A DNA stretch of 64,000 bases from Phalacrocorax aristotelis (taxonomy: Eukaryota > Chordata > Aves > Suliformes > Phalacrocoracidae): the NCBI RefSeq assembly GCF_949628215.1, contig NC_134282.1, forward strand, positions 18,456,723-18,520,722, read 5' to 3'. The notes beneath the pieces were generated by a model, which saw nothing but the letters and a program-made list of their open reading frames with translations, was not told the DNA's origin and did no database searches. Position 1 is the stretch's first letter; each line of letters opens with the position of its first letter. Below are positions 1-64,000 of the stretch, piece by piece. The position numbers and the translations under genes were made by a program.

Positions 1-3000
1 CTGATTCAGTGGTGAACTGGAAAGCAAAAAGCTACACATCACAACTGGAGGGGAGGAGGGACACTAAAAATCAGTCAATAAAACGCAAACGTAAGATATT
101 GATTAGGAAAGCTAAAAAAGATAAAGGAAAAAATTCATGTTGGGCAGGGGTGAGGACAACAGGAGAGACTTGCAGGTAGATGGAGAACAAAAGAAGTGAC
201 AGCACTGATACAGTCTCCACCTAACACCAAAATGATGATAAAACTAACAGTGATATATAAAAGTTGTTGTGCTCAGTAAGCAATTCCATTTGGAGAGCAG
301 GAGGGGGATATACTCATATCAGACGAGATATCGTTTAGACCACTGGAATCTTGGAAAGATTTTAGAGCACATACAAGAGTAAACTCACAAGCCCAGAAGA
401 GTCCTTAGAGAGCTGGCAGAGGTGTCCTGCCTTTCTAATCTTTATTTGCAAGAAGATCAGAGAAATGCTAATGCTTTGCCAGAATTTCTAAAAAACGCAA
501 ATGAGATCATTGGATAACTCAGACCTGTTAACCTGGCATCATGCAAAAAAGTGGAAGAGAATCTGAGCTTCAACCAACACAGAGCTAACAAGCAAGAATG
601 TAAATAATGAATTGTCCTGTTTTTGTGGCAACAAGGCTTGGTATACAAAAATGATCCAGGGTTTGGTAAGCGAAGGTCACTGCCTGATCCCAACTTTGTT
701 CTTGTGAACATTTTGACCAAGAACTATGCAGTACAACAAGTATTTCCTACAGAGGCCAGCTACAGGCGGGCCTCAGAAATAGTTGATCTCTGTTAACACA
801 CAGGAGCCTTCTCCACAGGCTTCCCCTGGAAGGTGGATGCTTCTGAATCCTTCTCACCACTGACAACGCTGGCACATGGCAGAAAGACAGGTAAGGAGAT
901 AAGGGCATCACAGTCCTGTTCAGTGGTTTTTTCTTTAGGTGAACTCAATCCATTCAGACCAAACATCTTAGCAGGTCAGATGAAAGAAGGATGGAGCAGA
1001 TTGTGGACTTCACATACCAAGAGGGAAGATGGAAAGGTTCAAAGCATGCAACCAGCTCAACTAAAACTCCTACTGCAATATGGGACTTAAAGGAGTAGTG
1101 TGTTTTGGATGTTTAAATAGAGAGCAATGACATGGCTGATGCAGAAGTCCTGCCTATGCTTCTGGGTCTTGGTTTGGTTTGGTTTGTTAATGGGGGTGAA
1201 ACATGGGAGAAGATGTAGAAAAGAACCACTGCAGGGAAGCCCAAGCATGGGAGAGAAGGAAAGCACACATATCTAGTCTGGTTATCTAAATGAAACAGAG
1301 ATTAAGGGGTGTATGAGTGTTTTCCTAAGGCCCCAGGAAAGCTATTTTCAGTTGTTGTAGGTAACACTGAACATTTACAGAGGAGAAACCAAGAAGACAC
1401 AAACTCTATAGCCCCTTGCTGACATGAAGGACACGTTCTAACAAAGTAAAACCTCCAGCCGTTTCTCATCATGCTCCCAATCTCTCTGGCTTGGCAGAAG
1501 GAAGATGCACCACAGGTGTCAGAGACCTCACCCTGGGAAACAAAACCCTCAGACACGCCTTTCGATCCCCTACAGCAATCCAAACGTACGTATTCATCTC
1601 AACATACCCCAAGCAGGTATCCCACAGCACATACCTGGGATACCTACCTCTGTTGGCTAACATCACATTCATATCAGTTCCGCATTAGCTGCAGCATTAG
1701 GGCCACTTAATGTATCATTATCAGTGCTTGATCTCACAAGTGTCTTAAAGAAGGTGGTGTTCATAAAGCCTGACTTTGTTAATGTCTGATGAGGACAGTC
1801 AATGCTAAAATATCCTTATTGCTCTGTCTACACTAATTTTAATCTAGCACCTTTACACATCAAGAGATTTATTGTTTTATCACTCCATTAACAAAACCGT
1901 CCTCCTTAGTCTTCAGCTGAGGACCTATGACTCTTTTCTTTATACTAACTGACAAAAGCCTTAACTAGGAGTTGAAGTTTTTAAAGTTAAAACTCTCTCA
2001 GGAGCCTAATTGCCTCCATTTCAATGCTAAATATTTTAATATAGGCAACAAACCAATGGCTAAATTCCAAAGCCAGGGTAAACCCACATTAGAATGATCA
2101 GGCTTCCTCAACAAGAAGCATGATTAATCATCTGAACCAACCAGCTAATGGGAGACCGAAACTCTATGGGTTTATCTGCAGATCAAGACTTGGTTCCCTT
2201 CTGGAAGAGGTGTTTGATTCGGCATCCATTGTAGGAGTAAGTGGGCAAAATACAATCACCTGTGGTGTAAAAGAAACCACATGGGAGGGGTGGCCATCCT
2301 TTCTGGTCTGATCCTCCCAGATGCACTGCACCTCCATCTACTTCACCAAGACCTGGAGGTAAGCAAATGAGCTCCCTGAAATCACGGTCGGGGAGACAGC
2401 TCATCCAGCCTGCCCTCCTCTCTACCTTCAAGGGATCCCTTAATATGCAGTGTCAAACAGTCAAGGGCAGAGAGCCAAAGTGTGGCTAACCCCAGCTCAG
2501 AGTCAGCAAAGACCTGGGAGCCTCTCCGATATGTAAATCTTCAACATGTGTTTGGAACTGCCGTCAACCCGAAAGACCAAACAAGGCCTTCCTTGGAGGT
2601 CTCAACTTGGGGAACTCGTTCCTTCTCAAAATCCTAGCCCCCAGTCTGAGGCTGAGACCCCAGATCACAGTGCTAAAGGGAATTCCTGTTAGATCAGAGC
2701 TGCTCACGAGCCTTACACTATGGCAGGATTGTCTTCTCACAAGCGACCCAACATGTTGTCTTGTGATGGCAGAAGGAAGGGCTCTGCTGAAGTCGGTGCA
2801 ATCAAAGGAAAAGAGATATAAGGGAGACGAGAGTCAGACTGGTTGGCCTTGCATCATGTTTGCAGGTGGCAGTGAAAGGCTGCATCCTAGAAGGAGCAGT
2901 TGGGCCATGACACGAGGATACAGACCTTAGAAGTGGAGAAGTATTTTCCTTGCCTGCTTGGTGGAAGGCCACTAACATACGGGATGGGTGAAAGGTGGGA

Positions 3001-6000
3001 GGAAAAGGAAGATGAACTGTGCACTGAAGGTGCTTCTCTGTCCTACTTGATGACAGTGAGCATCCCTGTCTTAGATGGTTATATTAGAGGCGGTAAAATC
3101 TCACCCTCAGCTATCACCTTGAAGCATCCCTCAGTAAAGCTTTGCTCCATCTGGCAGACTTCATCTTGTCCATAAGAACGTGGCCACATCTCTGCCACCT
3201 CATCCCTTTCTCACCACCATTTCTGGCTGCTTTACAGCAGAATGGTACCCTGGACATAAGGACTTTTGCCCTGAGGAGACAGCATCAAATATGCAATATT
3301 GTCACATTTATCTCTAGCAACTCATGCAAAGTACGTCAAACCTGTCCTACGCTTTCCATGCCAGCATTGCAGGGTTGGAGGCCACATGAGCTGATGAGGG
3401 TGAATGCTTTGCCCTCAACGCTGTTACAAAAATTATTATTGCATCTTTGAAATGGAAGCAAGCCCTTGGTTTTCAAAAGGACAGACTTTCAACATCTTCA
3501 CTGAGGAGAGTTCAAGCTCTCCTTGTCTCTGGGTGCTCCGCGGTATAAGGCTGTGGTAGATCCTGCAAGCCAAGGTCAGGGCCATGATCTGTTCCTCTGA
3601 CACAAAACATTCGACGGTAACTGCAATGCTCAAGTGGGGTGGGGGCTAAGACCTCCTCAGGTGCCCAGAAAGGTAGAACTGACTTCTCCAAGAGGGACAG
3701 GCTGCTCCCAGTCTCCCTGCAACCTGCTCTGTTTCCTGGGCCATTCATTTCTTGCTGCATGAGCTCAGAGCAATAGGCGTCGCTGTGAAACACATGCAGG
3801 CATTGACTATCAAAACACGGCTCTCTTCCATGGACTAACCATTCCCGGGGAGAACATGGGAGAGCAACCAAAGCCAGGACACTTTCGGGATGGTCTCCCA
3901 TACCTCAGCTGGCTGCTGTGAGAGAGAGCCTGGATGGGACCAGGCGTGTGGGGTGGGTGTGGGTTCACCTGCAGGTGCTTGGGAGCAGGCCTGCCCCACG
4001 CACTTGGAGCTGCAGTCCCACGCACTTGGAGCTGCAGTCCCACACACTTAATCAGCACCAAATGTGCATGTGCATAAAGTGAACAGAGGGAAAGCCTTTG
4101 TCAGGCAACAGTGACTGCCGCTGCGGAAAGAGTCAGAGAACTCTTTTCCTCTTAAAGTTTACTATTTTAACTACTAGCCTGGCCTGGAAGCCTTTATTGC
4201 TCCCAACGAAGCCAGGACTTTGCTCCAAAGCCAAACAATGAGAAGTGTCTGAAAACCTGCGCCTATATAAGTGTGTGTGCACCTTCCTGTATGCATTCCT
4301 CCGTGTGTGGGTGCCCGTGTGTGTGTGAGCATGCCGAGGGGTGTGAGCATGGGTTTGGGTGGAGCAGCATGTACCTCGCCCTCCCCGGGTGCTGGCGCGG
4401 CGAGCCAAGCGGGGGGCTGCTGTTGGCCGCTGCAGGCTCCCTCCGCTGCTGGAAGGCTCAGGGGGGAAGTTCAGCACTTCTGCAAACAGAGGCCTCTCAC
4501 AGAAACGCTAGCAGCCACTTCAGGGGCAGGTTTGCAAAGGAGCTTGGTGCCCTGTTGCAGGGCTGGAAGGAAGCAGGTGGCTTCTGCAGGCACTCCATAG
4601 CCTCGAGGTCCCCTCCAAGCTCTTTGGAGGCTCTGCCCTCCTGGCATCCCCCTGCCGTGCCACACACCCGTGCAACTCAGAAAGATAGCTGGGAGCTCTT
4701 TGGAGAGTCTAGGTGAAGCTGTTTGGCATTGATATCCACATATGGATGCGGATCCGGTGGGTGCAGAGTGGCTCAGTGGGGCAGGGTCAGTGCTTGAGCA
4801 GCCCCTGGCAAACCCCCAGCCAGAACTCTGCTCTGGGTCTTGGCCAAAGGGTCACTCCTGCAGCTCAAGACCTTGGTCCTGTCGTGCTTCCCATGCTCTT
4901 GGTGGGAGACCTGAAGCTGGAGCATCCTGCAGTTCTGCACTGCCTGATGGGCACTTCTGCATTGCCTGACTCCCATACTTGGGGTACCTTTCCTAGAACT
5001 GACGCCAGCCCACTTGTTCCCATGGCAGGCAGATGCACTTGCCTGCATTTCTTCTGTTGGTCCAGGTTGGCAAGAGAAGGCTGAAGCCTGGCCTCCTCTG
5101 CTGCTTGTGGCCCTCCCATGGCCTGCAACATCTGGGAGCTGTGGCAGGCAGGCCTGCTGCACTGCATGGCATTTCTGCAGGCGAGGAAGCCTTTGAGAGA
5201 CCAGGATAATGGCTAATAGTGCTGTTTTCCTCTGCTCTGCTTTCCTTCAAGTGAATTATCAGGGTCTTGCTGGGAATTATCCTGCCATTACCAAGTGCTC
5301 TGGGGAGCTGCCAGTGATTTACTTAACGGCAAACAACACAAAGAGCCGGACACAGCAGGAGCTATGCAACTGAACAAGCTGGGGAACATGCAAGTGGAAG
5401 AAAAATGCTGTAAGAGCAGCTGGGGCACAGGGATCCGGCCAAGGCTGCTGGCCAGAGATGGGAACGAGGACGCCCCCATTTGCATGTGGAGTAATGGCTC
5501 TGTTCTCCTCGAGGGCAGATTTCGTCCATGGTGTAGCTGAGTGCAATGGAAATGTCAAAGGGTGGTGGACCTGTGGTCCTGGGCCTGGCAGGCCAAGGGG
5601 GAGCCCGGGGCTCTGGCATGGGAGGAAAATCTAGTCCTCCCTACTCCTGGAGAGCTGTGGGACTCACGGATCATGGGAAGGCTGCAAGCAGGTCAGCAGC
5701 AGAGCTGGGGCTGACCCCCTGCTCTCACACCGAGACCGACCCAGTGCCTGCACGGGGGGTCTGGCAGGGACGAAGACTCCTGACCTCCCCTCAATTCCTT
5801 AGTAGCTCCTCGCCTCTTTGCACCTTCCAGACTTTGTCCTTGTCACCCTTTATTGTCCCATGGGTGAGCATAGCCTTTGGACACCTGTGACCTGCCTTGT
5901 CCCAGCCACACTACTCGCTCTAACAGCCTCTGCTCTGGGGGACCACCGTGGTGTAAGCCTGCCCAGGGCTGCTCCCTCCACCCTCTGGGAACTGCCCTCT

Positions 6001-9000
6001 GCACACAAAAGGGTGCAGACACCCCTGCAGACATGTGCCCACCCCCTGCACTGCACCCTCCCCACAGGCTCTTGTGCTTGCCATGGCCCCCATCTCCTTG
6101 CACAGGCCGCCCCTGCATAGTGCCATGTGCCCCCTCCCCAGTGCCATGCACCCCCAAACCTCCCAGCACCCACATGGACCCCCTTGTCCTCACTGCCCAT
6201 GCCCACAGCCGCACAGCCCTGCGCACACACGCTCTCTTGACACTTTACAGGTGCCGGGCGAAGGAGGGGCTCCATTGAGTGCTAGAAAGTTGTTCCTACT
6301 CTTTGCTGGGAGCAACCACATTACTCACGAGTCCTTTTTTAGTGCCGGTATGTGTTTCCCCCTTTCCATCTCCAGTCCATTAGCTACTATGGAAACAACA
6401 TGTCGTTGCCCGGAGGTGGAGTTCAGCCACAGCCAAAACAGCGCGGATAAATTCCAAGCACCCAAATTCACATCCTGGGGCAAAGCCCGCGCAGCTCAGC
6501 TGGGGAACAGGAGCGGCGTCCCGGCTGTGCTAAGGGAGGAGATCTCAGCCTGGGCTTGCCGGCTGTGGGATGCACGGGGTGCGGGAAGTGCTGGAGGGGA
6601 CCCCACTGTCCCAGCGGGGGTGGAAACGGTGTGGAAGGGAAGGCCGAGGTGAATTACTCTTCCGGAGCCCAACCGAGGGTGTGTGAGTGGCGTGGAGATA
6701 AACAGCAGATCCGCAGAGCCTCAGCTGCTTCATTTCCGCTCCGTCCTGCAGCATCTACTGCCCAGACTGTGACTGATCTGCCAGGGGCGGCCGCGGAGGG
6801 GAGGAGGCAGCTCAGTGGCACAGCTGGAGGGACCGCACAGAGATCCTGCTACACCGGGCACGGGCAGAGCCTGTTTGACCTAGGGGCATCTGGCACAAGG
6901 GTGCAGTGGAAGGGCTTAGCATCCCTTGAATTCATCCATACGGGCTGACCTTCAAGTGCTCAGAACCATTCTGCTCCCCTGCCTCCCCCCATTGCCTCCT
7001 CCTGATGGGTTTTCAGAGCATTGTGTGTGCCGAAGCCTCCCCAGCTTGTGTGTGTGGGGTGCTGAGTCCCTGCTGCCTTGGCCTTGGGAAGGTTTGTCCC
7101 CTGGGGTGGATGGCACATGTCAGAGGTGAGAGGTGGCAGGGCGAGGGTTGCAGTGGATTCATAACGTGCGGAGCAGTCTCATCACCCAGCAGTGCCTTTT
7201 GGTCTTGCTTGCTCCTGGCTCCACCCATGTCCTTTCGAACCAGACCCCATCGCAGCTCTCAGCTGCGGATTTTGGCTGTCGCAAAGTGTCCAGCCTGAGC
7301 AATTTTGTGTCCCACCCAGGCTCCCATCACAGGGGGACAAGGAGTTGTTGGTCCCCGTTGCACCAGGGCAGCCAAGGTGCCTGCTTGAGCTAAGCTGCTG
7401 GCTCCCACTGCAGGCAAGCAGTGGAGAGGGGAGCACTGTGCGGTGACCAAACCAAGTCCTCATACCCTGAGTCACCTGGATCTGGGGAGGGACCATCAGT
7501 GTCCCAACACCCACCTGGCTCCCTGTGTGGGGAGCCATCCTCGTGGTGGGACACAAGCTGTAGGGACCCAAGGGAGTCGTAGTTTGAGCATGGCTGTTCC
7601 TTGCTGTACCTCCTAGGAGGGCAGGCAGGGATGGTGGCATGTCCTGCCTTGGGGGCTTTCATAGCAGGGGTGTGTTCTGGCCCTGATCTCCCCTGGCAGA
7701 TGGAAAACGCTGGAGATAGGAAGCAAAGCCCTAGAAAGGAGGAACTTTCCTTGGTGGCAGCCGGCAGTCCACGACAGGGCTGTCCCACCCGGCACTGGGG
7801 CTGCCCAACTGCCTGCCACTGCCCGCAGGCACCCTTCCAGCCTGGACTGCCCAGGAGGTGCTGTGTCCCACTCTGGTGGCTTTGTGACCCTGCAGTACCA
7901 GCACCTGGGGACAGCAGTGTCACATAGGGTAGGAAAGAACTACACCAGCACCTCAGATAGCTCACCCAGAGATGGGCACTGGAGCCAGGTATGGCCCTAG
8001 CTTGGACCCCCAATCCCTTCCCCAGCTTCTCCAGGAGACGGAACAAGAAAACCTGTTAGTCCCCAGGCAGCCTGGGAAAGATCCACTGGCTTCTGAGTTG
8101 GAGCAGTGACCTGCGTAAGTGCCTGACTGGATCAGGGCCAGCAGGAGCAAACTCTGGCCATGAGGCTCCCTCAGAAGAGGGAGGGAGAGACTGGAGGCGA
8201 GCTGGGATGCCTTTCCAAAGTAGGCAGAGAAACTGCCTGTCAGCAAGGCTTCTCTGCAAAGAGGCAAGCACCGTCTCTGAGAAATAAGGGAACAAACATT
8301 GGGAGGAGGAGAAAAATAATGCAGGTTTCTAGAGCAGGGATTTTCAACCTGTTCTGCTTTGCTGATCTCCAAAAATATCCTACCAGAGATGCAAGTTCCT
8401 TTGTAGCAAGCCAATACCACCTGGCAAGACGCTTGCTGGCCTCAGTTACCCTTCCTTAAAAGCAGTCCACGGAACCATGGGGATCCCCCAGCCACAGAAG
8501 CTGCAGCTCTTGAGGGCACTAAAACCACATAACAAACCAGGCTGGTTTACCCATGCAGGAGCCCCGTGGAGCAGACTGCAGCCCCAAAACCCCAGGCCTA
8601 CCAGGGCATGGCCTTTGCAAGAGCCATGTCCACTAAGGGGCAGGATGGTGGCTGGAGAAGCTGGGAGAAGCTGAGGTGCACCCCCAGGGATGAGCAGTGC
8701 TGGGGAAACTGCAGCTTCAAAACTATGCTTCTGCCATGGTACATGGTACTTGGTGTGGGTTCTCTGGTGACTAATAAAAAGCCTGTGTTTGCAGTGGCCA
8801 GTCTCTCTTGGGGGGAACTAGTGAGCATCCCCCCTCTGCTTGCAAGAACACTTGCAAGAAGATCTAGGACCTCCTCCTCACCTTGCCATCAAATTTGTTT
8901 AAAATTGGCTCTATGGGTTTGCAAGGATTGGAAGGGAACGGGCAGCAGAAATGGGAGGAAGCCTCCCTTGCTTTGGAAATCAATGTGGAAAGTAGCTAGA

Positions 9001-12000
9001 AAAAATGCTGGGGGACATGGGAGGGTGGAAAGGAGAGAAGAAGTAAGAAGACAGCTGTCTTGATCCCAAACGAGGAGGTTGAAATACCTGTCCTCTCTGA
9101 GGTCCTGCGTATCACAGGTGTCTCCACTGAAGTAGGATGCCTGAGCATCCTGGCCTAGCTGGGGACAGTCCTGAGATACAGACAGTCCTGATGTCCCAAA
9201 TCGTGTTCTCGTCCTGGATCTGAGAAACGGCACCCAAGAAAACCCTTTCCAGGCAGGGATCCTCCCTGTGTTCCCATGCTGAGCTGTTGGCTCTGCAGCT
9301 GAGCTGTGTGATGCAGGGGACACACACTCATCTGTGACCCCATGGGCATGGCACTTCACCCCCAGTTCTTCTTTGCCTCTGCCTTTGGTCACTCTGGTGT
9401 AAGGAGCATCGTTACAACACACCTCTCAGATGAGAAAAGCTTCCTCTCCTATCAAGTCTGCACAGCATGAGACAAGTCGGCCAAATGATTTGGTTGAAAA
9501 TCAACTTCCTCCTAAAAAAAAAACCTGGAAAGATTTGTTTTCAGCCTGATCTGTTCCCTAATCCGACTTGTTGCACAAGGAGGGAGTGAGGCCACTCACT
9601 GGGCAGGGCTGGACGGCTGCTATTGTCAGCTGCACAGCTTTTGATCAGCTTGAAGCAATCGTGAAACTGCAGCCTGAACTTCCAGTGACTCACCCAGAGA
9701 AGGGAAACTTCCTGGCTTGTGTGTTCGAGCATTTCTGGAAAAACTGCTATATTTGGCATGGAAAATAGGAAGGATTCCTCTGGCCGCTTGAAATGGGAGC
9801 AGTAGAAATGACTCAATGGGCAGTTTAAGACAGGCAAACAAGGATGCTCTCTAAATTATTCATTGCAATTCTCCACATTGTGTGTTTTGCCCACAACAGG
9901 CTCAACAGTGCCTGCACACAGGATGGCCCAGGCTCCGCCAGGAAGTTGCGCGATTTATTGTTCTGACAGCAAACCCACCAATGCACATTTGCTGTGTATT
10001 ATGGACCACTGACATTACAGGCTGCTTCCCATCTGTTTACCAACAAATACTGCTCAAAAGGTATGGCATTGTGCTTATCGCTACACGTTGACCCAGCGTG
10101 AAAAATCTGCCAATTTATATTTTCATTACATCAGTAGCTAGAAATGCATTTCTTGCCAGCTTCAAACACTTTCAACTGTTTCATCTAGTATGCTGGGGAA
10201 AAAAAAAATGAAGAAACTGCTCTTCTGCAAATTACTGAAGTTGGTGGAGGGGGGGCTGTTTCTGAGGAATTGAAATGGATTCTTCTCTCTTCTTTTTTTT
10301 TTTTTTTAAATACTTGTCCAAACTGTTATTCAAATAGCTTGTTCATTAAACTCCTGAACTGGTAAATGAAAATCATCACTTTCAGATCATGACAAGCAGC
10401 ACCTAAAACAAAAAACGATGTGAATAAATCCCAAGAAAAAAAATATTCAACAATCTTCCATGAAAAATCAGTTAAAAAGAGAGAGAGGGCTGCAAACATT
10501 TTCTATTGGGTGAAATGCCAACCGGCTCCTGGTTAGCGTGTATTAAATTAAATATTCAATTTTGTCATGCACCACTTTTATTGGCGGGTTAAATATCGAC
10601 AAATATGTCTAGTGCAGGGAGATGGTTCAAGCTGCAGCCTGACGAATCCCATGGCAGCTCTGCATCAGCGCTTCAGGTGGAAAAACCTCTTCCTCTCACC
10701 ACTGAGACCCCACGAGGCTGATGCCCGGGATCCTTATGGCCACGGCCATTGCACAGGGGCTATCCCTCTTGCCTTGCAACCCCCTGATGCCAAGCGTGGC
10801 TCTGCCAGCAGTGACTGAACGGCCCCTCTGCCAGGATGCTCGGGGCCAGGCACAGCAATCCTCTCCCAGCTGACAAGGCTTCGGAGCCGAGGGATCTCTA
10901 GAGCTGAGAGTGGGACCACTGGATTTAACTCCTCCTGATTTCTATGCTGAATTTATCAAGTTACTTTTTGCTTGTAATTATTTAAGCTGTTCTCCATGCT
11001 CCCACAGCAAGGAGGCTGCAGCTTGGCAGAAGAGCTGTCCCTTTCGCTGGTGTGGAGCTTGCCGCTTTCTGGTGGCCCCATGCTCTTGTACAGGGAAGAG
11101 CTAGGCACCTGCTCTGATTTTGCAGGTTTTTTTCCTCCTCCCCACTCAGCTCACTCTTTCTGAGGGTGCTGCTCTGTAGGAACCATCCCATGCAGGTGCA
11201 TTTCAGCCTGGAAGCAGCGGCCTCCTTCCCACCAGCTCCTCCCCGCCTGGCTAGAAGGCAGCCAGTGCCTCTAGTGCTCCAGCAGCGCAGGGGGTGAGCT
11301 GAGAGGTGAGGCAAATGGATGAGTGCTCCCATCCCTAGCACCCCACATCTTCAGCCCACCAGAAGCCCCAGGAAGGAGTGAGACACACTGGCATGGTAAC
11401 AAAGAGAAGGAGAGCTTGTCCGGGGCTCTGCTTTGCCTCTCAAATGCTGCCCCTGGAGGTTTAGTAGCTGCTCGAGACTTCTGGTCCATCAATTATTTAA
11501 TTGTCTCCAGCCATGTGGTCTTCAGCCCCGAGTGCTTGTCTGCTCCAAACACAGAAGCCCATGTGTGGGGGGAGTGGTGTTGGGCAGGGGGATGCCGAGC
11601 TGGGGCTGGGCAGAGGACCCCTGCAGGGAAGCAATGCAGAGGCACGGGGGACACATCCCACCACTAGCAGTGCTGAGCCAAGCATTACGGCTGGCACCTT
11701 CTCACCCAGCTGCACATCAGCTGGAGGGGTGGGTTCTTCTTCCAGTCTCCTGGGATGACCCCGGGAAAATCACCTCCTTGCTCCACACCTCGCCTTCCCC
11801 ACCTGTAAACAGGCACCAAAGATTTCAGAAGTGGTGTGATCCTCGGTGGCATCCATCACCCATTGTAGCAGCACACAAACGTGTGTGCGAGATGGTGTTT
11901 TGCAATGAAAAAAGTCTGGCTCTCACCCCTGCTCAGAGGGTCTACACCACCATGGATGTGTGTTTAGTGGATTGCTTAAGGCTGGTGGTCCCAGTTTGCT

Positions 12001-15000
12001 GCCGCTGCCCACGCTGTCTTGAGCTAAAGCAGCACAGCATAGCACGGCACAGCGAGCGCTGCTGGGTAGGCAGGACAAGCCATGACACGCGGGCAGGCAG
12101 GCGGCTGGAGCCGGGTAGGTGTGTCGCTGTTACCCAATAAATAACTCAAGCCCTAAAGCAGCCCATTGTAATTACAGGGGCCCTGTGCAGATTGAAAATG
12201 AAGAAGGAGGTAAAAAAGGAAATCAAGGCTCAGTCTCCCCCAGGAGGTGGTGCTCCACAGGGGAAGCAATAGAGGGGAGCGGTGATTTGTATCTCTCCAG
12301 AGGAATTCTCCTTTCTAGGGCTGCCCCAGGCGCCAAACTGCCGCCAGGTTCAGATGAGTTTCTCATCTGAATATGCATAAGCCAGTAATTAATTCTCTCT
12401 GATACTGATCCAGATTTGGGGATGGTTTTGTGAGTGTGTGCATGCGCGTTGGGTGCCCATCTTCTCCCAGGTGTGCCAACGCAGCAAGGACGTACAAGAC
12501 GAAGGAGTGGTACCTCTCCATGTGTTTGCCCCTGCAGGATGATGGCCTTCAGTGCCCTGGGGATGGCTTGGGGTAGGAGGGTGGCCCCAATTGGGTGGGG
12601 AGCCCTATGGGGTGGCTCTGGGGGGCATCTTGCTGGCACAGTGGGAGGAAGGGGGACAGAGAGCAGGACACGATCGGGGTCATGTGTGCCCCAGGGCTGG
12701 CCATACTGTGCAGCAATCCCTGCCCCAACACACAACCAGCCTTGGGCACGTGCAGGGAGGTGTTTTCCCTCCTCCTCAGGACACTGCAAATACCTCATGT
12801 TTGCAGAGCACTGGGAGTGGCAGGGAGGGAACCTGGCTTTGCCTCCCCCCTCCCACCTTCCTCTCTTGCTCTCCTTTTAAACCTCTTCCACGCATCACTT
12901 TGAGCAGTGGGACGGGAGCCCAAGGAGCGAAACCATGTCTCTGGCCCAAGGCCCAGGCCCGGGGCAGGGTGTGGGTGTGTGATCTCCGAGTGATATGCCC
13001 TTGCCCTGAGTCTGATCCACAGTGTTCCTCACTCATAGTCACTACCAACCTTCAAACCAGGGGAAAAACCAGAAAACTCATTAAAAGTGAGAAACATTGC
13101 TTTCCAACTTCACCAGGCCCCCACAGGTCTCTTCCCCCCGACTCTGAGGCAGGTTGCCCCAATGCCCTCCTCACCCTTTGCTTGAGAGAAAGGCAATAAT
13201 CAGCTTTGCTGCCTTTAAACCCAGCTGCGGGGCCTCAGCAGCCTGCCAGGGGCGAGCTGGGGACGCCTTGGCATGCAGGCAGGGAAGGACAGGGATTTGA
13301 GTGCCGGCACCCAGGTCATGACACCACCAGCACTGGCCCTCAGCAGCCAGGAAGGTGATCTGGGTCCCCTCCTGCTGTTGCGGACTCCCTTGGAAAAGCC
13401 AGCATCCCAAACCGGACACTTCCCTTGTCCCCCTGTCGTGTCCCCACCCTGCCAGTAGGCAGAAGCCAGATTAGCAGCAGTGCTGGAGCATATTGCTGCC
13501 CTCAACCTGGCCCTGGCTCCTGACAGTTCCCAGCCGAGGGAGGCAGAAAAGAGTGCTCCCTTGCCACCGCCTCTCGGCTGGCCAGGGCAGTGGCTTCCTG
13601 GAGCTGTGGAGAAGCTAGTGGGCATCTTGGATGTTAAGGGACTGCCATGTCATTGCTTGCTGGAGTCAGGGGACCTGGAGAGGCCACTCTCCCGTGTCCT
13701 CCAGACACAGGGAATAATCTCCCTAGAAAGCTGTCTTCACCCCATGGCTCCATTTGGACGCCTCAGGAGGACATCGATGGGACAATGCCACGTCCTGCCT
13801 GCTACGTCCCGCTCTGGGTGCCGGCAGTGGGGTGCAGAGCAGCCAAACTCCCTAGATCCCTCTGAGGGATCCCTGCAAATTCCAGGCTCTGTGAGCAGCG
13901 GGCTGGGAAAGGCCAGTGAGTCAGAGCCCTGTTTTGTAACACAGGGGGCTGAGCGCGTGTCGGAGCAGGGATGGCTGTGAGCTGAAGTGTGGGGCCCGCC
14001 TGGGCCTTTTGCAATCCTCTGGGGAAAGGCAAAGTCGGTGTCTCCATCCCTTAATTAAAGTGTGCCACAGGGACCTGCTCCCTCCTGTTTACGCAGTTCG
14101 TGGGGACGGACGGTGGAGCAGCAGCCTGGGATGTGGGGAGGAGGGCAGCCTCATCACGCCTGGGCTGGGGTGGCTGGCAGTCTCCAAGCGCAGTCTCTGC
14201 CTCCTGTGCCAGGGTCTCAGCTTTGGCCCCACAGCCTCACAAAGACGCTTTTTGGACCTGTGAGCTGGCCCTAGTGCTCTACGCACCTCTGCTCCCCCCT
14301 GTGAATGCACATGAGGCTCCCTCCCATCTCCCCACCGTCCTCCAGCCTCCCCAGCAGCGCTCCTTCCCCACCGGCTCCTCCAAGCCCCAAAGAGCAAATG
14401 CCCACAAAGCCATGGCCCCCGCATGAAACCCTTGCCCATCGAAGGACAGAAGGTGACACCACTAAGATGTCATCTCTGCCGGCTTCACATCCTGCATCAC
14501 CAGCCTGACCTAGAAACACTACCATGTCTCGTGCGCCGGAGCCCAGGGATGCTGCAGGCTCATCCCTCTGTTTTTTCCAGAGCGTCTGGGTGACAGTCGC
14601 CCCTCCCCTGCCTCTCCGAAGAGCGTAATGAGAATTTCCTCCGAGGAGCAGCTTTCCACGATGAAATAATCGCCTGAGCAGCAGGATCTTCGCCGGGGAT
14701 TAGAGAGGCTGCTACTTGCTGAGCTAGGGAAACGGCCATCAAGGAGGGAAAACTCCTACCGCCTCCTCCAGCACCTTGACTCCTTTGCCAAAGCAATCGC
14801 CTGCCGCAGACAGAGTGAGGTCCCAGGCAGAGCTCAGCCCTGGAAACTTCTGTCCTCGATGCTCAGGCACTTGTGCAAAGTCCCTTTCCACTCTCCTCCT
14901 CCTCTTGCTGCTCCCAGTGGAGCCGCTTCCCAGCCCCAGCTGGCGGGAGGGGTGGAGAAGTAGTAAAGTAGCAGCTGCCTTTTACAGGCAAGAGTTTTGT

Positions 15001-16300
15001 TGTTGTTTCTTTTTGGGCTGCTGAGGCATAAAACGCTGAGCTGAGCCTGTTTCTGTCCGCCTTATGCGCAGGGGCACTCAGTTGCCAGCGGGGTTATCCC
15101 ACTGCACGGAGGGACGGCAGCAAGGGCTATACATGGATTTCCGACGCAGAGTGGTTTAAGGCAGTTTTGCTTCCACTCCAGCCTCCGTTGTTTTTTTTTT
15201 TTCCTCCCCCGCCCTGCCTTCTGTGAGATCCTGGTGTAACCATCCCTTGAGGATTCCTAATTTTCTTCCCCAAATGTCCCATGTCTCTTTTTTTTAATCT
15301 TGAAACGTGGGAACCCCAAGCCCAAGGAAACATTTGAGGAGGTTAGAGGAGAAGGCATGCATTAAAGCCAAGTTATAGCAGAACTGCTTTATTTTAGGGC
15401 CAGGTTTGGGTGTTTTTTTTTTCCTTTCCTCTTTCGAATGCATTTAGAGACTCACTGTCTGCCAGCCCCTGGCTGAGCTGTGGCAGAGGGCGCTCCTGCT
15501 TCCAGCCCCGTTAGCAACCTACCCAAAACCCACAGCCGCTCCTGAGTACCGGCTCTGGGAATAGACAGCAGCTGCCCTTGTCTTGAACACACTGACCAAG
15601 AGGCATAGCCAGCAGCGACCAGAAATCCCAGTTTCCATGGCCCTTTCCTTCCCCCAGGGCGCGTGGAGAGGCTCCTGCCCTGCTCCCACCGAGGGGTCAG
15701 AGCGGGACAGCCAATGTGAGAAATTTGTTGTCCCCAAAAGGCCCTTCCTGACTAAACACCGGCAGCCTGAAAGCTGCAAGCAGGGCACCGTTGCCCTGAG
15801 AGCGGCTCTGACGCAAAGCAAGAGTTTCCCGCGACAGAGCTCAGCTGGCGGGCTCCCAGCCAGCAAGGTGGCCCCAGTGGCAGGGGGACAGCCAGGGCAG
15901 ACCTGCGGCCAGCCCTGCTGCAAGGTCAGCTGGATGGTCAGCAGCCAACAGGAGGCCACCGCCGCCATGGTGCTTCCCGCTCCCGCCACAGCCCCAAGGC
16001 CCCAAGCTCCCCGGTCAGCATCCCAGGGCTGCTCCCACAAGGGGCAGGGCACCAAATGCTGAGCAAAGTAGTACTCCATAGTACAACTGGGCACCCTGTT
16101 TGTGGTGCAATTGTGTTTTGTGGAAGGGACATTTTGTCCTGGAAACAGGGCCGTTTCGGCCTCAGTGTCCCGGGGGCATGCAGGGATGGGGTGAGGGAGG
16201 CCAGTGTCATGACGCCTCGTGCCACAAAGCCTGGTACCAGGTGGTGCGTGGGCTGCCATGGCTTCTCTGCAGCTCTCTTAAATCGGTGGGGGGGAAGCCC
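1..16300. other. Intergenic region upstream of PTMA
   Basis: I found no exon of a known gene here on either strand. The open frames are short, start in unrelated sequence and lack supporting splice signals or family motifs. In particular I see no seven-transmembrane exons of NMUR1 and no nucleolin exons, which I recall as the neighbours on this side in mammals. Contents seen: a 22-bp tandem repeat near 4.0 kb, GT-rich sequence at 4.27 to 4.34 kb, poly-A and poly-T tracts at 10.20 and 10.29 kb, an inverted E-box pair within an A+T-rich patch at 12.35 kb, and a CTCF-like core at 15.48 kb. Base composition is moderate at the left and G+C-rich from about 4 kb. A noncoding transcript cannot be excluded. 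Confidence 0.6.
3995..4049. repeat. 22-bp tandem repeat, about 2.5 copies
   Basis: Two perfect 22-bp units at 3995 to 4016 and 4017 to 4038, each beginning CCCACGCACTTGG, are followed by a diverged 11-bp partial unit. The copies are nearly identical, so the duplication is probably recent. It lies in intergenic DNA. Confidence 0.85.
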
Positions 16301-16498
16301 GGGAGCAGCCCGGCTCCCAGGATCCAGGAAAAGCGCACCCTCTAGCCTGCAATAGCCGGCCCGGGGGGATCGCGCCCCTGCAGAGTGCCCGGTGCCCCGT
16401 ACCCCTAGGCAGGCAGTCCCAGCTCCGCTCCAGCGCGCCGCCCTATACCTGCTCCGGGTTTTCAAAACCACTCCGCTTTAGACAGACAGGAGCTCCAG

Positions 16499-16843
16499 CC
16501 AATAATAAGCCGCAAAGCGTCAGCACAGCGTTCGCTCAGCGTTGCCGGCCAATCCGCATCGCTCGATCCCTATATCCCGCCCTCCGAGGACAGGCTCCGC
16601 CGTCTATCGCCTCGGCCCGGCGGCCATATTGAGTGTGGCAAAGACGCTGCTCCGTCTGGGGGTACTTTTACTCACCCCATCGCCCCTTCCTTCGCATCTC
16701 TCGCAGCGGGGAGCGCTTCGGCGCGGCACTACCTCGTCCGCGGGGCCGTTGACGGCTGCTGAGCGGCTCTCGACAGGTGGCAAAACCGTGTGGTTTTCCC
16801 GTGAAGGGCTCTCGGCGCCATCTTGAGTGTGGCAAGCTCCCCT
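16499..16843 (+). promoter_or_regulatory. Upstream promoter-like block with duplicated YY1-like module
   Basis: CCAAT boxes lie at 16499 to 16503 and 16549 to 16553, and a TATA-like TATATCC at 16571. They are followed by two copies of a module, GCCATNTTGAGTGTGGCA, starting at 16623 and 16817. The GCCATNTTG part resembles a YY1 site, often placed just downstream of transcription starts. The block sits about 1.1 to 1.3 kb upstream of the PTMA TATA box, and no coding exon is recognisable behind it. It may be an alternative upstream start of PTMA, a noncoding transcript start, or an enhancer. Confidence 0.45.
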
Positions 16844-17703
16844 TCCCCCCCCCCTCTAGTCGCCGCGCCAGTGCCCCGTTACCCCGCGGCAGGGAGGAAA
16901 GGGGGGCGCAGGGGTGGCCCCGGTACCCGCGGGGGGTGTCTGACGCCCGGTGTAGCGGCAGGCTGCGAAGGGGGGAGTGCGGGGAAGCGCCCGGTGCGTG
17001 CCAAGCCTTGAGCTCAGGAAAAGGTGGGGGGTGGGGGAGAGGGTCGGCGAGGCGGCTCTGGGTGGGTGTTTTCAATTGTAAAATAAGCAAATGGGTGGGA
17101 ACCCCGCATTTCTGCGCGGCGGCGGCGGCCGGTACTCCCGGCGGGCTGGGCTGGCCGCCGCTCCCCCGGGGGCGGCCGGCTGTTGTTGTTGTTGTGGCAC
17201 AAAACGGAGTTTCCACTGCGCTAAAGACGGGGCGCCGGTTGCGCTGGGGGAACACGGGTTATGCCGGCGGGGCCAGGCCCGGGGCTCCCCGGTACCACCT
17301 GCCCGCTCCGGCACCTCCGGGCACCGTTCCCCGGGCGCGGGGGACCGGGGTGCGGGGGGGAGAGGACAGCGCCAGTTCTCCCGCGTTACTATTATTATTT
17401 TTAACTCGTATTATTTTTTCCTTCCCTCCGCGGGCGTGCGCGCACGCCTCCCGCCCCTCGGCGGGCATGCGGCGGGGGACCGGGGGGGCGGATGGGGGAA
17501 GCTCCTCTCTCCCTCCCGCCGCCTGGCGGGGCGGGGCGGGGGCGGAGGCAGCACGAAGGGAGGGGAAGGAAAGGGGGCGGGACTCCACCGCCCACCGCCC
17601 CGCGCCTCGCCCACGCTGAGACCGGGCCCGAACTCATCGCCGCAGTGTCGGCGCCGCCGGCTCCTGCCTCTTTAAGCGGCCGTGCCCATTGTTTGAGCCG
17701 CGG

Positions 17704-17786
17704 CCAATGGGAGCGGGCGGCCGCGGCGCGCGCGACCAATGGGCGCGGCGCGGGGCAGCGCGCGCGCCGCCCCCGGCTCTATAAGA
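17704..17786 (+). promoter_or_regulatory. PTMA: PTMA core promoter (two CCAAT boxes and TATA box)
   Basis: Two forward CCAAT boxes at 17704 to 17708 and 17736 to 17740 lie 32 bp apart, the spacing favoured by NF-Y. A TATA element, TATAAGA, is at 17780 to 17786. Initiation is expected about 25 to 30 bp further on, near 17810, giving a 5'UTR of roughly 100 nt before the ATG at 17906. The surroundings are rich in GGGCGG-type Sp1 boxes. A YY1-like GCCATCTTGG lies in the 5'UTR at 17828 to 17837. Start site inferred, not observed. Confidence 0.85.
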
Positions 17787-17905
17787 GGGGCCGTGGCGCC
17801 GCGTGAGTCCCCACTGGCTCGCGCAAAGCCATCTTGGCATTGTTCTGCTCGCGCCGCCGCCTGCGCCGCCGCCACAGCCCCGCCACAGCCCCGCACGCCC
17901 CCGCC

Positions 17906-17950
17906 ATGTCCGACGCGGCCGTGGACACCAGCGCCGAGATCTCCGCCAAG
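17906..17950 (+). CDS. PTMA: PTMA coding exon 1 (residues 1 to 15)
   Basis: It encodes MSDAAVDTSAEISAK and ends in AAG followed by the donor GTGAGC, phase 0. Ser2 is expected to become the acetylated N-terminus after Met removal. Relative to the mammalian thymosin alpha-1 segment as I recall it, Ala10 and the SAK at 13 to 15 are substitutions. Confidence 0.98.
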
Positions 17951-20900
17951 GTGAGCCGCCGCCCTGCCCCGCCCCGCGCAGCCCCCTCCCCGCGCTTTTT
18001 TTTTCCCCGCTATATTTTTTTTTTCCCGAGCGGTTTTTTTTTTTTTCATTTTTGTATCATTTTCCCCTTTTAAAAAATGTTTTCCCCCTTTTCCCCCCGC
18101 CTTCCCACCCCCTCCTTCTCCACCGAAGTTCGCGGCGGGGTTCGGCGCGGAGCCGCCGCGTTCGCCGTGCGGAGGTGCCTGCGCCGTTTCTTTGTCTACA
18201 GCGTGCGGGAAAACGTGCTCGCCGCCCCTCGCCGGTGTTGCGAACCCCGCCGTGCCGCGCCGGGCTCTGCGGCCCGCTCCCTCCTGCCTTTCCCTGGGAC
18301 CTCGGCGGCGGTCCCGGGGCCGTCCCGGGGAGTGCGGGGAGGGGGGGTGGGGGGGGTGGGAGTAGGGGTTGCGCCTCAGCACTAGTCCCCGGCGGGGGGA
18401 TGGCGGCGGCGGGCAGCGCTCGCCTCATTCAATCCGCCGCGGGAGCTTGACAGCACCGTCAAACTTGGGTCCCGCTTGACCCCGTCCCTGCGAGAGGGAG
18501 CGCTCCGTAGCATGCACCGGGGCGGGGGGGAGCGGTGTGTGTTGTGGAGTTCCTCCCGAAAAAGGGGGGGGGGGTGGGGTGGCGGTTGGTGTCTTGGAGT
18601 TGCACCCGGTTGATGCGGGGAGGGGAAATTTGGGGGTTTGCTGTGCTGGTGTTACCCGCGGAGGAAGCGGGGGGCAGTTGCTATTTCGGAGTTGCCCCCC
18701 CACCCCCCGGAAGGGTTGGGGGGGTCGGCAGTTGCTGTGCCGGCGCTGCCCCGGATGGGGGTGGGGAGGGGGTGTTTGGTGTTTGCTGCTATTTCGGAGT
18801 CGCCCCCGGAGGCGGGAAGGGGGGCGGTTGCTATTTTCGGAGTTGCCCCGGCGGGGGCAGCCCCCGCGGCCCCGGGGCTGGCGGCTCCGGGCCGAGCTCC
18901 CTGCACCGCGATAACTTTGGGAGCCGGTACCGGGGGTGATGGGAAGCGGTTGGGGAGCGCCGGTACTGACCGGGAGAGGCTCTCCCGGGCGTCCCCCGTT
19001 GCGGCTCCCGGCGCCCGCCTTTGTCTGCCGGTGGCGGCGGAGCGTCCCCCCTTTGGGGGGGGGGGGGCGCCGGGCAGCCGGGCGGGCTGCGCTCCCCGCC
19101 GGGCCGTGGGCGGCGATGCGCCCCGCGGCCGCCGTAGGGTCCTCCCGCCGCCGTCGGGAAAGTTGTGGGGGGACCCGGCTGGGAGCGGAGGGATGCGTGG
19201 GAAGGCGGGAGCGGGGCGCCGCTCCTCACTCTGCGCCACGGCCGGCAGCGGGTCCCGCCGCTCCCGGGGTAAGCGGTGCTGGGGGGGTGGGGGGAATGAA
19301 CCGACGGGGAAGGAGGGCTTACGAAAAAACAACCAACAAAACGCCGTTTCTGGCAGATTTCGATTTCACTTCTGTTTCCCGCTCCCGCAGCCGTACCCCC
19401 CTCCCCCCCCGCCTCCGTTCCGGGGCCGCGGCTTGGTCCCCGGTTCTACAGGAGCCGGGAAGCGGCGCGGCGGGTCGTTCCCATCCCTCCCCGGGGGAAC
19501 GAGGCCAAGTTCGCCGTTAACCTTCCCCTGCCCTTTACCGAGCGGGGGAAGGGGGCCTCGTCCCCGGCTCGGCCTCCCAGGGGGATGGGGCGGGACACCG
19601 GGGTCCGCGAAGCGGGCGGGGGGCGCGCATGGCGGCAAGGTGACACACACACCCCCACACACCCCCACCCCCCCGCACACGCGGCCGTGGGGGTGATCGC
19701 GGAGGCACCGGGGCCGTTCGCCCTCGTCCCGCCTTCCTGTCCGGAGCGCTCCTAGGAGGGGAGAGAAGGCGGGGGGGGGGGGGGGTGCCCCGCCCCGCCC
19801 CGCCCGGGCGGTGGCTCCGCGCCGAGCGCCGCCCCCGACCGCCGCCGCGCCGAGCCGTGGGGCGCCCACCACGTGCGGACTGCCCGCGCCGCCCCCTGGG
19901 AACCGGAGTCCGCTGTGCTCCCTTCCCCCCCCGGGACTACATTTCCCGGCATCCCGCGGGGCGCTGGGGCCCGGCGCGCTGGCGGGCGGCCAATGAGAGT
20001 GGCGCGTAGAGTGGCGCGCGGTTTGAACGGCGGCTGAGCGCGTGGCGGCGCGGGGGGGCCCCCTGCCGGCGGCGGCGGCGCGTTCTCTGCTGATCCCCGG
20101 TGGACGCGGGTCCTTGCCGGGGTGGTGGGCACGGGCGGGGGTGGTTCCCAGCCCTTCCCACCAGGATCTAGGCCTCTGCCGCGGGCTCTCCCTGCTAGGA
20201 GCTGCGGCTGCACCGTGTGGTTGTTGCACTTGCACCAGGAGTTGCAGCAGCGCTGGCACTCGCGCCCCGGGAGCAGTGAAGGTAGAGGTTTCCGGGCAGT
20301 TGGTGTATGACTAAACACCATCGCTATTTTATGGACAAACAGCCTTGCCACACCTATAATTAGAGGCTCTGTCAAAACTTTGGAGCTAAAGTAGTCCTGC
20401 TGCACGGACTCCTGGTTTGGAGGCTGCTGTACACATCTGTCTGTTTGTATTGGACCAGGCCTGGGGAAAGGGAGAAGTTGTGGTCCTTTCTGCAACCCTG
20501 TTGCTAGCACAAACTTCATGACCTGGCATCCTGATGGTCGTTAAACTGAGAGCGTCTTCAGTGGTGTGGGAAAGGTCAGTGCTGGAGATCTGTCCAGCTA
20601 AAATCCCTAAGAATGAGTTGTTCCTTCACCAGGAGAATTGCTTACATTTTGTGAAGGACTTTTCTTTTTTTTAAAGAACCATGGGGCTTAGTGAGATGTG
20701 GAAAGTCTGACTGCTTGATTTGCTCTGTGTCTAACTTAAGAATTGCTTCGTTGCCCTCATGCCCATTTGCCTGACAGAAGGCAGCGGCTGCAGAACGCAG
20801 CAGGGCAGTGGTGTGCGAGAGGTTAAATGGTTGTGATTGTCCTCCAGGGATTAGGGGAGCGGGAGCTGCTGACGGTGTAAAACTGGTGTGACTGGGCAGT

Positions 20901-23900
20901 GTGGAGGAGATGGCCTGGGATTCATATGTGAGCAGTGAAAGAAGGAGAGAGCTTGTGTTTTGGTTCACCCCAGACTTGTGGGATGCTCATTTGGTTAGGT
21001 GAGCTTCGATCAACAGGTGCAGCTGCCCCAAAGCTTGCCTGCAAGGAAAGGTTTTCCCCGGTACACTGGTGGCCAGGGTGCCTGTGGTAGCAGTGTCTCT
21101 GTGTGCCCACCTGAGTGGTTTGAATAAGCTGGTGGTCTAAAACCCCTGCACTGTCCCATCTAAGTGGCCTGCAGGGTAGTAAACCCTTCCTGAAACAGCA
21201 ATGGTCACGCTAGCGGGGCCAGGGCCATGCTCCTGCCCACCATGAGGAAGTGACAGTGGCTCAGCAGGAGTGAAAGTGCCTGCTCACTGCAGGCTGTGAA
21301 GCAGCCGCAAAGGGCAGGCAGGAGGGAGGAGAAGCTGCTTGCCGCTGCTGCTGCAGCAAAGTGGGGAGCTGCCAGCAACTTCTAAACACCTCGTGGTCGT
21401 GGCTGAAGCCGGCTGTGTGGCTGTGCTCCTGGCCCTGGGGAAGGGCCTCTCTGCTTTCCTTGGCTGGGGTAACAGTCCTTGTGCTGAAGGATCTCGCTCC
21501 AGCTGATGGAGGAACAGAAGGGGAGGAGGATGAAAGCAGAGATGCCAGTGTTATATCCAAGTGTTCTTTATGCAGGAACATAAAGTTGGATCCTCTTAGC
21601 CTGTTTGCTGAGCGACTTGGCATGACATTTTGACAGTGATCAATAGCAAAAACACACAAGCTCCCGCTCTGCTTGCGGTGGAGAGTTGAACTGAACTAGC
21701 CAGGCACAGCTCTTGGAGCAGTGTAAAAATAGACTTCTTCCCCCACCCCATCCTGTTACGCTTAAAGCTGCAAGCTGGATCCTGGAGTCTCCTTTCTGCT
21801 GCTGTGAGAAAGACCAGGCATGTAGTATTTGCTGTATGCCCATGCAGGGCAGAGACTGCGGTCTCTGCTAATGAGTCCCTGGGATTTGTTCCTGCTGCGA
21901 AGGTACCAAGCAGCTGTGGATGTCCGCAGCCCTGGGGCGGCAGAGCCCATACGTTGGATGGGGCTGCTGGCTCTCTGTGGCTTTGCAGGAGCTTGCGTGG
22001 ACGGTGCTAAGATGGGCAATCAGCCAGCTCTGCTGCTGTTGAGCATGTGCAGACGGCCAGCTCTGTGTTTGGGAGCTCAGAGGTGAAACAGAGCAGTCTC
22101 TTTTTTAGATAGCTGCTCTCTGGCAAGGCTGACTTGGATTGAGATTCACCCCCACACTTTCCCATTCCCAAGGAGGAGCCAGAATGTGGTGAGCAAATCG
22201 GTGTGAAGAGAAACCAGCTTCCGTGCTCTCTTGGACTGTGTGTTTTCACACCTGATCTGCAGCTTCTCTGACCCAGGCACCTGGAATCAGGTGAATTCTC
22301 TGCTTTTCTGCTCCTTCCAGGATCTAAAAGAGAAGAAGGAAGTTGTTGAAGAAACAGAAAATGGCAGAGACGCACCGGCCAACGGCAATGCTGTGAGTAT
22401 GGCTACAATCTGCAGGGAGAGGCAGCCCATACGCCAATGTCTTTTTATTTTCCTCCCCATTCTTGCACTTGCTGTGAGCTTGTCCCCAGCCTTGCCTGAG
22501 AAGGGGCCTGTCCAAATGGCAGCGCTGTGCTGTGCGGAGCCCTCAAGCCTTTGGGGCCTCAGGTTCAATAGATGCTCTTGAGCCTGTGGGCAGTTCATGT
22601 GTAGGCAGAAAGGAAGGGCTGGGCTTGGATCCCCTCCCCAAAGGCTATATCCAGTGCCGCCTCCTTCCTAGGCATTGGAAAAGGAGAGAAAAAAAAACCC
22701 TACAAACCCTAGATTTACAGTGTTACAATCAGTTGAGCGGGGAAACACATTGTGTACAAGTAAACCGGTTGGTTTCCTATTTTTAACATGCTTGGGGAAA
22801 TTCACTCTGCTGTGTTTCAAAGTGTTGCAAGAGCCCTTGCAGTCTTTGTCTTGGCCTCAAGGCTGCAGCCCTGAATTACTCCAGACTTGATCCTTTGTGC
22901 TGGGGCTGCCTGTGTCCTGCGGAGGCAGGCAGGATGTGTGCCTGGGGCTCTGCTGGCCTGGTGCTTTGCTTTAGGCAGGAAAGGTGGAGGTGCCCACTTG
23001 TGCTGAATATCTTTTCTCCCTTCTCCCTTCCCTGGTGCAATTTTTTTTAAGTGATATTTTGTCTTGCCAAGGAGAACGAGGAAAACGGAGAGCAGGAGGC
23101 TGACAACGAAGTAGACGAAGAGGAAGAGGAAGGTGGTGAGGAAGAGGACGAGGAGGAAGAGGGTGATGGTAACTTCCTTTGTTCCCCCTGCCCCCATCCC
23201 ACGGCTGCGTCCTGCCTTGGACAGCAGACTCCTGGGAAGCAGAGGAGAGCAGAGAGCAGCATCTCCCCCTTGCGGCTGCAGCTGAGCCACTCTCACCAGC
23301 CAGGCTCAGCCCTTCTTGCTCGCCTGGGCTGCTGGTGCTGGGAGTGAAGTCAGCCTTGAATCCCTTCCAGCAGGTTGAGGGCAGATTCCTTCCTTCCTCC
23401 TCTGGCCAGACGGCACTGTACCGCGGCGCTGAATAAGCGCATTAGCCCTTCTGTGCGAGTAGTAAAACCTGCCCTTGACTCTTGTGATTGCAAGGGCTGC
23501 CGCAGATGTGAGTGCCGGCTGGTGGGACAGGGACAACCCTGGATGGCCATGCTGTGTCAAGAGGGGTAGGTCACAGTCGTTCATGGAGCAGCAGGCTCAG
23601 AGGCTGATGTGGTCCCCTCTGCCAACCCTTTCCCAGACCAGATGCCATGTGGAAGGGGGCAGGGGAGCCTGCAGCTCTTCCCCGCTCCTCCAACGGGAGT
23701 GAACAGGCTTGCTCTGAACCTTGCCTGCCTGCAGTGTCCTGAGTCTCCCTGCTCTCTCCTGTTTCCTGACCTGACCCAGCCTGGAAGTGGGTTTTGGCAG
23801 CAGCAACCAGAAATCCAGCAGTGACTTGCCGAATCACTTCTCACCCTCCCTGCTATTATTTTTTTTTTTTACCAAGATCTACTTGGATGAATAACATTGT

Positions 23901-26310
23901 TTATTTTTATCTCTCGTTAAGGCTGAGAGAAAATCATTCTTGTTATTCTGAAGTGAACCCAGGGCCCTTGATTAGCTGTTACTAGGTTAATCCCCTGTGA
24001 ATTTTCAGTTTACGTGCTGACCTACTAACCTCTTGGTTAGTTTTAGGAGACAGGGACAGGGCTGGAAATTTAATGACCATTAGGCCAGTGCTTATTCAGA
24101 CAGTATAAGCAGGGAAGGCTGCCTCCTTTGGGATAGCTCTCTGCTCTCAGCAGCCTGCTGTCTCCCATGCCCTCTGGTAGGAACTGTCTCACTAGGGAAA
24201 AACTGGGAATTGTGGCTCTGTTCATACTTGGGATTTTAACCCTTGAGGTCAGAGCACAGTGCTGCCATGTGCTGTATTGAGCCCATCTACCTCCAGCCTT
24301 GCTTCAGGGTGAAAGAGGCGGGGATACTTGTTCTCTCCCTGCTCCCTTTGGGCAGGAGGGAGATGCATGTGCGGCAGGGGCGTGTGTGCAGGGTGGAAGT
24401 GTTGCTTAGACACTGCTGTGACAAGCCTGGGGAGCTTTGGTCCTGCAGTCCTAGTCCTGGCTTGCTGAGTGCAGGCACAATTTGGCATGCCGTGCTTGGA
24501 GGCGTGAATGCCTTGCTGGGATCCTGCATGGACTCTGTCTGTCCATGCCTGGTGCCCTCGGGTGTTCCCTGCCTGAGAGCTGCACCTGAGCAGTTGAACG
24601 CTGTGGGAGAGAGATTGAAAGGCCATGAATGCAGCTTGCATCAGCTTTTTTTTTCCCAATGCTTGCGGCCAAACTCTATCCTGGAGTCTGACAGCAGAGG
24701 GGAGAGCTTGAGGGTATATTTTTCTCACCCTTCTCCCCATCCCATCTCATTATTTGCTTTGCTTAAAGCAGCTCAAAGAACTAAAAATGCTCCCAATCAG
24801 CTTGCTGCTGTCACCTGACCTGCCAACCAGCCTGGTGCATGTGATGGCTGCTGGGGCATTGATCCATTGCTGGGAGCTAATCTTGGCCTTTCCTGCCACA
24901 TGGGCCATGCTGCGGCTGGGCACACGCCAGGGGGAGGGGAGGATGGGCTGACCTTAATCCCCCCTGGCTGTCTATACGTGTGGCTTGTGGCAGTGGGTTT
25001 AAAGCCAGCTTACTGGCCTTAACACTCTAAGTTTTAGTAGGGTCTCCTGTTACACAAGAGACTTCTCTTGGCAGCTGAGAGGTGGTTGCTCCTCTGGGGC
25101 CTCCAGACTTGCCCCTGACCCCCCCAAAACTGGCCAAAGGGGATGGACTAGGTCGTTCTCATCCACTGGCCTATTTGAGCCCAAAGTGGGTCAAGCCCAG
25201 AGCTCTCTGCTCAGCCTCCTCTCTGGCTGTAAGATAAGTTGGTAGCATTTGTTTGCTGTTCTGATAATTAGAAAGTGTTCTGACTCAGAACTAATGCATT
25301 CTGGCTCTCTTAACTCATTAAAGATGGGCTAATAGCTGCGAAGGGAAGCAGAAGTAATCTGGAGCGGTTAGGCAGAGCAGCCACTAGAGTGAGTTTTTTC
25401 CTCTCCCTACCCCCCCACCCCGCACCTTTTTGCTGTGATTTCAGCACTTGTGGTAAGTGCTGGTTTTGCTGTTCCATTGCCCGCACTACAAATGCGGTGT
25501 GAGCCAGACTTAATGCAGCCAATCTGATTTCCCCTTTGGTGGGTCAGGTCAGTTGGGGGATGCCCTGAAAGCCCCCATGTCCTTAGGTACCTGTAGCACT
25601 GAGCAGGGGCTGTGCTACCTGGGGAGATGGGCGGGACACTGGACACTGCAGTGTGGGGCTGAGCCAGAAATGAACCCACAGCAGAGGTGCATGGTGCTGT
25701 AATGCCCTGAGAGAGTCTCACATTCTTCTCTATGCAGGTGAGGAAGAGGACGGTGATGAAGATGATGAAGCTGAGGGAGCCACAGGCAAACGGGCAGCTG
25801 AGGACGACGAGGTAGGAAAAGCAACAAGCCCCTTGGAGCTGCCCGTGTTCCCAGAGGGCTTGGGGAGGGTGTCAGCGGGGCTGGTGCAGCCAGGCTGGGC
25901 TCTGGGACTGGAATGCCCTGCCTGTGCATTTCCTGTGCCTCTTTGGGGACACAGCCCAGTTCTGTTTATATGCTGGCCTGGTTAGAGGGGTGTCTGCTCT
26001 GGCTGCATGGAGGCACTGGCCCTGGGTTGGGGAGCCCCAGCGTGCCCATGGTGGGTCAGGGTGAGGTGCCTGGGAGCTCCCCGAGCTTGCTGCAAGAGAG
26101 GATTTACACGATGGAGGGAGCAAACACTTGTGTTGCTCTGTCTGTCCCTGAGGTGGGAGAGGGACCCAAAAACCCTCTTCTGCCTCACTCTGCCTGCCGT
26201 GGTGTGGCTCCCAGAAGCCCTGCTCCCTGTCCCCTCTCATGACGGCTTTTCTTTCCCCCCAGGACGATGACGTCGATCCCAAGAAGCAGAAAACTGATGA
26301 AGATGACTAG
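17906..26310 (+). CDS. PTMA: Prothymosin alpha, complete, five coding exons
   Basis: Joining 17906..17950, 22321..22392, 23072..23168, 25738..25811 and 26263..26310 gives an uninterrupted 111-codon frame ending in TAG. All introns are GT-AG with compatible phases (0, 0, 1, 0). The protein has the prothymosin layout. Residues 2 to 29 correspond to thymosin alpha-1, with the DLKEKKEVVEE stretch at 16 to 26. An NEENGEQE segment at 41 to 48 corresponds to the region reported to bind KEAP1. A run of Glu/Asp covers about 50 to 84, then GKRAAEDDEDDDVD and a basic KKQK at 103 to 106, part of the nuclear signal, before TDEDD. Prothymosin is a disordered, highly acidic nuclear protein that binds histone H1, is tied to proliferation, and inhibits the apoptosome. 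The ATG has G at -3 and is the only Met, so the start is firm. Oddity: Pro102 directly follows the DDVD caspase motif. Confidence 0.98.
18533..18860 (+). repeat. Diverged GC-rich minisatellite in PTMA intron 1
   Basis: Seven imperfect units start near 18533, 18583, 18635, 18675, 18729, 18780 and 18825, so the period is about 40 to 54 bp. The clearest shared core is GTTGCTATTTCGGAGTTGCC followed by a C-run and then a G-run of variable length. Units 4, 6 and 7 match the core best; units 1 to 3 and 5 are more diverged. Each unit carries a G-run of four or more, so the coding strand could form G-quadruplexes. Confidence 0.7.
19870..19875. promoter_or_regulatory. PTMA: CACGTG E-box in PTMA intron 1
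   Basis: A perfect palindromic CACGTG lies about 2 kb downstream of the predicted start, in CpG-rich sequence. In human PTMA, MYC/MAX regulation has been reported through an E-box in the first intron, with AP-2 sites close by. Here GCCCCCTGGG, an AP-2-like match, follows within about 25 bp. The positional match supports conserved control, but binding is inferred. Confidence 0.6.
19936..20027 (+). promoter_or_regulatory. Second promoter-like cluster (ZNF143-like, CCAAT, CDE/CHR) in intron 1
   Basis: Three elements lie within 92 bp. ACTACATTTCCCGGCATCC at 19936 to 19954 closely resembles the ZNF143/SBS consensus. A forward CCAAT is at 19990 to 19994. GGCGC, a 4-nt spacer and TTTGAA (20013 to 20027) form the CDE/CHR arrangement of G2/M promoters; two GAGTGGCGCG-like E2F-type repeats precede it. 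This combination is characteristic of TATA-less cell-cycle promoters, with initiation expected near 20040 to 20070 on the + strand. PTMA exons 2 to 5 contain no ATG, so a transcript starting here would need an upstream start codon to be coding. Confidence 0.55.
22321..22392 (+). CDS. PTMA: PTMA coding exon 2 (residues 16 to 39)
   Basis: It encodes the amphipathic DLKEKKEVVEETENGRDAPA segment and then NGNA, with acceptor CTTCCAG and donor GTGAGT, phase 0 at both ends. It contains most of the thymosin alpha-1 peptide. The asparaginyl cleavage that releases that peptide in mammals would fall after Asn29. Confidence 0.97.
22393..23071 (+). other. PTMA: PTMA intron 2
   Basis: A 679-bp intron from GTGAGT to GCCAAG. 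Apart from the tandem acceptor at its 3' end, nothing was recognised in it. Confidence 0.95.
23072..23168 (+). CDS. PTMA: PTMA coding exon 3 (residues 40 to 72, acidic core)
   Basis: It encodes ENEENGEQEADNEVD and then a Glu/Asp/Gly run, and ends in phase 1 with the donor GTAACT. The acceptor is a tandem AAGGAG (23069 to 23074), so splicing may start at 23072, including Glu40, or at 23075, omitting it. The NEENGE motif is the analogue of the KEAP1-binding ETGE type. Confidence 0.97.
23169..25737 (+). other. PTMA: PTMA intron 3
   Basis: A 2.57-kb intron from GTAACT to TATGCAG. It contains T-rich tracts at 23.86 and 24.64 kb. I recognise no repeat family, small RNA gene or extra exon in it. 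Confidence 0.95.
25738..25811 (+). CDS. PTMA: PTMA coding exon 4 (residues 72 to 96)
   Basis: Its first two bases complete Gly72. It then encodes EEEDGDEDDEAEGATGKRAA and EDDE, and ends in phase 0 before GTAGGA. GKRAA at 88 to 92 provides the first basic element of the bipartite nuclear signal. Confidence 0.97.
26263..26310 (+). CDS. PTMA: PTMA coding exon 5 (residues 97 to 111 and stop)
   Basis: It encodes DDDVDPKKQKTDEDD and then TAG. The acceptor follows a strong pyrimidine tract ending CCCCCCAG. KKQK is the second basic element of the nuclear signal. Mammalian PTMA has Thr after DDVD as I recall it; this gene has CCC (Pro) at 26278 to 26280. Confidence 0.98.
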   Translation, partial: DDDVDPKKQKTDEDD

Positions 26311-26826
26311 GCAGCAAATTATTATTATTTTTTTTAAATAAGGAGGAAAACAAACCAACAAAAAAGGCCAGCGCGTCCTCTTCACCCTTGGGAACCCCGT
26401 TCCCTCCCATTGCAACCCCCTCCCCACACACACACCCCTCCTTCCTTCCCCCTCCGCCGTGGTCATCCTCACCAAGTAGAGTGAACCCTGTCCCCGGCCC
26501 CCCGGCGCGGCGCTGCCACTCAACGAACATACGAAACGATTCGCCCGTTAGCGGGGAGAGAAACCCCCCCTTCCCCCACAGACCCCCTTTCCCCCAAGCA
26601 CCAAAACTTCAAGGCCCTGCTTTCTTTCTTAAAAGTACTTTAAAGGAGAATTTGTTTGTATTTTTTATTTACATTTTATATTTTTGTACATATTGTTAGG
26701 AGGTCCGCCATTTTTAAGTGATCTCGGATTGACCAAAAGGGGGGCTTTGAAGTGTATATCTCTCTTGTTACCTATCTCTGACTTTACTTGTGGTGTGACC
26801 AGGCCCAAACCATTATCTCAAAGGAG

Positions 26827-26832
26827 AATAAA
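26827..26832 (+). terminator. PTMA: Proximal poly(A) signal of PTMA
   Basis: AATAAA within GAGAATAAAACAAAAG, about 520 nt after the stop codon. It is followed by A-rich rather than GT-rich DNA, so use may be weak or minor. Confidence 0.5.
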
Positions 26833-27094
26833 ACAAAAGCTTGTAAAAAAATTAAAAAAAAAAAAGACAAAAATGCAAAAAAAAAAAATTTACAATCTTA
26901 TTCTGAGCATTCCAGTAACTTTTTTTTGTGTATGTACTTTAGCTGTACCATAGATTGTGGTTTGTATGAGGTGGCAAGGCCAAAGATAAAAAGGTTTTCT
27001 TTTTTTTTTTCTGTCTATGAAGTTGCTGTTTATTTTTATTCTTTTTCTTTTTTTTTGGCCTGTTTGATGTATGTGTGAAACAATGTTGTCCAAC

Positions 27095-27100
27095 AATAAA
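27095..27100 (+). terminator. PTMA: Distal (main) poly(A) signal of PTMA
   Basis: AATAAA within CAACAATAAACCGG, followed by a T-rich stretch and TTGCTGAGTTG. The context closely resembles the 3' end of mammalian PTMA, so cleavage near 27115 is expected. Confidence 0.9.
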
Positions 27101-29496
27101 CCGGAATTTTATTTTGCTGAGTTGTCCTAACAAGGCTGCCTCCCAACTGCTGCTTTTGGTTTTAGTTTTAATTTGTTTTAGTGTTTTATTTCTTTCTACC
27201 CTTCTTTCTTTCCTTCCTTTCTTTGCTTTGGACTTGGGCTGGGAAGAAAGATGGAGAGAGGTTGGAGGGGTGCAGGGTGTCGATTGGGGAGGGTCTGGAG
27301 GCTATGGTCCCAGCTGGTGACAGCACGGTAGGGCTGTGCCACCCAATCCCCTGTGCTGCCGATGTCAGGGCAGGTAAGCCAGGGTTGGTCTCATGGCTGT
27401 GAGAGCTGCAAATGTGCCCCCAGCATGGCCTCTGCATGATCCTGCATGCTCTGCCTGCTCTTGGGGAGTGGTGGGAGAGGTTAGACTGAGGAACCATAGG
27501 AGATAAAGGCACAGTGAAAGTGAGCTGGGGTGTGTGAGTATTGGGGGGCTCAGCAGTCCTGCTGCCCCTCTGCAGTCAGACTTGTTGGGGACTCTTTGGC
27601 TGGTGCAGTGGGGATGAGAAACCTGCCCCAAAAATCCTTCCTTGCAATGTCTTGTGGGTGGGTGACCCTCCAGTTGTGAGATGGTGGGTGCTGAGGCTGT
27701 GTAAATGTCTCCCCTTCCTTTGGGCTGCATGAGGCAGCCTGGGGCTTGTTTACGGCATTGCTGGCAGCAGGGTAGGATGCGTGCTGGAGGAGGCAGTGTT
27801 CAGCAGGGATTTAATTCAGCCACAACTGGTCCCTGAGGGATGCTCCAGACTGCACTGGCCACCCAGTGATTTCTGGGGTGCCAAGTTACCAGAGGTTTGG
27901 TGGTGGGACTGTGGGAGGCAGGCTGAAGTTTGTCTGTCTGCTTTAAGTGAACCAAAAATGCTGTAACTTAGCATAGACCTTTGCTGCTTTGCTCCTAACC
28001 TTCCTCCCAACTAATTTTTCCTCCCTCTAGGGCATTGGAGCTCAGAATAGCTCAGCCTGCTCTGCCAGGTGTTTGGAGACCTCTTTGCAGGAACCTGCCT
28101 TGTCTCAATCTATGCCTCCCAAACCTTTGCCCCAGCTCTGGCAAGTCCCCTTTCCCCTGCTGACTGGGCCCATTGCCGAAGCCCTGCCAGAAGGTCTTGT
28201 TTTCTCCTATTGCGCTGCAATCCTGGCAGTCAGAGCTGAGATGCTGGGGGGTGATTTTTTTTTTTTTTTTGTTTTTTTTGTTTTTAAAGAAGAGGAACCG
28301 TTGTGCATGTAATGTGGTGGCTGTGAGGGTCACAGGTCCTGATCCCTGGGAACAGCCAGGTCACTTACTCTGTATTTACACTGGTGGCAAATAAGCTCAA
28401 AATCTGACTCCTTGTCCTTAATTATCCAACTAATCGTGGTGCTAGCTGATAGCTTATCAGATTTACTGCCTTGATTCACAGGCCATATCCAACCCTGGCT
28501 CTTGGCTGCCTGGGTGATGGGGTGCTTGCGGCAGGGCTGGAGGCCAGTGCTAGATTTGATTAGCGGGTGCACTGATGTCCCCAATGGGATGTGACAACAT
28601 GGGAGCAGCAAACAACGCTGCTGAGTGTCATTGGACGGCTGGGTGGTGCTTTGTTGTGCAGCATCAGGAGCCATGCCCATCTCCCTGCCGCAGCTGCCCC
28701 GCACATGGCTCTGATGATGTGCGATTTGAGCTGGTGCTTGCACATTTGTGAGGCAAATTACTCAAGTGTCTGTGGCAGAGAGGAGCCGGTGAGAGCAGGC
28801 TCTGCATGTCACTGAAATGGGGATCCTGCAGGCACAGCTGGTGTGAGGACCCTGGAGGAGATTTTGGGGGACCATTGGCCTTACTGCCCCCCCACTTCAG
28901 AGCAGGACCCTTCCTACAGCCTGCAGCCCCCCAAAACCTGAGGGTCTTGGGTAGTAGGCTCCTCTTCGGTCTGGGATTCGGGGTGTGGGGTAAAACTGGA
29001 GGCTACCCCTGACCTCCTAGCCAGATGGGCTGGCAATGGGTAGGGCACAGAGCAGCCAGGGGTGAGGAGAGGACAGGCTGGGGGAGCCCCCAACCTCACA
29101 GCCCCTGGTTCTCATTGGGCTGCCATGAGCCCTGCAGCTGCTGGCAATGGAGAGGCCAAGCCCAGGTCCCTTGCCTCCAGCTGTGTGGGGCAGCACCCAT
29201 GTTTCTGCACCCTGTTTCTACCCCCTCTGGGTACCAACCTGCAGTCATGGCTGGGTTCTGGAGGCTCTGGCAGCCCCCTGCCTCCTCATGCCCCCTGGGT
29301 GTGCTCCCATGGCTTCAGTGCAGAGAGGACAGGCACTGCTCTGGGCATGGAGTATGGTAGGGACAGGCTGGTCCTGGCACTGGGGGCTGAGACCCATCAC
29401 AGCTCAGTGCATGGGCCACAGCAGGGAGCCCCTCCCCAGCCCCACTGCATAGCTACCCAGCTCCAGCAATCCCTGTGCACCAGCACAGCCTACCAG

Positions 29497-29793
29497 CCAA
29501 TCCCATACTGCCACCTGTCCCTCCCTTCCCACCTCCACCTCCCTCCCTCCCTCGTGCTGCCTCCACCAACCACAATGAAGCAACATCCAGGCCTGGCCAA
29601 TCCCAATATGCCACCTGGCTCATTCCCCCCAGCCAATCACACACCGCCACCTGTCTCTGCTGCTGTTTCACCCTTCACAGCAGCAGCTCTCCAATCGCAG
29701 GGTGAGGGAGACTGCTCTGAGCCAATCTGGAGCTGCCACCTGTCAGCTGCCCCAGCCAATCAGGGGCAGCCATACCTCATCGAGGGGTATAAA
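29497..29793 (+). promoter_or_regulatory. CCAAT/E-box tandem array ending in a TATA box (orphan promoter)
   Basis: Forward CCAAT boxes start at 29497, 29597, 29603, 29633, 29691, 29722 and 29756. Four of them (29497, 29597, 29633, 29722) are followed by CACCTG at exactly +15. The 29756 copy has a decayed CATACC at +15. TATAAA lies at 29788 to 29793, 32 bp after the last CCAAT start, a normal promoter geometry predicting a start near 29820 on the + strand. CCAAT binds NF-Y; CACCTG is an E-box that bHLH, SNAI or ZEB factors can bind. No recognisable gene follows, so the product is unknown, perhaps a noncoding RNA or a lineage-specific gene. Confidence 0.65.
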
Positions 29794-32700
29794 GGCCCCT
29801 CACGGCTGGGTCTTGGCTTGGCTTCTTCTGAGGTGGGGGTAATTGTTGTCTGAAAGAGCCTCCTACCTGGTGGGTCCTGGGGAGATGTAGGCTTGAAGGT
29901 GGTTCTTTGTCTCATTTGGTACCTGATGACACGCAGAGCTTTCTGGGTGATCTGAAACGCTACAAGGATTGCTCGCCTGGATGATGCTTTGGGATGATGG
30001 GAACCAGGAACAGCAGGTTCCCCTTCAGCACAAGAGGGCTTGCAGGAGTTGTGCTAGCTGAAGGCACCTCTGAGGATGTCTCAGAAATGGTTCACCTCGT
30101 GAGCTGGCCTTGTGCTGGGGGCTGCTGCTGGGACCTGGGAAGTCCCACCTGCTCCTGGCATGCAGAAGATGGTCTCCATGCCACCACCTGCTGACTAGAG
30201 CCAGGCTCCATGGGGGACTGGTGGTGCGGGACTGGAGGTGAAGAGCATGTGGCCATTGGGTGCTGTGGCACTGGGTCCCTCACCCAGGGTTTAACAGGTA
30301 GTGTGTTCAGCTGCAACCTGTGGAGCAGAAGTACTGCTTGTGCTGCCCCTTGCCTGCGGATATGACCCATGCATCATGGGCAACTTGATTCCTGGTTGGA
30401 CTGCTGATCGTACTGGTCCTGGAGACTGTGGAGGTGAAGGTCTGAAGCTGTTCTGGGATGCAGTAGCTGACTGCTGACTACCAAAGATAGCCACTGGGAG
30501 GGCTGCAGGGTGCCTTGTAAAAGCCTGGAAAGACTTAGGCTCTGCTAATGTGCCCCAGGTGGCCACTTGGACCAAAGGTGGCCCTTCCCAAGAACCTTGC
30601 TGTGGCTGGGCCTCAGGTGGCACAGTGGTGTCCTGTATGTGGCTGAACAGCCAGGTGAATTGAGAGCACCTTGCCTGTGGTTGGCCTGAAATGCAATGCA
30701 CTGGTGGAGCCATGCTACAAAGGTCATGGCCAGTGTAACCAGTGGGGCTGAGCCCATGTCCTGTGGGCACCTGGAGTAGGTATGGACCAGCAGACCTATC
30801 TCCAGTCCTGACCTCCAGCCCACAGTTGGTTAGGACCTATTTCTTCAGCTCAAGCCTGTCCTGCACCAGCTGTACCTTTCAGTCAGCCTCATCCAAAACT
30901 ACTCTTGTTGTATCTTGACAACCTTCATGAAATTTGGAGCACCTTCATGGCTCAGTAGAGAACCTGCCTGTGGGACATGCAGGACTTGGACTCCAAACCA
31001 GACATGGGCTGGGGGTACTGGTGCAGTTTCTGTCTGGGCGAATAATTGGCATCTACCTGAGAGTATGATGAGTGAAACTGCCTTCCAGGCATGGTTCCTC
31101 AAGGTCACAAACACATTAAATAAGACACAAGGAGCTGTTCCTCTGACAGAGCAATTATCATCTGGCTCAGGGTGAGAGGTGTCCTGGGGGAGCAGACCCC
31201 TTGGAGCAGGCTGGGGAAGCCTGGGGCCCTTGGCTGGTCTTGGCCCATCCCATGTGGCAGAAATGTGCCTCCAAAGCGGTGCAGGGATGTCTCTGTGCTT
31301 GCTCTGAGAGCTGTCTGGTGCAGGCAGGAAAGCCCAGCCCATGCTGAAGAGCAGAGGTGGGAGAGCTGATTCCTTCCTTGTCCCTGGCTGCCACGTGCCC
31401 CATGACCCATCCGCCTTGGTGAGCTGGGGCAGCTCTGGTCCTGGATAACTGACCTGGCAGTCCCCAGCCCAGTGGAGGTCCTCAAGATCTGAAACCCAGC
31501 TGGATGCTAATCCCTGCTGCCAGCTCTCCTTGGGGCCACCACCCTTCTTCCCTGCTCCAGGGCAGCAGCCTCAGGGAAGAAGCAGAGCTGGGATGCTTGT
31601 GGCTCCTCCTGTACAGACACTGGGAATCCTCCATCCTTCCCTGTGCTGATGGCTGCTCCCTCTTGTCCAGCTGACCTGATTCTCTCTGGAGGGTGGGGGA
31701 GCAGGAGGAAGGGCTCTGGGGGACCCTCAGCTTTGCATACCCCAAGAAGGGCCATGGCTCCTGTCCACGGCTGTCTGGGGAGCATCAGAGCAGTAGGGGA
31801 CAGCTGGGGGTGGTGGGGCTTAGAGGACACCCCTGTAGTACCACACTATGTGTGATCCAGAAAGAGACCTGGGAAGAAACAGTGAGCACCATGCTTTGGA
31901 GCAGATTGGGACCTGGAGAGGGTCTTGCATCCCTTTCCTAAGAATGCAGTGCAAGTGGGGCAGCTGGGAGGTGTGAAAGTTCAATGCTGTTAGCCCCTGG
32001 AGAATCCACAGAGATGGAGACCTCATAGTGTAAACCCACAGGGATGGGGTCTCTGCTTGTGTCCATTGCTGTCTAGGAGGGAGGCCTGAATGCAAGGGGC
32101 TCTGCCTCACCCTGCCTGCCAGGCAGGGATGTGGGTCCTCCTGCTCGCTGCGGGCACCATTCTGGCCCCCTCTCCTTTGCTGCAGGCAAAGTGAGCTCCC
32201 AGCCCTGGTCTTTCAGGGAGCTGGAAAGCAGCACCCCTCTTTCATGACGTGGGGTAGTGGGGTGCAAGGGGTGATGCAGCTTGTGCCCAAAACTGGAGGC
32301 CCAGATGCTCGGCTGGTGCATGACCTGTGGGCAATGCTGAGGAGGACAGCCTGTAGCAAGTGTGAGCCACCCACTGCCTGGCTGGCAGCCTGGGAACTGC
32401 CAGCCCCCTGATCTGCTGGCAGGGAAGGGATGTGGCTTCAAATTGCCTGGCAGGGAGCATGGTCCTACGTGGGGCCGGGGAGCCTGCCGAGCCTGCCTAG
32501 GGTTGGCTCTGCCACCATGCAAGGCCCCAAAGGCAGCATGAGGGCTCAGAGCAGCTCCTGGCTGCTGTGGGGTGCACCCTCCCCACAGGGATGGGTGCAG
32601 AGCCAGCAGCCCAGGCTCCTGGTGAGCCAAAGCCCAGCCAGTGCAAGGGCTGGCTCCCTATCCTGGGACAAATGCCCCTTAGCCCTGCTTATCCCCCCAA

Positions 32701-35700
32701 GGTGGGGATGTGCTGCTTCCCTGGGGACGCACCCTAGCGCAAAGGCCCATCCCCAGAACAGACTGTGGGAGCAAGGCTGCAACTCTGGGGCGTTGTCCCT
32801 GGCGGGGTGAGCAGTGGGCAGGAACTGGGCTTTGGGGTTCTGCTGTGGGAAGGGGCAAGCAGGGGGCACCGTACCCCAAGCAGGCACTGGAGCTTCTGTT
32901 CCCTGACCCTGTGCTGCACCATGGCAGGCTGTTCCCTGGTGGGGGTTGGGGGCTGTGTTTGGCTGTGGGGAGCCCTGCTGGGCTGTTAGCTGTGGCTTCT
33001 CCTGCATCCCCCAACTTGGCAGGGTTAGGGCTGAAAGAGGGCTGAAGGCAGGTGTGAGGCGCAGAGGTGTCAGTGCTTGCGGGAGGTGTTGGGACACCTC
33101 CCCTGGCTGTGGTAGCAGCCCTAGTCCTAATCCTGTGCCCGTCGGTGTCCTGGGGGCTCCTGGCTGGCACCGGACTTGGCCTGTCCAGCCCAGTGCAAGA
33201 GCTGCTCCTCTCTTGGGGCGGAGCGGGTGGCACGTCCCGCCCTGGGTGGCAGAGCAGCCGATATGGTGTGGGGCTGGTCGGCCCAGGTTGGCCTTCGGCG
33301 GCGGTCCCGGGATCCGCAGCTGACGCGGTGACCCAAGGCAGCTCAGGCACCGGCGCTATGGAGGCGCTCTGCAGTCCAGCGCGGTATTGCTGTATTGCAG
33401 CACCATCTAGTGCCGTGGGATGGGGAAGACCGGCACCCCACCGCTCCCCTCGAGAGCTGTGGCAGCACCGTGGAGACAGGGTCCCCACGTGTCCAAGGGT
33501 CGTGCCGCCACGGCTGCCCTGCCAGGAAAACCAAACAGGCTGTGGGGATGGGGATGAATGGGCATCACAGCGTGTCCTCTGGCCTGGGGCAGCACTATCC
33601 CTGCCGTGCCCCTGCTCTGTGCCAGGGAGTTTCCTGCAATGATCCTGGAAAGCATCAAGGGGCACAGACTTTCCCAGGTCCTGAGCTAAATGCATCTGGC
33701 CTCAGCTGCCAGTTTTGCCACCTTCTCCTACTAAATCGGGCCTTGCACTCCCCTCTGACCACTTTTGCTTCTCTATCAGGCAGATGACCCAACTCTTTGA
33801 GTCACTTGCTGTCTGGGTCTTCATCGCTCCCTTGGCTTCCTCCTGCATCCCTGGTTGTTTCTTGGTGTCTGCCATAGCCAGTATGAGTGTGAGCCCTTCA
33901 CAGACTTGTCGCTGTTCCCCTTTTGCACACCCAGAGCAACACGAGCCCTTTCCAGCCCAGCTTTTTGGACACTGGGAGAGCTTTCTGCAGCACCATCCTG
34001 CCATCTGCTCCTCCCCTTACATCCTGTCCCCTCTCAGCCCATGGTCCCTCCTGGGTGCCTGTCATGCTCCCGGGTGCTGGGAAAGCAGGCAGGATTTTGG
34101 CAGAGCTGTATCCCATAGGAATGGGCTGCTCTGCAAGAGGGGCCGTGGTGATGGCTGGCCCTACTCCCCTCCCATGCCAGGGAAAGCCAGTGGGGGAAGT
34201 CACCGTGGATGTGGATGTCACACATGCAGTGGGGCGAGGCGGGCACTGAGACCCAACAAGGATTGCACCCAGGTCCCATGGCACTGAGGGCTGGTGGCCA
34301 GGGGCTCCCTAGGTCAAGAGGAATTGGGGACCTTGGTCTGAAAAGGGGCCCTTTGGGTCCTGTCTCTGTCCCAGCTGCCCTCCTGTCTTTGGGGATGGAT
34401 GAGAAGGCACCAAAGTCACCTGGCAGCCCTGAGATCCCTGTGTCTGGCTGGCTTGATGTCTGGCTTGGGCTCTGCCCACACTGTCCCAGCAACCCAGGAG
34501 CAGGCTCTCTTCCCCCAAAAGGGGACAGAGGGATCTGAACCTGCCCAACCCTCCTGTCCCCCTCCCAGAGCCCCTGGAGGAGGATGGAGTCGCTGGCCCC
34601 ACAGGCTGCCTGCCGCTGCCATGTGCTGCCTGCACCTGCATGAAGGTAAGAGTAGCAAATCAGCCACCGAACATAATGTGGCCCTGGGCTGTTTGTGCAC
34701 CTTTTGTTTGCCGGTAGCCTTCATGAATCAGCTAATTATCCACATTAGGATGGCTCTGATCCCCAGCCTGAGCTTTATTGGGCAGGGCAGATCCGGGGCA
34801 GCGTGCCAGCGGGAGCCCCAGTCAGTTTTGCTGGGCAGTCAGGCAGCTGAAAGCTGCCAGGGAAGGCACCTGGGCAGCAACTGGGGAAGGTAACACCCTG
34901 GTGGAGTGCTGGCGATGGGCAGTGAGGGTGAGAGAGGCCGGTGCTTGCTAGGGGGCCCTGTCACCCATCTCCCCCGTCGCAGCATGGAGGTGAGAGCCTG
35001 ATGCACCTGGGGTTACATTCCCACGTCACAGTGAGCCCTGAGTCCCATCAATGGGTGTTTTCCATTGCCATAAGGCATGCCTGTGCCTTGGGGAGCCTAT
35101 ACAGATGGCTGGAGAGGGGCTGGGTGTGATGGACCCCAAAACCAAGCAGAGACCTCAGCCAAACGCATGTTGTTCATCACCCTCCTCCTGTGCTGCCTTG
35201 GCTGCTTTTACCCAGCGGCTCTGCAACACCCTGGCTTGGAGGGCTCCCAGACAAAGACATGGCTGAAGGGCATTGGGGATGAAGTTTTCTTTTTACAAGC
35301 TTCACCCCAAACCTACCTCTGACAGCCCTCCAGGGCTGCACGTGGCCCCAGATCTTGCCTGCTTCTCCCTCCCTCCTTTTTCTGCACCTCTCTGGCTGCA
35401 TGTCTGGGATATGCAGGGCCGCCCTGCCCTTGCCATCAGGTTTCTGCAGGCTTCCGGGGCAGCTCGCAGCCCTCCTGGCGTGGGGGGCGAGCCCTGCATG
35501 GCAGCCATCCGGATAGCAAGGAGCAGCCTCCTGAGCACGTTCCCTGCCCTGAGGCTCTTGCAGAAACAAATGCCCTCTGCATGCTGGCAGCTGGAAGGCA
35601 TTCGTGCCCGTCACAGGAGCTGCCAAGGCCAAAACACCCCAACTGTGAACAATGAGCTGGGGGAAGCTGTGGCTGTTGGCTGGGATTCACCCACGGTGGC

Positions 35701-36520
35701 TGCTGCTGCTGATTCCAGCCAGTTCCCTCTCCCGGACACCGCTCGGCAGCAGGGCCAGATAAGCCGGGGTTTTTGCGAGCAGCTGGGCTCTGGGAAGGGC
35801 CCTGCATGGCAAGAGGCACCTTGCCTGGCCCAGCCAAGTCCTGCCCCCCAAAACCGCCCATCTGGCCACCATGGAGCCCTTTCACCAAGTGGAGCCCAGT
35901 GTGGTCCAGGCTGGGGGTGGTTTCCCTGCCCCGGAGATGCCTGCCAGGGCTGTGTGTTTCCAGGTGGGAAATTCTGTGGTAAATAAAAGGGGGAGCCACT
36001 ACGTTGCTCCCCACTCCCAGTGCTCCCGCCACCTGACTGTGCAGAGGCTGGTGTGAGGCTGCCATGGCCAGAGCCACCCCTAGGCACATGGACAGGTGGT
36101 GGCAGAGGTGACGCACACCCCCAGGGCCTCCTGCCCTGCCCCTGCCCTTTCCAGCCCCATTTTTCCCTTTGCTGGGGCCTTTGCTTACCCAGCTGCCACA
36201 GGCGAGAGAACCAACTGCTGCCCATGCCATGCTTGAGCCCTGGGGATGGGACATGCTGAGGGCAGCACTGTGGCGGTGTCTCCTGCCCCTTCTCCCAAGG
36301 CTCCCAAATCCCCACCAGCCCCATGGGGAGGGGACCCACCGCTGCTCCTGCCTGGGCCAAGGGTGGGCTCCTGCTCCGAGCACCCAGGGACCCTTTGCCT
36401 GTGTTTTGAATGGTGTCTGGTCAGACCACCCTGCTCCCCCCGCCCTACCGGGGCCTTTCTGCCGGCTGGGTCAGGCCCCTGCGCCTTCGGTTTTTAAGGG
36501 AGGCCGAGCCCCGCACTGGG

Positions 36521-36579
36521 GGATGCTGGGCGGGACTGGTGGATGCTGGGGGGGACTGGTGGATGCTGGGGGGACTGGT
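36521..36579. repeat. 20-bp tandem repeat, three copies
   Basis: Three consecutive units of GGATGCTGGGSGGGACTGGT, the last one base shorter. They lie just before a CpG-rich patch (36.62 to 36.75 kb). The CTGGG/ACTGG composition resembles GC-rich minisatellites common in bird genomes. Confidence 0.8.
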
Positions 36580-38079
36580 AGAGGCCGGTCCAGGGACAGG
36601 AGAGGGTGAGCTGCCAGCTATTTCCCACGGAGCCACTTGAGGGCGGCAATGACCCGCCGCAGAGCCGCCGCCGCGGGGCCGGCCAGCTCTAACTGGGTGT
36701 ACTGGGCGAACGGGGGCAGCCGGGCGGGGACTAAAGGGGCTCTGGAGGAAGGGGGTCCCCTCGGGCCGTCTCAGACACCGCGTCACTCCATAGCCCTCTC
36801 CCAGGGCATCTCACCCCATGGCAGCCACAGCCATGCATGTCGGTGGCCACCTAACCCCCTGCAGAGACCCCCGGCATGTGCAGCTCTCAGGGAGGGAGTC
36901 CCGCAGGTGCCAGGTTAAGAGGGTGCAAGAATTCCCAGCTTGTTTGCAAGGCATCCAGGTTGGATGTGGTCCTGCTGGGAGCACCCCTCCCATGGCTGGG
37001 CAGGGGCTCCCCGGCAATATGCATGAGTTTCTCCTCTAGAACTCAGATATACCTGCTCTCAAGACCCTTGACCTTTTATATTTTTCCTTTTTGGGTACTT
37101 TCTGTCTCTCCTCCCTGACAGAGCTACCACCATCGCTGGGCGTCATTCACGCTGGGTGCAGAAGGCAGCATCGGTTGAGCCCTTTGTATAAAGGCTGGCC
37201 TACGACAGGTCACACTGCTGAGAGGACTCAGCCCTGCGAGCCCAGTGGGCTGAAATCCATCAGCAAGGTCTCATGAGAAAGCCGTTACAATGGATAATGC
37301 TCTTCTCATGGGGATTAATGGTCCAACTTCAATTCACCTAAAAAGAATTACTCTGTATCCCTCCCACGTACACCCAGTGGCTGAACTCAGGGTCTGGAAT
37401 GATGCGTTTCATTTCCCTGTGACTCTCCCGAGACTCTCAAGCCCAGCCATGGCACAGGCTGGCTGAGGTGTCGAGCGATCATAAACCTGCCTGTGATGTT
37501 TAAAGCAGAAGCTGGAGATGTCCCTTCCCAAGATTTACACCTGCTACAGCTAATCATAAACAACGAGGGGAAAGGGTAGTAATAGGGCTCAGGTAGCCTG
37601 TCATAGCAAAATTGCTGCCATGTGTCAGTAAAGCCATGCAGTTGTGGGGATTGTTGGTATCGGATTCAGGGCGCCCAGCCCGGCACAGGGCTGCCACTGG
37701 CAGGCTTAGGGGAGCGCAGGGTTTCCAGAGGGGTTTGAGTCTCCCCAGGAACTTGGAAAAGCCAAATGGCGTGCGGTGCTGCTCAAGTAACCTGGTGCCT
37801 GGGCAAACAGGACAAACTGCCCTGCGGGATTAACGGACAGAAACGAGGCCAAGGAGAAACCTTGGTCAGAGCAGGCAGGAAACCTTTCCTACGTGGCCAG
37901 CTGGAGGAAGAGACATTTAACCAGGATATGGGCGCTGTGGGAGAAGCTGGGCTGTGGGAAGCCCTGCTCTGCCATGGGCTTGAGTGACAGGGGTCTGTGC
38001 CTGCTGCAAGGCATTCTTATTACAGAAAGGAAAATGCACAGAACTAACATTTCTTCCCTTCTTTGGACAGTAGGAATGT

Positions 38080-38103
38080 TTTAATTGAGAAATTTGTTTT
38101 AAT
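38080..38103 (-). terminator. PDE6D: Candidate poly(A) signals of PDE6D
   Basis: Read on the minus strand, ATTAAA occurs at 38085 to 38080 and again at 38103 to 38098. This is about 490 to 515 nt beyond the PDE6D stop codon, a plausible 3'UTR length. I saw no AATAAA closer to the stop. Which signal is used is not known. Confidence 0.45.
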
Positions 38104-38594
38104 TACATTAGGTGATAGCACAGTCTATTTTACAAGTTCAGGGTAAGGGGATGTGTGGACCAGTTACACAGAAATCCAGCGAAAGGATAAAAACCTACCA
38201 CATGAGAAAAATGAAAAGGTTAACTTAATCCCCCCAAAATTAAACATGTTGAGAGTTTGGTGAGCGCAAATGGGAGATTATACCAGGATCCAGAGAATTA
38301 CAAAGGATGACACTAACATAATTTACAGTATTGGTCTGCAGGACCATCGTTTGCCTGTGTTCAGAGACAGCCTCTATTCCCCAGTGCACCGCTGAGCAGA
38401 TGGTCCTGTCTCTGAGGGTTCGGTCTGGTCTTGTCAGAGGAGAAAGCAAAATAACTGATGGGCAAAGGTCACAACCCATGCTGAGCTGGTCCCCAGGGTC
38501 ACCGCCTATAGGACTGTCTTCCACTGGATAGTTGGGGGGTTCTGCACCAAGAACTGTATGGAGGAAAACTAAAACAGCTCCAAAAAGCCCCATC

Positions 38595-47029
<8,435 letters not shown>

Positions 47030-49332
47030 CTATCTACATCCCTAAATGCTGTGCCTACTATTCTTTCCTAAGCCCTGAAACAGACTACTCCAGTTGAGTT
47101 TCAATCATGTTTTCTGATTCTCAGGAGGCCAAGGAAAAGAGATCTTTTTTCCCAGAAAATAAATGAACAAACCTACCCTTGACCAGACTGAATGCAACAA
47201 AAGTTGCATAGTCAGATTTAGTTTTTACTTTAGACTGAAGCTTGTTAACCTCATAATTTTCCATTGTTTCTAAAGGATAAAGGCAATGTCACTGAGCTGT
47301 GGAGAATCAAGAACAATTCTAACAATAACAGAAAATTCTACACAAACAATTGCTGTTCTCCACCATTTGAAAAATGCTAGAAAAAGAAGTGCTTCCTATA
47401 TAACATTAGAAAAACACCTGATCAAGCTTGTTTTCCTAGTTTACAAAATATTAATATCAAGGGTTGTTCTATTGCTGTTGACCTGGTAACTGCCACTCAC
47501 GGGAATTCTTCAGCTGCTGAGCACTAAGCAAAGAGAGAAAGATCCTCTCTTTTCACTCTCAGCCGGCGAGGCTATCCGAGCTTTCAAAAAGCCAAGATCA
47601 GTGAATTAGTCATTGAAGTTATATAGGCAAGCATGAAATACCTTTTCAAAGGCACGACTAATAATGATCTTAAGCACACCTTTGAAAAATCTCTCCTGTA
47701 ACGTAACTCAGACATCGACGCATCAGGACAAGGAGCCTGCACACCTGCCCGATGCCATTTTGAAGTGGGATATAGCTGTCAGTCAGCCCGAGGCCCCGTA
47801 GCAGCCTCCTGCTCCACAGCTCACTGGAGAGGCTCTGATGACTCACCAGCACCGATGTAAGCAGCCTAGAGAGAGCAGGATCTGTGAGATAAGGCCGCGC
47901 AAACCAACACCTTTCCAGGTGTTTCCTTTTGCTGGTTTATGGCAGTGCACTCTTCGTACTCAGTACCTCCTAATCAAGATACTGGAAACTATCTGGGAAA
48001 AGGGGAGAGACCAACTGCTCAGGGAACTGACTGGAGAGGTAGAGTAACATAAGAGGGACAATATGGACCTTGCCGTAGGTATAAATAGGAGCTGTCAGAG
48101 TTTTGCATATTGAACTCATCCTTTAACATACACAGTTTCCAGGCAGACTCACACAAATTCGTCACATTGATCACATTTTCCAAGAGCTCCAGGGAAGAAA
48201 CAGATGCTTTAGCAAATTTTGCATTACAGGGCAACATTTGTTTTAAAATTACGTATGTGGAGGAGGGAAGGGAAGATGGCTGCTTCAGTGCAGATGTGAG
48301 GAGCCTTTCCCTTCCTGAAGGCTGGCCAGACTTTCCATGTCCCACTGAAAGGGCAAGCAGGGAGAAGAAAGGTGGGAATGCATGCACAGGGTCCATTTAC
48401 ACAGACACGGCCTTACAGCTTCCAAAACATAGCAACAGCTTGGAGCACAGGAAGAGGGAGCCTAGGGCAGCCTGCTCATGTTCTTCTAGACTTGTTCTAT
48501 AACACATAATATTTACCACTTGTTCTGGGATTAAGGCAGGAGGGAAAGGGGGAAAAGACAGAAAGCATCATCCCCGGAGGGCCCCATATGCCACCTCCAT
48601 ATCCTAGCAGAAAGCTGGAAAGTAGAGATCTCTCCCCAGCTACCAAACCAAGGAAGACGGGGGCTGAGCCAGGCAAGTCAGAGAGAGAAAATGAGTAGCA
48701 GCATGGCAAGAAGAACCTGCAGCAAGGCGGGGCACTTCATGTGGTGCTGGCTGGAAAACTCAAAGTCCCCAGCCAACGCAACCCGCAGGATGGAACCGCC
48801 CCAACCCTAATTTAAAATGTCCAAAAAAAATCCACCATTTTTAGATACATCTTCCCACAGACAAGTATACAAACTAGCCGGGGTGAAGCTATTTGCATAG
48901 AAAGTAGTGTGCGATTTATCAAATGCTGTGTACGATGGAAAAATAACAAATGAGACAATCTGAGCATCTCACTGACAAATTAATTTATCTTCACAACACC
49001 TTGCAATGCAAACACTCTTGACTATTAGCAGTACAGTAACTCAGTAAATTGGGCACTAAATTATCAAAAACCTGTATTAACTTTACAAAATTACCCCTCT
49101 CAGAAGTATTTACTTGCTATTTGTTCACTATCAGTATGAGTTCGAATCACGAGCTCACAGGTCTGGCCACAGTCTGTGTAGTGCCAAACTGAGCAGTAGA
49201 CAAGGACTTCCGAACTGGAGATGAAACACTAATCAGAACTACAAACCCAGCATTGCACAGGAACTGATCCAGCCTCCCAAGTGTCATACCAGTACTCTTA
49301 AATAATAACCCACCTTCCTTTTTCCTGGCCAT

Positions 49333-49352
49333 GCCTTGCCTTGCCTTGCCTT
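49333..49352. repeat. CCTTG pentanucleotide microsatellite
   Basis: Four CCTTG-type units in tandem within PDE6D intron 1. It is short and of no evident function. Confidence 0.8.
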
Positions 49353-52300
49353 ACATTCCTGTCCCTCTTCCCTTATCAATTTTTGGAGTACTCTGAAATC
49401 ACGCTTGCCATTTTCAAAAGTATTACATTAGAAGTGCCCTTCAAAGAGTATACACAGCCTCACAGCTTAATTATTATCCTTGCTTGAAATATAGAGTTAT
49501 AGACTGATAGTGACCTACTATTTCTGGTGAGAGAAAACACTACTGTAGACTACTGACCTCTGCCACTTCTCCCTATACAGATTTATCTCTCAGTCCAGTC
49601 CAAGAGAGATGATACAAATTACATTGCCGTGCTGAACAATCCTAGATATGTTAACATTTGGGGCATTAGACTTCTATAAAGTGCTATCAGACTTTATTCT
49701 GTATTGATGTTCCACTGGAAGAGTAAACCCATGCAGGACAGCCTGTCCCATGCTTTGTATTCTGATGGTCAAATTAAAGATGAAGAATAAATAAAAAGCT
49801 CAAGACTATATCTCTGCTGATAAGAGCATGCAGGTCAGCAATGCACGCCACAGTTGCTAGAAAATATCTTCTATTTAAACAATCTGGACATTGCTAACCC
49901 ATGTTGATTCCATATCAAATGAATAATGGGTTTAGTGTCAGTGTGGCCAAACGCTTTCTGGCCTAGACAGATCCATGTGCAGGTTCAGGGCATGCTTTTC
50001 AACCTTCTGCAAATAAAAAAATGAAATCACCCTGCTATTCAGAGCATATACACAGAGTTAAAATATGTGGATCCAGACATATTTTAAAGGATCAGAGTAC
50101 TCTAGCCAGTTCACAAGTTTTTTCCCAGTAACTAAGCATTATTAAAAAGGAAGAACAAATCAAATCTTAAAAGTGCATACACACAATCCTCTTCTGTTGG
50201 AAAAAACACGTTCAACAGATCCATTCTTTTTAAAAAATAAATGTTTAAAAAGAAACAGGCATCTGAAAAAAATTTCCTAAGTCAAAATCTAGATCCTTTA
50301 TAAAACTTAACTGTAATGGAATTTAAAAAAAAAGCAAGGCAAAACCAATCACAAGTGATTTTTTGGCAAGGGAATACCTGACAAAGCAGCTGTACTGCTT
50401 ACCTAGTTAGAAGCTCACCACACTATTTCTGTCATCTTGGATAGAAAAGCTGGTATTAGGACATACCCCAGAGTGAAGAAAATTGAGATCTTGAACCAAA
50501 CCCACACACCCTGTTATCTTCTAATGTGTTTAATTGGTTTAACGGTCTTCCATCCTAGCATGAGAGATACTGTTACTAAAAATAAAATGTGCTCCATCTT
50601 CCAAGCAACAGTGGAGACCTGCAAGCAGGATGAAGAGGACATTTTAAGTATTATTGAAAAGGAGAAAGTAAATTAATATAGGTTTAACACAATTACTCTC
50701 TTTGAAGAGGGTCATGTCAAGCCACCTGGCAGGGGTAGTTAAGGAGAGCAAGTAGAGAGCCAGGCAGTTACAGCTTTGGGAAGTAAGGAAGAACAATAGT
50801 ATGTTCCTAATTCAGCTTCATTCTAAAATCACAAGAGCACCATTAAATTTTCATTTTCTTGGATTTTTTTTTTATTTTTTTTTTTTTTAGGAAACAATGT
50901 CTCATCTAAGACTCATTAGATCAAATACTCTTCAACCCCGAAGGCAAGAAAGGATTAGGTAGAACAGCAGAAGGAAGGGTGTACTGTTGATCTATTTATA
51001 TTCCACCACTTATTGGGTCAGGAAAGCCTTACATAAAAGCTTTGTAGTAGCTGGAATTTGACTTGCTTTATATACATGACATGAATTAGCTTCCTCACAG
51101 ACCGACTTTGCTTAGCCTGATCAAAGCAAATGGTTTGTGCATTTATAAATCCAGGTTTTGTTGTCCTGAATACCTCTGATCGCAGAACAGAAATTCTTTC
51201 CTTTTTTATCTGTCACAGACATCACTTCTTTCAAACAAATCAAAATATACATACTTATCTTTAAGTGCTTTAGCACTGCAAAAGATTCCCATGTATTACC
51301 ATACTGGTAATTAAGAAAAACCTTTAAGGAAGAGAATGAGTACAAACAAAATTAATCATTAAAGTAGTATGGAGTTAAAGAAGTTCTGCCCCAATCTCCC
51401 CGACTATTATTTGTATGCTGTAATGTTTAGCACTTTTTGAATATCTCAAAGGCAGCAGCAAACAGTAGGTGTCATTTCTTCCATTAAAATGGTCCATTTT
51501 TCATTTTATTCCTTGTTGTCTACACTGTTCTAAAACCGTAGGAACTTCTGCACTCTTAACTTTCAGAATAAAAGCAAGCCTAATGTTCATAACCACTCCT
51601 GGAAGGGAAGGTCTTTCATCATCTGTGCCAGCTTTTTTTTTTATTTTTTTTTTGTACATGAAATGCAACATTAAGAACAGTTCACTACATGCCAGGTGCA
51701 AACAGGATCTCAACAATTACTCATTAATAAGAATCTTCCTATGGGATAAATGACAGAGAGAAGGTGGAGAAGGTGGAGCTGAAGGCCCTGAGCAATTTGG
51801 ACTTACATCTCTGTTGCAGATCCAGAAAAGCTTCTGATCAGAACTTTCACTCCTGATTTTACATTGTCTGTCATGGAAAGCAGACACAACCAGGCACTAA
51901 TGACATGGGTGAGTGTGTTACTTTAAAGAATGTTACGGGTAATTAAAGATCAACCTTTAGGGATTATGTTTTCATCAGACATATTTTCCCAGAAGAATAT
52001 GGGCATCTCAGTTGTTTCAATCCAGCCTGAGGAGTAAGGACCAAAATAAAGTTACACAAAATAACTACCAAACTACAGGATTACCAAGTAAACCACCCAA
52101 ACAGCCTCATGCTTTCACTCCACTCATGCCATTCGTTCTTTAATCTTTCCAATCTCTAATCTCACTTTTGATTACAACTCCCAAATCCCTCTTCCACAGA
52201 ACTTTTAACTGTGTGCTTAAATTTAAGCATCTGCACAGACATTCTGCTGAATCAGGTCCTTGAGTTCACTCTGTTCACACCCAAGAGAAATGCTGCTGTC

Positions 52301-55300
52301 CTTGGTGTTTAATAAACCACAAGTAAACATGTTGGCAGTGTGTTAAGAGGAAAGTAGTATTTCCTCCTGCCCTAAGGCCGAAATTCAGTGCAAAATCATA
52401 TCTGAAGGAACTGAATGAGTGACCATCCATTCTGTCTAGTAACAGAAGTACCAAAACAAACACACAAAATGGAAGTTATTCTTCAAACATTACTGGAGCC
52501 CTTGGGTACAGCACTGTCAACTTCTGCTTTCAGACAGCAGCACACTCTCTTGGGTTCCAGATTAGTCAGAAAGCACACTATGACAGCTCTCAGAGGAACA
52601 GGCATTTTTTAAAACTCTGCTATTATAAACTAACTTTCCTGGAGTGACGCACAAGATATGGGTTACTGTGCTTCTCCAAATGACGGGAGGTGCTGGATAC
52701 TGGAAAGGTGCTCTATTAAATCCTCAAATGGAAAGAAGCCAATTATCCCTTCAAAGCACTCCTGACACTCCTGTGCTCACTGTAAAAGAGCCTGCTTTTA
52801 AAGTCTCCTACACAGAACAAATTGCTGTGCAACAGAAGCCAGGGAGGGCCACAGATTGATGTGAACCACATGACAAAATGCAGCAAAAGTCCTCAGCCAC
52901 CAACAAAGTAATTTCACAGCAAGTTATGTAAACAGAGGGATATATTTAACAGCTATATCATCATAGCAAAAAACCCAACACAATATCATATACTCATATA
53001 CTTTGTAATTCCTTTTTTACTTTCCCCCTTACATCTTTGCTTGCAGATGCGGTCTATACAGATCTTATGTCACCACATATTTTCATCTAACACCAGACAG
53101 TCCTGGATTAAGCTGTTCTTGGCCTGTACTCGGAACGACAGTCACACATATTACTGAATACCATGTCAACCTTACCTTGACTGTAATAGAAAATTATGCT
53201 AATAGGGCAGAAGTTAATATTGCTACATTATATTACATTAAGTAGACCTCAGACCACTTCTTCTATGCAGCAAGGTTGGTCCTGTTGTTAAACTACAGTA
53301 TTCATTGCTACACGGCACATTCTCCCTGTAAGAACGTAACAAAGACACTCTCTGCACCTTGTGTAACTGTTTTGAAGATGAGCTATGTTCCCACCATGGA
53401 AGCGTTTCCTGCTTGAACCTCTTAATATATATTATCTTAGCAGGGCTCACATTGAGGCACACTGCAAAAGTCTACACCAAAAATACAGCATAGGTCAATT
53501 CGTAGTTGGATCAGCTGCAAAGAGATGCTAATCAAACTAGACAAATACGGAAGCTGTTTAACTTGGCATACGTTGGAAATGCAGTAAAACCACGGCCAAC
53601 ATTTGCTAATAAAAATTTTATGCAGACTAGCCAGTTTAACATCTGTGCCTTTCAAACAGTTTAGGTTTTTATTATTATTCACTATTATTATTCACTATTT
53701 TCATCAAAATGGAGAATTAACATACGTCTTTATAGCATCCTAGTGAAGTCATGTAGATTGACATGGCACAGAGTTTGCTTTCAGTTAGTTTACACTTAAT
53801 TTTCACTCTTGTCAATTTACAGTCTGAAAATATTCAGGGTGAAATCTTTCAAAATCTTCAATATTTAAATCAGAATTGGTGACACATGTAGTAGGCTTAA
53901 CAAAAGCAGGTATTTGTACAAAACCAACAAAGACGGAGAGCCCCTAGACTCTGGAAAGAGAAGTGTCCAGCATGGGCAGGCAAGGTGTTTTGTTTCCTCA
54001 GTAATACACAGCAATATTGCAAACTAAGTCAGGCTTCCATTTCTCTTCCTCAAACCAAACAAGCAAGAAACAAATGGATGTACAATTTGAAGGAAAGAGT
54101 TACAGACCTACTGAGATAGAGCTAGGAGTCATCAGGATGGAGAAAGGTAAAAAAGAATAAGTTACAGTGGTTTGCAAACAGCTGAACAAGGGACAGATGT
54201 AGACACTATTGTTTCAAGATTTACTTCTCTGTCCAGATGAGTCTAATCTTGTAGAAGCTTAACTCTCTTACAAATTCCAGCAATTTTTGTCACTGCTGAG
54301 CAAGAGGAACCAATTTAGGCATTTGCAAGCAACCTTTGATTTCTTCAGACAAAAGTAACAATATCTGACATTCCCCAGCAGCTCCTGCCTGCAGCAGACG
54401 AGAAGTCTGCCTTGTTACCCCGACGTAGCAGCAAAGGCCATGGACAAAACACTTCTGGAGCACGTGCTAGGCACTCCTCTAGGAACTAAGCTCAACCTAA
54501 AAAGACTAACCACTTCTAAGTTCCAAAAGAAAATTTGAGATTTGAAAATTTGAAAATTCCAAAGTATCTGAGACCCCTAACAACAAAAGTTAAAGCAAAA
54601 AACAAAATGCACTTGAGGTACATAGAATACAATGTTGTTTAAAGTGGGAGTAAGCTCCAAATCAAATCAACACACACAAATCACCAGCTTATGGGGCAGG
54701 TTCTCCCATCAGAGGGAGCAAGCTGCTTTCTGTACCAGATCTGTGGAAGTGCTTTGTCTGCCACTATTAGAAATGTGTTTTGTTTCCTCTAGAAACAGAT
54801 GTTAAAATGGTTCCTAGAACCAGATAACAGTGCCAAAACAAAAGCAAGCTGAAGCAATGTAGTGGTTTTATGCCGCTTTCTGCTGCCTATGTTTTTTAGG
54901 CTTTCCTTTGGCTTCTCTGAATAGGCTTGACAGAATTCCTTTATACCAATGCCTCAGCAGGAAAAACAACATGCGGTCACATCTGGAGATTGCTTTACAC
55001 CCTAGGTAGTAAAACAATCAATAACTTAGAAGAAAAACTCATCATTGCTTGCAGGACCATCTTAGAAGCATGAATTGCACAAAGAGAATAATTTTCTTTT
55101 TTCCAGCACAATAATGTTCAACTCCTCCCCACCTTCCCTGCATTTTAAATGGATCTAAAAAATTAGCATGTTAGAAAAGCTTGAGCTCATGCTAAGAACC
55201 CTTTGAATATTAACATAATTAATGTCATCAGTAATACTGAGTTTGCAGAAACAGCAGGTGAATCAATGGGAATGATGTATTCATCTGAGAAACGAATGTG

Positions 55301-56827
55301 ACCTTTAAAATCCATAGGGCTTTATCAGAATGCAGTTTTAAAGTGGGTTGCTTGTAGCTCAGTGGAAAGAACAAAACTGAATGTAACTATGTAGAAAGCT
55401 AATAGAGACAGCACATACACAAGGGAAACTAAAAATACAATTGAAACATAAAACACTGGGACCTCCTTACAGAAAGCGCCCCACCTACATCAGAAGGTGA
55501 GGCAGCTTGCAGGACAGCTTGAGAAGCCACTCCAAGGAACATTACAATGAGGGAGAGGCAATTAAAAGAACAATATTCCTGCAATTTAAATCTCACTGGA
55601 TAGAGATTTTTAAAATCCAGAATGGTTAAAATTAAGTGAAATGCTTTAAACCCCAAAACAATTTGGAATAAAAAAGTGTGAGATTCAGTTTGCCCAATTC
55701 TTAATTTTAGCACATCAAACAATTTTCCTTTCTGCAAGTGAATGCTTAAAGCGATTCAGCAATTGAAACAACTTCATTTCATCTTAACTACTTCAGAACA
55801 TTCAATCATTTCAACACCGCTGAACTATTATGATAATATTTCAAGGTTCTCAGCAATAAGTGAACTAGAGGGAGTTTCATGGAAAGAATCTATCAAGGGG
55901 TTTTGGCGAATAACCTCATTTTCATAGATGAGGTTGTAACCAGAAGCCCTCAGAGGAATTTACCTCCCTTCAAATTCTTACGGCCTATTGTTCTTTACAG
56001 AATTGAAATGCAGGATGTCATGAGAGTCATGCAACAAAATTAGCTTTAATGGAATTAGGCATTTTAAACCTTGATATGCCTATTTATTTTATACCATTAT
56101 TCAATTGTTTTAAAATATGCATTATATTGGCTTGCTTATAAAGGAAAGCTTGGCTTGATTTCATGTCATTTTTGCAACACTGTAGGAGTGGATTTTTTTT
56201 CACATGTCTAAAAGGATCCTCACACCTCCCCATACTGCCAGGGCACAGACCCGAGCAGACAAACAAAGACGACTTTTACCAAATTTTTAAATGGGATAAC
56301 CATGGCTGCTTAGCTGGCATTTTCATATAGTTTCACTTGAATGACCTGTAGCCTTGTGTGAAGTGTGGAAAAAAAACCCTAAAAGGCTTTTAAAAGGCAG
56401 TTTTTTATAGCACTGTTTGCGGCCAGTCGATGCTTTTGTTCCTTGAAGGCCTCCGCAATAATTTCTCTTTTGAGCGAAGTGATGTTTATTGAAAATGGCA
56501 TAGCTGAGCATCAGCAGGTTCCCCTGCTGCTCAGTTTATCTATCCTCTATACTCCAAGCAACATCTCAGTCTGAAAGTGTCCCCCTGGTAAAATAAGCAA
56601 CTGGAAACACAAAAAGCCTAGATGACTTCCAACTGCCAGTGCTTGTGTTGTGACTACGTGCTTTTTCGCCCATTAATATTTCTTTTTTCCCTCCTTCACC
56701 TCATGTCTTTTCCCACAGAGCTCTCTAGCATACCAGCCTACTGAGCTCCAAAGACTACTTCTGATAATCCATAGATTTATCAGATTCATGTATTTTAGAA
56801 GAATATGTAATTTATTGGAGGTATTAA

Positions 56828-56903
56828 TCACAGAATCATAGAATAGTTAAGGTTGGAAAAGACCCTTAAGATCATCGAGTCCAACCACTAACCTAGCACT
56901 GCC
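56828..56903 (-). mobile_element. Truncated CR1 LINE, 3' end
   Basis: The + strand reads TCACAGAATCATAGAATAG, then GGTTGGAAAAGACC, TTAAGATCATCGAGTCCAAC and a few more bases. This is the reverse complement of the avian CR1 3' end with its ATTCTATGA terminal repeats, so the element is inserted on the minus strand. Only about 75 bp remain, which is usual for 5'-truncated CR1 copies. It is the best clue to an avian genome. Confidence 0.85.
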
Positions 56904-56908
56904 AAAAA

Positions 56909-56971
56909 TATTCAATTCAATAATATATCATGATATATTCAATATCATGATATATTCAATAATATATCATG
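56909..56971. repeat. Palindromic A+T-rich tandem repeat beside the CR1
   Basis: The 18-bp perfect palindrome AATATATCATGATATATT at 56922 to 56939 is followed by CAATATCATGATATATT and CAATAATATATCATG copies. Repeats of ATTCAAT separate the units. It directly abuts the truncated CR1. Confidence 0.75.
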
Positions 56972-57239
56972 TACTTCTAAAAACAGATCTGGAGATTGGA
57001 AATTGATGGGAGGTGGGGCTTTGGCACAAACTCATTCACTGCACTACCAGTTTGCACAGCTTCATACTGCCACTATCATCTGCCTTGGGCTACCCCAGAG
57101 AGGAAGCAACCTTATAATTTAACTAGAAAGATAGGATGTCCCATGGAATAGGCAATACAGTACAGCTCAGTGACTAATAACTTAATTCCTAGTACCATGC
57201 TGTGCTTCAGAACTTCAAATAATGTTCTCAAAGTAGCTC

Positions 57240-57338
57240 TTTAATAACTGCATATTGTAGAGACTGGAAGTAAGTGTAAAGACTTGCTCACAGCCACATA
57301 ATGAATCAGTAAGAGAAGAGGAAAGAGATCTCAGGAGG
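57240..57338. repeat. MIR-like CORE-SINE fragment
   Basis: GTGTAAAGACTTGCTCACAG followed by CCACATAATGAATCAGTAAG resembles the MIR core order GTTAAGTGACTTGCTCAAGG, CACACAG...AGT...GGCAGAG. It is diverged; the family call is tentative. Confidence 0.45.
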
Positions 57339-60300
57339 TGTTTGGCTTCAAATCTCATGCTTCAATAGACGATACTGCCTCTCTTTACGCAACCAGGAAC
57401 CGTGCTCTCTAGCTAACGGAAACTCTTACTCTAACTTGGAGTGACTTTGCAGTAGCACAGATTGCTGCAATCATGCTACGGAGCTGGTGCCAGTGGTTCC
57501 CTTCACTCTGTGCTTTTCTTGCTTTTGGTGGTTTCCCACTCACCCTAACTAGAAAGCAAGGTGGTACTGAATCACTGCCAAGCATTACTAATGGAAGTGG
57601 GGGGCAGGAAGGAAATAAAGATGACTGGTTGCAGAATTTTAAGTACTTTTTAGTGTCTAAAATTGCATACTAAAGCAGGACAAAAAATAGATGTATTAGC
57701 TCTGAAAATAGAAGCAAAATGCTTCTAGCTAGAAAAATTAGTAAACCTCTGAAACTTATCAATACTACTCTTGTTCATTAAGACAACTGGAAAACATCAG
57801 AAATACAAAACAGGAGTGTCATGGAGAAAAGTACTGCATTTGTTTCTTTTGTAGTTCATTTTAATTGAAACAGAGTTCCTGTTAAAATGCTTAATTTCCT
57901 TTTCATTTTCCTTTTTAGCTCTGGACACTCAAGCATATTTTGAGCTCAAAGTTCTTCAGTGAAGTCCATATATGGGTCATGCTTAATATCACAGGTTGTT
58001 TCTTTGCTCACTTAAGACAAGCAGTCAGCTAAGTCAAAAAACCTCTCCCACTCTAAAAATGAGAAATGCCCCTGATATGTGGTTTCTAACATGCCTTTAT
58101 ATACAAGGCTTCCTTCCACAAAATTTCATTAGGTGTAAAATGGAGCCCAATGAATTAGTGGAAACACAGCACTTTTTCATGTATTCAAATTGTCCTCAAA
58201 ATTGCCAGCTCTGGGAACTGTAGCAATAATTTTGCAAAATGTAGTTAGCACTTAATCTGAAAGGACAAAATCTTAGGACAAATGCTATGGCTGTTCATTG
58301 CTGGCAGGGGTAGGTGGGCACCATTTGGTACAAAGTGACCATCCATTTTGTACGGAACGACATTCAGAGATTACTAACTAAAGGACTCTTAAGAGCTGAA
58401 CCAATATAATCATATTTTGTTTAAATCCAAACAGCCTGATACCACCTTCACTACCTCAGCACTTGAACACGGGCAGCCAGCGGTCAAGCCATTAGTCTAA
58501 ATTTCAGAGAAAATACCAAATCTTGAAGCTGTTCAGTTTAAATACTAAAAATAAACTCTCTGTGTTAGGCAGAGTTCAGCTTCCAAAATGAATGCCACCC
58601 AACCAGCCCTATTGCAAGGATCCACCCTTAACACTGAGATATTCCCTTACACTGTCTTGTAATGGAACTGTATTTTGGGACTAGCTGTTTCCATATTCAG
58701 TGAAGCTTCCCAGAGTTGGACTGCAAGCAGGCAGCCACTATGGGGAAGTGCCCACCCCGTTGCATCTTGCCTTGTTTCCTTTTTCATTACATTCTTTCAG
58801 AATCTGTTGGGATCAGAGCAGAACAAGGTCTGAGCAGTCCTGGAATAAAAAAGTTTCTGGAAAAAAAAGCAGTAAGTTCCAGCAGCAAGCTTTCCTAACT
58901 TAACTTTGCTTGAAAAAAGTTTCCAGTAGTTCCAGCCTCATCAGATCCAGCTGGGAATGGGCAAGGACTCATTTTTTCCACTCATACTTGTATTGTTTTT
59001 ATGCAATCTATTAGCACATACAGTTTAACATTTTAGTGCGAAATCTTTCAAATTGTAGATATCTACCTGTAGTTGAACTCCCAAACATCAGGCTACCATT
59101 TTTCCTTTCACAAAATCCCATGCATCAAGACAAATACGTTTCTGCATCTCCTCTGTTTGTGAAAGATGTCTGAACCTACCCTGCTCCACATAGGCCAATT
59201 ATAAGGAGAAACAGCAGACCTGTTAGCAGAGACACACACTGTGACTATACTGCTGGCACCCAGATGGAGATAATCAGCCTGGATGGGTCTGACAGCCCCC
59301 ACCCAGAACAACTCCAGTGTTTTAGCACTGCATACCTCAGCACCATAGGCCAGGAATACAGGCTAATGATAATGAGACAGGTCTGCACCCAGCCAGCCCA
59401 CACCTAGCAGACCTTCAAGTGTTCAAGCTCTCTACCGAGCCTCACCTGTGAAATTTTTAGCTTCTTTGCACTTTGGGAGTCACTGCCCTGTCTGCTCTCT
59501 CTACCACAGGAATAACTTCTTGTAAAAAATGTTGGCTACTCAGCTGCATAAGTAGGTAAAATAACATTTCAGAAAAGGAGGCAGATGTACTTAGAAAAGC
59601 CTCAAATGAGCTAGTTAGATACCCTGCAAAATGGTAACTGAATTGTACTTAAAGTTAGAAGAAACAAACCTGTGGGGAAGCCAGTTTTTGTGGAGTGCAT
59701 TTTAGTTCAACCAAGATGAGCTGCTTGGCTTCCTAACACTTGTTCTATTTATTCCTCTACTACAATCTTCTCAGTGTGACGTCTTTAACGAGGAGACCAC
59801 AACATCCTCTACACTGGCCAAGGAGATTAAGCAACACCCACACGGGAAAGCAAGAGTCTTTAACTCAAAATCTATGCTGCTTTGCCATAAAGATTTGACA
59901 TTTAAATGACTGAATAATGTCAATCTTCCACTAATATGACACTGTTGTTATGAGTAGGTATTACAGGATAAAACCAAATAATTTCCTTTTGAAAATGCAT
60001 TTCTTTATCACTATATAAAAGATGTCTGCTGATTTTCCCTAGGGCATCTTATATTGCTGGGAGATTTGAATTTAATGGTGGATTTGCCCATGCCTAGCTG
60101 ACACTTCGACCACAAGCTATGGAACAAGGAGTTTGTTTTTCACTTTCATAAGCTCAATAAACACACTATTCCTGACTAGAATGTCAACTGATATACAATC
60201 AGAGCAAAGTCCATCTATTTTTGAACTGACCAGTAACAGATTTTGTAGTATTTCTTTACAAGATTCATTGGTATAACAAGGATCCCAAGAACATAATGGA

Positions 60301-63300
60301 AGTAATTAACCTCTTGTTTCTATTTCCACATTCATAAGAGACTGCTTTAGGGTGAGAAGCAGGAGGAGAGAAAAGATCACTGTTGAAAAAAAAAAAGAAA
60401 TAATTTATCTCATCAGTAGCCTGGCCATACTACAAAGCAAGTACACAAAGCAGCAATAAATTATGGGGTTTTTTATAGAATCACTAACCAACAATCTTAG
60501 CATTTGCTCAGATGTGTGGCATCTGAACAGCCTTTGATTTAAATAAGTTTGCTTTATTTGCTTATTTTCTATCTTTTTCCATTGTGAGACAAAGATGCCA
60601 TTGAGGATGCACCTACACTGACAAGACAATCAGGACATGAGCCTGCAATTACAGTAATATTTTGCATAAAGCCTTCCCTTATATTTATTAATAAAAAAGA
60701 GCCCTCATTTCAAAACCCACTATTTTACTATGCTGCCATCCTCAACAGTGCAAAAGTTCTTCTGGATTCTTTGTGCCTGTACTCCAATCCGCTCAACTGG
60801 GCTTCCTCACTGTAGAGCACCTTTATTTATTTCATTTCCAAGGGTAAAAAAGGCATGGTATGGTAGCATCATTGAATGTCGAGCAGTTCAACATCTCGTT
60901 CTTCACACTACCATTCCAATGGACTGCTGCCCACATCAAAGATCAGCACCACTTAGTTAACACATACAGGATGCACGTACTACCTAGACATTGATGTTTG
61001 TACAGCCTCCTATTAATCATTCCTGTACTGCCATAAATTAACATTAAGTAGGTAATGAGAGCATTCACAAAGGAAACAGTCCTGGTAGCTTGGTTACCTC
61101 TCTCAGATGGATACTGTTTACTCAAGAATTCTACTGTAATCCCTGTTGGCAAAAAATATTCTACACAGAACAAATATATATTCCATCTTTTAGTGGAATC
61201 GTTTTTCTCAGTCTTCATTAAAAAAACAAACACCAAAGCCAAACCCTTGTAGCAGCTGCAGATCCACAAATTCTGCAAAATAAGGGGGAGATACATATGA
61301 GTCCTCCTAGACTGAACTCTATATCCTTAAACATGTCCCTTGGAGAAACATTGTTCTGTGGAGAACTGCAGGTAAAAGAAGTGAGGTGCCTTCTGTAAAA
61401 ATGTTCTTACACACATACACGTACTAAGAGAAGAGAGAAGAAACAGGTTATTTACCACAGAAGCAGCTGTCTCCCTCCTCTCTACCAAAGTTCCCCTATT
61501 GATATAGAGCAGAGAATGGAGGAACACATTAACGTGTCAGATAGTGGAAATCTGGATAGGAAAATCAGCAGTTGTCTGCAGCATTCTTTCCAGTTGAACT
61601 AAACAACTTGGCCATTCAAACTCTAAATCATTAAAAAGAGCTCATTTCAAGACCAAATCTCTGTACAATCCTACTTTAGTTCAATGATGAAAAAGGCGCA
61701 GCAAGTATATCTAGTCACAGACTCACATAATTGGTCGACATACCTTCACATTGAACAGGTTCTAAAGGAGACAGGTCTTGAAAACAGAACGTAGTTTTTT
61801 TGATCCTAGCTGAGTTAGCTACACTTTAAGTTTGAAAACCTCTTAGCTTCCAGGATAATTTTTACCTAGCGTTACCTACACATTTCAGATTAAATTTTAT
61901 ACTTAATCTTTATTCAAGGTATCAGTGGGAACATTGTTTCCCGTTAAATTTTGGTATACTACAGTACATTAGTTCACCGCATTAAAACGATAAGAAAAGG
62001 ATTCTTCTTGTTGGAGCTATAACTAAAACAATAAAGCCTTAACAAGAAGCAACGCTTCCACCTATGAAGAAAAACAACAGATCTTGAAAGCAATCTCAGA
62101 AGTCTCTTGCAGAGCTCCTGAGATTACAGAATTCCTTAAATGTAATCACAGCTTCAATAGTAAGATTATTCTATGTCACCTCTTATAAGCAAAGCTTTCT
62201 TCAGTCATCCTCTCTGGACTAAAATTAAAGCACTTCTTCAGATGTACAAGAAAAACTAGATCCCATTTGCTCATCTACAAAGACTATTGGGATACTGCTG
62301 GAGTTCAGCACTATGTCCACAAACAATTGTACAGCTGATGAAAACTACTATACACAAAATAAATAATAACAACTTATTGGCAAAGCATTCTTAATAGGTG
62401 TTGCTGAACATTAATTTCTTCTCTCAGTAGCAAGCAGCATGAAGTAATCTGAACCCAGGGCAGTGAAAACACAGGTTCAGAGATCAACTGTATGGAATCA
62501 GGTCTGTTAAGGCCTCCCTGGGAATTATAAGAACATTTACTCTGCTGGGTCAATCCTCCTTGATTCAAACACTGATTAGATTGCAATGGCAAGAGATGAG
62601 AAAGTGATATCCACCTGCTTCTGCACAGTAATTCACTCCAAACCTGCAATTTTGTTTGAACACAACAAGGTCTGTTAACTTGATGGCTTATCTGTAAAAG
62701 ACGGCACTAATGATGTTCGTTTGAAGAACTGCTTCTGTATATCCTAAGACCTCTGATAAGCAGGTTTGCCTTCACCTTCTCTTTAAAAGGGTACTAGATG
62801 GATCTGTTAATGACTGTGGCATATACGGTTTTGTGTCTTGAAACGCAGTCCTCTCTTCTGTAGAGAAGTGTCCAGTGTAGAGAAGGTCCAGTCTGTGGGT
62901 ACTTCCCACATAGAACAAAAGGTCCACAACTTTGTTCTGACTTCCAAAAGACTCAGACTCCCTGGACTTGGACTTCTAGATATTCCAAAATACTCACTTT
63001 GGCAAGGAGAACCCCACACCAAAATGGTGTATCGGTGGACAATAAAATGCTAGGAGAAAAAAGGAGCAAACTAGAATTTGTATATATGACATGACAAGTC
63101 AACATCTGGAGTCGTATTAGCAAGGACTATGACACAGGTCCATGAACATAAAATCTAGCAACTGGGAGGGACTGTCATTTTTAAAACTCTTCTGCAGCAG
63201 AAACACTGGCCAGGGCAGAGCCTAGGAGGACAGATTTTGTACATTTGAAAGATTTCTTACTTCTGGTTAAACCACCCAAAGACTGGAAGAGGCTACAAGC

Positions 63301-64000
63301 ATGCTGCATTATTAGTGGGGAAATACCCTGTTCCAAGCTGGCCCTTAAAACTCCCCTCCACGAACAGAAGGGCAGATACTCTTAGCTCTGGACAACCAAA
63401 CAACAGCAGCTACCACAGAAGTCTTCAAGAGCCGTAAGTTTAAAGAACTCTCAAGTGTTAAGTTTGTTGTTCTCCAGCAATCTTATAGATTTGGTGAATA
63501 TTTGGTATATGAAAGTAGGCGTCTTTCATATCAAGAGCTGTTTACCCACCTCTTTCACATGAGGGACAGACAGTTGTCCCTAGAGAGAAAGTCCTGCCCT
63601 TGACTTTTGTATTTCCAATAAAGTTGATGTTCCTTAGCCTCTTGCTCTTCCATGGAATCAGGAAAGAGCAGAAATAAAAACCTGTCTTCAAAAGCATACT
63701 TCAACTTGTCCAGCTGAGACAGAAAGTAGGCCAGGGGAGATTTCAGAGTCACTGTCAAGTGAGGTATCCACCTATACAGAACAAAGCAAAAAATCACCAT
63801 TGAAAAAGACTGTTTGTAAAAACTCCTTTTAGGGAAAATCTGTAGCTCAGTCTTTACAGAGACATGTCTTGATTTCAGAGAGGTCTGTAAAAGAGGAAGA
63901 ATTCATTTGAGCAAAGGACTTCAGGGACCCAGGGATTTTTATTTGGCTATGGAACCTTTAGACTGTCTGTTAGCACTCCAAATCCCCATTAGATCAATAA

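Follow-up and report, generated by a model that had tools for sequence, protein, structure and literature searches.

The window (the whole 64-kb stretch of DNA that was analysed) carries two recognisable genes. Using human proteins as tblastn queries, we placed the exons of PTMA on the + strand at 17906-26307 and those of PDE6D on the − strand from 46999 down to 38598; the first 17 residues of PDE6D and the greater part of the acidic central region of PTMA were left unmatched. Given this exon placement, the array described here sits between convergent genes, which bears out the earlier note in assigning it to the PTMA-PDE6D gap. The surrounding DNA is CpG-starved: in 500-bp bins across 27001-33000, the observed/expected CpG ratio is 0.00-0.24 at a GC content of 0.47-0.65, which suggests long germ-line methylation. 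The ratio is 0.00 in the bins 29001-29500 and 30501-31000. The intergenic gap also holds an imperfect 20-bp tandem repeat of 3.3 copies at 36515-36579. The CpG-rich PTMA promoter (17681-17910) has two CCAAT boxes of its own (17704 and 17736), 32 bp apart, with TATAAG 44 bp past the second by hand count, and its module differs from that of the array at 29.5 kb. The parts of the array and the features predicted downstream of it are as follows.

29496 to 29517, + strand: module 1, GCCAATC-N7-GCCACCTG, 15 of 15 core bases
29596 to 29617, + strand: module 2, GCCAATC-N7-GCCACCTG, 15 of 15 core bases
29632 to 29653, + strand: module 3, GCCAATC-N7-GCCACCTG, all 15 core bases, 87% identity with module 1 across 30 nt
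29690 to 29696, + strand: lone CCAAT box (TCCAATC) with no partner site, 7 of 15 core bases
29721 to 29742, + strand: module 4, GCCAATC-N7-GCCACCTG, 15 of 15 core bases
29755 to 29772, + strand: half module 5, GCCAATC-N7-GCCA, lacking an E-box, with the CCAAT closest to the TATA box, 11 of 15 core bases
29788 to 29793, + strand: TATA box TATAAA in the context GGGGTATAAAGGCC, with no other TATA[A/T]A on that strand between 28001 and 32000
29818 to 29822, + strand: transcription start zone predicted from the TATA distance
31115 to 31120, + strand: ATTAAA, possible poly(A) signal, the first ATTAAA/AATAAA on the + strand past the TATA box

Sites, polarity and spacing can be read directly from the sequence. 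The seven + strand CCAAT boxes start at 29497, 29597, 29603, 29633, 29691, 29722 and 29756 and span 264 bp, in agreement with the seven forward boxes in 265 bp counted earlier; the − strand has no CCAAT (ATTGG) in 29497-29793. CACCTG begins exactly 15 bp after the start of CCAAT at 29512, 29612, 29648 and 29737, again as had been claimed, with all four pairs embedded in the full module, and the remaining + strand CACCTG sites of 28.5-31.5 kb lie at 30146, 30185 and 30768. The TATAAA was likewise correctly placed 32 bp after the last CCAAT, start to start and on the same strand; in the window, GGTATAAAGG is found a single time per strand. One detail had to be given up, namely the degenerate E-box at +15 of the last copy, where the actual sequence is CATACC and not CANNTG. 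The 11/15 score of this half module is equalled at 16 other places in the window, with 12 at one further place, and the pattern GCCAATC-N7-GCCA, with its 11 fixed bases, is found five times when both strands of the 64 kb are counted, each time in the array. The boxes at 29603 and 29691 stand outside the module (6/15 and 7/15 core bases, respectively); the former is an extra CCAAT in the spacer of module 2, starting at the last base of the C run of the GCCAATC block. The consensus context for NF-Y is RRCCAATS, and [AG][AG]CCAAT[CG] fits five of the seven array boxes, out of 15 matches in the window with the two strands counted together.

The composite array is real and non-random, and has the layout of a promoter. 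The window contains 45 CCAAT on the + strand and 36 on the − strand; apart from stretches reaching into the cluster, no 265 bp of the 64 kb holds more than two on the same strand. Among same-strand CCAAT/CACCTG pairs no more than 60 bp apart on both strands of the 64 kb, the offset +15 appears four times and ten other offsets once each. The pattern CCAAT-N5..20-CACCTG was observed five times in the window, the fifth match (24793) having a different offset, against 1.23 on average, and never more than 4, in 100 shuffles of the window. When 29400-29850 was subjected to 20,000 dinucleotide shuffles, the CCAAT count reached at most 5, against 7 observed, and pairs sharing one offset (5-60) reached at most 1, against 4. 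The number of such four-copy sets expected from composition alone is 2e-9, an estimate that allows every quadruple of positions in 400 bp and any 15 of 22 columns. Outside the CCAAT itself, a scan of offsets −30 to +40 found that 6-mers at one fixed offset in four copies come solely from the GCCACCTG block.

Within the array, the data support the view that a two-part site with fixed spacing has been under selection. The four full copies agree in every one of the 15 core columns (identity 1.00), whereas the N7 spacer has a mean pairwise identity of 0.36 and the flanks reach 0.30-0.34 in two upstream and 0.31-0.38 in two downstream blocks, against a composition expectation of 0.28. Because the four copies were chosen for having both cores, the contrast between core and flank is partly built in, a choice that the 2e-9 estimate covers. 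An alignment of all seven CCAAT boxes, which involves no such choice, shows departures from composition at p < 0.02 (55 columns, without correction) in columns −1, 5, 13, 16, 21 and 22, but in none of the remaining columns of the right core. Conservation that is confined to the cores, with spacer and flanks averaging near chance, points to selected two-part sites as opposed to fresh duplications, and of the two explanations offered earlier, composite-site selection or partial duplication, the second is weakened. The accompanying statement that the sequence between modules is not conserved holds on average, but not for every pair: in addition to the close match of modules 1 and 3, modules 1 and 2 share 0.60 identity in the block 31-12 bp upstream. 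The spacers of modules 1 and 2 are 0.57 identical, a value reached in two of the six spacer pairs. Similarity of masked flanks gave a low p in two of ten segment pairs, of which A-B has p 0.03 (uncorrected, one of the 10 pairs) and B-C (p 0.003) was discarded as an artefact of a nine-base overlap between the segments. Flank similarity may be inflated by a pyrimidine-rich tract (CCTCC/CTCCC) that lies at 29518-29560, between modules 1 and 2. The identity data within the array all fit a local duplication that took place long ago, with later selection on the cores.

Several other readings of the region were considered. A structured or small RNA gene was rejected, given that no Rfam family matched the window at the gathering score and ARAGORN (bacterial code) found no tRNA or tmRNA; in a relaxed Rfam search of 29400-31600, five matches had E-values of 0.31-5, each far under the gathering score. 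A stop-free + strand frame of 269 aa (29044-29853) covers the whole array; the modules lie in two reading frames (phases 0, 1, 1, 0, 1), at variance with a coding repeat, and we therefore take this frame to be a chance occurrence. Its matches in PDB (E up to 1) are two distinct sequences, Pizza6-SH (E 0.0017) and 3fPizza6-SH (E 0.0041), a similarity that we attribute to low complexity. At a Pfam threshold of 0.01, the 60 stop-free + strand frames (29.79-38.7 kb, minimum length 48 codons) yielded 0 families, and the 48 − strand frames (27.3-38.05 kb, minimum length 65 codons) yielded TB (0.0027) and GSK-3_bind (0.0028), with one member each, which we regard as chance matches without a credible domain. 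Readings of the right half as a PTF1, T-box, CTCF, SREBP or NFI site were dropped on comparison by eye with the known motifs.

Taking into account the arrangement of these sites, we consider it slightly more probable than otherwise that 29.49-29.82 kb is an NF-Y-driven TATA promoter with a CACCTG-binding partner, which would direct transcription of the + strand from about 29820, probably into a noncoding RNA. All seven CCAAT boxes share the strand of the TATA box, which counts in favour of a promoter. Under the proposed mechanism, NF-Y would bind the CCAAT boxes, and in the four full modules a factor recognising CACCTG would sit just beyond it, the gap between CCAAT and CCACCTG being 9 bp. CACCTG is preferred by E-protein dimers, FIGLA-like proteins, Snail and ZEB, so that an E-protein/tissue bHLH dimer, a FIGLA-like bHLH protein or a Snail/ZEB zinc finger are candidate partners; because Snail and ZEB are repressors, the partner could act either way. 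We propose that the need to fit next to NF-Y on bent DNA dictates the position of this factor, so that NF-Y would hold it at a fixed phase. Half module 5 would serve as an ordinary CCAAT box 64 bp ahead of the predicted start, and the TATAAA would place that start at about 29820, from where an unannotated, probably noncoding RNA would run toward the 3' end of PDE6D.

A putative + strand transcript starting near 29820 would fit the layout of the TATA and CCAAT boxes; against it, no match to the initiator YYANWYY was found in 29806-29840. TATA promoters with restricted expression are known from CpG-poor DNA, and the interval 29490-29830, with five CpG and an observed/expected ratio of 0.19, is DNA of that kind; the putative promoter may be tissue-restricted. 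The same CpG depletion argues against germ-line activity of the putative promoter. Between 29815 and 31200, the longest ATG-initiated frame has 82 codons, and there is no strong 5' splice donor by matrix score, the best candidate being CAGGTGAAT at 30655 with 4.9 bits. Combined with the negative Rfam and Pfam results, this makes the putative transcript most likely noncoding. The lack of a strong donor and of any Pfam family in the 60 + strand frames also counts against the promoter reading. The + strand lacks AATAAA and ATTAAA from 29701 until the ATTAAA at 31115, which could, speculatively, be the poly(A) signal of an RNA of about 1.3 kb.

The array might instead be a distal enhancer or silencer of PTMA, PDE6D or a further gene, with a TATA box that is incidental or yields enhancer RNA only. 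Its placement in the gap between convergent genes would suit such an element, as would the lack of a recognised gene downstream in the Rfam and Pfam scans and the occupancy of distal sites by NF-Y reported in PMC11802806; nevertheless, the TATAAA makes this alternative unlikely, since its surroundings are GC-rich, its distance is the expected one, it shares the strand of all seven CCAAT boxes, and the + strand has no other TATA[A/T]A over 4 kb (28001-32000). We give rather less credence to a dead or neutral remnant, in which one promoter unit would have been locally duplicated a few times, with the functionless copies drifting apart. The 87% identity of modules 1 and 3 over 30 nt, the 0.60 identity of modules 1 and 2 in the upstream 20-bp block and the masked similarity of segments A and B are the traces that such a history would leave; drift, however, does not readily account for 15 invariant core columns set among spacers and flanks near chance on average, when 2e-9 sets are expected from composition even with a wide choice of positions and columns.

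A third possibility, which we consider very improbable, is a cluster of variant ERSEs, bound by NF-Y and ATF6/XBP1, in a stress-induced promoter. The ERSE is CCAAT-N9-CCACG, with the half-site once given as CCACG/A, in which NF-Y binds CCAAT and ATF6 binds CCACG, and multiple copies are usual (PMC5890977); CCAAT-N9-CCAC(C) shares this polarity, the 9-bp gap and the multi-copy habit. Yet all four full modules have CCACC, neither strand of the 64 kb has any match to CCAAT-N9-CCACG, ERSE-II or ERSE-III, the conserved block extends to CCACCTG, which an ERSE does not need, and a change of G to C is not CpG decay. Least probable of all, in our estimate, is derivation of the promoter from part of a transposable element or LTR. 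LTRs of the ERV9/LTR12 type do combine repeated CCAAT boxes with a TATA box, but blastn found no second copy of 29000-31500 in the window, the sole match being the internal one of module 1 to module 3, and the + strand has neither AATAAA nor ATTAAA between 29701 and 31115. The NF-Y-driven TATA promoter remains our preferred reading.

Comparison with known composite elements refines the original claim of a composite site, which stands as such but had overlooked both the ERSE geometry of CCAAT-N9-CCACC and the reversal of order relative to the known NF-Y/USF and NF-Y/MITF pairs. As in the ERSE described in PMC5890977, CCAAT comes first and is followed after a 9-bp gap by a 3' CCAC-type site used in multiple copies; in contrast to the ERSE, the fifth base of that site is C in 4/4 copies and the conserved block is a CACCTG E-box. 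The shared CCAAT-N9-CCA is present in the four full copies and the one half copy, whereas the CCACG/CCACA half-site is absent from all four full copies. The CCAAT-N9-CCACCTG unit is therefore ERSE-like in geometry, yet is not an ERSE. In GRP78, too, a TATA box lies downstream of the ERSE, as it does of the modules in this array.

The pairs formed by NF-Y with USF1, USF2 or MITF resemble the array in coupling a CCAAT box to an E-box at a fixed distance. The ENCODE positional catalogue, however, places the USF1/2 and MITF sites 10-12 bp 5' of CCAAT (PMC7793273, section 17), and PMC7046753 likewise has the E-box first, with CCAAT following at 17 or 18 bp, whereas the CACCTG of the array is 3' of CCAAT, at a start-to-start distance of +15 in 4/4 modules. 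Moreover, USF binds CACGTG according to PMC6238301, and the core here is CACCTG in 4/4. The array unit is not the known NF-Y/USF unit. PMC6238301 also describes NF-Y and USF promoter groups as almost mutually exclusive, which calls for caution in assuming cooperation between NF-Y and an E-box factor.

No description of a CCAAT-N9-CCACC(TG) array, or of a transcript in the PTMA-PDE6D gap, was found in open-access titles and the starts of abstracts, and neither CCAATN9CCACC nor CCAAT-N9-CCACC occurs as a literal string in the best 15 of 360 open-access literature matches. NF-Y tends to set the position of its partners. We tentatively suggest, while regarding the suggestion as doubtful, that CCAAT-N9-CCACCTG is a grammar unnamed in section 17 of PMC7793273, in which a CACCTG factor takes the ERSE position of ATF6 four times over and drives, in the PTMA-PDE6D gap, an RNA gene that is unannotated and lineage-restricted. 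If true, an exact 3' CACCTG at the ERSE distance would widen the grammar of NF-Y beyond the 5' bHLH partners USF1/2 and MITF given in that section, and a natural array of this kind would be a pointer to an unannotated transcript; if unconserved and silent, the array would be mere ornamented intergenic DNA.

Cell-cycle promoters of the cyclin B2/CDC25C type carry several CCAAT boxes about 31-36 bp apart and are not known to have a TATA box or a CACCTG partner. The array matches them in its intervals of 36, 31 and 34 bp and differs in its TATA box, its CACCTG sites and two further intervals of 58 and 100 bp. As far as the available text of PMC5663575 goes, the chicken GHR-AS-I6/CCDC152 promoter differs in being bidirectional and in having no repeated CCAAT/CACCTG unit noted, but it depends on NFYB, CCAAT and TATA, is said to have no CpG island and produces an antisense RNA in a bird. 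Promoters of the type proposed here therefore exist in birds, and the chicken promoter offers a precedent for the array.
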